Assembly (NCBI GenBank): GCA_027044945.1
Contig: JALUBK010000045.1
Location: 1-63,419 of the forward strand
Source of the DNA: Campylobacterales bacterium
GTDB taxonomy: Bacteria > Campylobacterota > Campylobacteria > Campylobacterales > JALSKU01
Length of the DNA stretch: 63,419 nt
Direction: 5' to 3'
Within the stretch, counting starts at the first letter, position 1. Each line of letters starts with the position of its first letter. Below, piece by piece: positions 1 to 63,419 of this stretch. The translations under genes were made by a program, and so were the position numbers. Under the pieces are notes generated by a model. It saw nothing but the letters and a program-made list of their open reading frames with translations. It had not been told where the DNA came from and did no database searches.

Positions 1-45
1 AGAAATCCAATTTCAAATTTAGGCACTACAAATACTATAATTTTT

Positions 46-392
46 CTAAAATATAAGGAGTAGAGAAAATACAGGGGTCGAGGGTTTGACTTTTGACTTC
101 TTCAAAATCCTAGATATTCTAGAGCTTGATAGCCCTAAAACTTTGCAACTTCAGTTTGTGTAAAACCATCTTTGGTAGCTTTTTGGATTTGAATATCTCT
201 TTTGCTTTTTGATAAATCTTTTGTAAAACAATCTTCTATTTTCAATTTTTGATTTATCTTTTTCTGATACTTCACAAACTATTTCTAAAAATTTATCTTT
301 ATCTTTTGGTTCTAAAAATACTATTCATCTCTCAACTCCACGATTGTAAACATGATGATAACTTGCACTCTCTACTCTTGGTGTCTTGTCAT
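46..392 (-). pseudogene. Degraded REP-associated tyrosine transposase (RAYT, IS200-like Y1 family)
   Basis: Reading the minus strand from an ATG at 392, preceded by AGGAG, gives RAYT N-terminal signatures (VESASYHHVYNRGVER, then FLEPKDKDKFLEIV). A frame slip near codon 4 and an in-frame TGA after GVER break it. The last ~45 codons give the family's C-terminal helix-turn-helix (GFTQTEVAK, then LGLSSSRISRILKKSKVKP) in another frame, ending at a TAG at 46-48. The remnant is only ~115 codons while intact RAYTs are usually about 200-300 aa, so the middle part with the catalytic Tyr appears deleted. At least three lesions plus the deletion make it non-functional. Family assignment is from recognised motifs, not a search. 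It lies just downstream of the lipoprotein gene and is flanked by inverted copies of a 24-25 nt motif. Confidence 0.8.
74..98 (+). repeat. Left copy of RAYT-associated inverted motif
   Basis: The plus strand here reads GGGGTCGAGGGTTTGACTTT and continues to 98. It matches the reverse complement of 428-451 at 22 of 24 aligned bases (75-98). On the minus strand it overlaps the last codons of the RAYT remnant. Motifs of this kind are commonly found around RAYT genes, and I infer it is a former recognition or end sequence. Confidence 0.7.
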
Positions 393-427
393 AGTTTCTC
401 CTATTTTGGAAAAAATAGCAGAATTTT

Positions 428-451
428 AGTCAAAAGTCAAAACCCCGACCC
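428..451 (-). repeat. Right copy of RAYT-associated inverted motif
   Basis: The minus strand reads GGGTCGGGGTTTTGACTTTT and continues to 428. It is an inverted partner of 74-98. It sits about 36 nt upstream of the RAYT start codon and 18 nt past the stop codon of the lipoprotein gene, so it marks the boundary between the element and the conserved operon. Confidence 0.7.
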
Positions 452-468
452 TTATTTTCTTTTGCTTT

Positions 469-1083
469 TTATTTTTTTTGCTTATCACAATTACTTATGC
501 AAATCTTTTTCATCTGTATTTCACCTCCACAATTTAAAAAACAAATGTTAAAATTTTTACTGCAACCACAGTTATTTGAACAAACTCTTTGCTCATTTGC
601 AACTATTTCATTCAAACTTTCTTCTTTTGGCTGTATCGGTTTTTTTGGTTTTGTGTTTAATAATTCTCGTATCATATATCTCAAATCATCTTCTCTATTA
701 CAAGCATAGTTATCATGATGAGTGGCACATCTATTTTTAAAATATAAATAATCTTTGTAATTCTGATTGTATTCATTTTGCCAATTAAAATTTTTTGAGT
801 TATACTCATGTAAATCTTGAAGATATTCATTATATTTTTTTTGATATTGTTCATCATCAATATTTTTTATATCTTTTGCTCTTTGAAAAGCATCATTTAG
901 ACATTGATTGTATATACTATTGCAATTTATATTGCACTTCTCGTATGAAATTTGGCAACTTTTTATACATTGCTTTGCTTTTTTGCCAACAGGAGGAATA
1001 TAAACTTGTTTAATCGCATATTCTGGTGCACAACCAGTTAAAAAAAGTATAAAAATGAAAAATGAAAAAATATATTTTATCAT
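469..1083 (-). CDS. Cysteine-rich lipoprotein with CX3C repeats, function unknown
   Basis: The 204-aa product starts with a lipoprotein signal peptide; the lipobox LTGC puts the acylated Cys at 18, so the mature protein is predicted to be membrane-anchored on the periplasmic side. It has 15 cysteines. Five pairs have CX3C spacing (39/43, 50/54, 168/172, 181/185, 195/199). Residues 39-61 form an 11-residue repeat with C at 39, 50, 61 and 43, 54 and Y at 47 and 58. The middle (70-118) is polar, rich in Tyr, Asn and Lys, and probably helical. I do not recognise the family. It is the last gene of the slyD-to-ttcA run, starting 9 nt after the TtcA-like stop with GGAT upstream. Disulfide bonding or metal binding is plausible but inferred. 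Confidence 0.8.
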   Translation of the reverse strand: MIKYIFSFFIFILFLTGCAPEYAIKQVYIPPVGKKAKQCIKSCQISYEKCNINCNSIYNQCLNDAFQRAKDIKNIDDEQYQKKYNEYLQDLHEYNSKNFNWQNEYNQNYKDYLYFKNRCATHHDNYACNREDDLRYMIRELLNTKPKKPIQPKEESLNEIVANEQRVCSNNCGCSKNFNICFLNCGGEIQMKKICISNCDKQKK

Positions 1084-1092
1084 ATCAAATCC

Positions 1093-1833
1093 TTATAAAA
1101 AACTATCTTTATGTATATGTTCAAAAGCTGCTTTTAAGGATACAAAAAGATTATGGTTATTTTCTTCCATGTCTTTTAACATTTTTTTTGTATTTGCTCT
1201 AGCATGAGGCATTTTTACATCAAATCTAAAAGCAGGACAAGCTTCATCCCCAACAAGAGGAAATTTATTGACCTTAGCACAATCAATAAGTTGTCTCTCT
1301 CTTACAAGAATTAAAGGTCTTATTACTTCAAGACCGTTTTGTGCTTTATATTTAGGAGGCAAACTTCTTAAAGCTCCGTTATACATAAAATTCATAAAAA
1401 AACTCTCTGCTGCATCATCAAAATGGTGTCCTAAAGCAACTTTGTTATATCCGTTTTTTAAAGCAAAACTATACAATGCTCCTCGTCTCATTCTTGAAAA
1501 AAAACTGCAAAATGATGAATTTTTTCTTATTTTATCTTTAGCTAGTTCAAAAGTATTTGTATTATAGATTTCAAAAGGAATTCCATATTTATTGCAATGA
1601 TTTGATAAAGTCGAAAGATCTTCACCCATGCCATAAGTAATACAAACTGCTTTGAATTCAAAATCAAAAGGAGCAACTTTTTGCTGATGGTTTAAAATAT
1701 GAGCCAAAGTCAAAGAATCTTTTCCTCCGCTAAGACCCAAAAGAACTTTATCACCTTCTTCGATTAAATTAAATTTTGCATTTGTTCTACCGATAGTTCT
1801 TAAAAGTTTTTTGCTTATAATTACTTTTTTCAC
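1093..1833 (-). CDS. TtcA-like PP-loop ATPase (tRNA 2-thiocytidine synthase family)
   Basis: The 246-aa protein has the PP-loop SGGKDS (35-40) and the HHFDD motif (136-140) of TtcA/TilS-type adenylating enzymes. Classical TtcA inserts sulfur at C32 of tRNA and holds a 4Fe-4S cluster with three cysteines, two in a CxxC. Here Cys109 is followed by S-F-F, so the second Cys of CxxC is Phe112; the later Cys (199, in DEACPAFRFD) is present. The surrounding SRMRRGALY segment aligns well with the SRLRRG of TtcA. The start is GTG at 1833, overlapping the mtn stop by 4 nt. ttcA orthology is plausible; the altered cluster site leaves the exact tRNA modification open. Confidence 0.85.
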   Translation of the reverse strand: MKKVIISKKLLRTIGRTNAKFNLIEEGDKVLLGLSGGKDSLTLAHILNHQQKVAPFDFEFKAVCITYGMGEDLSTLSNHCNKYGIPFEIYNTNTFELAKDKIRKNSSFCSFFSRMRRGALYSFALKNGYNKVALGHHFDDAAESFFMNFMYNGALRSLPPKYKAQNGLEVIRPLILVRERQLIDCAKVNKFPLVGDEACPAFRFDVKMPHARANTKKMLKDMEENNHNLFVSLKAAFEHIHKDSFL

Positions 1834-2519
1834 TTAATTTTATCCAGCATTGATATTAAAAAATCAGCACTATTTTTAGCTGAACTTTTCAAAAATTCAT
1901 CAAAATCAAAACCTGCATCCATATCTGCTGCATCACTAATAGCTCTAAGGATAAAAAATGGCACTCTTAAAGAGTATGCAACAACTGCTACACTAGCACC
2001 CTCCATCTCCAATGCATCTGCTTTAAATTTTTTTCGTATCCACTCTTTTTTTTCTTTATTAGCTACAAATTGATCTCCTGTTGCAATAATACCTTCTTTT
2101 AATTTAATACCTTTTTCTTTTGCAATATCTATCGCAATTTTTATCAAAGTTTCATCTGCTTTGTAATAAATTTTTCCTTCAGGAACATATCCATAAGGAT
2201 GCCCAAAAGCTGTAATGTCAAGATCATGCTGACATAAAGCAGTAGCCACGATAAGATCTCCTATATGTAAATCATTATTTATAGCTCCAGCTACTCCACT
2301 AAAAAGAAGTTTTTCTATTTTAAATTTTTCTATCATTATTGTAGCAGTCAAAGAAGCATATACTTTCCCAATTTTGCTATAAGCTATAACAATATCATTA
2401 TCTTTATATTTTGCAATATAATATTTATTATCAGCATAATCAACAGTTTCATATTCTTTAAAAAATTTCAAAAGAGGTTCAATCTCTTCTTGCATTGCAC
2501 CCATCAAACCTATAATCAT
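1830..2519 (-). CDS. mtn: 5'-methylthioadenosine/S-adenosylhomocysteine (and aminodeoxyfutalosine) nucleosidase
   Basis: The 229-aa protein is full length for the MTAN/Pfs family. It hydrolyses the N-glycosidic bond of MTA and SAH in the cytoplasm, releasing adenine. Visible signatures are GAMQEEIEPLL at 7-17 (the conserved catalytic Glu region), SGVAGAINNDLHIGDL near 74-89, the substrate-binding EMEGASVA near 171-178 and RAISDAAD (catalytic Asp) near 193. In Helicobacter and Campylobacter the same enzyme acts on 6-amino-6-deoxyfutalosine in menaquinone synthesis (MqnB role), and I infer that also here. It overlaps both neighbours by 4 nt. Confidence 0.95.
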   Translation of the reverse strand: MIIGLMGAMQEEIEPLLKFFKEYETVDYADNKYYIAKYKDNDIVIAYSKIGKVYASLTATIMIEKFKIEKLLFSGVAGAINNDLHIGDLIVATALCQHDLDITAFGHPYGYVPEGKIYYKADETLIKIAIDIAKEKGIKLKEGIIATGDQFVANKEKKEWIRKKFKADALEMEGASVAVVAYSLRVPFFILRAISDAADMDAGFDFDEFLKSSAKNSADFLISMLDKIK

Positions 2520-3283
2520 ATATTTATCCTTAAAAGATATTTTTCCGTTTTAGAAAGTGTTTTAGAAAGTTTTCCTATTAAAAGTGTTTCGTCAAACAAA
2601 GAGGCTTCTTGTTCAATATCTCCTTTTGGATTTATTATTTTACTTCCGCCCCAAAAACCAAGCCCATCTTCAAATCCAACTCTATTTGCAAAAACAATAT
2701 AAGTTCCACTTAATTGTGCAGTAGTAGAAAGAATATTATTCCATTTTTTCTCTATAGACAAACCGTTATTTTTAAAAACTCTAGCAGGAGAAGAAGCAAG
2801 CACATAAACAATATCAGGTTTAATGGAAACTATTTTTTCTATAATTTTTGAATTCCACAAATCTTCACAAATAACACTCATACTGTTTGCATATTTTGTT
2901 TGAAAATTCTCTACCGTATCTCCTGAAAAAAAGAATCTTGCTTCTTGAAATAATCCATAATTTGGAAGAGTATTTTTATGATAAATATTGGTAACTTTAT
3001 TATCACTAAAATAAATTGCACTATTATAAATTTTATATTTTTCTCTTAATGCTACGCCCAATAAAATATCGATATCTTTACTTGCTTTTTTAAAAATTTC
3101 TAACTCTTCAATTTCATATGCATCTTCAAAAACTAAATCCATCATAGTGTATCCGTTTAAAGATAATTCAGGGAAAATCACAATATTACAATTTTCATAT
3201 TTTGCTTTATTGATAAATTCTAAATGTTTATCAATATTATCTCTTGATAGTTTTGATGAAATTTGAGCAATTGCAACTTTCAT
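2516..3283 (-). CDS. Carbon-nitrogen hydrolase (nitrilase superfamily amidase)
   Basis: The 255-aa single-domain nitrilase-fold protein keeps the Glu-Lys-Cys triad: Glu39 in FPELSLNGY, Lys103 in YHKNTLPNYG and Cys139 in ICEDLW. The motif style resembles glutaminase domains of NAD synthetases and N-carbamoyl or omega-amidase enzymes, but no synthetase domain is attached and the substrate cannot be read from sequence. It lies between fabD and mtn with a 4-nt overlap to mtn and a short gap to fabD, so it is co-transcribed. Compare the paralogue at 28650-29447, which lacks the catalytic Cys. Confidence 0.85.
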   Translation of the reverse strand: MKVAIAQISSKLSRDNIDKHLEFINKAKYENCNIVIFPELSLNGYTMMDLVFEDAYEIEELEIFKKASKDIDILLGVALREKYKIYNSAIYFSDNKVTNIYHKNTLPNYGLFQEARFFFSGDTVENFQTKYANSMSVICEDLWNSKIIEKIVSIKPDIVYVLASSPARVFKNNGLSIEKKWNNILSTTAQLSGTYIVFANRVGFEDGLGFWGGSKIINPKGDIEQEASLFDETLLIGKLSKTLSKTEKYLLRINI

Positions 3284-3292
3284 AATGAATCC

Positions 3293-4231
3293 TTATTTTT
3301 CCAACTCTTCATATACTTTTTGCAAAGAATCCATATCAACAATGCTTAAAGTTGGTTTTTTTGTAATTCTTCTATTTAATCCTCTTAAAACATTTCCACC
3401 AAATTCAATATACAAATCAGCGATATTATCTATATTTCTAATAGATTGTTTATACAAAACAGGTTTGACTAATTGCTCAGACAATAAAGATACAGCTTCA
3501 TCTTTCGTTTCATAAGGCTGAGAAGTTACATTGGAAACAACTGGAGAAATAAATTCATTTTTTAAAAATTTTTTCAAATATGGTTTTAATGCATTAGAAG
3601 CTTCCAAAAGCAAAGGGCAATGACTAGCTACTGACATATTTAACACTATTGCTCTTTTTGCACCCGCTTTTTTGAAAACTTCTTCCATGTCAATCAAATC
3701 ATTTTTTATACCTGCGATAACCAATTGACCATCGCTATTATAATTAGCAGGCCAAATTTTTTTACCTTTTTCTCTGGCTTCTTTTGTAATTTCTTCTACT
3801 TTTTCATCTTTTAATCCTATAAGTGCCATCATTCCAGCATCAATATTTTCACAATTGTTTTTCATTAAAAGGCCTCTTTTATGAGTCAATTCAACTCCGT
3901 CAAGATAATTAAGAGAACCAACACTCACTAAAGCAGAAAATTCACCAAGAGAATGACCTAATGCGAATGAAGCTCTAGTCATCATTTCGTTTTCAAAAAT
4001 TTTATGAGCGATTGAACTTATTAAAAGTATTGCAGGTTGAGTATATTCAGTTTGTTCTAAAAGAGTATTTTCTTCAAATAGCAAATGTTTAAAATCCACT
4101 CCTATTCTATCACTGGCATTTTGAATCATCTCTTTTGCTAAAATATTTGATTCATAAAAACTCTTTCCCATGCCTATGATTTGGCTTCCTTGTCCTGGGA
4201 ATAAAAATACGACTTTTTTTGTTTTTTGCAT
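3293..4231 (-). CDS. fabD: Malonyl-CoA:acyl carrier protein transacylase
   Basis: FabD moves malonyl from CoA to ACP to supply fatty acid elongation in the cytoplasm. The 312-aa length fits the family. The oxyanion motif GQGSQ is at 13-17, the nucleophile Ser94 in GHSLGE and the catalytic His204 in ASHCPLL. The start has GGAGAAATA directly upstream and overlaps the preceding regulator stop by one base. It sits apart from other fab genes, in an operon with slyD, a regulator and mtn. Confidence 0.96.
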   Translation of the reverse strand: MQKTKKVVFLFPGQGSQIIGMGKSFYESNILAKEMIQNASDRIGVDFKHLLFEENTLLEQTEYTQPAILLISSIAHKIFENEMMTRASFALGHSLGEFSALVSVGSLNYLDGVELTHKRGLLMKNNCENIDAGMMALIGLKDEKVEEITKEAREKGKKIWPANYNSDGQLVIAGIKNDLIDMEEVFKKAGAKRAIVLNMSVASHCPLLLEASNALKPYLKKFLKNEFISPVVSNVTSQPYETKDEAVSLLSEQLVKPVLYKQSIRNIDNIADLYIEFGGNVLRGLNRRITKKPTLSIVDMDSLQKVYEELEK

Positions 4232-4986
4232 TATTTCTCCTGTAAATTATATTCTAAAATTTTCTTTCTTAAAGTATTTCTATTTATCCCAAATTGTTTG
4301 GATATGTTAAGCTGTGATCTATATTTTTCAAATCCTGCTTTAATAAGAGGTATTTCATAAAGATATATATTATTTCGATAATCATTTTTAGTTCCAATTC
4401 TTGTTTTTAATAATTCTTGAATAACTTGTATAATATCATCTTCGCTTAAAAATTTTTTAATGATAGCTTTATAAATACTAAATTTCAACGAATAGCAATT
4501 TTTATCTATATTTAATTTAATTTTTTTTAAATCCAAATCAATATCTATATTTAATTCTTGTAAAATATCATTTAAAAATTTTTTAGCTAAAGGATATATA
4601 TCTTCTTTTCTTTCATGAAGTGGAGGAATTTTTATCTTTAAGCTAAAAAATCTATCTCTAACTTTTTCAAATAATTCTTTGTTGGACAATCCAATAATTC
4701 TTGTTTTATTTTTTTTAATATTTGTTTCCAAGAGATCCAAATGTTTAATATAGTCAAAATTTTTTATGATTACAGTGTTATTATGGTTTATTAAATCAAT
4801 AATATATTTTATCTCATTTTTTCCATTTATAACAGTAGTATCTGATATGATTTTGGCAAGAAAAGTTTTTCCTACTCCAACTTCTCCTTCAATAAGAACA
4901 TTTACATCTAAATTTTTAAGTAAAAGTGCTGATTTAAGGGCCTCTTGCGAAGCCCTACTTTTAGCTATAAAACTATTGACATTCAC
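4231..4986 (-). CDS. Truncated NtrC-type AAA+ / Fis-type HTH regulator
   Basis: The protein has a Walker A motif (GEVGVGKT), the PPLHERKEDIYPLAKKFL segment typical of sigma54 activators, and a C-terminal Fis-type helix-turn-helix (SQLNISKQFGINRNTLRKKI). The GAFTGA loop that contacts sigma54 is missing and Walker B is weak, so activation of sigma54 polymerase is unlikely; DNA binding is probable. An open frame runs up to a TTG at 5022 inside slyD, but that part is poly-Val made by reading the SlyD Cys codons out of frame. I prefer GTG at 4986 (251 aa), still overlapping slyD by 14 nt; the start is uncertain. Similar genes sit beside slyD/fabD in other Campylobacterota. Confidence 0.75.
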   Translation of the reverse strand: MNVNSFIAKSRASQEALKSALLLKNLDVNVLIEGEVGVGKTFLAKIISDTTVINGKNEIKYIIDLINHNNTVIIKNFDYIKHLDLLETNIKKNKTRIIGLSNKELFEKVRDRFFSLKIKIPPLHERKEDIYPLAKKFLNDILQELNIDIDLDLKKIKLNIDKNCYSLKFSIYKAIIKKFLSEDDIIQVIQELLKTRIGTKNDYRNNIYLYEIPLIKAGFEKYRSQLNISKQFGINRNTLRKKILEYNLQEK

Positions 4987-5479
4987 AACCTGTTCCACAA
5001 CTACAACAACCTTTGCCACCAACTACACCACTAGCAGCTTCTTCCATAGTTGCATCTCTTAACTCAAGCAAAGAAATATTAAACATTAAATCTTTACCGG
5101 CTAAAGGATGATTAAAATCAACAACAACATTTTTATCATCAAAACTTTTTACAACCACTTGAACTGTTTCTTGATTTTCTCCTTGTCCATAAAGTATCAT
5201 TCCAACTTCCAAATCAATTCCTGCAAATTGCTCTCTAGGAAGTGTTTGAACAGCTTCTGGATTAACTTCTCCATAAGCATCTTTAGCTTCAACAGCAATC
5301 TCAGCTTTGTCTCCAACTGACATTTCGCTTATTTTACTCTCAAGACCAGGTATAATTTGCCCTTTTCCGCTAATATACTCAAGTGGTTCTTTACCAATAT
5401 TACTATCTAAAATTGCACCTGTTTTAGCATCTTTTAACTCATACTCTATCTTTATGACCTTATTTTCGTTTTCTGCCAT
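4973..5479 (-). CDS. slyD: FKBP-type peptidyl-prolyl cis-trans isomerase, SlyD-like
   Basis: The 168-aa protein has the SlyD arrangement: FKBP halves (PLEYISGKGQIIPGLESKI near 31-49; VDFNHPLAGKDLMFNI near 121-136) flanking an insert-in-flap chaperone domain near 70-115, and a short Cys-rich tail (GCCSCGTGCECQ) instead of the His-rich tail of E. coli SlyD. The tail has six Cys and may bind metals such as nickel or zinc (inference). It is the first gene of the slyD-to-lipoprotein run, with TAGGAGTG before the ATG. Confidence 0.93.
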   Translation of the reverse strand: MAENENKVIKIEYELKDAKTGAILDSNIGKEPLEYISGKGQIIPGLESKISEMSVGDKAEIAVEAKDAYGEVNPEAVQTLPREQFAGIDLEVGMILYGQGENQETVQVVVKSFDDKNVVVDFNHPLAGKDLMFNISLLELRDATMEEAASGVVGGKGCCSCGTGCECQ

Positions 5480-5542
5480 ATCTACACTCCTAATATTTAT
5501 TAAGTTATGATTCTAACAAAAAACATATTTAATCAAGCTTTA

Positions 5543-5578
5543 TTAGCTAAAAAATATTACTTAAAATTTTTTAGCTAA
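5543..5578 (-). terminator. AT-rich inverted repeat at the end of the tol-pal operon
   Basis: A perfect 13-nt inverted repeat (TTAGCTAAAAAAT at 43-55 and its complement at 66-78) with a 10-nt loop spans the cpoB stop codon at 5561-5563. It has few G/C pairs, so it is a weak classical terminator, but its place between the Tol-Pal operon and the separately started slyD operon supports that role. Confidence 0.55.
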
Positions 5579-6454
5579 TTTTGCTTCTTTAGAAGTTGGA
5601 TATTTTTTAATTAAAATTATTTTAAATTTTTTAGCATTTTTGCTATCACCTATTTTCTTAAAAGACAAATAAGTATGGAACAATAAAGTTGGAGTAAAAC
5701 TCGTTGTTTTGCTATATAAAGTTATACTTTTTTTATAAAATTCTATTGCTTTTATATAATTTTTTGAAAAATAATTAATTTCACCAAGATAAAAATTACT
5801 TGTTGCAGGCAAGTATTTTCTTTTTATACTTTCTTGAAATAAAATTGTTGCTTTATTGTATTGTTTATTTTCAAAAAATTTTTTTGCATCTAAAAATATT
5901 TGTCTTCTTTTTTTTCTTGAAAATTGATTTTTAAAAGTTTGGCTTTGCAATTTTATAATTTTATTATTTATATTACTTTCAAAATCATTTAATTTTTTTT
6001 CAAAAGTTTCTTTTGAAATATAAGAATTATTAATAGAATCTATTAAAGAACTAAATTCAGATAAAACCAATTTGATTTTTTGATAATTTTTTTCTTGAGT
6101 AGAAATTGTTTGATTTAAATCATTTTTAATATTTTGTAATTGTTTTGAAAGATTTTCATCATTTTGTTGCAAAATAACAATTTTTTTGATTACTTGTGAA
6201 AATTGCATATTTTGAGATTGAACAACAGTTCTTATGCCATCTATATCTTCTTGCATATTAAACAATTTTGTTTTTAAAAAACCTACATTTGTCGAAAGTT
6301 TTTCAACTTCTCTTTTGTTTTTTAATATTACTTTTTCATCATTTGTAAGACCATAAGGATGAGCAATATTTAAATCGCCAGCTTCAAAAGCTGACGGTTC
6401 TACTGCACATAAATATATTGAAAAAATGAAAAAAATATATATTATTTTTAGCAT
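5561..6454 (-). CDS. cpoB: Tol-Pal system protein CpoB/YbgF-like
   Basis: The 297-aa periplasmic protein has an N-terminal signal peptide (about 1-17), a coiled-coil region (roughly 45-170), and C-terminal TPR-like repeats (about 185-297) of the form FFENKQYNKATILFQESI and YFSKNYIKAIEFYKKSI. CpoB coordinates Tol function with peptidoglycan synthesis at the division site. It is longer in the coil than E. coli CpoB. It lies 9 nt after pal as the last gene of the tol operon. Confidence 0.9.
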   Translation of the reverse strand: MLKIIYIFFIFSIYLCAVEPSAFEAGDLNIAHPYGLTNDEKVILKNKREVEKLSTNVGFLKTKLFNMQEDIDGIRTVVQSQNMQFSQVIKKIVILQQNDENLSKQLQNIKNDLNQTISTQEKNYQKIKLVLSEFSSLIDSINNSYISKETFEKKLNDFESNINNKIIKLQSQTFKNQFSRKKRRQIFLDAKKFFENKQYNKATILFQESIKRKYLPATSNFYLGEINYFSKNYIKAIEFYKKSITLYSKTTSFTPTLLFHTYLSFKKIGDSKNAKKFKIILIKKYPTSKEAKLAKKF

Positions 6455-6463
6455 ATTTTTTTA

Positions 6464-7045
6464 TTATGGTAAAAATTTAAAATCAACTCTTCTGTTTTTA
6501 GCCCAACAAGCTTTATTATGTTCGGTGCACACAGGATTGCTTTCACCATAACTTATAAGTGTCAATCTATTACTTTTTACACCTAATGCAACAAGTGCAT
6601 TTTTTACACTTTTAGCTCGTCTTAATCCTAAAGCATAATTATATTCATTGCTTCCCCATTCATCAGTATTTCCTTCCAATTTTACAGAAAATCCTTTTGA
6701 AGAATTTGATTTAATTAATTTAGAATCCTCAATAACTAAAGGCTTTTGATCGCTTCTGATATTATATTTATCAAAATCAAAATGAATTGTTTTTGCTTTT
6801 TGATCTAAAACAGTTATTTTATTGCTTATATTATTTCCATTATTATTAACATTATTAACACCATTAACACTGCTTTCACTCTCTCCTTGCTTCATGCTAT
6901 TTATTTTAGATATACCGCTATCTGCATTTTGTATTTTTTGTTGAGTGTTATTATTTTTAGCCATATTAATTTCTGGTGTTTTTTGGCTACATCCAGTAAA
7001 CAACAAAAGAGCTACACTTGCACCTAAGAATACCATTTTTTTCAT
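6464..7045 (-). CDS. pal: Peptidoglycan-associated lipoprotein Pal
   Basis: The 193-aa lipoprotein has lipobox FTGC with Cys19, a low-complexity Asn/Ser-rich linker (25-75), and an OmpA-like peptidoglycan-binding domain (about 85-193) with FDFDKYNIR, the NTDEWGSNEYNYALGLRRA segment and a final NRRVDFKF. Pal anchors the outer membrane to the cell wall and binds TolB. The OmpA domain contains a Cys pair near the end (CTEHNKACWAKNRR) that is common in Campylobacterota Pal proteins. It follows tolB by about 50 nt with AAGGACTTAAT before the ATG. Confidence 0.95.
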   Translation of the reverse strand: MKKMVFLGASVALLLFTGCSQKTPEINMAKNNNTQQKIQNADSGISKINSMKQGESESSVNGVNNVNNNGNNISNKITVLDQKAKTIHFDFDKYNIRSDQKPLVIEDSKLIKSNSSKGFSVKLEGNTDEWGSNEYNYALGLRRAKSVKNALVALGVKSNRLTLISYGESNPVCTEHNKACWAKNRRVDFKFLP

Positions 7046-7095
7046 ATTAAGTCCTTTTTTAAAATTTTATAACATTTTACCATTTTTTTCTTAAA

Positions 7096-8358
7096 TTACC
7101 AATCAATAGATTGAATTTTTCCAACTTTTAGTGGAAACAAAAAAGTTTTATTAGAGTTCAATCTTATAATACCAAGAGCTGATTGTCTTTGATAATTTTT
7201 TATAAACATTACTGTTTCACCATTATTTGCAAATTGTGGAAAATAATTTCTTCCTGTGGCAGTTAATTGTCTAATATATTCTGTTTTTGTTGAAGCAAGA
7301 TAAAGATTAAAATTATTTTTGCCAAACGAACTGTCCTTTTCTCGCCTAGAAAAAACTATATAATGATCATAAGCACTAAAAGAATCATTATTTTTTCCTT
7401 GATAAATTAATTGTTCAACAGGAGCATTAATATTTAATTTTTTTGCAAAAATATTTGGATATCCTAATCTATCAGATACAAATGCAACTCTTGTTTCATT
7501 GTCAATAAAATGTCCATCTACATCAATACCTTGAAATTTAGTTAATCTTTCTTTTTGGTTTGTAATAACATTATACAGATAAATATCGGGTTGGTCATTT
7601 GGAGCCATTGTCAAAAGTATCTCAGAACCATCTTGACTAACATCTGAACAAACCAACATACCTGGTGATGATATGATTTTTTTTCTTGTTCCTTGAGATA
7701 AATTTACTCTATACAAAGTTGGAATTCTTCCATTATATGATGTATAATAAAAAGCATCTTGCTCCTTATCTGCCCATTTTGGAAAAATATTTAAACCGCC
7801 TGTTACTATTATTTTTTGATAGGTCAAAGTATAATCTGATATAATAATATCGCTTTTTCTTTTACCAGTATATTTTGCAAATATTATAAATTTTTGCATC
7901 CAATCTATGTTTGGAGCCCCTATTGCATTATTTACATCTATTACCATTTGATGAGATAAAAAAGGATATCTTTTTTTATTTTTTATTTTATATATTTTTT
8001 CTACAATAACATTATTATTTTTTGCATTTATCAATTTCATATAAGATATTAATGCACTATTTTCTTGTTCCAATTTAAATCTTAAAATTAAATCGACTTG
8101 TTTGTTGCCTTTGAAATCAGCATTATAAGATGTCTTCATAAATAAATCATCGACAATAAAATTCGAAGAAACTTTTAAATCTCCTATAATCATTTTAAAT
8201 ATTTTATTTTCTAAATTTTTATCCGAAAAATTGTCAGGTGAAGCATCTTGAACTATTATTGTGGGCAAAGAATTGCTTTTTTTAACAATATTTATAGTAG
8301 CATCATATGAAAATAATGCACTTGAGATAAAAAAAACTAAAAATAAAATTTTTTTCAT
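7096..8358 (-). CDS. tolB: Tol-Pal system beta-propeller protein TolB
   Basis: The 420-aa periplasmic protein has a signal peptide (1-17), an N-terminal alpha/beta domain with IIVQDASPDNFSDKNLENKI near 34-53, and a WD40-like beta-propeller in the second half with TolB blade motifs (for example VSQDGSEILLTMAPNDQPDIYL and VAFVSDRLGYPNIF-type repeats, each ending in DIY or NIF). TolB bridges Pal and the inner-membrane TolQRA motor. It follows the TolA-like gene by 9 nt with AAGGAGACTTT before the start. Confidence 0.95.
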   Translation of the reverse strand: MKKILFLVFFISSALFSYDATINIVKKSNSLPTIIVQDASPDNFSDKNLENKIFKMIIGDLKVSSNFIVDDLFMKTSYNADFKGNKQVDLILRFKLEQENSALISYMKLINAKNNNVIVEKIYKIKNKKRYPFLSHQMVIDVNNAIGAPNIDWMQKFIIFAKYTGKRKSDIIISDYTLTYQKIIVTGGLNIFPKWADKEQDAFYYTSYNGRIPTLYRVNLSQGTRKKIISSPGMLVCSDVSQDGSEILLTMAPNDQPDIYLYNVITNQKERLTKFQGIDVDGHFIDNETRVAFVSDRLGYPNIFAKKLNINAPVEQLIYQGKNNDSFSAYDHYIVFSRREKDSSFGKNNFNLYLASTKTEYIRQLTATGRNYFPQFANNGETVMFIKNYQRQSALGIIRLNSNKTFLFPLKVGKIQSIDW

Positions 8359-8367
8359 AAAGTCTCC

Positions 8368-9129
8368 TTATTCGTCTTTAAAATTTACTTTTATTTCAAT
8401 ATAATTTCCATTTTTATAAGATGGAAATTTTTCATTTTGCATACTTTCCAAAAAATTTTGCAATTTGGCATTGAATTCGTTATTATAGGAAAGAGTATCT
8501 ATTTTATAGCTGAAATTTCCAAACTTATCTATTTTTACAGTTACCGTTGCACTGTTTCCAGCGATAGTTCCTGGAGTCTCTTGCCATTTGTTATCAAGAA
8601 TATCTTGAATTTTACCAATGTATTTATTGTATTCACCTGCATTTTTATTTATATTTGCATTAATGTTGCTTAAAGATAGAGTTTTAATAATTTTAGTAGC
8701 ACTTTTTTTATTTTCTTGTTTTAAAGATATTCTTTTTTGAGAAATTCTATTATTTTGATTTATTTTTATATTTTTAGTAACATTTTTATCTTTTACTTTT
8801 TTTATATATTTTGCTGTATTAATATTTTTAAACAAAGATGATAGTAAATTATTTGTTTTATGAATACTTTTTTTAATTTCAGTTTTTTTAAGAATATGTT
8901 TTCTAATTATTTTCTTTTTATAAACAATTTTCTTTTTTTTAGGTATATATTTTTTTATTTTTTTATTTTCCGAAATAGATACTTCTATAAAATTCTTTTT
9001 TATATCTGTATATTTTTTTACTTTACTTTGTGAATTATCTAAACATAGCAAAACACTAAAAATTAAAACAATATAGATAGCAATAGAAACAATACCGCTT
9101 AAAAAGAAAATTTTACTATTTCGTTGCAT
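8368..9129 (-). CDS. TolA/TonB-like energy transducer
   Basis: The 253-aa protein has one N-terminal membrane helix (about 9-29), a strongly basic Lys/Ile-rich periplasmic stalk (40-155) and a C-terminal domain (160-253) resembling TolA/TonB C-termini (YIGKIQDILDNKWQETPG, then VTVKIDKFGNFSYKI). By position between tolR and tolB it is the TolA of this system, passing motor energy to the outer membrane. The stalk is low complexity and much shorter than in E. coli TolA (421 aa), so identity rests on synteny and architecture. Confidence 0.85.
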   Translation of the reverse strand: MQRNSKIFFLSGIVSIAIYIVLIFSVLLCLDNSQSKVKKYTDIKKNFIEVSISENKKIKKYIPKKKKIVYKKKIIRKHILKKTEIKKSIHKTNNLLSSLFKNINTAKYIKKVKDKNVTKNIKINQNNRISQKRISLKQENKKSATKIIKTLSLSNINANINKNAGEYNKYIGKIQDILDNKWQETPGTIAGNSATVTVKIDKFGNFSYKIDTLSYNNEFNAKLQNFLESMQNEKFPSYKNGNYIEIKVNFKDE

Positions 9130-9168
9130 TTTAATTCTTTAATATTGAACTTTTATCAATTATCACTT

Positions 9169-9561
9169 TTATCCATTTGTAATAAGAGATACTTTATAAA
9201 AACCTGCTTCTTTTATACTTTTTAATATATACATTATTGAGCCATATTGTAAATTTTTATCTGCTTTTATATATACAACAGTATTTTTAGGTATTGTTTT
9301 TGAAAACAAAATAAAACTATCCGCAAAAGCATTATATTGATATTGATTTTTGCCAATAAATATTTTTTTATTTTTTGTTATTCTAACTTCTAAATCAGGA
9401 ATTTTACTTAATATATTTGATTTTGTTCCGGTAGGAAGCTTAATATTTTCCTTATAAATAATTTCTGGTGTTGTAACCATTAATATAGCCAAAAGAACCA
9501 ACATAATATCAACAAGAGGAGTTATATTTAATTCCGGTTTTTCATCCCAATCTATTTTCAT
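9169..9561 (-). CDS. tolR: TolR/ExbD biopolymer transport protein
   Basis: The 130-aa protein has a single membrane helix at about 15-36 containing the conserved NITPLVDIMLVLLAIL motif; the Asp18 there is the proton-path residue of ExbD/TolR. The rest is a small periplasmic domain. It pairs with TolQ to use the proton gradient for Tol-Pal function. It overlaps tolQ by 4 nt. tolR versus exbD cannot be separated by sequence alone; the following tolA-tolB-pal genes favour tolR. Confidence 0.92.
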   Translation of the reverse strand: MKIDWDEKPELNITPLVDIMLVLLAILMVTTPEIIYKENIKLPTGTKSNILSKIPDLEVRITKNKKIFIGKNQYQYNAFADSFILFSKTIPKNTVVYIKADKNLQYGSIMYILKSIKEAGFYKVSLITNG

Positions 9562-10151
9562 TTGTTTTCATTGCTGTTTTTTTCTAAATTATTCAAAAGT
9601 AAAATTTTCTCTCTATCTATAATACTAAGATATTCATATGCTTTTCGTTTTAAAAAAATATATCCACTATAAGCAGGTATTGCAACCAATATACCACCTG
9701 CGGTTGCAACCAATGCTTCACTGATTGCGGGAGCAATTACATTTAAAGAAGCACTTGATGCATTTCCTAATTTAGAGAAGGTTTCAAGTATTCCTACAAT
9801 TGTTCCAAAAAGTCCTATAAAAGGTGAAGTTGAAGATATAATTGAAAGTATAGACAAAGAAGATGTTGATTTTTTTTCAGCTATATTAATACAAACATCA
9901 AATATAGAAGAAGATCCTCTATATTGATTTGTGCATTTTCTCAATATAGAATCACTTCTTACAGTTGGAGAACCCATCAACATGGCTTCTAAGGATTCTT
10001 CTTCTTTTGATTTTAAAGAACTCAAGATAAAATATCTGTATATTACGACCCAGAATGTTATCAAAAAATAAATAGACAACCATAATAAAACAGCTATGGT
10101 TATTGAACTACTTCTAGAAAGATAATTTAAAAAAAGATCTATTAATGTCAT
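9558..10151 (-). CDS. tolQ: TolQ/ExbB proton channel subunit
   Basis: The 197-aa inner-membrane protein has three hydrophobic segments (about 17-40, 95-120 and 140-165), with the MotA/TolQ/ExbB signature around SPFIGLFGTIVGILETF and EALVATAGGILVAIPAY. It forms the proton-driven motor with TolR. It begins 3 nt after atpC ends, so the Tol operon may be read through from the ATP synthase genes. Confidence 0.93.
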   Translation of the reverse strand: MTLIDLFLNYLSRSSSITIAVLLWLSIYFLITFWVVIYRYFILSSLKSKEEESLEAMLMGSPTVRSDSILRKCTNQYRGSSSIFDVCINIAEKKSTSSLSILSIISSTSPFIGLFGTIVGILETFSKLGNASSASLNVIAPAISEALVATAGGILVAIPAYSGYIFLKRKAYEYLSIIDREKILLLNNLEKNSNENK

Positions 10152-10154
10152 AAG

Positions 10155-10547
10155 TTATAACTTATTTTTTACTACGGCTTCTATTTTTCCAACGACACTA
10201 GCCATTGCAATAGGATCGCTACTGATACTTTTCAATAAATCTTTAGCTTTTTTAATTGATTCTTTAATTTTGCTATCGCTATCTCCACCAACAAATTCGG
10301 CTCCATTGGCTAAAATAGTTACTTTTTTTTCATCAACTTCTATATAGCCCCAATCAACAACAACTATTTCATGTTTATTATTAATTCTTTCTATATCAAT
10401 AGCACCAGCTTTTAAAAGAGTCAAAAGTGCAGCATGACCTGGTAAAACACCAAATTCACCTTCGCTTCCAGGTAATGTTATGCTTTTTACATCACCATCA
10501 AAAACCAAACCTTCCGGACTAACTATCTCAAGTTTAATTGTATCCAT
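10155..10547 (-). CDS. atpC: ATP synthase epsilon subunit
   Basis: The 130-aa subunit has the N-terminal beta-sandwich signature (LEIVSPEGLVFDGDVKSITL, LPGSEGEFGVLPGHAALLTLL) and a C-terminal helical hairpin. It forms part of the central stalk of F1 and can inhibit ATP hydrolysis. It follows atpD across a hairpin that looks like an intrinsic terminator, which may lower its expression relative to atpA/atpD. An AAGGACAATAG ribosome site precedes the ATG. Confidence 0.96.
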   Translation of the reverse strand: MDTIKLEIVSPEGLVFDGDVKSITLPGSEGEFGVLPGHAALLTLLKAGAIDIERINNKHEIVVVDWGYIEVDEKKVTILANGAEFVGGDSDSKIKESIKKAKDLLKSISSDPIAMASVVGKIEAVVKNKL

Positions 10548-10563
10548 CTATTGTCCTTATTAA

Positions 10564-11994
<1,431 letters not shown>

Positions 11995-12009
11995 TTATTT
12001 ATAATCCAA

Positions 12010-12894
12010 TTATTTTTGTGCTTCAACACCACTAATAATCTCGATCAACTCAGTAGTAATTGATCCTTGTCTTGCTTTATTATACTCTAAAGTTAACTCT
12101 TGCACTCTTTCACTAGCATTATTTGTTGCATTTTCCATTGCTTGCATTCTTGCACTATGTTCTGCGGCAAGAGAATCAATCAAAGAATAATACATATTAT
12201 ATTCAATATATTTTTTGACCAATTCATCCAAAAGTTTCATATTGTCTTCTGGCTCAACTTCAATCATTGAAGTTGAAACTGCATTTGGCTCTTCAAAAGT
12301 TTTTATAGGAATTAAATTCAATGTCTTTAATTCTTGTGATATCATATTTCGATAACCATTATGAACTAAAATAATTCTATCAGTTTTCTTATCAAGAAAA
12401 TCATCAATTGAATTATTAATAATACTTGCAGCTTTGTTAAATGTTGGAGCAGAACTTACACCAACATATTTAGCAAAAATATCAATTTTAAGAAAATTAA
12501 AATATGAAATTCCTTTTTTTCCAACTGCTATCAATCTAACTTTAGCTTTTTTATCATTATATTCTTTTAATAATTTGCTAACTACTTTAATAGTTTGCAT
12601 ATTAAAACCACCACAAAGACCTTTATCAGCAGTTATAAAAATAATATCAACAACCTTTGGATTATCATTTATATCAAAAAATCTACTTTTGATGCCACCT
12701 ACCCGATATTGATTTATTTTATAAGAAATTTCAGACAAAACTTCATTTATTTTAATATCATAAGCTTTAGATTGTTCAGCAGCTTGCTTTGCTCTCATTA
12801 ATTTAGCCGTTGAAACAAGTTTCATGGCTCTTGTAGTCTTTTGAGTATTTTTAACACTACCAATTTTTCTTTTTATATCTTTTAGATTTGCCAT
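12010..12894 (-). CDS. atpG: ATP synthase gamma subunit
   Basis: The 294-aa rotor subunit of F1 has the N-terminal helix ([21 protein letters not shown]) and the C-terminal helix ([37 protein letters not shown]) that form the coiled-coil shaft, and [13 protein letters not shown] in the Rossmann-like part. Length and motifs are typical. It starts 10 nt after atpA and shares its operon. Confidence 0.97.
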
Positions 12895-12903
12895 TTTATA
12901 ACC

Positions 12904-14421
12904 CTATTTAACTTCAAAAGTTGTCTTAAACTCATCCAATATTTTATTTAACTTTGATTTTATTTCATCATCTATTTTTTGTTTTGTTCTAATATCTTTT
13001 AAAATTTCTGGATATTTTGCTTCAATAAATGGATAAAGCTCAGCTTCAAATTTTGTTACATTTTGTGCTTCTATATCATCAAGATATCCATTTGCTCCTG
13101 CATAAACAATAACTACTTGTCTTTCAATTGAAAGAGGAGAATAAGGAGGTTGTTTTAAAACTTCAACCATTCTCTGACCTCTTTCTAATTGCTTTCTACT
13201 TGTTTCGTCCAAATCACTAGCAAATTGAGCAAAAGCTTGAAGTTCTCTATATTGAGCAAGATCAAGTCTTAAGGTTCCTGCTACTTGTTTAATTGCTTTT
13301 ATTTGAGCTGCACCACCAACTCGTGATACAGAAAGACCAACATTTATTGCAGGTCTTATACCAGAATTAAACAAATCAGTTTCTAAGAAAATTTGTCCAT
13401 CTGTAATAGATATAACATTTGTTGGAATATAAGCTGAAACATCACCTGCTTGTGTTTCAATAATAGGCAAAGCAGTTAAACTACCAGCACCTAATTCATC
13501 ACTAACTTTAGCAGCTCTTTCAAGAAGTCTTGAATGTAAATAAAAAACATCACCAGGATATGCTTCTCTTCCTGGAGGTCTTCTTAAAATCAATGACATT
13601 TCTCTATAAGCAACGGCATGTTTGCTCAAATCATCATATATAATCAAAGCATGTTTGCTATTGTCTCTAAAATATTCACCCATTGTAACACCAGCATATG
13701 GAGCAAGATATTGTAATGCAGCAGGATCGCTAGCACCTGCATTTACTATTATAGTATATTCCATTGCGCCATGTTCTTCAAGTTTTTTAACAACTTGAGC
13801 CACAGTTGATTGTTTTTGTCCTATTGCAACATAAATACAAATAACATCTTTATCTTTTTGATTAATAATTGTATCTATTGCTACAGTTGTTTTACCTGTT
13901 TGTCTATCACCAATAATAAGCTCTCTTTGTCCCCTACCAATAGGAACCAAACAATCGATTGCTTTTATACCAGTTTGAAGTGGTTCATGAACTGATTTTC
14001 TATCCATAATTCCAGGGGCTTTTTCTTCAACAAATCTAAATTCTTTTGCTTCTATTTGTCCTTTTGAATCTATTGGCTCACCCAATGGATTAACAATTCT
14101 ACCTACAACAGCATCACCAACAGGAACTTTTAATAGTTTTCCTTCTCTTTTTACAGAAAAACCTTCAGATATATCAGTTCCTCTTCCAAGAACAACAACA
14201 CCAACACTTGATTCTTCCAAGTTTAATGCCATTCCTTTTTCGCCATTTTCAAATTCAACTATTTCACCAGCCATTACATTTTTAAGTCCGTAAACTTGGG
14301 CAATACCGTCGGCAATTGAAATAACTTTACCGGTTTCTTCGATATCAACACTTAACTCAAAATTATCGATTCTCTCTTTTATAATTGAGCTAATTTCATC
14401 AGCTTTAATCTTTGAACTCAC
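12904..14421 (-). CDS. atpA: ATP synthase alpha subunit
   Basis: The 505-aa non-catalytic nucleotide-binding subunit of F1 has Walker A GDRQTGKT (171-178), the [20 protein letters not shown] segment, and the ATPase alpha/beta signature [17 protein letters not shown]. The N-terminal helix that contacts the delta subunit is present. A GGAGTGCTCAAGTG-type ribosome site precedes the ATG and the gene follows atpH by 22 nt. Confidence 0.98.
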
Positions 14422-14443
14422 TTGAGCACTCCTTATCTTATTT

Positions 14444-14974
14444 TTATATTGCTTTTAGTATATGCTCAGTCATTTGAGCTTTTAATCTATTGATTGAAAA
14501 ACTAATTTCAACACCTAAATCTTCTATTTCTATTTTTATTCCCGGATAATTGGTAATTATATTTTCAAGAATGATTGTAGAATTAAATTTATTACTCAAT
14601 TTGTTTTCAATATCTATTCTACTTTTATCATCAATTTCTTTAAAACTTATAATTTTACCTGCAAATTTGTTTTCTTGTATTGATATTTGATACCTTATTT
14701 CATTACAAATAGAAGGCAATAATTCTACTCTATCATTTTCTACTAATATTTTTATAAAATTATTTAAATTTTCATTAGAATTTTCGATTAATGATATTAT
14801 AAAATTATATTTTTCATCTTTACTTATATTTGGAGAAAGTATAATATTTTGCATTTTTTCAAGTTTGTAAGCATTACCTAAAATTTTTAATTTTTCATAA
14901 TACTCTTTTGCTTGTTCTTTATCTATTCCTAAAAGCAATGCTTTGACATATTTTTTTGATATAGCAGATATCAT
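14444..14974 (-). CDS. atpH: ATP synthase delta subunit
   Basis: The 176-aa OSCP/delta-type subunit links the F1 head to the peripheral stalk. The N-terminal helical bundle begins [13 protein letters not shown], and the C-terminal region ends with the family-like [20 protein letters not shown] segment. It overlaps atpF by one base, showing tight translational coupling. Confidence 0.94.
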
Positions 14975-15480
14975 TATGCAACCTTTTTCATGATTATATT
15001 AACAAGCTCTTGGTTTTCAAATGTTTGAATATCTTTTTCGAATAATGATCCAATTATTTCGGCAACAACTTTTTTAACCATTTTTCTTTTTTCGATATTC
15101 TTTTTTTCTTCTTGATATTTTTCTAAATTTTTAAGATCATTTTGTAAATCTTTTTCAAATTTTTCAATTATTAAAGTAGCTTCTTTTTTTGCATCTTCAA
15201 TTATATTTTTTGCCACTATTTTAGATTCTTCAAGCTTTTTAATAGCATCTTCTTTTGCTTTTTTTGATTCTTCTACTTTATCTCTTATAGAATTTAAAGT
15301 ATTTATAATCTCTTCTCGCCTTTGTTGAAAGAAATTTTTTAAAGGTTCTGCTATAAATCTATATAATATTGCAGCAAAAATTAAAAAGTTGATTGTTCTT
15401 GGAAATATATCCGTATGTTCTCCGCTTGAAGCAAATATAGCAACAGGAAATATAAGTATTAATAATAATTTAACTAACAA
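14974..15480 (-). CDS. atpF: ATP synthase b subunit
   Basis: The 168-aa peripheral-stalk subunit has an N-terminal hydrophobic stretch. Residues 1-18 look like a signal or first helix (ending VAIFASSGEH) and a second hydrophobic segment covers about 28-48 (INFLIFAAILYRFIAEPL). A long charged coiled coil follows from 50 to 165. Campylobacterota carry this b subunit together with a second b' subunit, as here. The gene overlaps both atpF' (7 nt) and atpH (1 nt). Confidence 0.94.
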   Translation of the reverse strand: MLVKLLLILIFPVAIFASSGEHTDIFPRTINFLIFAAILYRFIAEPLKNFFQQRREEIINTLNSIRDKVEESKKAKEDAIKKLEESKIVAKNIIEDAKKEATLIIEKFEKDLQNDLKNLEKYQEEKKNIEKRKMVKKVVAEIIGSLFEKDIQTFENQELVNIIMKKVA

Positions 15481-15914
15481 TGTATAACTCCTTCTATCTT
15501 GCTTATTTTAGTTTTTAAACTCTTTTCAAAAAGAGGTAAACTTTCAGCTAATTTTTCTTTTAATTCATCTTTTTCAAGGATTAAATCATTCATAAAGGAT
15601 TCATATTCTTTTTCTAAAAACTCTTTTTTCAAATTAAGCTCTTTATTAGCCTTTTCTTTTGCATTTTTGATAGCTTCTTCTCGTATTAAAAATGCTTTTT
15701 CTTTTGCATTTTTTAAGATATCAGCACTCTCTTTTTCCAAATGAGATACATTTCCGCTATTTCTTTTAGCAAGATTCATATCTTCTTGTATTGATTTATC
15801 CCTATCGTCCATAAAAGTTAATAATGGTTTATATAAAATTCTATTAAGAACTATTATTAAACAAATAAATAGAACAATAACCATCAGTAACAAATCCGGA
15901 TTTAAGTCCAACAT
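15474..15914 (-). CDS. atpF': ATP synthase b' subunit
   Basis: The 146-aa protein has one N-terminal membrane helix (about 8-30, LLLMVIVLFICLIIVLNRIL) and a charged coiled coil, with KPLLTFMDDRDKSIQEDMNLA following the membrane part as in other b' subunits. It heads the F1/stalk genes; subunits a and c are not in the window. The ~120 nt between it and parB are AT-rich and contain TTGATA and TAAAAT-like boxes but no clear promoter. A GGAGTAATA ribosome site precedes the ATG. Confidence 0.93.
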   Translation of the reverse strand: MLDLNPDLLLMVIVLFICLIIVLNRILYKPLLTFMDDRDKSIQEDMNLAKRNSGNVSHLEKESADILKNAKEKAFLIREEAIKNAKEKANKELNLKKEFLEKEYESFMNDLILEKDELKEKLAESLPLFEKSLKTKISKIEGVIHC

Positions 15915-16035
15915 TATTACTCCTTCATTTTTATAACTAATTTTATCATTAAAAATTTAGAAAATTTTATATTTCGATATTCTATCAAAATTAAATATAA
16001 ACTTTTATTAAATAAACTATTTTTTTTTAATTATA

Positions 16036-16887
16036 TTAATTAATTTTTGACAAAAATTCTAAAATTTCATCATTGTTTTTAAATTCTAAAATTAATTTAT
16101 TATTTTTTATTAAATATTTTATGTGAAGAGCTTTGATTTTGTTTTCCAATATTTTTAAATTTTCAAAAGGTTTATATTTAATTTGCTTTTTATTTTCAGA
16201 TTTATCTTTTTTTAAATGTTTTACAATATTTTCTGTTTCTCTGACACTTAATTTTTGACCAATAATAGAATTTACAACATTTTCTTCATCTTCTTTGCTC
16301 AATCCGACTAATATCTTGGCATGACCTTGAGAAATTTTATTTTCACTAATATATTTTTTAGTTCTTTCACTTAAATTTAAAAGTCTTAAAGTGTTTGTTA
16401 TTTGAGTTCTACTTTTGTGTATAATATTAGAAAGTTCATCATGTGTTATTTTATATTGTTCTATCAATTCATAATAAGCTATAGCCAATTCTATGGGATT
16501 TAAATCTTCTCTTTGAATATTTTCTATCAATGCCAGTTCGCGCAAATTTTCAGATTTTATATCAGCAACAATAGCTTTGATATGAGTCAATCCAGCTATT
16601 TTAGAAGCTCTAAATCTCCTCTCACCAGCAATTATCATATATCCATTATCTTTTTTAACAAGAATAATAGGTTGCAAAAGACCATATTTTTTTATAGATT
16701 TGCTTAATTCTTCAAGAGCAGTTGCATCAAAATAATTTCTAGGTTGATATATATTTGGTGTTATCTCATCTAAATTTATCTCTTGTATTACACTACTTTT
16801 ATCTTCTAAATCTTGTTTATAAGCTTCTTCTACATCATCTAATATCGCTCCGATACCTCGCCCTAAAGCTTTTTTTACTTTTGCCAT
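16036..16887 (-). CDS. parB: Chromosome partitioning protein ParB (Spo0J)
   Basis: The 283-aa CTP-dependent DNA clamp binds parS sites. The N-terminus (KALGRGIGAILDDVEEAY) carries the ParA-stimulating segment, residues 35-125 form the ParB/Srx domain with GERRFRAS and ENIQREDLNPIELA, followed by a helix-turn-helix (KSRTQITNTLRLL, SQGHAKILVGL) and a C-terminal dimer domain. No parS-like palindrome was identified in the window. It is adjacent to parA with a 1-nt gap. Confidence 0.97.
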   Translation of the reverse strand: MAKVKKALGRGIGAILDDVEEAYKQDLEDKSSVIQEINLDEITPNIYQPRNYFDATALEELSKSIKKYGLLQPIILVKKDNGYMIIAGERRFRASKIAGLTHIKAIVADIKSENLRELALIENIQREDLNPIELAIAYYELIEQYKITHDELSNIIHKSRTQITNTLRLLNLSERTKKYISENKISQGHAKILVGLSKEDEENVVNSIIGQKLSVRETENIVKHLKKDKSENKKQIKYKPFENLKILENKIKALHIKYLIKNNKLILEFKNNDEILEFLSKIN

Positions 16888-16888
16888 T

Positions 16889-17674
16889 TTATCCCACCAA
16901 AATAGAAGTTGCTAAATTTTGATATGCTTGTGAACCAGTTGATTTTATATCATAAAGTATAATAGGCTTGCCAAAACTAGGACTTTCAGCCAATTTAACA
17001 TTTCTTGGAACAACCACATAAGACGATGTTTGTTTATTGAAAAAAAGTTTATTTTTAAAATGTTGTTTCAAATCTGCAAAAACTTGTTTTGAGAGATTAT
17101 TTTGAGTGCTATACATAGTTGGCAAAAAACCTTTAATTTTTAATTTTGGATTTATTGTTCTTTTTATTAACTTTATAGTATTTAAAAGCTGAGCCAATCC
17201 TTCAAGTGCAAAAAATTCACATTGAATCGGTATAATAACAGAATTTGAAGCACTCAAAGCATTTATGGTTATACTTCCAAGTGCTGGAGGAGAATCTATA
17301 ATAACATAATCATATTGATCCTTAATCTCTTCAATTTTATTTTTCAAAACCAATTCTCTGCCATTTGTTTCTTCATCATAAAATTCTTTTTCAATGCCAA
17401 CCAAACCTATATTTGATGGTGCCAAATGAAGTGTAGATATAGATGTTTTTAAAATAATTTGAGATAATTTTTTACTTCCTATTAAAACATGATAAATATT
17501 AAACTCATAATCATTTCTATGAAATCCGAGCCCCGTAGTTGCATTTGATTGGGGATCAGCATCAATTAGTAAAACTTTTTTTTCAGCAACAGCTAATGAT
17601 GCTGCTAAATTTATAGCAGTAGTAGTTTTTCCTACCCCACCCTTTTGATTAGCAATAGCAATAATTTCTTTCAT
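16889..17674 (-). CDS. parA: Chromosome partitioning ATPase ParA (Soj)
   Basis: The 261-aa ParA-family ATPase has the deviant Walker A KGGVGKTT (11-18), [16 protein letters not shown], and the [12 protein letters not shown] motif. It forms nucleoid-bound gradients that move ParB-parS complexes. It overlaps birA by 4 nt and sits directly before parB. Confidence 0.97.
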
Positions 17675-18306
17675 CTTAAATTAAACACCTTTCTGCCATT
17701 GATTGATATTGAACCATCAAAATTCAACTCTGCATCTTGCAAAGACAACTTTTCATTTTTATAATGAAAAACAAATTTTTTACTCTTTTGAAATTCTATC
17801 TTATATTTACTAAAAATCTGCTTCCATGAACAATTTTTTTTAATTTTTTTTATAAATTGATTTATTAATTCATTTTTATCAACTATAATATCCAATTTAC
17901 TATAATTTTGGGGGGACTGCAAAATATTTAATCCTATGGAACAAATTATATATTCATTTGTTTTTATTGTTATGACTCCACCTATTTTTTTATTTTTAAT
18001 ATAAAAATCATTAGGCCATTTTAACCATATTTTAGAGCCTTTATCGGCTAATAATTCTTTTAAAATATAAGAAAAATATATAGAAGTTGATTGAAGAGGC
18101 AAATTATTTGGCAAATGTTTCAAATTTACACAAAATGATAAAAAAAGATTTCCTTTTAAGCTTATCCAACTGTTTCCTCTGCTTCCTATGCCATTAGTTT
18201 GTTCATCACAACATATACAAACAGGTGGTTTCAAAATTCCATTTTTTAATGCTTCCAATAAATAATTATGAGTTGATTTTAATGAATCAAAGTATATTAT
18301 CTCCAA
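17671..18306 (-). CDS. birA: Biotin-[acetyl-CoA-carboxylase] ligase, catalytic domain only
   Basis: The 211-aa protein lacks the N-terminal DNA-binding domain of bifunctional BirA, so it acts only as biotin ligase. It activates biotin as biotinyl-AMP and loads it onto carboxylase carriers. The biotin-binding loop is GSRGNSW (41-47), with KWPND at 96-100 and KIGG at 107-110. The start overlaps the fmt end by 20 nt. Confidence 0.93.
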
Positions 18307-19201
18307 CTTTTAACCTTTTACCCATAATATATTCCTTTGCACTCATTTCTCTTTTTGATTTTGCTTGAACCGTTAAAAGATCAATAGCACCTATTTTACA
18401 AGAAATAATTACATTATCATTTCCTATATATAAAATTTCTCCCGGCTTTTCCGTGCTTTTCATATCAGATAATTGTATTTTTTTCAATTTTAAGCCATTT
18501 GATAAATAAATTCCAGGCCATGGATTAAATGCTTTAAACTTGGTAAAAATTTCTTTTGAGTCATTTAAAATTATTTCTCCATCACTTTTTCGTATTTTTT
18601 TTGCATACGAACTTAAAGCATTTATTTGTTTAATCGGCTTTATATTTTTCCAGTTTTTCAAAGTATTTATGCATAATATAGCTGCACTTTTAGATAATTT
18701 TTCAAAAAGTTCATTAACCATTATATCTTTTTCAATTTTTATAAAAATATAAGATAAAATATCTCCCGTATCCAATCCTTCATTCATAAGCATAGCACTA
18801 ACACCCGTATAATTATCATGATTTAAGATAGAAGATTGTATTGGTGAAGCACCTCTGTATTTTGGAAGTAAAGAAGCATGAAGATTGATGCAAGGAGCAA
18901 TATTTAAAATATTTTTAGGAAGTATTTGACCATATGCCGCTACCACAATAAAATCCAAATTCATATTTTTAATCAATAATTCTATTTTTTCATCTTTTAA
19001 AGTTGCAGGTTGATATATTGGAATTTCACTATTTTTATTCATCAAAAATTGTTTTACATGAGGCGGAGTTATTGTTTGTTTTCTTCCAACTGGTTTATCT
19101 GGCTGAGTAAAGACTGCTACAACTTTTATTTGTTCATCTTTTATTAAACTATTTAATATTTCACTTGCATAATCAGGTGTCCCCATAAAAAGAATTTTCA
19201 T
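18287..19201 (-). CDS. fmt: Methionyl-tRNA formyltransferase
   Basis: Fmt formylates initiator Met-tRNA using 10-formyl-tetrahydrofolate. The open frame extends to 19273, but the ATG at 19201 (304 aa) begins MKILFMGTPDYASEIL, the canonical N-terminus, and puts the catalytic residues at Asn106, His108 and Asp144, as in E. coli Fmt. The extension would lie inside proB. The SLLPKYRGASPIQ loop follows His108. It starts 1 nt after proB ends, so translation is coupled. Confidence 0.95.
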   Translation of the reverse strand: MKILFMGTPDYASEILNSLIKDEQIKVVAVFTQPDKPVGRKQTITPPHVKQFLMNKNSEIPIYQPATLKDEKIELLIKNMNLDFIVVAAYGQILPKNILNIAPCINLHASLLPKYRGASPIQSSILNHDNYTGVSAMLMNEGLDTGDILSYIFIKIEKDIMVNELFEKLSKSAAILCINTLKNWKNIKPIKQINALSSYAKKIRKSDGEIILNDSKEIFTKFKAFNPWPGIYLSNGLKLKKIQLSDMKSTEKPGEILYIGNDNVIISCKIGAIDLLTVQAKSKREMSAKEYIMGKRLKVGDNIL

Positions 19202-19202
19202 T

Positions 19203-19973
19203 TTAAATATTTTTTTCAGGAACAAAGAGGGTTCCACTTTTTTGAACATGATCGAGTAAAAAACTTTTTGCATCGTCTAATTTAAAACCATTAGACATAA
19301 ACATACTTTTTCCTCTTTTCAATAAAAAATCTGCTGCTTTTAGTTTTGTTGATATTCCGCCTGTTGCAAATATATCATTTGGGTTCATTTTTATACATTT
19401 TTCTTCATCGCTAATATCATGGACAATTTTTTTAATTTTAGCATCAACATTGCATCTAGGATCTTTATCATAATACCCATCAATATCAGAAAGTATCACA
19501 AGCATATCTGCATCAAAATAATAAGATACATGAGCTGAAAGCCTATCATTATCTCCAAATACAAGTTCGTCTGTCGCAGTAGTATCATTTTCATTTATTA
19601 TAGGGATTATTTTATTTTTCAAGCAAACTTCTATGGCATTTTTGGCAAACTGAGTTCTTTTTCTCGAATCAAAATCACTTGCAGTCAAAAGAAATTGGGC
19701 TATAATTTTATTAAATTTTTCAAATTGTTTTTGATATTCTCTCATTAAAAATGGTTGCCCAACCGCAGCTATTGCTTGTCTGTTTGAAACAATATTTTTA
19801 TCCAGTTTAATTTTTGAATATCCTGCGGCCACTGCTCCAGAGCTTACTAAAATTATTTCATACTTATCGTGTAACAAAGATAAAAATTCAACTAAATTTC
19901 TCATTCTTGTTTTTGCAATCATATTTTTTTCACTTAAAACATGACTTCCTACTTTCACGACAATTCGTTTCAT
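19203..19973 (-). CDS. proB: Glutamate 5-kinase, short form
   Basis: ProB phosphorylates glutamate in proline synthesis. The 256-aa protein has only the amino-acid kinase domain; the C-terminal PUA domain of the ~370-aa E. coli enzyme is absent, a form usual in Campylobacterota. Motifs: VVKVGSHVLS at 4-13, SSGAVAAGYSKI near 44-55, INENDTTATDELVFGDNDRLSA near 125-146 and DIDGYYDKDPR near 162-172. Overlaps obgE by one base. Confidence 0.95.
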   Translation of the reverse strand: MKRIVVKVGSHVLSEKNMIAKTRMRNLVEFLSLLHDKYEIILVSSGAVAAGYSKIKLDKNIVSNRQAIAAVGQPFLMREYQKQFEKFNKIIAQFLLTASDFDSRKRTQFAKNAIEVCLKNKIIPIINENDTTATDELVFGDNDRLSAHVSYYFDADMLVILSDIDGYYDKDPRCNVDAKIKKIVHDISDEEKCIKMNPNDIFATGGISTKLKAADFLLKRGKSMFMSNGFKLDDAKSFLLDHVQKSGTLFVPEKNI

Positions 19974-21058
19974 TACTCTTCCTCTTTAACTACTTCTTTT
20001 AAAGCATATTTTAATGCATTTGTATTGATATTAGCAACAGATGACAAAGGAATAACAAAAAATGGTTTTTCTTTATCATATTCGTAAATATCTTGATTGA
20101 AAAATAAATAATTATTATCAAAATTATATCTATTTTTGATACTTTTTTCCAAATTTATATTTTTGAAAAAGTTATTTATTTTTTCATTTGCATCATCTTT
20201 TTGAATGGTATCAACCTTTGTTAAAGCAATGGCAAATGATTTTTTACTTAATGTAGTAGAATATTTATTTAATTCGTTTTTTAGCAAAATATATTGCTCA
20301 TTCAAGTCTCTATAATTTGAAAAATCTAACATAAAAAGTAAGAATTTAGTTCTTTCAATATGTTTTAAAAATTTAAGCCCCAATCCTTTTCCATCACTAG
20401 CACCCTCTATAATACCTGGAATATCTGCCATCACAAAAGAACTATATTCATCAACATTTACAACTCCTAATTTTGGAGTAATGGTGGTAAATTCATAGTT
20501 TGCTATTTCTGGAGTTGCATTGGATATTGAAGAAATAAGTGTTGATTTGCCAACATTAGGAAAGCCCACAAGTCCAACATCAGCTATAAGTTTCAATTCC
20601 AATCTAATCTCTTTTTCACTTCCTGGAAGACCTGGTTGAGCATAAGTTGGTCTTTGATTAGTAGAACTTCTAAAATGCCAATTTCCAAGACCTCCTTTAC
20701 CACCTTTTAAAAATTTTATCTCTTTATCATTCTCTAACAAATCAAGTAAAACTTCACCATTTTGAGCATCTATTATTTGAGTTCCCGGTGGAACTTTTAT
20801 AGTTAAAGATTCTCCTTTTTTACCAAATCTTCTTCTGCCCTCTCCTTGATGTCCATTTTTAGCCTTCAATATATGTTTTCCTCTAAAATGGGAAAGAGTA
20901 TGTGTATTATTATCTACTTTTATGATAACATCTCCACCGTCTCCACCGTCTCCACCGTCAGGACCACCTTTGATAACAAATTTTTCTCTTCTAAAAGAGA
21001 CTGCTCCTGCTCCGCCTTTACCGGATTTAATGGTAAGCTGGACATTATCTGTAAACAT
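19973..21058 (-). CDS. obgE: GTPase Obg/CgtA
   Basis: The 361-aa ribosome-associated GTPase acts in 50S assembly and stress response. It has the glycine-rich Obg fold (1-158, with [15 protein letters not shown] at 31-45) followed by a G domain with GFPNVGKST (165-173), [17 protein letters not shown] and ALTKVD. The usual C-terminal extension is replaced by a short tail. It is downstream of rplU-rpmA, the common bacterial order, with a short hairpin in the spacer. Confidence 0.96.
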
Positions 21059-21104
21059 GATTATATACCTTTTGTTCGAATGTTAAATACTGAATATTGA
21101 GTAT

Positions 21105-21129
21105 AAGAAGGGCGTAAATAACCCTTCTT
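21105..21129 (-). other. Hairpin in the rpmA-obgE spacer
   Basis: An 8-bp perfect stem (AAGAAGGG and CCCTTCTT, 9-nt loop) lies just after the rpmA stop codon. No U-run follows on the minus strand, so full termination is doubtful; it may protect or process the ribosomal-protein mRNA, or attenuate obgE. Confidence 0.5.
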
Positions 21130-21136
21130 GATAAAA

Positions 21137-21394
21137 TTATAATGCGGGGTAAACTGAAACTTTTTTTCTATGTTTATCTTTTCTTTCAAATTGAACATAT
21201 CCATCAATCAAAGCAAAAATAGTATGATCTTTTCCCATTCCTACATTATTGCCAGGATGAGTTGCTGTTCCTCTTTGTCTTATAATGATATTTCCAGCTC
21301 TTACAAATTCGCTTCCAAATTTTTTTACACCTAAACGCCTTCCTGCACTGTCTCTATTATTTTGGGTACTACCCTGACCTTTCTTATGAGCCAT
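21137..21394 (-). CDS. rpmA: 50S ribosomal protein L27
   Basis: The 85-aa protein begins [20 protein letters not shown], the mature L27 N-terminus that reaches the peptidyl transferase centre; it lacks the cleavable extension seen in Firmicutes. The [10 protein letters not shown] and [10 protein letters not shown] segments are typical. It follows rplU by 15 nt with AAGGAGAAGAG before the ATG. Confidence 0.98.
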
Positions 21395-21409
21395 CTCTTC
21401 TCCTTAGAA

Positions 21410-21718
21410 TTATAATGTTATATTTGTAACTTTAACGCGAGTATATTCTCTTCTAAAACCTTTTTTAAGTTTGCTATCTTTTCTTCTTCTTTTTTTGAAA
21501 ATAACAACTTTTTTAGCTTTTGCATTAGTTACAACTTCTAATGTTACTTTTGCTCCATCAACCAATGGAGTACCCACTTTGAACTCACCGTCATTAACAG
21601 CAAGCACTTCGTCTACTTCTACAACATCTTTTGGCTGAGCGTCAAGCTTATCGAGATTTAAATAATCTCCTTCTTGAACTTTATATTGCTTCCCACCATT
21701 TCTTATAATAGCATACAT
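21410..21718 (-). CDS. rplU: 50S ribosomal protein L21
   Basis: The 102-aa protein has the L21 signatures [14 protein letters not shown] at the start, [20 protein letters not shown] near 70-89 and a final TRVKVTNI. It is first in the rplU-rpmA-obgE operon. Upstream lies a leader with a long palindrome and a ribosome site (GAAGGAATAGCTT) that starts right after it. Confidence 0.98.
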
Positions 21719-21730
21719 AAGCTATTCCTT

Positions 21731-21775
21731 CGTTCATTTATTTAGTCTTAGCTAAGACCATGAACGCGAATTTTA
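21731..21775 (-). promoter_or_regulatory. rplU leader: palindrome and candidate -10 box
   Basis: A perfect 14-nt palindrome (GTCTTAGCTAAGAC, 21745-21758) lies within an outer inverted repeat (CGTTCAT at 21731-37, ATGAACG at 21760-66). A TAAAAT box on the minus strand (21775-21770), preceded by an AT-rich stretch, would start RNA near 21763. The element ends right at the ribosome site of rplU. It could be an L21-type autoregulatory leader or a protein operator; both are inference. Confidence 0.5.
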
Positions 21776-21807
21776 TCGTAAAATTATTTAAAACTTGATT
21801 AAAGAGG

Positions 21808-22488
21808 TTATATGTTTTCAAATATACATATAAGTTTATCAAAATCATCAGAAAATAATTTTATCTCTTTTTTATCTATTATTTTCATGGGAGAATTATG
21901 GACAATATCTTTAAATTGATGATAATACTGCACAATTTTTCCATTATATTTTTTATATAATTCATTCTCTTTTTCAAAAAAAGTTATATTTGTATCGAGT
22001 TTTTTTCCATCAAACACAGCATCTATTGATAAAAAATTTTTGTCATTTTCATTAATCATAGCTCCATCGGCTATATCTCTAAAGCCATGAAGAGTATTTA
22101 TATCACAAATAAAAATTCCACCCTTTTTAAGAACATTTTTTATATATCTTAAAAATATTTTTAATGATTTGATATCCATATAATTTAATACATCTGCTAT
22201 ACAAACAACAGCATCATATTTATCTTTTATTTCAGATATATTTTGACAAGTTGCATCTACTCCTTTTTGCTTTGCAATTTGTACCATTTCTTCACTTAAA
22301 TCTATACCTTTGGCCTTATATCCTTTTTCTGAGAGTATTTCCAACATTCTTCCATTGCCACATCCAACATCTAAAATATTATTTATTTTATACTTTTTCA
22401 ACAATTTAATATAATGGTTATACAATTTTTCATAATCATCGTAGAAACCAATATATGGTTCAATTTTAGCATACAAATTTAAACTCAA
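21808..22488 (-). CDS. Class I SAM-dependent methyltransferase, substrate unknown
   Basis: The 226-aa Rossmann-fold methyltransferase has motif I ILDVGCGNGR (38-47), an acidic motif II (KAKGIDLSEEMV, 54-65) and a post-motif region AVVCIADVLNYM. The substrate cannot be inferred; it looks like the ubiE/tam-type small-molecule or protein methyltransferases. The start is TTG with a poor ribosome site, so it is approximate. It precedes the rplU promoter region. Confidence 0.8.
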   Translation of the reverse strand: MSLNLYAKIEPYIGFYDDYEKLYNHYIKLLKKYKINNILDVGCGNGRMLEILSEKGYKAKGIDLSEEMVQIAKQKGVDATCQNISEIKDKYDAVVCIADVLNYMDIKSLKIFLRYIKNVLKKGGIFICDINTLHGFRDIADGAMINENDKNFLSIDAVFDGKKLDTNITFFEKENELYKKYNGKIVQYYHQFKDIVHNSPMKIIDKKEIKLFSDDFDKLICIFENI

Positions 22489-22513
22489 AACAATTCTTTA
22501 AAAACTTAAAAAT

Positions 22514-22885
22514 TCATACTGAAGCAATCGCCTCTATCTCTATAAGTGCATTTTTGGGAAGAGTTTTAACAGCAACTGTGCTACGAGCTGGCTTATGTTC
22601 TCCAAAAACTTTTGCATATATTTCATTAACGGCTGCAAAATCATCCATGTTTGATAAAAATATAGTGGTTTTGATAACTTTTTGCATAGAGCTTTCTGCT
22701 TCTTTTAAAACTTCACTAAGATTTTCTAAAACTTGTTTAGTCTGAGCTTTTATATCTTTATCTAAAAATTCACCTTTCGCATTTAGTGCTATTTGTCCTG
22801 AAGTAAAAATCATATTGCCTATTTTTATAGCCTGTGAATAAGGCCCTATCGCCGCAGGTGCTTTGTCAGTATGAATATATTTCAT
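22514..22885 (-). CDS. ridA: RidA family enamine/imine deaminase
   Basis: The ~123-aa cytoplasmic protein hydrolyses reactive 2-aminoacrylate and related imines. It has the RidA motifs AIGPYSQAIKIGN near 14-26, FTSGQIAL near 28-35, and ARSTVAVKTLPKNALIEIEAIA with the conserved Arg near 101. I choose the ATG at 22885 (AGGAG five bases upstream) over the GTG one codon earlier. It overlaps the dapE stop as TGATG. Confidence 0.93.
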   Translation of the reverse strand: MKYIHTDKAPAAIGPYSQAIKIGNMIFTSGQIALNAKGEFLDKDIKAQTKQVLENLSEVLKEAESSMQKVIKTTIFLSNMDDFAAVNEIYAKVFGEHKPARSTVAVKTLPKNALIEIEAIASV

Positions 22886-23979
22886 CACATCTCCTTTATT
22901 AAATTTTTAAAAATTTTGTATAAATTTTCAACTTCATTTAAAGTTGTCCTTTCATTTATCGAATGTATTGTATCATTTTTTACACCAAATTCTACAGTAT
23001 CTACTCCAAATTCACCAAAAAATCTTGCATCACTTGTTCCGCCTGCTGTGTTCAAAACTGGAGTTACACCAAGAATTTCATTAATAGAATTCGATATATA
23101 TTTAACTATTTTAGAGTTTCTATTGGTAATAAATGGTTTTGCACTTTGATTTATATTTAATTCAAAAGGCAATCCTTTAAATTTTTCTTTTACAAAATGT
23201 TCTACCGATTTTACTGAAGTTAAAGTTGAATTTCTAACATTAAACATTATTTTCAAATCATTTGGAGTAACATTTGTAACTTCCATTCCTGCTCTTATAT
23301 CGGTAATTACAAATTGGCTCGGCTCAAAATTCTCATCTCCTTCATCAAGATTTACTCCAGCTATTTTTGGCAATATCGGAGCGATTAGATTGATAGGATT
23401 GGTAGCTTTTTTAGGATATGCAACATGTCCTTGCTTACCAAAAATATCTAATTTTCCATTTATAGAACCTCTTCTGCCTATTTTTATTGTATCTCCAAAA
23501 AATCTCTCACAAGTAGGTTCAGCAACTACTGCAAAATCTGGCAAAAAATTTTTTTCTTTTAAATATTTTAAAACCTCAACAGTTCCATATTTTGCATCCC
23601 CTTCTTCGTCGCTTGTTAAAAGTAAAGATAAAATTCCATCAAATTTTTCTATATCTTTACAAGCTTTCAAAAAAGCACAAACTCCACTTTTCATGTCCTG
23701 TGCACCTCTAGCATAAATAAAATCATTTTTTTCCAAAGGCTTAAAAGGATCACTACTCCAGCCATTTCCCGGAGGAACTACATCAATATGCCCTGCAAAA
23801 CAAAGATGCTCACCTTTGCCAAATTTTTTATATAAAAAAAGATTCTTAACTCCATTTTTATCCACTCTGATAACTTGAAAATCATTCATATATTTTTCAA
23901 TAAAATCCATAGCTCCATCATCATTTGGAGTAATAGACTTAAAACTTAACAACTTAAAAAACAACTCTTTTATATTCAT
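22885..23979 (-). CDS. dapE: Succinyl-diaminopimelate desuccinylase
   Basis: DapE, a di-zinc M20 hydrolase, removes succinate from N-succinyl-LL-DAP in lysine and peptidoglycan synthesis. An ATG at 23979 with GGAGG six bases upstream gives 364 aa; the longer frame begins at a TTG inside that ribosome site. Metal ligands are visible: His64 and Asp66 in AGHIDVV, Asp95 in GAQDMKSG, and Glu125/Glu126 in TSDEEGDA. It lies between mutS2 and ridA. Confidence 0.96.
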
Positions 23980-24002
23980 AATATCCTCCAAAAAAATACA
24001 TA

Positions 24003-26201
24003 TTAAAATTTCACAACCGTTGCACCATATCCTCCAAGACTTATAGGAGCATCATCAAAACTTTTAACACTTGGATGAGTTTTTAAAAATTCTTTTACAA
24101 CATAAGCCAATTTTCCTGTGCCTATGCCATGGCTTATAATAATTTCGTCATAACCAGTTATTAAAGCATCAGAAATAAATTTATCAAGTTTTTCTATAGC
24201 TTCTTGTGCATACATTCCATGAAGATCTATTTTTATTGAAGAAGATTTTGGCTTATTTACCTTGATATTTGTTTTTATTTTTTTTCTTTGTTTAAAAACT
24301 GTAGTTTTTTTCAATTTATTCTTTGGAACTCTTAAAATTATTCCATCGCATTCTAAAACAACTTCATCTTTTTTTAATGAAATTATTTTACCCTTTTGAT
24401 TGCCATATTTTACCATGTCTCCTATAATAAAATCTTGCAAAGGCATAACATTTTTTACTTTTAATTCTTTTTTGATACTATTTATTTTATTCAAAGAGCG
24501 ATGAATATCTTTTGAACTTTTTAATTTTGCACTTTCTTTTAATTCTTTCATAAGCTGAGAATATTTTAATTCATAAGAATGCATCAAATCATCAAGTTTT
24601 TTTTGTGATTTTTCTTTTATATCAGATATAGACTCTTTTTCTTTTTGTAAATCTTGTTCTCTTTTGTCAAATTCTTTTATTTTCTTTTTTAAAGTTAATT
24701 CCAAATCTATATTTTTTTGAATCAGCTCACTTAAATTTTCCTGTTCTTCGCCATAAAGCTCTTTTGCTTTTTTGATTATGCCTATTGGCATACCATATCT
24801 TAAAGCTGTTTCAAAAGCATAACTTTTTCCAATAGTTCCTTTCAAAAATCTATAAGTAGGAAGTCTATTTTTTTCATCATACAAAGCAGCATATAGTTCA
24901 ACATCATCATAAGTAGCCATCATAGAAGATAATTTTTTGTGGTGAGTAGTGATAACAATACGAACATCTTTTTTTATAAGTTCATCCAAAACAACCTTAA
25001 AAAGAGTTGCCGCTTCGTCGCTATCTGTTCCAAGTTCTATTTCGTCAATGCCGATTAAAGCTTGATTGATTCTAAAAAGTTTACTAAATTCTATCATTCT
25101 ACCCGCAAAAGTAGATATATCATTTTTAACTTTTTGAGGATCATCAAGAATTGCTCTTATCTCTTTAAAGTTTCCTATCTTAGATTTGTATTTATCTATT
25201 TTCATCGGTAAAAGATATTTTGATAAAAATGCAACACTAAGAATCGATTTTAAAAGCATCGTTTTCCCACCAGCATTAACACCCGTTACAAAAAGTATTT
25301 TTTTATCAAAATCAACACTTACAGACTTTGGATCTTTTAATGCAGGATGTTTAAAATCCTTAATAATTATATCTTTTTTGTTAGTTGGAAGTAAAAATTC
25401 AAGCTCTTTGCTTTTAGCAAAAAAAACTCTTGCTTGATAAGCATCGAACCTATCAAATTCTTTATTAATATATTTTAAAAATTTTAAAAATTTTGTAAAA
25501 ATTGATGAAATAAGTTTTTCATATTTATATTTTATTTCCTCTTTTTTACTTAAATATTCAGCTTCTTTATCTTTTAATTTTCTTATATTTTCAGGGACAA
25601 CATAAAAAAATCCAGCACTACTACGCCCAATAACACTACCTTTTATCACATGATTAAACCCTCCTCTTAAAAGAAGTGCTTCTTCTGTGTTTATATAATG
25701 TATTTGAGAATCAGCTAAATATAATGATAACTTTTTGGAATTTATAACTCTTTTTAAGGCTTCTCTTAAAGCTTCTTTATTTCTTTTTAAAGATGTATCT
25801 ATTGATAAAAGATCGTCATCGATTTCGCTTTTAAGCTCACCTTTTTCATCAAAATATTTTCTTATATTATTTATCTCTTCGGGTATTTCTATTTTCAAAA
25901 ACCATTCAAGCAATTCACCTTTAAATCCCATTCTTTTTAAATACTCAAAATAATTCATAATTTTAACAAATTCATATATTTCATATAATTTCAATATGCC
26001 AAATTTTTTAAGATGAGATAAACTTTTATTTAGATTTGAAATTTTAGGAGGAGGAGTAAAATCATATTTTGATAATTCTTTGATGAAATTATAATGAAGT
26101 TTTATATCTCCTTCTATAAAAAAAGGTTTTTCTCTTGATAAAAAAGTTTTAAAATATTCCAAAAATTCTCTTAAATCAAGTTTATTAATAATTGTTTGCA
26201 A
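24003..26201 (-). CDS. mutS2: Endonuclease MutS2
   Basis: The 732-aa MutS-like ATPase lacks mismatch recognition. It suppresses recombination and may act in ribosome rescue in some bacteria. The ATPase core has [16 protein letters not shown] around 310-325 and [17 protein letters not shown] (Walker B), followed by a coiled-coil region (around 480-600) and a C-terminal Smr nuclease domain ([15 protein letters not shown] and [11 protein letters not shown], about 655-732). The start is TTG at 26201 with AAGGA upstream. Confidence 0.95.
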
Positions 26202-26215
26202 ATTTTATTTCCTTC

Positions 26216-27526
26216 TCACTTGCTACCTCTTAACTGATATGTCAAATCTCCTGCACTAAAGCCTATAATAAGTCCTTTGCTCCAAATATCTATACATTTT
26301 TCATTTTGAATCAATTTTATATTTTTATTTTCTCTTTCTACTCTATCTATAAATTTTGGCTTATACTTTTTAAACAATTCTTTAAAATCAATATCCACTT
26401 TTTCTTCTCCAGCACTCCAAACAGGCAAAATAACAAGCTCATCAATTCCTTCAAAACAAGTTTTAAAACTATCAATATTATCTAAAACTCTAGAATATTT
26501 ATGAGGTTGCCAAATAACTTTAATAGTTTTATAACCCATTAGATTTGCATATTGTTTTGCTGATTGTAGTGTAGCTTTTATTTCAGTAGGATGGTGTCCG
26601 TAATCATCAATAAGAGCTTCTTCTTTATCTTTAAAAAGTATATCAAATCTTTTTTTAATACCATTATAATGTTTGATTTTATTTTTTATCTCTTCAATAT
26701 CTAAACCAATTTCTAAAGATGCTAAAACAACTAAAGAGGCATCCAAAGCTATATGCTCACCAATTCCTCTTACTTGAAATTCTCCATAATTTTTTAATGA
26801 AAAAGAGGTCCAAGGAGTATTATCGATTAAGATTGATTTAATATTTTTTATATCTTTTGAAGGATAAAGTCTAACAGCTTCCAAATCCAAAGAGTTAAGA
26901 AAAGAATCTTCTGCATTTATAACTCTTATTTTTGATATTTCTAAAAATTTTTTATAAGCACCATAAAATCTTTTCAAATCATGATTATAGTGTTCCATGT
27001 GCTCGGGCTCACAATTGGTAACTATTGCTAAGTATGGATTTGTATTTAAAAAACTTTCATCACTTTCATCAGCTTCAAAAATCAAATTATTATTTTCAAC
27101 ATATCTCATATTGGAGCCATATTGAATATTTTCCGCACCTATTATCATGCTCCCTTCTATCAAAGATGCAAGCATGGCACTAGTTGTGCTTTTTCCATGA
27201 GCTCCAGAGACTGCAAAAACTTTTTTATTTTTTAAAATTATTTTTAAAGCTTCTTTTCTACTTAAAAGCTTCAACTCTAACTCTTTTGCTTTTTGATATT
27301 CTATATTATCTTCTTTTATAACAGCAGAATAAATAACATAATCTTGGCAAGTTATATTTTTTGATGAATGAGGCACAGATACTTTTATGCCTTCATCTCT
27401 TAAACTTTTTGTGATATGAGTTTCATCCACATCTGAACCACTTACAGCATAACCCTCTTTATGCAAAAATCTTGCAAGTCCTGAAAGCCCTATGCCTCCT
27501 ATGCCAATAAAATGAAATTTATTCAA
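26216..27526 (-). CDS. murC: UDP-N-acetylmuramate-L-alanine ligase
   Basis: MurC adds L-Ala to UDP-MurNAc, the first peptide step of peptidoglycan synthesis. The 436-aa protein has the NAD-like fold GIGGIGLSG (8-16), the ATP loop GAHGKST (108-114), FEADESDESFL, and DDYGHHPTEI. It overlaps dapC by 4 nt, linking two cell-wall precursor steps. Confidence 0.96.
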   Translation of the reverse strand: MNKFHFIGIGGIGLSGLARFLHKEGYAVSGSDVDETHITKSLRDEGIKVSVPHSSKNITCQDYVIYSAVIKEDNIEYQKAKELELKLLSRKEALKIILKNKKVFAVSGAHGKSTTSAMLASLIEGSMIIGAENIQYGSNMRYVENNNLIFEADESDESFLNTNPYLAIVTNCEPEHMEHYNHDLKRFYGAYKKFLEISKIRVINAEDSFLNSLDLEAVRLYPSKDIKNIKSILIDNTPWTSFSLKNYGEFQVRGIGEHIALDASLVVLASLEIGLDIEEIKNKIKHYNGIKKRFDILFKDKEEALIDDYGHHPTEIKATLQSAKQYANLMGYKTIKVIWQPHKYSRVLDNIDSFKTCFEGIDELVILPVWSAGEEKVDIDFKELFKKYKPKFIDRVERENKNIKLIQNEKCIDIWSKGLIIGFSAGDLTYQLRGSK

Positions 27527-28653
27527 TAACCGCCCTTTAAAAATTCAGATATTCTTTGCAATGCCTGTTTTGTTTTTTCTTCACTCTCTACAAGAGCAAT
27601 TCTAACATTTTTGCTACCTTGCTTATCACGAGAAAGAAAGCTTCCTGGCAGGACTTTAAGATTTTTATTTTTATATAATTTTTTTGTAAATTCTATATCG
27701 TCTTCTACTTCAAACCAAATATAAAATGTTGCTTTTGGAATTTCTATTCCCAATATTTCTTTCGCAATTTCAAAATTTTTTCTATATTTATTTCTATTTA
27801 TTTCCACATGTTTTTCATCATTCCAAGCTACTGCTGCAGCCTTTTGAAGAGGCAAAGGAACCGCACATCCAGTATATGTTCTATATTTTGAATATTCTTT
27901 CAATATATCACTGTCTCCAGCTATAAAACCACTTCTAACTCCGGGGGCTGAGCTTCTTTTGGATAAAGAATTAACAACTAAAATATTTTTATACATTTTA
28001 TTTCCAAATTTCATAGAAGCTTCCAAGAGAGATGGTTGTTTTTGTAAATATATTTCATTATAACATTCATCATTAAGCAATACAAAATTATATTCAAGAG
28101 CTAATTCAATCCAAGGTTTATATTCATCTATACTCATGGTCGATGCAGTTGGATTGTTTGGAAAATTTAAAATCACCAAATCAACATTTTTCAACTTTTT
28201 TTTATCAATAACAGGCTTGTAATTATTTTCTTTAGTTAAATTTATATAAATGCTTTTTGCTTTACAAGATATCGCCGCTCCTTCATATATTTGATAAAAA
28301 GGATTTGTATAAGCCATTATCGGATTTTTTTTATCATGAAGTAAAAATTGAGGAAAATTAAAAAGAATTTCCCTTGTTCCAAAAGAAGGAACAATTTCAT
28401 TTTCTTTTAATTTAACTCCAAATCGTTTATTTACAAAATTTATCATTGACTGCTTTAAAAACAGTTCTCCTGAAGTTTTTGCATATTTATTTAAAAGATT
28501 ACTATTTTTACAAAGTTCATCTTGTATAAATTTTGGAGTTTCAAATTGTGGCTCACCTATGGTTAAACTTAAAGGCTCAAGTTCTTTATTTGGAATAACA
28601 TTTTTTAAAAGTTTGTTCAATCTTTCAAACGGATAATCATTGAATTTTATCAT
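27523..28653 (-). CDS. dapC: Succinyldiaminopimelate aminotransferase (class I/II)
   Basis: The 376-aa PLP aminotransferase has NFPNNPT at 163-169, DECYNEIY near 195-202 and the PLP Lys232 in NSLSKRSSAPGVRSG. Class I/II enzymes of this type in Campylobacterota serve DapC in the succinylase branch, and the window also holds dapD and dapE, which supports that role. It overlaps murC and the next gene by 4 nt. Confidence 0.88.
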   Translation of the reverse strand: MIKFNDYPFERLNKLLKNVIPNKELEPLSLTIGEPQFETPKFIQDELCKNSNLLNKYAKTSGELFLKQSMINFVNKRFGVKLKENEIVPSFGTREILFNFPQFLLHDKKNPIMAYTNPFYQIYEGAAISCKAKSIYINLTKENNYKPVIDKKKLKNVDLVILNFPNNPTASTMSIDEYKPWIELALEYNFVLLNDECYNEIYLQKQPSLLEASMKFGNKMYKNILVVNSLSKRSSAPGVRSGFIAGDSDILKEYSKYRTYTGCAVPLPLQKAAAVAWNDEKHVEINRNKYRKNFEIAKEILGIEIPKATFYIWFEVEDDIEFTKKLYKNKNLKVLPGSFLSRDKQGSKNVRIALVESEEKTKQALQRISEFLKGGY

Positions 28654-29447
28654 AATTGTTCTCTTTTTTTAATTTGTGCCAAAAAACCCCAATCTTTTTT
28701 TGCTTCTTTTGAAATATTTTTATCAATAGGGGCTATTAACATCTCTTCTTTATGACCTAACATATACTGAAGTTCTCCATTTGGAGTAGCCAAAAAGCTT
28801 TCTCCATAAAATTTCCAAGAAACATCATCTTTTACATATTCGCCTATTCTATTGGCTCTTAATATATAAACACCATTTAAAAAAGCTCTTGTTTTGATAA
28901 TTTCAGCCCATCTTTGTTCTGATCCAAAAGTGCTAACTGTTGGTAAAAGAACCAAATCAACTCTTTTTTTTAATATTTCAAGCCAAACACTGTCAAAATG
29001 AAGCTCATAACCATTTATGGCGGCAATTTTAAAACCGTTAATATTGAAAATCATTGGAATATATTTTTTATCTATTTCATTATCAAAAAATTTATTCTCA
29101 TTCCAATGGTTAAAATTGATAAGATATTGTTGATTTTGATAATACACTGATTTTGGAGTAAATCTTGCAATGCTTTTATAAATTTTATCTTTTTTAAAAG
29201 TTACAATAGGTGCTATAATAGTAATATTATATTCTTTTGCTAATTCTTTTAAAATCATAATTTTATGTTTTGATTGTTCTTTTATCATCATTTTAGACAT
29301 ATTTTCAAGTTCTTTAAAAAAACTATTCAAATTATATTCCCCAAGAAGAACTAAAGAAATATCTCTTTTTTTACAAATTATTAAATAATAATCAAGTTTA
29401 GCCTTGCTCATGGGTAAAGTAGAAAGCTGGAGTGCGGCTACTTTCAA
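28650..29447 (-). CDS. Nitrilase-fold protein lacking the catalytic cysteine (probable pseudoenzyme)
   Basis: The 265-aa protein has the nitrilase fold: it starts KVAALQLSTLP, keeps the Glu37 of the triad in LLGEYNLN, and ends with VDLVLLPTVSTFGSEQRWAEI and GVYILRANRIGE. In the position where active homologues have IC-Y/D-E, the sequence is INGYELHF: residue 146 is Gly (codon GGT at 29012-29010) instead of Cys. The Lys position also seems to be Gln. If the alignment is right, it cannot hydrolyse amides, and a structural or binding role is more likely. It is translationally coupled to dapC and xseB (4-nt overlaps), so it is expressed and under selection. Confidence 0.8.
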   Translation of the reverse strand: MKVAALQLSTLPMSKAKLDYYLIICKKRDISLVLLGEYNLNSFFKELENMSKMMIKEQSKHKIMILKELAKEYNITIIAPIVTFKKDKIYKSIARFTPKSVYYQNQQYLINFNHWNENKFFDNEIDKKYIPMIFNINGFKIAAINGYELHFDSVWLEILKKRVDLVLLPTVSTFGSEQRWAEIIKTRAFLNGVYILRANRIGEYVKDDVSWKFYGESFLATPNGELQYMLGHKEEMLIAPIDKNISKEAKKDWGFLAQIKKREQL

Positions 29448-29644
29448 GACTCATTCTCACTAATTTTCGATAATTCTTCAAACTCTATTTTAGCATTTTC
29501 AAGCATTTTGGAAGCTTCTTTTAATTCTTTTATGCCCTCTTTGTAAAATTTCATACTATTTTCAAGAGTAATAGAAGGATCCATTAATTTATCAAGTATT
29601 TTTTTAGATTCTTCTATTTTTTGTTCAAAATCTTTCGCTTTCAT
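29444..29644 (-). CDS. xseB: Exodeoxyribonuclease VII small subunit
   Basis: The 66-aa protein is a helical coil of the XseB type (FEQKIEESKKILDKLMDPSITLENSMKFYKEGIKELK; usual length about 65-80). It makes part of ExoVII, which degrades single-stranded DNA; the large subunit xseA is not in the window. Its ribosome site AAGGA lies inside an RNA hairpin described separately. Confidence 0.9.
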   Translation of the reverse strand: MKAKDFEQKIEESKKILDKLMDPSITLENSMKFYKEGIKELKEASKMLENAKIEFEELSKISENES

Positions 29645-29691
29645 TTAAGTCCTTAATTTTAAAACAATATTTTATCAAAATAGGACTTAAA
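29644..29691 (-). promoter_or_regulatory. Hairpin covering the xseB ribosome binding site
   Basis: A perfect 10-nt inverted repeat (TTTAAGTCCT at 29644-29653, AGGACTTAAA at 29682-29691) brackets the leader of xseB. In the transcript the 3' arm contains the AAGGACTTAAA ribosome site and the first base of the ATG, so folding could hide it. The effect on translation is an inference. Confidence 0.45.
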
Positions 29692-29713
29692 TTTGGTTCA
29701 ATTTTATAAATAT

Positions 29714-31171
29714 TTATTTTATTTCTTTCTGTTTATGAGCCATTATTTCTCTTTTTTCTTGAAGCATACCGTCTAAAATATCAAAAAGTTTTTCACTCTC
29801 TTTTTCTGCATTTTTAAAATTTTCAATCAACTCTTTTTTATGTTCCAAAACAATATCTTTAGGATAAATGAAACTTATATTTTTTGATAAATATCGATGA
29901 ATTTCTTTATGTGGTTCGTCTATCAATGGATATTCTTTTGTATTACTAAACATATCTTTAGCATCTTTTTTAAGCCATTTTCCAAAATGACAATTATTAT
30001 AATCGGCAAAATCCATCTCTTTTTTGCTTTTAAAAACAGATGTATAAGCTTTTGATTTATATATAATATGGTCAATTTTTGCAAGTATTATATCCATTGT
30101 GTTTTCAATATTTACAGCTTCAAGAGAAGTTTTTATAGAATCTTTGTTAAAATTTTGGAAAACTGATTTCAACTCTTCTATGACAATATTTGATTGTGTT
30201 GCTATTTGTGTCATTTCGTTTGAACCTGATTTGATCTCTTGTGCTTCTTGTTGAAGAGTTTGTATTGATATTGAAATTTCTTGAGTTGCTTTTTGTGTTC
30301 TTTCAGCCAATTTTCTTACCTCATCAGCAACAACAGCAAAACCCCTTCCATGTTCTCCAGCTCTTGCGGCTTCAATAGCGGCATTTAAAGCCAAAAGATT
30401 TGTTTGACTAGTTATATCGTTTATCAATTCTACTACAGATGATATTTCGTTTGTTTTTTCATTTAATGACTCAATTCTTGAATTTGATGATGAAATATTT
30501 TCAATCAAATAATTAGTTTTTTCTATAGTATCATTTATTGTATCAAGACTTTTTGTTGATTTTTCAGCGGTTTCTTGTGCTTTTGCTACAATATTTTTAG
30601 TGCTTTCAATTCCTTTTGATAAATCATCTTGTATAATTATCATACCACCTGTTATCCCTCGTCCAATTTCACCAAGATGAGCATTAAGAGTTGTTCTTTC
30701 AATATATTTTTCATTTTCACACATCTCATCTATAGTCCTATTAGTCATTTTAGCATTATTTTTAAATGCACCATTTAATTTATCTGTTCGAACTTTTTTA
30801 GAAAATATTTTTTTACTTGCATTTTCTATAGATGCTTGTGTTTCTTCCATAAAAAATTCTATCTGATTTAAAAAACTATTTATGTTTAAACTAAGTTCTT
30901 TAAGCTCTCCTTCGTCTTTATTATGGGTTATTCTTCCAGATAATTCTCCTTCATCAGCATTTTTTATAATTTTTGCTACATTTTTAACAGCACTCTGAGC
31001 TTTTCTAATATTGATAAACATATACCATGCAAGTGCAAAATTTGACATATTGACAATTCTTATCATATCAAAACCATAATGATGTATTTCAATAATCAAT
31101 ATTACTGTAAATATACTCAAAGATGCTATATTTGCATATTGCACTTTGGAAAGTGAAGATATTTTTTTCAT
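29714..31171 (-). CDS. Methyl-accepting chemotaxis protein with CZB domain
   Basis: The 485-aa chemoreceptor has two N-terminal hydrophobic segments (about 14-28 and 42-55) with almost no periplasmic loop, a HAMP-like linker, a signalling domain with the conserved hairpin tip ([20 protein letters not shown], 258-277), and a C-terminal zinc-binding CZB domain (about 365-432). The CZB ligands are visible: His368, Cys394 in NCHFGKW, His421 and His425. CZB receptors sense zinc or oxidants (such as HOCl) in the cytoplasm. No ligand is predictable from this sequence. AAAAGGACTTGA precedes the ATG. Confidence 0.93.
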
Positions 31172-31260
31172 TCAAGTCCTTTTATATTTTCTACAAAGAT
31201 TTATTCTACTACAAACAACTTTAGCACATCTTTAAAATATCATTTATTTTTATTTTAAAA

Positions 31261-32360
31261 TTATTTCAAAGCTTCACTGATATATGGAACAAATTTTTCA
31301 ACTTCAACCAAAAAGGCATCGTGTCCATAATCACTATCTATACAATGATAATCTACTAAATTACCTTTATTTATCTTTTTCATACTTTTTTGAATCTGCT
31401 CCATCTCTTCTTTAAAAAATAGTTGATCGCTTTTTACAGATAAAAGTGTTAAATGACTTTTTATATTAGAAAATGAGTCTTCCAAAGAATCATAATTTCT
31501 ACTCGCATCAAAAATATTGATAGCTTTTGTGATATATAAATAACTTAGAGGGTCAAAATATTTTGAAAAGTTATAACCATTATAATCAAGATATCTTTCC
31601 ACTTGAAATCTTCCAAAAAGTTCATATAATCCCTCAGTTTCAACATAATTTCTACCAAATTTTTTCTGCATTGAATTTTCGCTCAAATAGCTTATATGCC
31701 CACTCATTCTTCCTATTGCCAAACCATTAAGTCCATTTTCTTTTATATCTTTTACATCATACATTCCGCTATCAAATTTAGGATCTTTTATAATGGCTTC
31801 TCTTGCTACTTTGTTAAATGCAATAGCCCAAGGTTGAGTTGCATAAGTGGAAGCTATAATGATATTTCTTTTTGTAAAATGAGGATATTCTATAGCATAA
31901 CAAAGTGCTTGCATACCACCCATTGAACCACCAATAACAGCATAAACTTCATAAATACCAAGCGAATCCAAAAGACTTATTTGTGCTTTTACCATATCAC
32001 TTATAGTAATCACAGGAAATCTCAATCTATATGGTTCATTTAACGGATATTTTAAAGACATAGGACCTGTTGAGCCGAAACAACTTCCTATAACATTTGC
32101 ACAAATTACAAAATATTTTGTGGTATCTATACATTTGCCATCGCCTATCAAATCATTCCACCATCCAGGTTTTCTATCTCCCTCATAAAGTCCGGCAGCA
32201 TGATAACTTCCTGTAAGAGCATGGCAAATAACAATCACATTACTTTTATCTTTATTTAATTCTCCGTATGTTTCATACGCTATATCGTATGGTTCGAGTA
32301 TTCTACCGCTTTCTAAATATAAAGGAGTTTTAAAATGTTTAGTAACGGTAGTTATTTTCA

Positions 32361-32361
<1 letters not shown>
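31261..32361 (-). CDS. metX: Homoserine O-acetyltransferase
   Basis: MetX acetylates (or in some lineages succinylates) homoserine for methionine synthesis. The 366-aa alpha/beta hydrolase has the nucleophile elbow GGSMGG with Ser146, KSDQLF with the acid residue near 315, and DYGHDAFL with the His near 348. Some members of the family use succinyl-CoA; the substrate is not settled here. It overlaps the guaB stop by one base (TAATG). Confidence 0.92.
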
Positions 32362-33818
<1,457 letters not shown>

Positions 33819-33827
33819 CTAATTGTT

Positions 33828-35183
33828 TTATTTTAATAATCTTTCTAAACTTAAAGCACCATCAAACAAAGTTTGTTCATCAAAATTTTTCCCTATAAAT
33901 TGAGCACCTATTGGTAATTTTTTATTATCAAATCCAATCGGTAATGAAATAGCCGGTAATCCTGCTAGATTGACAGCAATTGTATAAATATCTTCAAGAT
34001 ACATTTGTAACGGATCTTTAATACTTCCAAATTCAAAAGCTGTAGATGGAGTAACAGGAGCATAAATCAAATCAGCTTCACGAAAAATTTCTTCAAATTG
34101 TTCTTTTATAAGATGTCTAGCTTTTTGTGCTTTTATATAATATGCATCATAATATCCACTGCTTAAAACGAAAGTTCCAAGAAGAATTCTTCTTTTAACT
34201 TCATCTCCAAACCCTTCACCTCTGGTTTTTTTATACATCTCTTTTAAATTGACACAATCGGCTCTATTTCCATATCTAACACCATCGTATCTACTCAAAT
34301 TTGCACTGGCTTCTGCAGTTGCTATAATATAATATGTTGCAACATCGTATTTAGTATTCAATCTATTTTTATAAATAATTTTATGACCTGCTTTTTTTAA
34401 TTCTTCGATAGATTCTTCTATTTTTTTTCTAACCTCATCACTCGCAGATTCAAGATAATTTTCGATAACAGCGATTGTCAATTTTCTGTCAGGATTTAGA
34501 TTGTTTGAAACTTTTTTATAGTCTATATTGGCACTCGTAGAATCTCTTCTGTCATGACCGCTGATAATATCATATAAAATAGCATTATCTTCAACATTTT
34601 GAGTAAAAGGACCAATTTGATCTAAACTACTTGAAAATGCACTTAAACCATATCTGCTAACTCTTCCGTAGGTTGGTTTCATGCCTACACATCCACAAAA
34701 TGCCGCAGGTTGTCTGATACTTCCACCAGTATCGCTTCCTAATGCCGCAATAGCAATTCCGCCACCAACTGCTGCCGCACTTCCACCGCTACTTCCACCA
34801 GGAACACAATTAATATTATGTGGATTTTTTGTTTTTCCATAAAAAGAAGTTTCAGTAGAACTTCCCATGGCAAATTCATCCATATTTGTTCTTCCAAACG
34901 GAGCAAGTCCTTCTTGTCTTAAATTTTCAATAACACAGGCATCATAAGGAGCAACATATCCTTGAAGTATATTTGAAGCACAAGTAACATTCCAATTTTT
35001 TACTTGAATATTATCTTTTATAGCTATAGGTATTCCTTCTCCACTTTCACTTATCTCTTTTGCAGTTAATTGCTCTATATAAGCACCAATATCTTTTTTT
35101 TCATTAATCTTTTTTTTCAAATCACTTTTAAATTCGATTATTTCCTCTTTAGGAAGAGTTAATGCCTTTTTTAAAGTTATCAT
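33828..35183 (-). CDS. gatA: Glutamyl-tRNA(Gln)/aspartyl-tRNA(Asn) amidotransferase subunit A
   Basis: GatA is the amidase that releases ammonia from glutamine for transamidation of misacylated tRNA. The 451-aa amidase-signature protein shows the triad: Lys56 in PIAIKDN, Ser131 in [13 protein letters not shown], and Ser155 in [13 protein letters not shown]. GatB and GatC are elsewhere. The ATG overlaps the preceding 35-aa gene by 4 nt, with AGGAG eight bases upstream. Confidence 0.97.
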
Positions 35184-35287
35184 TTTTTAACTCCTTTTTT
35201 TACAAAAAAAATGCCTATTCCAATTAAAATAAATATAACAACTATTGTTTCAAATACAAAACTAAGTTCAACAGGTTTAGTAAACAT
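35180..35287 (-). CDS. Small single-span membrane protein (35 aa), function unknown
   Basis: A 35-codon frame starts [20 protein letters not shown], continues with more hydrophobic residues (LIGIGIFFV), and ends KKGVKK before TGA. It has one membrane helix at about 12-29 and a basic tail. The ATG overlaps the ileS stop as TAATG and its stop overlaps the gatA start by 4 nt; the ribosome site for gatA is inside it. Codon-level overlap on both sides supports a real gene, or at least a translated coupling leader. It is too short for usual gene calling. I do not know its function. Confidence 0.65.
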
Positions 35288-38058
35288 TATTTAACACAAC
35301 TTCTTTTTTCTTCTTCATCTTTGCATCTATCGCAAAGCTCACCTTCTTTTTCAACTCTATATTTCCAACATCTCGGACATTTAAATTGTGTGGCATTATA
35401 TATTTTAAATTCATCTGTTCCGACTTCAAAAGTTTCGATAGGATTTCCATCTATTCGCAAATTAACTTGACTTACAGTAAACCAATCCTCTTTATCTGCT
35501 TTGGTTAATTTTTCAAGTTCTTTTGATTCACTGGCTAAAACCAATTCAAGTGTTGATTTTATTTTTTTATCTTTTTTCAAATTATCTACTATTTCAAAAA
35601 ATTTCTCTCTAGCTTCTATCATATAATCTTCATCAAAAGGTTTAGTTACATTTGGCAACTCTTCATAAACAAGATCAAATACATCTTCACAATCTCCTTT
35701 TATAACTTTAGGAGAATGTTCCAATATCTCATCAGCACTATATGTTAAAACTGGTGCAATAATAGTTAACATATTTTTTGCAATTAATGCCATAGCACTT
35801 TGTGTTGCTCTTCTTGTGTGGGAATTTTTAGGATCACAATATAATCTATCTTTTGAAATATCAAGGTAAATTCCGCTTAAATAATTTATGATAAAATAAC
35901 TAAGAGTTGATAATCCTTTTGAAAAATCATAATCATCAAAAGCTTCGTTACATTCTTTAAATACTTCTTTGGCTTTTGCCATTATCCAAAGATCGATAGA
36001 AGAAAAATTCTCAATTTTTTCAATATTTTCTAAATCATTAACATTTGCAAGTAAAAATCTAAAAGTATTTCTTATTTTTCTATACTGTTCGCTAACTTGT
36101 TTCAAGATAGTATCACTTATTTTCAAATCACCGCTATAATCACTCATTCCAACCCAAAGTCTTAAAATTTCTACTCCATATCTTTTTGCAACTTCATTTG
36201 GAGCAACAACATTTCCTTTTGATTTACTCATTTTTTCACCTTTTTCATCAACAGTAAATCCATGAGTTAAAATATTTTTATATGGAGCTTTTGCATTAAT
36301 TGCAGTGCTAACTAAAAGAGAACTTTGGAACCAACCTCTATGCTGGTCACTTCCTTCCAAATACATATTGGCAGGATAATTTCCCGCATCATAATTTTTA
36401 CTTTCCAAAACGGCTCTCCAAGTGCTACCACTATCAAACCAAACATCAAGAATATCTAAAACTTTTGTTAAATTATCAGGATTGTATTTTGAATTTGCAG
36501 GAAGCAATTCTTCAATACTCAAATCCCACCATGCATCAGCACCTTTTTCTTTAAATATATTTGCCACATTATCTAAAACATCACTGTCAAATATCGGCTC
36601 ACCCGTAGTTTTATCTCTAAAAAATGCTATCGGAACACCCCAGTCTCTTTGTCTACTAATACACCAATCAGGTCTATTTTCAATCATTGTCGTAAGTCTA
36701 TTTTCACCACTTTGTGGATAAAATTTTACATTTTTAACTTCTCTTAAAGCATTTTCTCGAAGATTTCCATCAACACATTCTTTATCCATAGCAATAAACC
36801 ATTGTTTTGTAGCTCTATAAATAACTGGCTTATGAGTTCTCCAACAATATGGATACGAGTGAGTAAATTTTGAAGATTTTATAAGAGCATGTCCTAATAA
36901 TTCAAGTATTTTATCATTTGCATCAAAAATATGCATACCCACAAAATCTTTAGCATTTGGAATCAATTTTTCCCTAACTATTGTTTCATCATAAAGTCCA
37001 TCTTCATCTACTGGCATAATAACATCTATACCGTATCTAAGAGATACACGATAATCATCTTCTCCGTGTCCTGGAGCTGTATGAACACAACCTGTTCCGC
37101 CACTCATTTCAACATGTTCGCCTAAAATAATTTGAGATTTTCTTCCATTGAGAGGATTTATAGCTTTTAAATTTTCAAGTTTTTTTGATGCAAAAGTTTT
37201 TATTATCGAACCTTTTACGATTTCATCTTTTATTAAATTTTCATATAATTTTTCAGCTACAATAAAACCATCGCTGGTTAAAACATAATCTTCTTCTGGA
37301 TTTAAAGCTATTGCCATATTGGCAGGAAGTGTCCAAGGAGTTGTTGTCCAAATAATAATAGAAGCTTCATTTTCAATTCCAAGCTCTTTTTTTGCTTCCT
37401 CATCTAATTTAAAAGATACAAATATAGAATAATCTTCTTTATCTTGATACTCTACTTCAGCCTCAGCTAAAGCAGTTTTTGCTGCCCAAGACCAATATAT
37501 TGGCTTACTTCGTTCTATCAAAAGACCTTTTTTTGCTATATCGCATAAAGCTCTATAAATATCAGCCTCAAATTCAAACTTCATAGTCAAATATGGATTT
37601 TCCCAATCTCCAATAACACCTAAAGCTTTAAATTCTTCTTTTTGTATTGTCCAAAATTTTGTTGCATGTTGTCTGCAAAGTTCTCTGATTTTATTTTTTG
37701 GCAAAAAATCTTTTTTAGCTTTTCCTATCTTTTTTTCTACTTGCTGTTCTATTGGAAGACCATGGCAGTCCCATCCTGGAACATATTTAACTTGTTCTCC
37801 AGAAAAATAATGCTTTTTGACAATAATATCTTTTAAAATTTTATTAAGAGCATGTCCTATATGAATATGTCCGTTTGCATAAGGAGGTCCATCATGAAGA
37901 TTAAAACTTTTTTCAGCATTTTTTCTATTTTTTATCATTTTTTGATATACTTTTTTCTCTTCAAACCAATTTTTATATCTTTTTGGTTCATTTTGAGGCA
38001 GATTTCCTCTCATTGCAAATGTAGTTTTAGGCAACAATAGAGTATCTTTATAATCCAT
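35287..38058 (-). CDS. ileS: Isoleucyl-tRNA synthetase
   Basis: The 923-aa class I synthetase has the HIGH-type motif ([14 protein letters not shown], near 58-71), the editing insertion, the KMSKSKGN loop near 607, and a C-terminal zinc finger (CPRCWKYR ... LCDRC, near 896-914). It charges tRNA-Ile in the cytoplasm. Transcription starts in the divergent spacer with cinA. Confidence 0.98.
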
Positions 38059-38111
38059 TTGAAAAACTCCTACTATTAAATTCTGTAATTTTATCTAAAA
38101 AGGTATTAAAA

Positions 38112-38133
38112 ATCGGTTAATATCCGATATAAT
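38112..38133 (+). promoter_or_regulatory. Candidate -10 box and operator-like repeat in the ileS/cinA spacer
   Basis: TATAAT on the plus strand at 38128-38133 is placed about 35 nt before the cinA start. An inverted repeat, ATCGG (38112-38116) and CCGAT (38124-38128), abuts it and could be a regulator site. No good -35 box is seen. The spacer also contains AT-rich boxes that could serve ileS on the minus strand. Confidence 0.45.
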
Positions 38134-38167
38134 TATAACTGATTAACAAAATCAAAAAGGAGATATT

Positions 38168-39259
38168 TTGACAAATACAGTTATTATCGTAGGAGAAAGC
38201 ATAAAATACAATGAAATTTTAAAAGATTATATTTATCGTAATATTAAAAAACATTTACAACAAATTGATTTTTTATATTTATTGGAAGAAAATGACAAAA
38301 ATCTTTTTTTAACTCTTGAAGAAGCAGTATCTAAAAGTGATAATACCATAATTGTAAGCAATGATAAAAATTTTAATATTATTGGAAAAATTCTTTGCAC
38401 GACATTTGATGATACAATGATTGTAAAATCAAACATGATCATACCTTCAAAATCCATTTTATACGATGATAATTCATATCTTTTAGAAGAATCTGAAAAA
38501 AAAATAAATGTTTTTCAAATAAAAGAAAACAATAAACTGCCAAAAATTCTTATTAATGAGAAAAAAGATATTAAATTTATCAATATTTTTGACATAGATG
38601 AGGAATCTTGCAAAATTCTCTTAAAGCCAATAGCTGAAAATTATGAAATAAAAATAAAAATCATTAAAATAATAGAAGATTGGAATCTTGTAAAAATAGA
38701 GAGTTTAAAATATGGACAAATAAATAATTTTATAGAATCTGCAAGACAGCTATTAAACAATAAAATTATTCCCGAAAAAGATATTTGTAAATTTATAACA
38801 AAAACACTTATAAATAAAAATCAAAAAATAACAACTGCTGAAAGTTGCACTGGTGGATTACTTTCATCAATGTTTATAAAATATAGCGGAGTATCTAGCA
38901 TCATAAATGGAAATCTCGTAACATATTCCAACCAAATAAAAGAAGCATGGCTTGGAGTAGAGCAAAAAACATTACAAACTTATGGTGCTGTTAGTGAAGA
39001 ATGTGTAAAACAGATGCTTGAAGGTGCACTAAATATAAGTAATTCTGAAATTGCCATGGCAGTAAGTGGTATAGCAGGTCCTAATGGAGGAACAAAAGAA
39101 AAACCTGTGGGCACTGTATATATAGGAGTAAAAAGTATAAATGAAAAAGCAATTGTTCAAAAGTTACATTTAAGCGGAGATAGGATTTATATCCAAAAAC
39201 AAGCTGTTTATTATGCTATAAAATTATTATTATCAGTCAAAAAAAATATTTTTTTCTAA
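38168..39259 (+). CDS. CinA-like nicotinamide-nucleotide amidohydrolase (PncC domain) with altered N-terminus
   Basis: The 363-aa protein has a C-terminal CinA/PncC domain (about 205-363) with TAESCTGGLLSSMF, NGNLVTYSNQIKE, and AVSGIAGPNGGTKEKPVGTVYIG, the pattern of NMN deamidases. The N-terminal ~190 residues start like a CinA domain but lack the molybdopterin-binding-type signatures; they are rich in Asn, Ile and Lys. Function of that half is unknown. The start is TTG with AAGGAGATATT upstream. Confidence 0.85.
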   Translation: MTNTVIIVGESIKYNEILKDYIYRNIKKHLQQIDFLYLLEENDKNLFLTLEEAVSKSDNTIIVSNDKNFNIIGKILCTTFDDTMIVKSNMIIPSKSILYDDNSYLLEESEKKINVFQIKENNKLPKILINEKKDIKFINIFDIDEESCKILLKPIAENYEIKIKIIKIIEDWNLVKIESLKYGQINNFIESARQLLNNKIIPEKDICKFITKTLINKNQKITTAESCTGGLLSSMFIKYSGVSSIINGNLVTYSNQIKEAWLGVEQKTLQTYGAVSEECVKQMLEGALNISNSEIAMAVSGIAGPNGGTKEKPVGTVYIGVKSINEKAIVQKLHLSGDRIYIQKQAVYYAIKLLLSVKKNIFF

Positions 39260-39274
39260 AAAATGCAAAAAACC

Positions 39275-39303
39275 TTGACAAATATAAAAAATTTCTCTAT
39301 AAT
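39275..39303 (+). promoter_or_regulatory. Consensus sigma70 promoter of the tRNA cluster
   Basis: TTGACA (39275-39280) and TATAAT (39298-39303) with a 17-nt spacer match the textbook sigma70 promoter exactly, a rarity in this window. It lies about 28 nt before tRNA-Lys, so it drives the four-tRNA operon. Strong tRNA promoters of this kind are expected. Confidence 0.85.
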
Positions 39304-39330
39304 TTCAACTCCATTTCAAATGGCACAGGT

Positions 39331-39406
39331 GACTCCTTAGCTCAGTTGGTAGAGCAATTCCCTTTTAAGGAATGGGCCGTTGGTTCGAATCCAACAGGGG
39401 TCACCA
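39331..39406 (+). tRNA. tRNA-Lys (TTT)
   Basis: A 76-nt cloverleaf: acceptor GACTCCT pairs with AGGGGTC, D-arm GCTCAGTTGGTAGAGC, anticodon TTT, T-loop GGTTCGAATCC, and encoded CCA end. It is first in the Lys-Glu-Val-Asp cluster behind a consensus promoter. Confidence 0.96.
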
Positions 39407-39430
39407 TTTTTTTTGAAATATGTAACAAAA

Positions 39431-39506
39431 GACCCCATCGTCTAGTGGTCAAGGACCCCGCCCTTTCACGGCGGTAACAGGGGTTCAAATCCCCTTGGGG
39501 TCGCCA
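39431..39506 (+). tRNA. tRNA-Glu (TTC)
   Basis: A 76-nt cloverleaf closely resembling E. coli tRNA-Glu: acceptor GACCCCA with TGGGGTC, anticodon TTC in CCTTTCACGG, T-loop TTCAAAT, discriminator G and encoded CCA. Confidence 0.96.
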
Positions 39507-39541
39507 TTATTTTAATGGTATCTGTAATTCCTTGACAAATA

Positions 39542-39617
39542 GGTCGCTTAGCTCAGTTGGTAGAGCGCCACCCTTACAAGGTGGATGTCAGAAGTTCGAG
39601 TCTTCTAGCGACCACCA
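39542..39617 (+). tRNA. tRNA-Val (TAC)
   Basis: A 76-nt cloverleaf: acceptor GGTCGCT with AGCGACC, anticodon TAC, T-loop TTCGAGT, discriminator A and encoded CCA. Confidence 0.96.
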
Positions 39618-39627
39618 TTTTTTAGGT

Positions 39628-39704
39628 GCGGTGGTAGTTCAGTTGGTTAGAATATCGGCCTGTCACGCCGGGGGTCGCGAGTTCGAGTCTCGTCCACCGC
39701 GCCA
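39628..39704 (+). tRNA. tRNA-Asp (GTC)
   Basis: A 77-nt cloverleaf: acceptor GCGGTGG with CCACCGC, anticodon GTC, T-loop TTCGAGT, discriminator G and encoded CCA. It is the last tRNA of the cluster and is followed by the inverted repeat at 39785-39814. Confidence 0.96.
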
Positions 39705-39784
39705 CTTCATTTTTATATATCTCAAATTCTTATTATTTTTAAAATTATGAAACCACAGCATAGTATAAATATTTATAAATTTTT

Positions 39785-39814
39785 GTTAAAATCCAAATAA
39801 TTTTGGATTTTAAC
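39785..39814. terminator. Perfect inverted repeat between the tRNA cluster and ccsBA
   Basis: A perfect 13-nt inverted repeat (GTTAAAATCCAAA, 4-nt loop, complement) sits between convergent transcripts: the tRNA operon on plus and ccsBA on minus (stop at 39825). It is AT-rich and without a clean U-run, but symmetry and position make a bidirectional terminator likely. Confidence 0.6.
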
Positions 39815-39824
39815 TTTAAAAATT

Positions 39825-42800
39825 TTATAATCTTTTAGAATGTTTTCTTTTTGGAAAAGCTATAATAATTACCATCGATACAATAGCAATTGTCCAATAT
39901 ACCCATTGAGGAATAGGAACAGGCTGACCAGTTGCATAAGAATGCATTCCTACCAAATAATAATTTACCCCAAGATATGTCATAATAACAGAGGCATATG
40001 CTACGGTTGAAGCTACAGCAAATTTAAATTGCGAATTAAGTTTTGGTATCAATCTCATATGAACGACTGAAGCATAAACCAAAATAGATATTAATGCCCA
40101 AGTTTCTTTTGGATCCCAACTCCAATATCTACCCCATGATTCATTTGCCCAAACACCGCCTAAAAAAGTACCTAATGTTAACATCATAAGACCTAATATC
40201 ATAGACATTTCATTAACTCTACTTGCTTCGGTAATACTTTTTTGTATATGTTGATTCATTGCACTTTTTTTAGGATCATTACTTAACATAATAAACATAA
40301 TAAGAGTAAAGAAGCCAAGAATTGCATTTAATCCTAAAAATCCATAACTTGCCGTAATAACAGAAACATGCACCATGAGCCAATAAGATTTCAGAACAGG
40401 AACAAGGTTGGTTATCTGTGGATCCATCCAGCTAAGATTTGCCACAAATAAAAATATTCCTGTTAATATTGCCGTCAAAGACAAAGCCATAGTAGAATAT
40501 TTTGAAAATATTAATCCAGCAAAAATTAAAGACCATGCTACATATATCATTGATTCATACCCATCACTCCAAGGAGCATGACCTGAAATATATCCTCTAA
40601 GCCCCATATTGAATGTTTGTGCAATAAATGCAAGAAGAAGAATATAAAATAACAATTTCACCATTAATTCCACTGAGCTTTTTGGTTTTAATAATTTATA
40701 TATTATAACAAGCAAAAGCAAAAATCCAGCAATAAGATACACAGGTATCAATCTTGGGAAAATATTTAAATGATTATAAAGTATTTCCGCTTTAATATGA
40801 TTTTTGTTTTCTAAAATATTTTTTCCATATTTTTGTTGATAATTTGAAATAACTTTTAAAGCTCTATTGGCATCCATCCAATTACCTGTTTTTATACCTT
40901 TTTGCAATGCATCAAAATACATCATAAGCATAATTCTAACTTCTTCGCTTTGATTTTTTGGAAAAGTAGCAATAGCTTCTTTTGGAGAATACCATTTATT
41001 GTTTGGGTCATCTATCTTAGGGAATATTTTAAATAATTCTCCTGTATAAAGCGAATAAAGAACACTAACTCTTTCATCAGCTTTTAAGATATCTCTATCA
41101 AATCTATTTCTTTCTATTGGAGCTTTTCTGCTTGAAATATCTGCATAAGTTGAAAGTTTATATGAATGGTTTCCTTCTGATTTAAAAAAATCATCAAAAG
41201 AAGCATAATTTGCATCTTTTGGTATACCTAAAATTTTTTTCAATCTAACATCAGAAACTTTTATGATAGGAATATTTTGCCAAATTTCTGGAGAAGAAAG
41301 CATGCCAAGCACTATTTGATCAGCATCAAGACCAAAAAAACTTCTTTTTCTTGCGACTTTATTCATAACTTCATTAGCAAAAGAATCTATTGGCTCAACT
41401 CTACCACCTCTGTCTTGCAAAAGCAACATTCCAAATTTATCTGCATGTGCTTTATTGTATTTTTTAACAATATTAATACTTTGTTGCACAGATAATTGTT
41501 TAATACTAGATACCGCATGTGCAGGTTGAGATATAGATAACAACACAAAAGCACCCAAAAAAGATATAACAATAGATTTATCTTTTTTTATCTCTTGTTG
41601 AATTTTTCTTCCAAGAGTTCTAAATCTACTTTTTGGGCTTAAAATCGTTAAAATAAAACCTATGGCAAGCAATAAATATCCAAAATATGTAGGATATATT
41701 CCTGGATCATGATTGACAGAAAGAACTGTTCCTTTTTCATCCATATCGTAAGAAGATTGATAAAATCTATAGTTTTTATATTTAAGAATATGATTCATAT
41801 ATATTTTAAAAGGCATAACAACTCCATTTTTTTTATCTATCAAAGTAACTTCGCTTGAATATGAAGATGGAGCCATAGAACCTGGATATCTGTCAAGTTG
41901 AAAATGTCTTAATTTTACATAAAAAGGTAATTTTAACATTTTTGAACCCCATTGCAAACTAAAAGGCACACCGCCAAGCACTACTTTTTTTACAAAACCC
42001 TTACTGTCTTCACCTCGACCAAACATTGTTGCTTTTTTAGTTTTGCCATTATATTCTATTTGAACTACTAAAGCATTAAGCCCAATAGGATTCAAACTAT
42101 TTTTTACATTGGGTTCTGAAATTAATTTTTCTTTTCCTTTTAGGCTAATAATTTTTGGTGCAAATTTAATTTTACCCACACTATAAAGATTTTTCTTTGT
42201 AAAATTATTTTCTTTTTTAGCTAAAATAGTTTTTTTATTTTGGTTTATCATATTTAAAGCAATTATATTTTGATTTGATGATATATAAAATTTTCCATTT
42301 TTTGTTATTAAATTTACTACAAATTTAGAAGATGAACTAATAGGTTTATTTAGTGTGAAAATTATATTGTCAATCTTTTTCTGATCACCGTTTTTCAATA
42401 CAAAACTACTATGATACATATCTGTAGTCATAAGAGATACCATCGGTTCACCATTTGGATCATCAACTATACTATTTATTGCATTTGGAATATATTTTAT
42501 ATATTTTATATATGCATTTTTTCCATCAACATTCATTTTTATATCAAAATTATTATCTCCTATTTTTGATAAATATATTTTTTTATCAGCATAATAGATT
42601 TTTCCATTCTTTTTAGCTTTTATTTGAACATAAGGTGCACTAGAAATTATTTTATCTTCTGTCATACCATCTCTTATATGCATTAAACCTTCATATCCTA
42701 TATATCTAGTAATAATAGCACCCAAAAGAATAAATAAAAAACCTACATGAAAAATAAAAATAGGTAATTTTTCTTTTCTATACAATTTATATCTTATAAT

Positions 42801-42995
42801 ATTATAAACTAGATTTACACCCAAAAGAAATTGAATAAGACCAAACCAAAATGTTCCATACACAACACCCCAAGCAGTTTCAGTCCCATAACTACTTTCT
42901 ATAAAAGTTGCTATAGCCGAACTAACAGCAAAAATAAAAAATAGAAAAATAGCACTTTCTATGGAAAAAAATATTTTTTTCAGACTCTTAATCAT
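39825..42995 (-). CDS. ccsBA: Fused cytochrome c biogenesis protein CcsBA (ResB-CcsA)
   Basis: The ~1056-aa membrane protein fuses ResB/CcsB and CcsA, which export haem and attach it to c-type cytochromes (system II). The N-terminal half begins with ResB helices ([20 protein letters not shown]), holds a long periplasmic region and a membrane anchor. The C-terminal half has the CcsA helices with the haem-handling tryptophan motif [21 protein letters not shown]. Fusion proteins of this type are known in Helicobacter and Campylobacter. The frame extends to 43040, but ATG at 42995 has AAGGATGT upstream. A middle section (about 510-750) is periplasmic and of unknown detail. Confidence 0.94.
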   Translation of the reverse strand: [1056 protein letters not shown]

Positions 42996-43115
42996 ATACA
43001 TCCTTTTTAAAAATACTAAGATTTTATCTAAAAAATACAAACAACAATATTAAATTATATATTAATAATGTTTTATAGAATTAATTTTAGAAATATTATG
43101 CAGAAAACATAGAAA

Positions 43116-43206
43116 TGGCGGACAGGGAGGGATTCGAACCCTCGGTACCGTTACCAGTACGCATCCTTAGCAGGGATGTGGTTTCAGCCAACTCACCCAC
43201 CTGTCC
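43116..43206 (-). tRNA. tRNA-Ser (GCT)
   Basis: A 91-nt class II tRNA on the minus strand: acceptor starts GGACAGG, anticodon GCT in CCTGCTAAGG, long variable arm, T-loop TTCGAAT, and encoded CCA. It lies between the AsmA-like gene and ccsBA on the same strand. Confidence 0.95.
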
Positions 43207-43253
43207 AAAAATTAGAATGTGATTATAGTAAAAAATAGATAATATTTTACTTA

Positions 43254-43277
43254 AACAGACCTCAAAAGAGATCTGTT
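43254..43277. terminator. Hairpin after the AsmA-like gene
   Basis: A 10-bp stem (AACAGACCTC at 43254-43263, AAAA loop, GAGATCTGTT at 43268-43277, one G-T pair on the RNA) lies 6 nt after the stop codon at 43283. On the plus strand it is followed by a T-run; on the minus transcript by UUUAAG. It likely ends the hemW-to-asmA operon before tRNA-Ser. Confidence 0.6.
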
Positions 43278-43282
43278 TTTAT

Positions 43283-44755
43283 TTATTTGATTGATCCGTT
43301 ATAAAAAACTTTACATTTTGATGATTTTTTTATTTTAGGAATTACTTTTCCAAATCGGGCAAAAAGTGATTGAGCCATACTTGTTACGACATTTGCAACA
43401 ATCTTTGATTTATTAATTCTTGGATTGCTAAAGGTTCCATTAATTTTTTGAATAAATGTTGCACATCTTTTGCTATTTAAAATTCCGACAGATACATTAA
43501 CAAAACTTTCTCTTGGCAAGTTAATTTTACCCTTTAATGCAATTATATGATTTTTTATCGCAAATGCTACATCTTTAAGTGTCATAATACCATTTTTAAC
43601 AGGAGTATCAATAACGAGTTTTCTTATAGCAGTAGTTCCACCGTTAAAACCTATTGCAGTTTCAACTCCATTAATTCCCTTGCCAGATACTGCTTTTATA
43701 GATCCAGTAAATAAAAATGCTCCAGCATCTTTTAAGTTTATTTTTTTCAAATTATTATAATTATCTACTATTTTATTCAAATCAATCCCTTTTATTCCAA
43801 TATTATTACCCTGAATATATGAAGTTCCAGTGAGGGTTTTTTCAATATTTTTTAAAGAAGTACCTGTCATTGAAAGTTTTATATCTGCTTTTACATATCC
43901 ATCAAGAGAAACTTTTTTATTTTTTATAAAATCTTTTGAAAATTCTTTTAAATCAATCTTAGCAACATGTTCTTCTACTAAAATAAGAGGTTTTTTGTTT
44001 TGCATATTATAAACTAATTTACCCATAACATTAGAATTAAATATTCTAAATTTCATAGGATTTATTATTGCAATTTTATTTTTTATTTTAAAATTTGCAG
44101 AAATATCTGTTAAAAGATATTTGTTATATTTTATATTATTGATAGACAATAATCCTTTTAAAGAAAGTGTTTTAAAAATATCTTTGCCATTTATAGCTAT
44201 ATTGTTAATAGTTAAATTGAGTCCGTTTATTTTAGTTTCCATTTTTGTTTGCATATCTTTATATACAATATTGACATTTTTAATCAAAATTTTATTTACA
44301 TTTATTTTTGATAAATTATTTTTTTTATTGGATTTTGGCTTATTTTCTTTTATATTTTTTTGTGATTTTTTTTCAATCGCAAGATTTAAAACTCCTTTTT
44401 TAGATTTTTCAACAAGCAAATTAATATTAGCAAATTCAATATAATTAATTTTTATTTGTTTATGTAAAAGAGGTATGATTTGCAAAGATATTGCAGCTTT
44501 TTGCACTTTTAACATATTGCCTTTACTAAATCCTTTTGGATTTTTAATTATTATATTTTTTGCACTAAGACCAAACGGAGATAGCGAAAAACCAATCTTA
44601 CCATTTATTTTCAACTCTTTACCAGTAGCTTCATAAACTTTTTGCTCAATCTGAGGCTTATATTTATTTAAATTAAAAGTAAAAATAGCAACAAGCAATG
44701 CTATTATAATTATTGTCATCGCCATAACAGAACTGATAAGTATTTTCTTTCCCAT
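43283..44755 (-). CDS. AsmA family inner-membrane protein
   Basis: The 490-aa protein has one N-terminal membrane helix (about 5-27) and a large periplasmic beta-rich region. The AsmA-type N-terminus is visible (VYEATGKELKINGKIGFSLSPFGLSAKNI) as is the repeated AsmA-like strand pattern and a conserved C-terminal segment (ISGTFSNPRINKSK-like at NGTFSNPRIN). AsmA-like proteins act in envelope lipid homeostasis and outer-membrane assembly. Its exact role here is unknown. It follows pyrF by 2 nt. Confidence 0.85.
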   Translation of the reverse strand: MGKKILISSVMAMTIIIIALLVAIFTFNLNKYKPQIEQKVYEATGKELKINGKIGFSLSPFGLSAKNIIIKNPKGFSKGNMLKVQKAAISLQIIPLLHKQIKINYIEFANINLLVEKSKKGVLNLAIEKKSQKNIKENKPKSNKKNNLSKINVNKILIKNVNIVYKDMQTKMETKINGLNLTINNIAINGKDIFKTLSLKGLLSINNIKYNKYLLTDISANFKIKNKIAIINPMKFRIFNSNVMGKLVYNMQNKKPLILVEEHVAKIDLKEFSKDFIKNKKVSLDGYVKADIKLSMTGTSLKNIEKTLTGTSYIQGNNIGIKGIDLNKIVDNYNNLKKINLKDAGAFLFTGSIKAVSGKGINGVETAIGFNGGTTAIRKLVIDTPVKNGIMTLKDVAFAIKNHIIALKGKINLPRESFVNVSVGILNSKRCATFIQKINGTFSNPRINKSKIVANVVTSMAQSLFARFGKVIPKIKKSSKCKVFYNGSIK

Positions 44756-44757
44756 GT

Positions 44758-45441
44758 TTAAATCCTTTTTAATATCTTTTCAACCGTATATTTTGGATCA
44801 TTTGATCTATATATAGGTCTTCCTATTACGATAAAATCAACTAAATTTTCTTTTGCTATTTCAAGATTTGCTACTCTTTTTTGATCATTGCTTTCTTCTC
44901 CAAATGGTCTGATACCAGGACTTAAAGTTAAAAAATTAGGATTGGTTATCTCTTTTATATTTTTACTTTCATAGGCTGAACAAACAATTCCATCAAGCTT
45001 ACATTCATTTGCTTTTTTAGCAAAAAATAAACTCTTTTTTTCTATCGTAGAGTTATAAATATCTTTAAAATTTTGATTATCAAAACTAGTAAGAACTGAT
45101 ACACCAAGAACTATGGGTCTATTTTTTATATTATTTATTCTTTGCATAACACTTTTCATAGCTTGAGCTCCACTTGTTATATGAATATTAAATATATCTA
45201 TGCCAATTTCTGCTATTTCACTAGCAGCATCTGCCATTGTATTTGGAATATCATAAAGTTTTAAATCCAAAAAAATTTTAAAATTCGAATTAATATTTTT
45301 TAATTCTTGTATTATTTTTTTTCCGTCTCTAATATATGATCTTAACCCAACTTTCAACCAAATATCATAATCTTTTATCATTTTGGCTAATTTTAAATTT
45401 TCTTCAAGAGTGGGTAAATCCAATGCCACACAAAGTTTCAT
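44758..45441 (-). CDS. pyrF: Orotidine 5'-phosphate decarboxylase
   Basis: PyrF makes UMP from OMP, the last step of pyrimidine synthesis. The 227-aa TIM barrel has ALDLPTLEEN at the start, the catalytic Asp-x-Lys-x-x-Asp as DLKLYDIPNT (near 59-68), and SPGIRPFGEESNDQKR plus the phosphate loop FIVIGRPIYRS. It overlaps nusB by 4 nt. Confidence 0.97.
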   Translation of the reverse strand: MKLCVALDLPTLEENLKLAKMIKDYDIWLKVGLRSYIRDGKKIIQELKNINSNFKIFLDLKLYDIPNTMADAASEIAEIGIDIFNIHITSGAQAMKSVMQRINNIKNRPIVLGVSVLTSFDNQNFKDIYNSTIEKKSLFFAKKANECKLDGIVCSAYESKNIKEITNPNFLTLSPGIRPFGEESNDQKRVANLEIAKENLVDFIVIGRPIYRSNDPKYTVEKILKRI

Positions 45442-45860
45442 TTGTCATCCTCTTTTCTACTTTTTAAATCTTTTTGAACTGAGCCTAAAACACCATTTAC
45501 AAATTTTGGAACATTTTCATTTCCAAGTGATTTTGCAAGTTCTATTGCTTCATTTATAGCAACAGCTTGATCTACTTTAGCATTTATCAATTCATAAGTC
45601 CCAAGTCTTAATATAGCTCTTTCTATATGCCCTATTTCATTTATATCCCATGCTTTTAAATGCTTATCTATTTCCTTGTCAAGATTATCAAGATTGACTA
45701 TTACACCTTTCATAAGAGCAAGTGCAAAATCTTTTTGCTTATTTCTTATTTTTTTGTTTTCAAATATCTCATCTTCAAATTTTTCTATCTCCGTATTGCC
45801 CATATCATAAGCATACAACATGGATACAACCGCTTCTCTTACTTGATGTCTTGTTGCCAT
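45438..45860 (-). CDS. nusB: Transcription antitermination factor NusB
   Basis: The 140-aa helical RNA-binding protein acts with NusE in rRNA antitermination. The start at 45860 (MATRHQVREAVVSMLYAYD) has AAAGG upstream and is the canonical N-terminus; the longer frame to 45884 enters ribH. Conserved GVLGSVQKDL closes the protein. It follows ribH by 1 nt and overlaps pyrF. Confidence 0.95.
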   Translation of the reverse strand: MATRHQVREAVVSMLYAYDMGNTEIEKFEDEIFENKKIRNKQKDFALALMKGVIVNLDNLDKEIDKHLKAWDINEIGHIERAILRLGTYELINAKVDQAVAINEAIELAKSLGNENVPKFVNGVLGSVQKDLKSRKEDDK

Positions 45861-45861
45861 T

Positions 45862-46326
45862 TTATATACCTTTGTATAAATCAATCAATTCTACAAGTCC
45901 AGTCATTGCATCAAAACCTTTGTTTCCTGCTTTACTTCCTGCTCTCTCAATCGCTTGTTCTATTGTATCAGTTGTTAAAACACCGAAGGTTACTGGAAAT
46001 TTATATTTTAAAGTTGTAGTAGCTATTCCTTTAGCAGCTTCGGCGGCAACATAATCAAAATGAGGAGTGCTTCCTCTTATAACAGCTCCCAAGCAACAAA
46101 CGCCATCATATTTACCACTTGATAATAATCTATCAAGCGCAAAAGGTATTTCAAAAGCACCAGGAACTAAAATAAGGTCAAGATTTTTTTCATCTCCTCC
46201 ATGCCTTAAAAAAGCATCTTTAGCTCCTTCTGTTAATCTATCTGTTATAATATGATTAAATCTACTATTTATAATAGCAATTTTTACATTTGCATCAAGT
46301 TTTAATTTACCTTCAATTATATTCAT
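45862..46326 (-). CDS. ribH: 6,7-dimethyl-8-ribityllumazine synthase
   Basis: RibH makes lumazine, the penultimate riboflavin precursor. The 154-aa protein has [11 protein letters not shown] near 18-28, the [15 protein letters not shown] segment, [17 protein letters not shown] with the phosphate-binding loop, and [18 protein letters not shown]. Length is typical. ATG at 46326 has AAGGGA upstream; a TTG one codon earlier is also in frame. Confidence 0.96.
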
Positions 46327-46363
46327 CAATTATCCCTTATTTTTTAAATATTATACTATAAAA

Positions 46364-47170
46364 TCATTTACAATTATTTAAAGCATCCTGAATGGCAAAT
46401 ATATCTTTTACACATTTTTTAAGTTCATCAAGTTTTAACATATTGGCTCCATCACTCAAAGCAATACTTGGATCAAAATGTGTCTCGAAGAAAAATCCAT
46501 CTACTCCTACTGCTGCTGCGGCTCTACTTAATGGTGCGACGAATTCTCTTTTACCACTGCTTTTTCCGTTAGCTCCTCCTGGCATTTGCACCGAATGAGT
46601 TGCATCAAAAATAACTGGGGCAAATTTTCTCATGATTTCAAGACTTCTCATGTCTACCACCAAATTACCATATCCAAAGCTACTTCCTCTTTCACACAAC
46701 CAAACTTTTGCATCTTTTGAGGTTTGATAATTTGCTGTTTTTATTCCTCTTGTTTTTAAAATTTTTAATATAGAATATTCCATGTCAGAAGGATTCATAA
46801 ATTGTCCTTTTTTTACATTAACAATTTTATCTGTTTTAGCAGCGGCCACTAACAAATCTGTTTGACGACATAAAAATGCTGGAATTTGCAAAACATCAAC
46901 TATTTTTGCAACCTCTTCTACTTGCCAAACTTCATGAACATCTGTTAAGAGTTTATATCCAAATTCATTTTGAACTTCTTTTAAAAGATTTAAGCCATCT
47001 TGAAGGCCCGGACCTCTAAAACTATCCAAGCTTGTTCTGTTGGCTTTATCAAAAGAAGCTTTAAAATAAAAATCTATTCTTTTATCTTCATGAATTTCTT
47101 TCAAGCCTTCAGCAATTCTAAAAAGATTTTCTCTACTTTCTATGACACAAGGTCCTGCAATTAATATCAT
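46364..47170 (-). CDS. kdsA: 3-deoxy-8-phosphooctulonate (KDO-8-P) synthase
   Basis: KdsA condenses arabinose-5-phosphate and PEP to KDO-8-phosphate for lipopolysaccharide. The 268-aa protein has [10 protein letters not shown] at the start, [12 protein letters not shown] near 37-48, the [11 protein letters not shown] segment, [11 protein letters not shown] and the [12 protein letters not shown] metal/PEP region. It lies between queA and ribH with AAGGATGAATA before the ATG. Confidence 0.97.
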
Positions 47171-47189
47171 TATTCATCCTTATATATTT

Positions 47190-48215
47190 TTATAAAATCA
47201 ACATAGCATCGCCATAAGAAAAAAACTTATACTCTTTTTTTATAGCTTCATCATATATTTGCAATGCTTTTTCAATACCCATAAAAGAGCTTACCAGCAT
47301 TAATAAAGTTGATTTTGGAAGATGAAAATTGGTAAGAAGATAGTTTACTCTTTTTGGTTTATTTTCAGGATGCAAAAATATATCCGCATGTGATAAAGCT
47401 ATATTTTCTCTTACAAAATATTCTATTGTTCTTGTTACCGTTGTGCCTATGGCTAAAATTTTTTTATCACTTTTTATTATTTTTGCCGTATCATTTGGAA
47501 TCTCATAAAATTCACTATGCATTTTATGATCAAGTATATTTTTACATTCCACAGGTTTAAATGTTCCGGCTCCAACATGTAAAGTAAGATAATAAATTTC
47601 ATAAAGTTTTTTCATTTTTTCAAAAAGTTCATCACTAAAATGCAAAGATGCAGTCGGTGCTGCCACTGCTCCTATATTTTTAGCAAAAAGTGTTTGATAA
47701 TTTGTTTCATCCTCTTTTGTATCTTCTCTTTTGATATATGGAGGAAGAGGAACATGACCTATTTTTTCTAAAATTTTATTCAAATTTACAAAATCCAATA
47801 ATTTATTATTTTTATAAAACTCAATGATTCTCGTTCCATCTTCATTTAATGCAAGAACTTTTGCAATCAAATCATGATCAAAAAATAATTTTTGACCTAC
47901 TCGAATTTTTCCTCTGATATAAACCAAAAAAGAATTATTTTCAAGAGGAGAATTCAATAAAATTTCTATTTTCCCTCCACTTTCTTTTTTGCCAAAAATT
48001 CTAGCTTTGATAACTTTTGTATCATTTAAAATAACCGCTGTATCTTTTGGAATATAATTTAAAATATTATAAAATTTCTCATGAATAATCTTATCTTTTT
48101 TTCTGTCATATATCAAAAGAGAACAATTATCTTTTGGCTCAGCAGGCTTTGATGCTATTAAATGACGAGGCAAAAAATAATCATAACTCTTTATCGACAA
48201 AGGATCTTTTTTCAT
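47190..48215 (-). CDS. queA: S-adenosylmethionine:tRNA ribosyltransferase-isomerase
   Basis: QueA moves the ribosyl part of SAM to preQ1 on tRNA during queuosine synthesis. The 341-aa protein has YDYFLPRHLIASKPAEPKDN, the HVGAGTFKPVE motif and the final TNFHLPKSTLLMLVSSFMG. queC at 54554 serves the same pathway. It follows tatC by 1 nt. Confidence 0.96.
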   Translation of the reverse strand: MKKDPLSIKSYDYFLPRHLIASKPAEPKDNCSLLIYDRKKDKIIHEKFYNILNYIPKDTAVILNDTKVIKARIFGKKESGGKIEILLNSPLENNSFLVYIRGKIRVGQKLFFDHDLIAKVLALNEDGTRIIEFYKNNKLLDFVNLNKILEKIGHVPLPPYIKREDTKEDETNYQTLFAKNIGAVAAPTASLHFSDELFEKMKKLYEIYYLTLHVGAGTFKPVECKNILDHKMHSEFYEIPNDTAKIIKSDKKILAIGTTVTRTIEYFVRENIALSHADIFLHPENKPKRVNYLLTNFHLPKSTLLMLVSSFMGIEKALQIYDEAIKKEYKFFSYGDAMLIL

Positions 48216-48216
48216 T

Positions 48217-48969
48217 TTATTTAGCAGTATCTTTTATATCATTATTTTCTTTTTTTTTGGATTTTTCAGGATTTGCATATTTGGCTACCAAAATAGAAAA
48301 ACCATATAAAAGCAATAATGGTCCTGCCATTAAAAGTTGAGTTAAAGCATCAGGAGGTGTCAAAATAGCTGATACAATAAAAATAATAACTATCGCATAT
48401 CTAAAATAACCTGTAAGTGTTTTATCTGTAATCAAGCCTAACTTTGCTAGAAAAAAAGTAAGAACTGGAAGTTCAAAAGCTATACCAAAACCAAAAAGCA
48501 ATTTTGTAAAAAAACTGACATATTCACCTATGCTAGGCAATGCAGTAAATAGTTTTCCTCCAAAATTTATCAAAAAAGCAAAACCAAATGGAATAACTAC
48601 ATAATAACAAAAAGCTGATCCTACTAAAAACATAATTGTTGCAAAAAAAACGAAAGGAAGGATCATTCTTTTTTCATTTTCGTAAAGACCAGGAGATATA
48701 AAAAGCCATAATTGCCAAAAAATAATAGGTAATGAAACAATAAAAGAAGCAAAAAATGAAACTTTAAGTGCAGTAAAAAGAGCTTCTTGAACTTTTGTAA
48801 ATATAATGCTACTTGCAGACGGCAAAGCATGTTTTAAAGGTTCTACCATCCAAGCCATAATAGGCTCCCAAAAATGAAAACAAACAAAAAACATAACAAT
48901 AATAGTTAGCAAAGATATGCCTAGTCTTTTTCTAAGTTCAGCAATATGTGGTCTTAATTCTTCAAACAT
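48217..48969 (-). CDS. tatC: Sec-independent protein translocase TatC
   Basis: The ~250-aa six-helix membrane protein is the receptor for twin-arginine signal peptides. It starts MFEELRPHIAELRKRL (the conserved N-terminal Glu and basic stretch) and has FWQLWLFISPGLYENEKR, with the characteristic Pro and Glu. ATG at 48969 with AAAGGA upstream is preferred to the longer frame at 48990, which enters tatB. It overlaps tatB by 8 nt. Confidence 0.96.
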   Translation of the reverse strand: MFEELRPHIAELRKRLGISLLTIIVMFFVCFHFWEPIMAWMVEPLKHALPSASSIIFTKVQEALFTALKVSFFASFIVSLPIIFWQLWLFISPGLYENEKRMILPFVFFATIMFLVGSAFCYYVVIPFGFAFLINFGGKLFTALPSIGEYVSFFTKLLFGFGIAFELPVLTFFLAKLGLITDKTLTGYFRYAIVIIFIVSAILTPPDALTQLLMAGPLLLLYGFSILVAKYANPEKSKKKENNDIKDTAK

Positions 48970-49378
48970 TTTTATTTTCCTTTTTTTCAATCTCTTTTGT
49001 TGGTTCTTTTGTTATATTTTCTGAAGATTTTTTATTCTCTTTTTTAGTCAAAGCAGAAGCTTCTTGTATATTTTCTTTTATACTTCCTGTGATATCATTC
49101 GTAGTATTTTTTATCTTTTGAAATTCATCAACATACATAGAACCTCTGACATTTTGAGTTGTTTCTTCTAATTTCTTTTTGTATTCCAATGCTTCAGCTT
49201 TCAAATCTTGTATTTTTAATTCCTGATCAATAGTTTCTTTTGCTTCATTAACAACTTTTTTAAGTGCTTTAAAAATTTTAGCAATTTTTATCATAGCCTC
49301 TGGCAATTTATCTGGTCCCAAAAATATAATACCTATTATCAAGATAACTAAGATCTCTGAAAATCCTATTCCAAACAT
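48962..49378 (-). CDS. tatB: Sec-independent protein translocase TatB
   Basis: The 138-aa protein has an N-terminal membrane helix followed by the family FLGPDKLPEAMIKIAKIFKALKK amphipathic helix (the FGP motif is at 19-22) and a charged Lys/Glu-rich tail. It pairs with TatC in substrate recognition. It follows hemW and comes before tatC. Confidence 0.94.
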   Translation of the reverse strand: MFGIGFSEILVILIIGIIFLGPDKLPEAMIKIAKIFKALKKVVNEAKETIDQELKIQDLKAEALEYKKKLEETTQNVRGSMYVDEFQKIKNTTNDITGSIKENIQEASALTKKENKKSSENITKEPTKEIEKKENKNV

Positions 49379-49424
49379 ATCACAATTCCTAAATTAAATT
49401 TTTCTTATTGTATCTCAATTTTAA

Positions 49425-50480
49425 TTAGCTTAATATAAAAAGAGCAATTTCATCACTCAATAAATAATTATTATTGAAAATTATTCCATTTTCCAATTTT
49501 ATTTTATCCTCATCTATCAATATTTTTATTTTTTCTATCTCTTTAGTATTTAAAATATCTTCATTTATCCCAATATCAGATCTTAATCCTAAAAAAATTT
49601 TTTCTGTTTTTATATTATCATCTGATAATTTTTCTTCTTTCCAGAACAAAGGTTCTTGTATATATTTTTCTATTGTTTTATGAGGATAAAATCTTTTATT
49701 TTTCAAAAAACCGACAGCCCCGGCTCCTAAACCTATATAATCTTTATAACTCCAATATCCTAGATTATGAATTGAGTGATATTTTCCGAAATTTGAAATT
49801 TCATACTGTGTAAATCCTCTTTCTTTAATTTTGTCATAAAACCAAATTTGCTCATCAATATCTTCTTTTGTTTGCTCTTTTGTTTTATAAAACAAAGTTC
49901 CCTTTTCTATGCTTAAATGATAAGTGCTTATATGATTTATAGGAGTAGAAAAGGCTATTTGCAAATCATTTTTTAAAAGTTTTTTATTGTCTATTTTGGT
50001 GCCATGAATCAAATCTAAAGAAATATTTTCAAAACCTGCTGTTTTGGCATTGTTGATAGCATTTATTGCATCTTTTCCAGAATGATTTCTTCCGAGATAT
50101 TTTAATTTTTTTTCATCAAAACTTTGAACTCCAAAACTAATTCTATTAACACCAAGTTCTTTTATATCTTTTATCCAATTCAAATTTGCACTATTTGGAT
50201 TGGCTTCTATTGTTATTTCTATATCGTTTTTTAAATATTTGTTAATAAGATCAAAAAAAGTTTTATACTCCACAGCAGGAATAACAGATGGTGTTCCTCC
50301 TCCTATAAAAACTGTTTCTATCGCTTTTTCTTTAATGTCAAATCTTTTAATTTCAAAAATAAATTGTTTGCAAATTGCTTGTATATATTTTTTTATCAAA
50401 CTTGTTTTATTGATATATGAATTAAAAGAACAATAATGACATTTACTATCACAAAAAGGAATATGAATATAAAGTAACAA
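49425..50480 (-). CDS. hemW: HemW-like radical SAM protein
   Basis: The product is 351 aa from TTG at 50480, which has AAGG six bases upstream. The N-terminus reads LLYIHIPFCDSKCHYCSFNS, so the radical SAM CX3CX2C is Cys10, Cys14, Cys17. The frame runs up to 50558, but that would cross into the divergent rppH. HemW proteins resemble coproporphyrinogen III dehydrogenase but lack its extra Cys and serve as haem chaperones. GGGTPS and ISFGVQSFDEKKLKYLGR support the family. Confidence 0.93.
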   Translation of the reverse strand: MLLYIHIPFCDSKCHYCSFNSYINKTSLIKKYIQAICKQFIFEIKRFDIKEKAIETVFIGGGTPSVIPAVEYKTFFDLINKYLKNDIEITIEANPNSANLNWIKDIKELGVNRISFGVQSFDEKKLKYLGRNHSGKDAINAINNAKTAGFENISLDLIHGTKIDNKKLLKNDLQIAFSTPINHISTYHLSIEKGTLFYKTKEQTKEDIDEQIWFYDKIKERGFTQYEISNFGKYHSIHNLGYWSYKDYIGLGAGAVGFLKNKRFYPHKTIEKYIQEPLFWKEEKLSDDNIKTEKIFLGLRSDIGINEDILNTKEIEKIKILIDEDKIKLENGIIFNNNYLLSDEIALFILS

Positions 50481-50504
50481 ATAAAACCTTAATAATAATT
50501 TTGG

Positions 50505-50514
50505 TAAAATTATA
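50505..50514. promoter_or_regulatory. Overlapping divergent -10 boxes, hemW and rppH
   Basis: A TATAAT hexamer on the minus strand (50514-50509) would start hemW RNA near 50502, and a TAAAAT on the plus strand (50505-50510) could serve rppH. The 63-nt spacer between the two starts has no room for separate regions, so both promoters must overlap. No clear -35 boxes. Confidence 0.4.
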
Positions 50515-50543
50515 ACTATAAAAAATATATAAAGCAAATAAAC

Positions 50544-51017
50544 ATGGAAAATAAACAAAAAAAATACAGACCAAATGTTGCAGCGGTAATTGTTTCTTCA
50601 AAATATCCTCTAACTAGTGAAATTTTTATAGCAAGTAGAAGTGATATAAAAAATAGTTGGCAATTTCCGCAAGGGGGAATAGACGAGGGAGAAACTCCAA
50701 AAGAAGCACTTTTAAGAGAATTGAAAGAAGAAATAGGCACAAATAATATTGAAATATTATCCGAATATCCTGAATGGGTAAGTTATGATTTTCCAAATAT
50801 AGTTGCTAAAAAAATGTATCCTTTTGATGGTCAAATACAAAAATATTTTTTGGTTAGATTAAAAAATGATAAAAAAATTAATCTCAAAACCAAACATTCC
50901 GAATTTGATAAATATAAATTTATTAAATCTAAAGATGCTTTTAAACATATAGTTTATTTCAAAAGACCTATATATAAAAAAGTATTGAAATATTTTAAAA
51001 AAGAGGGATATTTATAA
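50544..51017 (+). CDS. rppH: RNA pyrophosphohydrolase
   Basis: The 157-aa Nudix hydrolase removes pyrophosphate from mRNA 5' ends, starting decay; in Helicobacter and Campylobacter this is the RppH/NudH-type enzyme. The Nudix box spans 44-66 ([17 protein letters not shown] then KEEIGT). It is the first gene of the run rppH-lysC-hobA-holB-folP-queC. Confidence 0.93.
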
Positions 51018-51025
51018 GGAGTTTT

Positions 51026-52228
51026 ATGTTAATAGTTCAAAAATATGGAGGCACCAGTGTAGGAACACTGGAAAGAATAGACGAAGTAGCGAAAAGAGTT
51101 ATCAAAACTATAGAAGCTGGACACAATGTCGTTATAGTTGTTTCAGCCATGAGCGGAGAAACTAATAAGCTAACCGAATATGCTAAATATTTTACACAAA
51201 CACCTCAAAAAAGAGAAATGGATTTATTGCTTAGTTCAGGAGAAAGAGTTACAAGTTCTCTTTTGGCTATAGCATTACAATCAAAAGGATATAAAGCTGT
51301 TGCTCTTACTGGAAGACAAGCAGGAATTTATACAGATGAAGTGCATACTGGGGCAAGAATAGACAAAATAGATACTAAAAAAATTAATACATATCTTCAA
51401 GAAGGAAATATTGTAGTTGTTGCAGGTTTTCAAGGTATTACCAACAACGGAGAAGTATCAACTCTTGGCAGAGGCGGAAGTGATTTGAGTGCTGTTGCGA
51501 TTGCTGGTTCGATCACTGCAGATATTTGTGAAATTTATACTGATGTTGATGGAATATATACAACTGATCCCAGAATTGAACCAAAAGCAAAAAAATTAAA
51601 TAAAATAAGCTATGACGAAATGCTTGAATTTGCAAGTTTAGGTGCAAAAGTTTTACAAAATAGATCTGTTGAATTGGCGAAAAAATTAAATGTTAATTTA
51701 ATAACAAGAAGTAGTTTTAATGAAAACGAAGGAACATTAATAACAAAGGAAGAAAATATTATGGAAAAACCATTAGTCAGCGGAATAGCATTAGATAAAA
51801 ATCAAGCCAGAGTTACTTTAAGAGGAGTCAAAGATGAACCTGGAATTGCTGCAAAAATATTTAATAAACTCGCTCATGAACATATTAATGTAGATATGAT
51901 TATTCAAAATATAGGATTAGACGGTGTTACAAACCTTGGTTTCACAGTTCCAGAAAATGAGTTAGAAGAAACAAAAAAAGTTATGAATAAAATTAATGCT
52001 TCCAAAATAATAGATTTTGATCCAAATGTTGTAAAAGTTTCTGTTGTAGGAGTAGGAATGAAGTCTCATAGTGGAGTTGCCAGTAAGGCTTTTGATACAT
52101 TAGCAAAAGAAAATATCAATATACAAATGATTAGCACGAGTGAAATAAAAGTTTCGATGATTGTAGATGAAAAATATGGAGAATTAGCAGTTAGATCTTT
52201 ACATTCAGCCTATAATTTGGATAAATAA
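51026..52228 (+). CDS. lysC: Aspartate kinase
   Basis: LysC phosphorylates aspartate, the entry to lysine/DAP, threonine and methionine synthesis. The 400-aa protein has the kinase N-terminus VQKYGGTSVG (3-12), FQGITNNGEVSTLGRGGSD, a hexapeptide YTDVDGIYTTDPR and two ACT domains (about 265-400) for feedback control. GGAG upstream; its stop overlaps hobA as TAATG. Confidence 0.97.
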   Translation: MLIVQKYGGTSVGTLERIDEVAKRVIKTIEAGHNVVIVVSAMSGETNKLTEYAKYFTQTPQKREMDLLLSSGERVTSSLLAIALQSKGYKAVALTGRQAGIYTDEVHTGARIDKIDTKKINTYLQEGNIVVVAGFQGITNNGEVSTLGRGGSDLSAVAIAGSITADICEIYTDVDGIYTTDPRIEPKAKKLNKISYDEMLEFASLGAKVLQNRSVELAKKLNVNLITRSSFNENEGTLITKEENIMEKPLVSGIALDKNQARVTLRGVKDEPGIAAKIFNKLAHEHINVDMIIQNIGLDGVTNLGFTVPENELEETKKVMNKINASKIIDFDPNVVKVSVVGVGMKSHSGVASKAFDTLAKENINIQMISTSEIKVSMIVDEKYGELAVRSLHSAYNLDK

Positions 52229-52782
52229 TGCAAAAATTTCTTAAATGGACATTAGAGGCCATAAGAAAAGATGAATCTCTTATGAGTTGGATGGAAGAAA
52301 AAAGATTTGAATGGGTTCCGTTAGTTTCATCTGCTTTGAAAAATATATTGCAAGGTCAAACTGTCATTATACTCACAGACAAAGAAAGAGAATGGTATGG
52401 TAATTATCTTTCAAAAACTTTAAACAGTTTTGAAAAAAATAGACCATTTTTACCTGTTGTAAAATTTGACGGATTATCTTGTAATATTGACGACATAAAT
52501 ACAAAAGAAAAAATTGAAATCGTTGAAGATATGCTTTCTATATCTTTTCCAAATGGCTATATGTTTTTTTATGTAGGAAAAAATAATAGTATAAGAACAA
52601 AAATAATCAATCATCACGAAGGAAGTTTTTCTTTAATTTTGGATGAACAATTGCAAAATAGTTTTTATTTGAACTCCAGTGATGAACTTCTTGATTTGAA
52701 ACTCATACAATTAACAAAACTATTTGATAAAAGTATAGATGCAGTTTTGTCTTCTGAAATCACTATGGAAAATTTAGGTTGA
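52228..52782 (+). CDS. hobA: DnaA-binding replication initiation factor HobA
   Basis: The 184-aa protein is the Campylobacterota-specific HobA, a SIS-fold homologue of E. coli DiaA that binds DnaA domain I-II and helps orisome assembly. Motifs are few: WTLEAIRKDESLMSWM, QGQTVIILTDKEREWYGNYL (like H. pylori HobA), and a final LIQLTKLFDKSIDAVL. Its place between lysC and holB is conserved in H. pylori. Overlaps lysC and holB. Confidence 0.9.
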   Translation: MQKFLKWTLEAIRKDESLMSWMEEKRFEWVPLVSSALKNILQGQTVIILTDKEREWYGNYLSKTLNSFEKNRPFLPVVKFDGLSCNIDDINTKEKIEIVEDMLSISFPNGYMFFYVGKNNSIRTKIINHHEGSFSLILDEQLQNSFYLNSSDELLDLKLIQLTKLFDKSIDAVLSSEITMENLG

Positions 52783-53438
52783 AGTTAAAATTAAATAATA
52801 ATACAATAATAATAACAAATAATATTGAAAAAACGAAAAATGAAATTATAAAAATTTTGGATAAACAGATTGTAAAAATTTTTCTTAGAGATGATTTTTT
52901 GATAGAAGATGCAAAAATGGTTATCAAAGAAGCTTACATAAGTGAAGAAAAGAAAAAATATTTAATTATAGGAGCTAAAACTTTTCGCACAGAAACTCAA
53001 AATTCACTTCTAAAAATACTTGAAGCTTCTCCTAAAAATATTATTTTTTTACTTATTTCACAATCAAAATCAAATTTTTTACCCACAATCAGATCAAGAG
53101 TTCCACTACTTTTTATAAAAGAAAAAAAATGCAGAGAAAAAATAGATATTGATTTGACAAAAATGACTTTAAAAGATATTTTTGAATATACAAAAAAATA
53201 TCAAAGAATTTCAAAAGCAGAATTAAAAGATATGATACAAAATATATTTTACAGTGCAATTTTTGAATATAAAATATATTTTAATCAGAAAGAGATAACT
53301 ATATTTGAAAATGCTTTACAATTAGCCAATTTGAATACTAGGGGAAATTTTTTGTTAAACTCTATACTCTTAACTATTTTCAATAAAATAAACAGGGAAA
53401 AAAATGAAAATAATAAAATTATCAAACAAAACAGATAA
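52779..53438 (+). CDS. holB: DNA polymerase III delta' subunit, short form
   Basis: The 219-aa protein matches the small delta' of Campylobacterota: IIGAKTFRTETQNSLLKILEASPKNIIFLLIS and the sensor-like PTIRSRVPLLF. It lacks Walker A, as delta' does in other bacteria, and lacks the long C-terminal domain. It acts in the clamp loader. Start is TTG in the hobA stop (TTGA), end overlaps folP by 35 nt. Confidence 0.87.
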   Translation: MKLKLNNNTIIITNNIEKTKNEIIKILDKQIVKIFLRDDFLIEDAKMVIKEAYISEEKKKYLIIGAKTFRTETQNSLLKILEASPKNIIFLLISQSKSNFLPTIRSRVPLLFIKEKKCREKIDIDLTKMTLKDIFEYTKKYQRISKAELKDMIQNIFYSAIFEYKIYFNQKEITIFENALQLANLNTRGNFLLNSILLTIFNKINREKNENNKIIKQNR

Positions 53439-54552
53439 AAATAAAATTTTTAGCAATATAGGATCTACAAAAGAGGGAAATATCCTTTTAAAAGATAAAA
53501 TGAAATTAAATTATATCTATTTAAAAGATATAAAAAATCCTGCCTCTTTGATTTTAAAACAAGATGCCCTGTCTATCGGTGCTGATTTGATAGTCAATAA
53601 AGATACAATTATATGTAAAAAAGAGTTTTCTAATGCTCTTTTAATAGCAAACAATAAACAGTTAAAACTTTTGTCTAAAAAAGAAAAATCCCAACCTTTT
53701 GGGCTGAAAAAATTTGCTGAAGAAATTAAAAATTTTATTTTCAATGATAATAAAAAAAAGATTCAAATCATGGGTGTTATCAATGCAAATGAAGATAGTT
53801 TTTATAAAAACAGTAGATTTTGTGGTCAAGAAGCAATCAAAAAAATAGAAAATATGATTGAAAATAAAGCTGATATTATAGATTTGGGAGCAGTATCTTC
53901 AAGACCGGGAAGCAAGAGTGTAACTCAAGAAGAAGAATTATCAAGATTGAAACCTATTTTAAATGAAATATATAAAAATAAACTTTATGAAAAAGCTATA
54001 TTCTCTTTAGATAGTTATTCTCCTAAATGTTTAACTTATGCACTAGAGCGAGGATTTAAAATAGTTAATGATATAACTGCATTAAATAATGATGATGTAG
54101 CAAAAATAACTGCTAGTTATAAAGCAAAAATAGTTTTAATGCATATGCAAAACAATCCTCAAAACATGCAAAATAATCCATCTTATGATAATGTTTTGCT
54201 TGATATAAGTAATTTTTTAGAAAAAAGAATAGAAAAAGCAAAAAATGCCGGAATAAATGATATAATTTTAGATATTGGAATAGGCTTTGGAAAAACATTA
54301 AAACATAATTTAAAACTTATAAAACATTTAGAACACTTTAAAAGCTTAAAATATCCTCTTTTGGTGGGCGCAAGCAGAAAATCAATGATAAATAAAATAG
54401 TTCCTTCTGAAGCAGAAGAGAGATTGCCCGGAACTTTAACTTTGCACCTTGAAGCGATAAAAAACGGGGCAGAAATAATAAGATGTCATGATGTAAAAGA
54501 ACATTATCAAGCTATAAAAGTTTATGAATCATTAAGAGATTTGGAGGTTTAA
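53404..54552 (+). CDS. folP: Dihydropteroate synthase with N-terminal extension
   Basis: FolP joins pABA and the pterin to make dihydropteroate. The C-terminal ~265 aa are the TIM barrel: MGVINANEDSFYKNSRF, DLGAVSSRPGS, DITALNND, DIGIGFGKTLKHN and LLVGASRKSM. The canonical NVTPDSF loop appears as NANEDSF. About 115 residues precede it, of unknown function, a layout also known from other Campylobacterota FolP. The ATG overlaps holB by 35 nt. Confidence 0.92.
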   Translation: MKIIKLSNKTDKNKIFSNIGSTKEGNILLKDKMKLNYIYLKDIKNPASLILKQDALSIGADLIVNKDTIICKKEFSNALLIANNKQLKLLSKKEKSQPFGLKKFAEEIKNFIFNDNKKKIQIMGVINANEDSFYKNSRFCGQEAIKKIENMIENKADIIDLGAVSSRPGSKSVTQEEELSRLKPILNEIYKNKLYEKAIFSLDSYSPKCLTYALERGFKIVNDITALNNDDVAKITASYKAKIVLMHMQNNPQNMQNNPSYDNVLLDISNFLEKRIEKAKNAGINDIILDIGIGFGKTLKHNLKLIKHLEHFKSLKYPLLVGASRKSMINKIVPSEAEERLPGTLTLHLEAIKNGAEIIRCHDVKEHYQAIKVYESLRDLEV

Positions 54553-54553
54553 A

Positions 54554-55225
54554 TTGAAAGCATTAATAGTTTTTAGTGGTGGACAAGATAGCACTACTTG
54601 TTTAGGATGGGCAAAAAATAGATTTGATAGTGTAGAAACTTTAACATTTGATTATGGACAAAGACATGATATAGAAATAATACAAGCTAAAAAAATAGCT
54701 TCAATTTTTGGAGTAAAAAATCAAATTTTTAATATAAATATTTTTAAAGAATTACAAAATTCAGCTTTATTGGATAAAACATCCGATATAAATGCTCCAC
54801 ATAAAAATAAACCAAATTTACCTGCTTCTTATGTTCCAAATAGAAATGCTATGTTTTTTACAATAGCTCATGCCTATGCACAAAAAATTGGTGCTTCCAA
54901 AATAATTACAGGTATAAATCAAACTGATTATAGCGGATATCCTGATTGTAGAGAAGAGTTCATAAAACCTCTTGAACTTGCATTGAATATTGGTAGTGAA
55001 TCTAAGATAAATTTTATTTATCCTCTTATACATTTAACTAAAGCAGAAACTTTTAAATTAGCCAAGAATGAGGGAATTTTAGATATAGTGATAAATGAAT
55101 CACATACTTGCTATAATGGAGACCATCAAAGTTTTCACTCTTGGGGATATGGTTGTGGAAAATGTCAAGCTTGTAAACTCAGAGAACACGGATGGAATAA
55201 ATATAAACAATCAAACAGCAACTAA
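54554..55225 (+). CDS. queC: 7-cyano-7-deazaguanine synthase
   Basis: QueC converts carboxydeazaguanine to preQ0 for queuosine. The 223-aa protein has the PP-loop FSGGQDSTT (7-15), a central QTDYSGYPDCREEF segment and the zinc site near 190-207 (TCYNG then GYGCGKCQACKLR). Start is TTG one base after folP, with GGAGG upstream. Its end overlaps the convergent transporter gene by 15 nt. Confidence 0.96.
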   Translation: MKALIVFSGGQDSTTCLGWAKNRFDSVETLTFDYGQRHDIEIIQAKKIASIFGVKNQIFNINIFKELQNSALLDKTSDINAPHKNKPNLPASYVPNRNAMFFTIAHAYAQKIGASKIITGINQTDYSGYPDCREEFIKPLELALNIGSESKINFIYPLIHLTKAETFKLAKNEGILDIVINESHTCYNGDHQSFHSWGYGCGKCQACKLREHGWNKYKQSNSN

Positions 55226-56089
55226 TACACCCGCTATTATAATAATAAAAATGCCAAACAAAATAGATAAATTTGGAAACGAATCACCTAATGCTACTCC
55301 TATAAAAATAGAAAAAATTATATTCGAATAACTAATAGCTCCAATTACACCTGCTTTTGTAAAGGCATATGCTTTTGTCATGTATATTTGAGCTAAAGTT
55401 GCTGTAATACCCAAAAAAACAATAAACCACCAATCGTTCCATTTTGGAATAACAAATTTATCAAAAAGCCAATCCAAACTTGAAGGAGCATAAAAATGAC
55501 CTATTATCATCAAAATAATAGGTCCCAAAGTGCCTATCCCCATAAACGACAAAACAATACTTCTCGTATCATAATAATTTCTTAATTCTCTGACTGCAGT
55601 ATAAGCCAAAGCCGCACCAACACCACTAAATATACCCAATATATCATATTTATTAAAATCCAAAATTCCACTTGGTCTTGTTATAAACAAAATCCCTATA
55701 AAACCTAAAAAAATAGCAAACCAACCATATTTTGAAAGTTTTTCTTTCAAAAATAAATATGCAAAAAATGCTGTAAAAATAGGTGAAATTCTTGAATATG
55801 TCATAGCTTCAGCAAGTGAAATATGAGCAATGTTATAAAAAAAAGCCAAAAGTGCTACAAATCCTATAAAACCACGAAACAAAAGAAGCCATATTTTTCC
55901 TCCCTTTTGTTTAAGAGGATGTGTAAAAAAAGTTGCTACTACAAATAAAATTCCAAAAATATTTCTAAAAAATACAACTTCTATTGCACTCATGTTATGA
56001 GATAATTCTTTAGCAAAACCTCCCATTAAAGCGAAACAAAAAGAAGAAAAAAGCATATAATAAATACCTGTTTTTAAATTATTTGTCAT
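55211..56089 (-). CDS. EamA/DMT family transporter
   Basis: The ~292-aa inner-membrane protein has ten predicted hydrophobic helices in two EamA repeats (TYSRISPIFTAFFAYLFLKEKLSKYGW and the second-half TKAGVIGAISYSNIIFSIFIG). DMT transporters export amino acids, nucleosides or other metabolites; the substrate cannot be inferred. The TTG at 56098 and the ATG three codons later are both possible starts, neither with a strong ribosome site; I use the ATG. It is convergent with queC, overlapping by 15 nt. Confidence 0.88.
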   Translation of the reverse strand: MTNNLKTGIYYMLFSSFCFALMGGFAKELSHNMSAIEVVFFRNIFGILFVVATFFTHPLKQKGGKIWLLLFRGFIGFVALLAFFYNIAHISLAEAMTYSRISPIFTAFFAYLFLKEKLSKYGWFAIFLGFIGILFITRPSGILDFNKYDILGIFSGVGAALAYTAVRELRNYYDTRSIVLSFMGIGTLGPIILMIIGHFYAPSSLDWLFDKFVIPKWNDWWFIVFLGITATLAQIYMTKAYAFTKAGVIGAISYSNIIFSIFIGVALGDSFPNLSILFGIFIIIIAGVLVAV

Positions 56090-56130
56090 TATAAGCAATT
56101 CAAGCTAAACATTATTTTTTCTATTGTTCA

Positions 56131-56877
56131 TTAATTATTCTCCATTTTTAATTTTTGCAATTTTCCTCTTATATCTCCAAAAAATATCACATCTTTTAAA
56201 ATTGCCTTAGTGCAAATTCCATCTTTATTGATATTTAAAAACAATTCTCCTCTTTTGCTTGAAAAAATTCTTTGATTGATAAAAACTATAAAAAAATGAC
56301 CATTTTTTTCTTTCAAATCTTGTTGCAAATTTTTCAATTTTTTACCTGTTGGAATAATTATGTTTATTTTACCATTTTTTTTATTTGCACCAATCGCAAA
56401 TAAAAATTTTTTACCTTTAAGAGTTAAAAAATAATGTTTTAAATTAAAAAAAAGAGTTAAAATATCATTTTTAGCATAATACTTTAAATATTCTTCTGAC
56501 TTATTTATTTTGTTATCTTTAATCCTGATTGTTATTTTTTTTACTTTTTTATTTTTATAATCAAATAAATATATTTTCTCTATTTTTTTTGATTTTTTTA
56601 TAATAGTAGTAATATATTTATATGGCACAAGCAAACCGTCAACAACTTTTCCTTCGCTTTGATATTTTTCAATTCTACCTCCAGTTAAAATTTTAGCTAG
56701 CCCTGTTGCTCTTGCTTCTATTAAAATTTTATATGTTTGTTTTTTATTTATTATCAATTTCGTTTTAGCTATACCAATAGTGCCAAAAATTCCAAAACTA
56801 ATTCTATATGTAGCAGAAACCATTTTAGCATTTAGCCCTATAAACAAAATTAAAATAAGAAAAATAATTTTTTTCAT
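56131..56877 (-). CDS. Secreted DUF3108-type protein
   Basis: The 248-aa protein has a signal peptide (about 1-17) and a beta-rich Lys/Ile-heavy body with segments typical of DUF3108 (ATYRISFGIFGTIG, EARATGLAKILTGGRIEKYQSEG, IPTGKKLKNLQQDLKEKNGH). Members are predicted periplasmic or outer-membrane proteins of unknown function. Divergent from mscS. Confidence 0.75.
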   Translation of the reverse strand: MKKIIFLILILFIGLNAKMVSATYRISFGIFGTIGIAKTKLIINKKQTYKILIEARATGLAKILTGGRIEKYQSEGKVVDGLLVPYKYITTIIKKSKKIEKIYLFDYKNKKVKKITIRIKDNKINKSEEYLKYYAKNDILTLFFNLKHYFLTLKGKKFLFAIGANKKNGKINIIIPTGKKLKNLQQDLKEKNGHFFIVFINQRIFSSKRGELFLNINKDGICTKAILKDVIFFGDIRGKLQKLKMENN

Positions 56878-56951
56878 ATCTTTTCCTAACTAATTATATT
56901 TAATTAATTGTATCTAAAAACATCTATATTATATTTTAATCACTTTTTGGA

Positions 56952-56957
56952 TAGAAT
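56952..56957 (+). promoter_or_regulatory. Candidate -10 box for mscS
   Basis: TAGAAT at 56952-56957 in the spacer between the divergent DUF3108 gene and mscS lies about 27 nt before the TTG start of mscS. No -35 box is clear. Low confidence. Confidence 0.3.
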
Positions 56958-56983
56958 AATAAAAAATATAAAAAAGGATAAAT

Positions 56984-58066
56984 TTGCAAAATTTTATTGA
57001 TTTTATAAATACAACTTTTTTTCAAATTCCATTATATAAAATAGCCTTGGCTTTATTTGTTTTTTTTGTTTTTCTATTTTTAAGAAAAATTTTTACTGTC
57101 ACTATTTTACAAACTATAAAACAGATTACAAAAAAAACAAAAACAGATATAGATGATAAAATTTTGAATATTTTAGAAGAACCAATTAGGTTTTCTTTTA
57201 TCATTATGGGTTTATATTTTTTTATTATCATATTAAAAATAAATAATATAACTACTATGCATCTAATCAGAACTCTTATAATAATAGATCTGTTTTGGAT
57301 ACTTTTTGGTAGTATAAATGCATTTGATAAATTCATATATGAATTTACAAAAAATTTTGGGAAAGAATTGCATCAAGAAATAGGAAATTTTCTTCTAAAA
57401 AGCATAAAAGTTTTTGTTGTAATTATTGGAATAACTGCTATATTGCAAGATTGGGGCATCAATGTAAGTGCATTTATAGCATCTCTTGGAATTGGTGGTT
57501 TGGCATTTGCTTTGGCTGCTAAAGATACAGCGGCAAATCTTTTTGGAGGACTTACTATTTTAGCTGATCAATCCTTCAAAATAGGAGATTGGGTAAAAGT
57601 TGGAAAAGTGGAAGGAACAGTTGAAGATATAGGATTAAGAACTACAAAAATAAGAACATTTGAAAAAAGCTTAATTGTTATGCCAAATCAAACCATAGCG
57701 AATTCTCCTATTGAAAATTTTTCAAAAAGGGGGCAAAGAAGAATCAGCATGAGAATTGGATTAACTTATGACATAACAAAAGAAATTATAGAAAATATTG
57801 TAAAAGAGATAACAAATATGTTAAAATCTCATCCAAAAATTGCACAAGATCAAACTATGCTTGTCAGATTTGATCAATTTCAAGATAGTTCACTGAGTAT
57901 TTTTATTTATACTTTTGTAAATAGTGCCATATGGAATGAATATCTTGAAACAAAAGAGGATATAAATTATAAAATAATGCAAATAGTAAAAAATAATAAA
58001 GCTGAATTTGCATTTCCGAGTCAATCAATATATATAGAAAAAATAAATAATACAGGAATTAAATGA
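56984..58066 (+). CDS. MscS family mechanosensitive channel
   Basis: The 360-aa membrane protein protects from osmotic downshock by releasing ions. It has four hydrophobic segments, the pore helix signature [25 protein letters not shown] near 165-189, and the beta domain ([23 protein letters not shown], then [16 protein letters not shown]). Start is TTG at 56984 with AAAGGATAAA upstream. Its end overlaps der by 4 nt. Confidence 0.94.
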
Positions 58067-59460
58067 AAAATATAGCATTAATAGGAAGACCAAATGTAGG
58101 GAAAAGCTCTCTTTTTAACAGATTAGCTGGTAAAAGAATAGCGATAACATCAGATGTTAGCGGAACTACAAGAGATACAAAAAAAGAAGAGATTGAAATA
58201 GATGACAAACATGCTCTCTTAACCGACACAGGCGGACTTGATGATAAAGATGAAATGTTTGAAACAGTAAAAAGAAAATCACTTCAAAGTGCAAAAGAAT
58301 CTAATATTATTTTATACATGGTTGATGGAAAATTATTTCCTGATGATAAAGATAAAAAAATATTTTTTGAATTACAAAAACTGAAAAAAGATATAGCACT
58401 TATTATTAATAAAATAGATAATGACAAAATGAACGAAATAGTTTGGGAATATCAAAGCTTTGGAATAAAAAATATTTTTCCTATATCTGTTTCGCACAAT
58501 CGTGGCATTACTCCTCTTTTAAACTGGTTATATAAAAAATTACCTATTGAAGAAAATTTGGAATTAAATGATGATGAGGATCTTAGTTTAGAAGATTTTT
58601 TGGATAATTTTAAAAATGAAGAAGAAAATTTGAAAGAAAAATTATCCTCCTCCTCTAACGAAATAAAAGTGGCAATAGTAGGAAGAGTGAATGTAGGAAA
58701 AAGTTCTCTTTTAAATGCACTTTTAAATGAAGAAAGAGCTGTTGTAAGCTCTATCGCAGGAACTACAATAGACCCTGTTAATAAAGAAATGATTTATAAA
58801 GATAAAATTATAACATTTGTAGATACTGCAGGAATTAGAAAAAGAGGAAAAATCGAAGGAATTGAAAAATTTGCACTTAACAGAACTGAAAAAATGCTTG
58901 AAAATGCAAACATAGCACTTATTGTTTTAGATGCTAGTGAAGAGTTTAAAGAGCTTGATGAAAGAATTGCAAGTCTTGTAGATAAATTTTCATTGGGCTC
59001 AATCATAGTGTTAAATAAATGGGATAAAGCCAGAGATGAATACAAAAAAGTAGTTGAAGATGTTAGATATAGATTTAAATTTTTAGGCTACTCTCCCATA
59101 ATTACAGTTTCTGCGCTCTCTAAAAAAAGAATACACAAAATAAACGATAAAATACTTGAAGTTTATGAAAATTATTCTAGACGAATTAGCACAGGAAAAC
59201 TTAACGAACTTATAAAATTTGCAAATTCCAGACATCATTTACCAAGCGATATGGGAAAAATAGTAAAAATATTTTTTGCAACACAATTCGATATAAAACC
59301 TCCAAGAATTGCACTTATAATGAACAGACCAAAATCTTTACATTTTAGTTATAAAAGATATCTTGTAAATACCATAAGAGAACACTTCAATTTTGAAGGT
59401 TCTCCTATCTTAATATTTCCAAGAAAAAGAGGCGAAAAAGAGGAAATAGAAGAAGTTTAG
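58063..59460 (+). CDS. der: Ribosome biogenesis GTPase Der (EngA)
   Basis: The 465-aa protein has two tandem G domains, GRPNVGKSS at 7-15 and GRVNVGKSS near 206, both with DTGG/DTAG switch motifs, NKID and NKWD, and a C-terminal KH-like domain. It acts in 50S maturation. The stop is close to a convergent gene across an AT-rich hairpin. Confidence 0.97.
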
Positions 59461-59479
59461 ATAATAAAAAACTATCTAA
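59457..59479. terminator. Convergent-gene hairpin between der and the DsbC-like gene
   Basis: TTAGATA (59457-59463) and TATCTAA (59473-59479) form a 7-bp inverted repeat over the two stop codons with an A-rich loop. It is AT-only in the stem, so weak, but it is the only candidate terminator between the convergent genes. Confidence 0.35.
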
Positions 59480-60266
59480 TTTCATTTCCTTCTTCATCAA
59501 ATACAGTTGGTGTTCCTCGTAAAAATCCAGATGACAAAAATCCATTTATTTCAGCTATCATTTTTTTAGCAAATTTTTTATTTACTTTTTTAAATTTCAT
59601 ATTTTTTGGATCAGAAGCTTCATATATAAGTGATAAAATATTTCCACCTTTTTTGGATTGTTCTAACAACCAACTTGATCTCATAGGAGAAGTTTCATGT
59701 CCTGGAATGTGTAAAAATACCGGCACTACTTTTACCTCTTTTGAATTTTTAATCGTAGCAGGTAATCTAATTTTTTCATATCTTTTACAAAATGGGCAAT
59801 TCGGATCAATTATAAGATAAATTATTTTTCCTTTAGGATTTCCGCCTTTAATATTTATAACCAAATCTTTATATTTAGTTTGCAAAAGTGCAATTAACTT
59901 TTTATTTGCATTTGACTGTTTTGCTTTTCTAAAAGCTTCTATTTTAAATCTATTTTTATAAACAAACTTAGCAAAAATATCTTTTGCATTTTTTCTATTA
60001 TAAATTCTTCCTATACCCATTATCTTTTTATTATAAAATATTAAAAATAGTCTTGAGTTTCCCTCGATTGCTCCTATTGCAACATGCATATTTTTTAAAT
60101 TTTCTAATTTGCCTTTTGCAATAATACTAATCTTATCAGTTTTCAATTTACCTTGAGTAAAAATTCTACTGAAATCTCTTTTCAACCTGACATTATTATC
60201 TTTTGCCAACATATTAGATTCTATAAAAAAACCTACTATTAATAACACTAAAAAAAATTTTTTCAT
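59472..60266 (-). CDS. DsbC/DsbG-like thiol:disulfide interchange protein
   Basis: The 264-aa protein has a signal peptide (about 1-21) and a thioredoxin-fold domain with CPFC (Cys157/Cys160, in IDPNCPFCKR) and the cis-Pro loop RGTPTVFD. The N-terminal ~135 residues could serve as a dimer domain as in DsbC. It likely acts in the periplasm on disulfides, perhaps haem or c-type cytochrome cysteines. Dsb type is inferred from fold. Confidence 0.85.
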   Translation of the reverse strand: MKKFFLVLLIVGFFIESNMLAKDNNVRLKRDFSRIFTQGKLKTDKISIIAKGKLENLKNMHVAIGAIEGNSRLFLIFYNKKIMGIGRIYNRKNAKDIFAKFVYKNRFKIEAFRKAKQSNANKKLIALLQTKYKDLVINIKGGNPKGKIIYLIIDPNCPFCKRYEKIRLPATIKNSKEVKVVPVFLHIPGHETSPMRSSWLLEQSKKGGNILSLIYEASDPKNMKFKKVNKKFAKKMIAEINGFLSSGFLRGTPTVFDEEGNEIR

Positions 60267-60282
60267 TTTTATTATCCTTTTT

Positions 60283-61875
60283 TTATTTATGAATATTTAA
60301 ATATTCTTCGTAACTACCTTTAAAATCAACAATTTTATTTTCAGATTTTAACTCTATAATTCTGGTGGCATATGAATCTATAAGCTCTCTATCGTGACTT
60401 ACACAAATAACAGTGCCTTTAAAATTCCTAAAAGCTTCTCCAAGAGCTATAATAGCTTCCAAATCAAGATGATTTGTAGGCTCATCAAAAATCAAAAAAT
60501 TTCCTTCTTCAAGCATGATTTTGCTTATCATTATTCTATGCTTTTCTCCACCACTAATACCTTGAACATTTTTTTGTTGTTCCTCTCCACTAAAAAGCAT
60601 TCTTCCAAGACAACTTCTTATTTCATTTAAATCCCTTTTTTTATCAAAATTTTCAAGCCATTGATAAAGTGTTTCATCACCTTTAATCCTATCTGTTGTA
60701 TCTTGAGGAAAATAACTATATTCTACCGTTGCTCCCCAATTTATTTGACCACTATCTGGTTTTAATTCATTAACCAATATTTTACACAATGTGCTTTTTC
60801 CTATACCGTTTAATCCTATAATTGCAACTTTTTCACCTTTTTCAAATTTTAAAGATAAATTTTTTAAAACTTGCAAATTCCCATAAGATTTTGATATATT
60901 AATTATTTCAAGAGCTTCATTTCCGATTTCTCTTTTTTGTTTAAAAACAATACTCGGTTCTCTTCTTGAACTTGTTTGTAAATCATCTATATTTATTTTA
61001 TCAAGTTGTCTTTGTCTACTGGTTGCTTGTTTTGCTTTTGAGGCATTTGCAGAAAATCTTCTAATAAAACTTTCAAGTTCTTCTTTCTCTTTTAATTTTT
61101 TATTTCTTTGGATTTCAGCTTGTTTTTGAACTAATTGAGAAGCTATATACCAATCATTATAATTGCCTGTAAATTCTCTTATTTTTTTATAATCCACATC
61201 TAAAATATGAGTAACTACACTATTTAAAAAATGTCTATCATGAGAGATAACTATTAAAGTTCCTTCGTGTCTTTTTAATTTATTTTCAAGCCATGAAATA
61301 GCTTCTAAATCAAGATTATTTGTAGGTTCATCTAAAAACAAAACTCCAGGATTTGGATACAAAACTTGGGCTAAAAGAATTTTAAATCTATCTCCTCCTT
61401 TTAATGTGCTTACTAAATTATTATGTGTTGAAATATCAAAACCAAGTTCTTCTAACATTTTTTCTATTACTATTTCGTGTTCATACATGGGGTCTTCTTC
61501 GGCACAAATAATTTCAAGCTCACTCAATCTATTGTTTACTTTTTCATCTCCAAAATCACCTTCTGCATACAATTTTTCTTTCTCTTTTGTGGCTTCATAT
61601 AATCTTTTATTTCCATAAAGAACAGCATCTTTTAAAGTAAAATCTTCAAAAGCAAATTGATTTTGACTTAATACTCCTATTTTAACACCATTATCAACAG
61701 AAATTTCTCCATTTGTTGGTTCTATTTCACCTGAAAGAATTTTTAAAAATGTAGTTTTTCCAGCTCCATTTGCACCTACGAGTCCATATCTTTTACCTTT
61801 TGTAAATTCCAAATTTATATTTTCAAAAAGAACTCTGTTTCCATATCTTTGAGTTATATTTATAGCTCTTAGCAT
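60283..61875 (-). CDS. ABC-F family ATPase
   Basis: The 530-aa soluble protein has two nucleotide-binding domains and no membrane part, so it is an ABC-F (YbiT-like translation factor group). Walker A: GANGAGKTTF near 36-45 and GLNGIGKST. Second-domain signature is ISGGEKHR; the first-domain signature reads LKGGDRF, with Lys where LSGGE has Ser. Both domains have DEPTNNLD/DEPTNHLD. A ~80-residue linker rich in charged residues is the ABC-F interaction segment. It overlaps dapD by one base. Confidence 0.93.
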   Translation of the reverse strand: MLRAINITQRYGNRVLFENINLEFTKGKRYGLVGANGAGKTTFLKILSGEIEPTNGEISVDNGVKIGVLSQNQFAFEDFTLKDAVLYGNKRLYEATKEKEKLYAEGDFGDEKVNNRLSELEIICAEEDPMYEHEIVIEKMLEELGFDISTHNNLVSTLKGGDRFKILLAQVLYPNPGVLFLDEPTNNLDLEAISWLENKLKRHEGTLIVISHDRHFLNSVVTHILDVDYKKIREFTGNYNDWYIASQLVQKQAEIQRNKKLKEKEELESFIRRFSANASKAKQATSRQRQLDKINIDDLQTSSRREPSIVFKQKREIGNEALEIINISKSYGNLQVLKNLSLKFEKGEKVAIIGLNGIGKSTLCKILVNELKPDSGQINWGATVEYSYFPQDTTDRIKGDETLYQWLENFDKKRDLNEIRSCLGRMLFSGEEQQKNVQGISGGEKHRIMISKIMLEEGNFLIFDEPTNHLDLEAIIALGEAFRNFKGTVICVSHDRELIDSYATRIIELKSENKIVDFKGSYEEYLNIHK

Positions 61876-63077
61876 TAGTGCAAATCTTTATTTAGTTTTA
61901 TTTCTCTATTGCTTTTAAAAGCTTTTATTGTTCCTTTTAGGCTATCTTGTCTAAAATGCAATCCATTCAATCCAGCCAATTCTAAACCTTTATAATTCTC
62001 TTTTATTTCAAGTTTTATTTTATTTACTTCATTTATTTTATTTATATTTTGTTCATCTATAACAACTTTAGTTCCTTCAAGTATTGCAATACCTGCATCA
62101 ACGATACAACCATCTCCTAAAGGTATTCCTGTAACAGAATTTGCTCCAAGAAGTGTATTTTCACCAATACTTACTGGATTTCCATTTGTTCCACTTAAGA
62201 CTCCAAGGATACTGGCACCGCCTCCTATATCACTTCCACTTCCTACAACTGCAGATGAACTTATTCGACCTTCTACCATCACAGCTCCCAAAGTTCCAGC
62301 ATTAAAATTTATATAACTGGCTCCTGGCATTACTGTTGTTCCGGCAGCTAACTGAGCCCCCATTCTTACTTTTGATGCATCTAAAATTCTTGTATTATTT
62401 GCAGGAATAATATGCTGTAAAAATCTAGGAAATTTATCCACTGAGTCTATACAAGGATACACTCCTTCAAGTTTTAATCCTATCTCATTTGCTCTTAACC
62501 ATTCAAGCTCTATCGGAGTATTACCACTCCATGCAACATTTGGAAGCACTCCAAAAGCTCCGTTTAAATTAATACTTCTTAAAGGTGCTTTGCCTAAAGA
62601 AAGCGCATAAAGTTTCAAATAAACACACTCTACACTCTTAGGAGCATCATCTTCAAATATAAACACAACTCTATAATCACTCTCATCAACTTCATCTCTG
62701 TCTACCAGACTGTAAAGATATTTTATAACTTGTATATTTTTATGATTATCTTCTGTAACTTCATCTAAAAAAGGATTGAAAGCTTTTATGCATTGTTTTA
62801 AAAATCTTTTATCAACTTCAAATATTTGTTCACTTTTGGAAAAGCCGACTTTTTTCCCACACTCGTTAAGTGCTGCTATAAACACAGCGGCAGCTCCAAA
62901 GTTCTCATTCCAATTTAAAAACGCAAATGAAGCTTGTAGGATTTTATCTCTGTTTAATTGCCCTTTATCGACTCTTGCTATACCAAAACCTATCGGATTT
63001 TTGTATCCTTTTATTTTTGTAGTAGATTTAACAAAATCTTTAAACTCTTCTTTTGTTTTTATCTTTTTTATTGACAC
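61875..63077 (-). CDS. dapD: Tetrahydrodipicolinate N-succinyltransferase
   Basis: DapD succinylates tetrahydrodipicolinate in the DAP pathway. The 400-aa protein has an N-terminal domain and a left-handed beta-helix (VMVEGRISSSAVVGSGSDIG, then SIGENTLLGANSVTGIPLGDG). I choose the GTG at 63077 with AAGGA upstream; the frame reaches 63101. This long form is usual in Campylobacterota. Together with dapC and dapE it supplies lysine and cell wall. Confidence 0.94.
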   Translation of the reverse strand: MSIKKIKTKEEFKDFVKSTTKIKGYKNPIGFGIARVDKGQLNRDKILQASFAFLNWNENFGAAAVFIAALNECGKKVGFSKSEQIFEVDKRFLKQCIKAFNPFLDEVTEDNHKNIQVIKYLYSLVDRDEVDESDYRVVFIFEDDAPKSVECVYLKLYALSLGKAPLRSINLNGAFGVLPNVAWSGNTPIELEWLRANEIGLKLEGVYPCIDSVDKFPRFLQHIIPANNTRILDASKVRMGAQLAAGTTVMPGASYINFNAGTLGAVMVEGRISSSAVVGSGSDIGGGASILGVLSGTNGNPVSIGENTLLGANSVTGIPLGDGCIVDAGIAILEGTKVVIDEQNINKINEVNKIKLEIKENYKGLELAGLNGLHFRQDSLKGTIKAFKSNREIKLNKDLH

Positions 63078-63144
63078 TATAATTCCTTGCTTTTTAAGCA
63101 ATTATATCTAAAATATCATTTATTTTCTATAAAATCAAAAAAAT

Positions 63145-63419
63145 CTATCCTGCCAAAACAATAATCAAAGCTACAAGAATACTCAAGAGTGCATAACCAG
63201 CATAAGTATTAAGACGACCATTATGCATTTTAGCTAAGATTTTAGATAATTTTTGTGTAAAATTTATAACAGGATATAACACAAAACGATCTATCAAATG
63301 CACCTCTTCTTTTTTTCTTTTTATTGTTACACGAAAGTATTCTATATTTTCATGCTGATTTGTAACTTCAGGATGTAAAATCGTATTAAAAATAACTCTT
63401 ACAGGCTGTGCAAAGCCAG
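63145..63419 (-). CDS. C-terminus of HyfB/NuoL-like proton-channel subunit (partial)
   Basis: An open frame enters from the right edge and ends at a TAG (63147-63145); about 90 residues are visible. They begin GFAQPVRVIFNTIL, contain DRFVLYPVINFTQKL, NGRLNTYAGYALLSI, and end in a membrane helix LVALIIVLAG. This is the C-terminal pattern of HyfB/HycC-type subunits of formate hydrogenlyase or related antiporter-like complexes, also found in NuoL. The N-terminal part lies outside, so the complex type is not determined. Confidence 0.75.
   Translation of the reverse strand, partial: GFAQPVRVIFNTILHPEVTNQHENIEYFRVTIKRKKEEVHLIDRFVLYPVINFTQKLSKILAKMHNGRLNTYAGYALLSILVALIIVLAG

Follow-up and report, generated by a model that had tools for sequence, protein, structure and literature searches.

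A Campylobacterales Branch of the Nitrilase Superfamily Without the Catalytic Cysteine and With a Conserved Pocket

The Locus and Its Genes

The window, meaning the whole 63,419-nucleotide stretch of DNA analysed here, contains a gene for a nitrilase-fold protein that lacks the catalytic cysteine of its superfamily; the gene, its key codons and its neighbours are collected in Table 1. It begins with a TTG start codon, which shares the letters TTGA with the TGA stop of xseB. Further upstream lies metX, separated from xseB by a chemoreceptor gene (29714-31171, reverse strand) with an MCPsignal domain and a CZB zinc-binding domain. In a near relative (L001), metX and xseB are directly adjacent, which marks the chemoreceptor gene in the window as a local insertion.

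The window's genome encodes four CN hydrolases, and the cysteine is present in the other three. One of these is a paralogue within the window, which an earlier interpretation of the DNA letters (hereafter, the sequence-only reading) had described as Cys-bearing, and it does carry cysteine at aligned position 146. Its top NCBIfam profile is NAD+ synthase, with 142 bits, far below the cut-off of 479.

Table 1. Features of the locus and the paralogue used for comparison.
Feature	Positions	Strand	Observation
Cys-less nitrilase-fold protein, Cj1056c orthologue (C. jejuni)	28650..29447	-	265 aa open reading frame
Codon 146, GGT (Gly) at the place of the catalytic Cys	29010..29012	-	Gly 120, Ala 2 of 122 orthologues
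Gln106, place of the catalytic Lys	29130..29132	-	Gln 112, Ala 3, Ser 3, Pro 4 of 122; Lys never
Lys91, family-specific	29175..29177	-	Lys in 122/122 orthologues; Asn in 26/28 Cys-bearing paralogues; pairs with 106 by hairpin register
Glu37, equivalent of the general-base Glu, kept	29337..29339	-	122/122 orthologues
Glu117, equivalent of the second catalytic-site Glu, kept	29097..29099	-	122/122 orthologues
xseB, conserved upstream neighbour	29444..29644	-	NCBIfam TIGR01280 above cut-off; TTGA overlap
metX, usual neighbour of xseB	31261..32361	-	Chemoreceptor gene between metX and xseB in the window
Cys-bearing nitrilase paralogue, NadE-glutaminase-like, comparison	2516..3283	-	Profile matches and alignment

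Fold, Superfamily and Known Relatives

The nitrilase superfamily is built on one catalytic tetrad. The protein encoded at 28650-29447 matches the Pfam profile PF00795 (CN_hydrolase) with 60.5 bits at a cut-off of 23.2. Its predicted structure (pLDDT 75, pTM 0.79, with low confidence at residues 111-122 and 172-176) matches chain 9wpo_D with a Z score of 26.0 and an rmsd of 3.3 over 246 aligned residues, and the other listed entries of the superfamily with Z scores of about 19.5-22. These values agree with the earlier statement that the nitrilase fold is kept. In the NCBIfam scan, every model remained far below its own cut-off. The top profile, TIGR03381 (AguB), gave 58.3 bits where its cut-off demands 410.25, which leaves the protein outside this equivalog group. 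AguB-type enzymes (N-carbamoylputrescine amidases) share the fold and both glutamates with the window protein, which, unlike them, has neither the cysteine nor a lysine at the usual place and belongs to a separate clade. As judged from profiles and a predicted model, the protein is a homologue of the superfamily by fold and sequence, and it is not classed here as an active C-N hydrolase.

Cj1056c of Campylobacter jejuni belongs to the same orthologue group (E value of 7e-66, 46% identity), and the signature residues are common to both proteins. Its crystal structures, 9WPN and 9WPO, were released on 2025-10-08, with PDB titles that name only a 'nitrilase superfamily protein'. Like the window protein, the Cj1056c chain has the equivalents of Gly146, Lys91, Gln106, the HWNE motif and Glu148, and no essential difference between the two was seen. 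One study tabulates genes carrying human-associated amino acids and includes cj1056c, annotated as a putative carbon-nitrogen hydrolase family protein, together with a remark, taken from another study, that its expression is modulated at low pH (PMC5841378). Among open-licence papers, none was found on the missing cysteine of the family or on the function of Cj1056c.

Absence of the Nucleophile at Position 146

Residues were read in 122 distinct orthologues, out of about 345 genomes with the gene: the first 72 comprise the window and a first set of loci, and the 50 added later were picked for divergence or from other genera. As controls, 28 CN hydrolases, 3 from the window's genome and 25 from 12 genomes without the orthologue, were aligned with the 72 orthologues.

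The strand that should bear the nucleophile reads INGYELHF, with Gly146 in place of cysteine, as the sequence-only reading had stated. The alignment of homologues that it proposed as a check finds cysteine absent at this position in all 122 Campylobacterales orthologues, while by the same alignment method all 28 paralogues have it. Alanine replaces glycine in only two of the 122 orthologues, L056 (G245) and L192 (G023). Among the first 72 orthologues, all four glycine codons are used (GGT 23, GGA 21, GGC 12 and GGG 15, the remaining one being alanine), and therefore the glycine itself is under selection. A different cysteine in the active site, which had been named as a possible refutation, was not found either: when the alignment columns of the 122 orthologues were scanned, the fullest cysteine columns held 51, 49, 20 and 20 cysteines. 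No column exceeds 51 of 122, and therefore there is no substitute cysteine. Since the cysteine is absent, standard thioester chemistry is not available, and the protein almost certainly operates without the covalent chemistry of nitrilases.

Changes at Position 106 and the Family-Specific Lys91

The suspected change of the lysine position is confirmed as well, with Gln106 in place of lysine and Lys106 in none of the 122 orthologues. No conserved lysine was found near it, in columns 98-118 of the 122 orthologues; in the first 72, examined over columns 96-120, the fullest lysine column is 119, with lysine in 38. It is mainly this whole stretch without a conserved lysine that argues for the loss of the residue in the family. 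The 28 paralogues have Lys (16), Arg (2) or Gln (10) at residue 106, and the 10 with Gln are YafV-type sequences, which have a gap before the motif and a lysine two columns later. The column assigned to the old lysine is less sure than the cysteine column, because these 10 of 28 Cys-bearing paralogues also have Gln there, next to a gap.

At position 91, where lysine is fixed in the family, 26 of the 28 paralogues have asparagine; the two exceptions are a truncated sequence and one that is gapped in this stretch. In the predicted model, strands 88-96 and 101-103 are joined by a turn at 97-100, and the pairing of 96 with 101 sets residue 91 opposite residue 106. Cross-strand partners have their side chains on one face of a hairpin. 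Cys-bearing relatives whose motif is free of gaps have the pair Asn91/Lys106, and the Cys-less family has Lys91/Gln106, which suggests that the catalytic lysine may have shifted to the neighbouring strand. From the register of the hairpin, not from coordinates, we infer that Lys91 would point into the pocket.

Conserved Residues and Selection

Both glutamates of the catalytic site, the general-base equivalent Glu37 and the second one, Glu117, are invariant among the 122 orthologues, and the same holds for Tyr38, Trp115, Arg179 and Trp180. Near-invariant residues are His114 (120 of 122), Glu148 (121, with Asp once), His150 (120), Arg197 (120, with one gap and one Gly) and Tyr214 (120, with one gap and one Met); Ser176 is nearly fixed in the family. 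The dN/dS ratio was calculated for 10 pairs by the Nei-Gojobori method with a custom script. It is 0.104 between the window and L001, 0.091 between the window and L002, and 0.017-0.079 for seven other pairs, the tenth pair being saturated. By these ratios, the family is under strong purifying selection, and the pocket is, to judge from its residues, selected and rebuilt rather than decayed. The term pseudoenzyme, used in the sequence-only reading, is therefore only partly adequate. The cysteine is gone and the fold is kept, hence no standard thioester chemistry; however, the protein is not simply dead, with both glutamates invariant, a new Lys91, and fixed histidine, arginine and tyrosine residues.

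Distribution and Origin

Among 397 genomes of the class, all within the window's own order, the protein encoded at 28650-29447 used as query found an orthologue in 345 (E value of at most 9e-32). The other 52, counted manually, gave E values of at least 2.6e-11 or no match. These 52 consist of family f7 in its entirety (42 genomes), 6 genomes from genus g14, and the genomes G062, G082, G086 and G209. An earlier draw of 298 genomes, which overlaps the 397-genome set, also lies entirely within the window's own order. In one genome (G339, contig C103, 39797-40569), the orthologue match falls into two adjoining pieces, possibly due to a frameshift or an assembly fault. A search of 80 genomes from a single other phylum, to which the Gammaproteobacteria-labelled locus L004 belongs, gave a best match with an E value of 3.3e-12, and the top two matches carry the cysteine. 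No viral homologue was confirmed, and a scan against phage families yielded only one unnamed phrog.

A tree was built from 35 orthologues and 17 paralogues, hand-picked for spread from the 72 and 28 aligned sequences, respectively. In this tree, the family forms a single clade with 100/100 support, its stem being 1.6 changes per column long, and the AguB-, NadE-, YafV- and Lnt-type paralogues (our own labels, from profile matches and motifs) form their own clades. Thus, the description as a paralogue that lost its cysteine stands as far as the missing cysteine is concerned, but not in the sense of a paralogue of this genome, as the clade is old, separate and order-wide. The tree likewise gives no support to a recent duplication of the paralogue at 2516-3283. 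As read from the tree and the genome survey, the Cys-less family is an ancient, separate branch that is vertically kept in most Campylobacterales, including C. jejuni.

Gene Neighbourhood

The gene's surroundings were read over about 9 kb in 20 other-genome regions, one of them shortened by a contig end; xseB is adjacent upstream in all 20 and metX is present in 19, with dapC and murC in 4 each. Over a wider set, xseB adjoins the nitrilase-like gene at 67 of 74 places (76 of 83 before nine same-genome repeats were removed, by our own count); family f2 accounts for six of the seven places where it does not, and a contig end for the other. Consequently, of the operon coupling to dapC, murC and xseB proposed earlier, only the xseB part is general, and the two other genes are local neighbours. 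A functional tie to DapC or MurC is thereby not general. In C. jejuni, the gene after Cj1056c is presumably not dapC.

Neither does the family require metX, nor metX the family: the nitrilase-like gene is kept without metX in G161, G019 and G071, and metX next to xseB is retained in the genomes without the orthologue that were examined, namely f7 genomes and G086. The gene is absent from the whole family f7 (42 genomes), and the metX-xseB neighbourhood is kept in the f7 genomes examined. A small ThiF/MoeB-like E1 gene, noted at L070-L083, immediately follows the nitrilase-like gene in 11 of the 20 regions, as counted by eye; the top NCBIfam match of its product is ThiF, at about half of the model's cut-off. 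Dependence on this gene was rejected, as it occurs in f7 without the nitrilase-like gene, and the best match in the window's genome reaches only 7e-17. None of xseB, metX and the ThiF/MoeB-like gene is needed for the family, nor is the reverse the case.

Possible Roles of the Protein

We lean towards the reading that this is an ancient Campylobacterales nitrilase-fold protein with a rebuilt pocket, whose main role would be ligand binding, as a pseudo-amidase, rather than cleavage; the sequence-only reading's protein that binds but does not cleave thus remains the likeliest interpretation. The cysteine nucleophile would have been given up by the root of the clade, and the protein rebuilt around the remaining pocket, with Lys91 reaching in from the strand beside the lost lysine. 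A Glu-Lys-Glu cage with a glycine floor could then accommodate a small metabolite resembling an amide, carboxylate or imine, with no covalent attack on it, and the protein would sense, buffer or present this metabolite. Laboratory mutants offer a parallel. According to the PDB titles, nitrilase-fold proteins with the cysteine changed to alanine or serine are deposited with bound glutaramide (6YPA), nicotinamide (5NY7), butyramide (4IZS) and a peptide-like ligand (4HGD); like the window protein, they have a nitrilase pocket without the thiol, and therefore amides can occupy a site of this fold that has no cysteine. However, these are mutants of true enzymes, whereas the window's family lost its cysteine naturally and long ago, and its lysine site is changed as well.

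The invariant polar residues are just as compatible with an active enzyme, and an enzyme with changed chemistry is the main rival to the ligand-binding reading, possible but on the unlikely side. In such an enzyme, the glycine would leave room for water or a second substrate, Glu37 would act as the base and Lys91 would handle the oxyanion or ammonia, so that hydrolysis or transfer could proceed without a thioester. The fixation of Glu37, Glu117 and Lys91 goes beyond what a mere binding protein need keep, the restriction of position 146 to glycine and alanine points to selected smallness, and His114, His150, Arg179 and Arg197 are fixed in addition. Yet no conserved cysteine column offers a new nucleophile in the 122 orthologues, and neither the fixed Tyr38 and Tyr214 nor the nearly fixed Ser176 is known to act as a nucleophile. 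We also know of no nitrilase-superfamily enzyme that works without cysteine, which counts against changed chemistry. Slightly more doubtful still is a natural, order-wide Cys-free enzyme of the nitrilase fold, in which cysteine catalysis would have been replaced: the glycine would give space to a second substrate or an activated water molecule, and the catalytic lysine would have shifted to the adjacent strand (from Asn91/Lys106 to Lys91/Gln106), with a non-covalent amide-processing or other reaction as the outcome.

It is rather improbable that the protein is a scaffold or a heteromer subunit, with a pocket of structural value only, that acts together with an active paralogue (AguB, NadE-like) or with a neighbouring gene product (XseB/ExoVII, DapC or MurC). 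The strong gene order with xseB would fit such a role, and related nitrilases of sorghum, NIT4A and NIT4B2, form heteromers, as described in PMC5154151; this is a possible model, from a plant system. On the other hand, few genomes have dapC or murC nearby, xseB and metX remain in genomes that have lost the nitrilase-like gene, the gene persists without metX, and many family-fixed residues belong to pocket motifs, by motif position and not by coordinates. As for a decaying pseudogene or a sequencing error at codon 146, the latter named by the sequence-only reading as a possible refutation, GGT is indeed one base from TGT, but we give this explanation practically no credence: it is ruled out by glycine or alanine in 122 of 122 orthologues, by the use of four glycine codons and by a dN/dS of about 0.1 between the window and two of its nearest relatives.

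Significance

What is unusual here is that a superfamily based on one catalytic tetrad has a Cys-less branch, and that this branch is fixed across most of an order while selection acts on the remaining pocket. The host group includes common gut bacteria. As the C. jejuni orthologue is publicly available in two crystal forms, the choice between a ligand sensor and a new active site is directly addressable.
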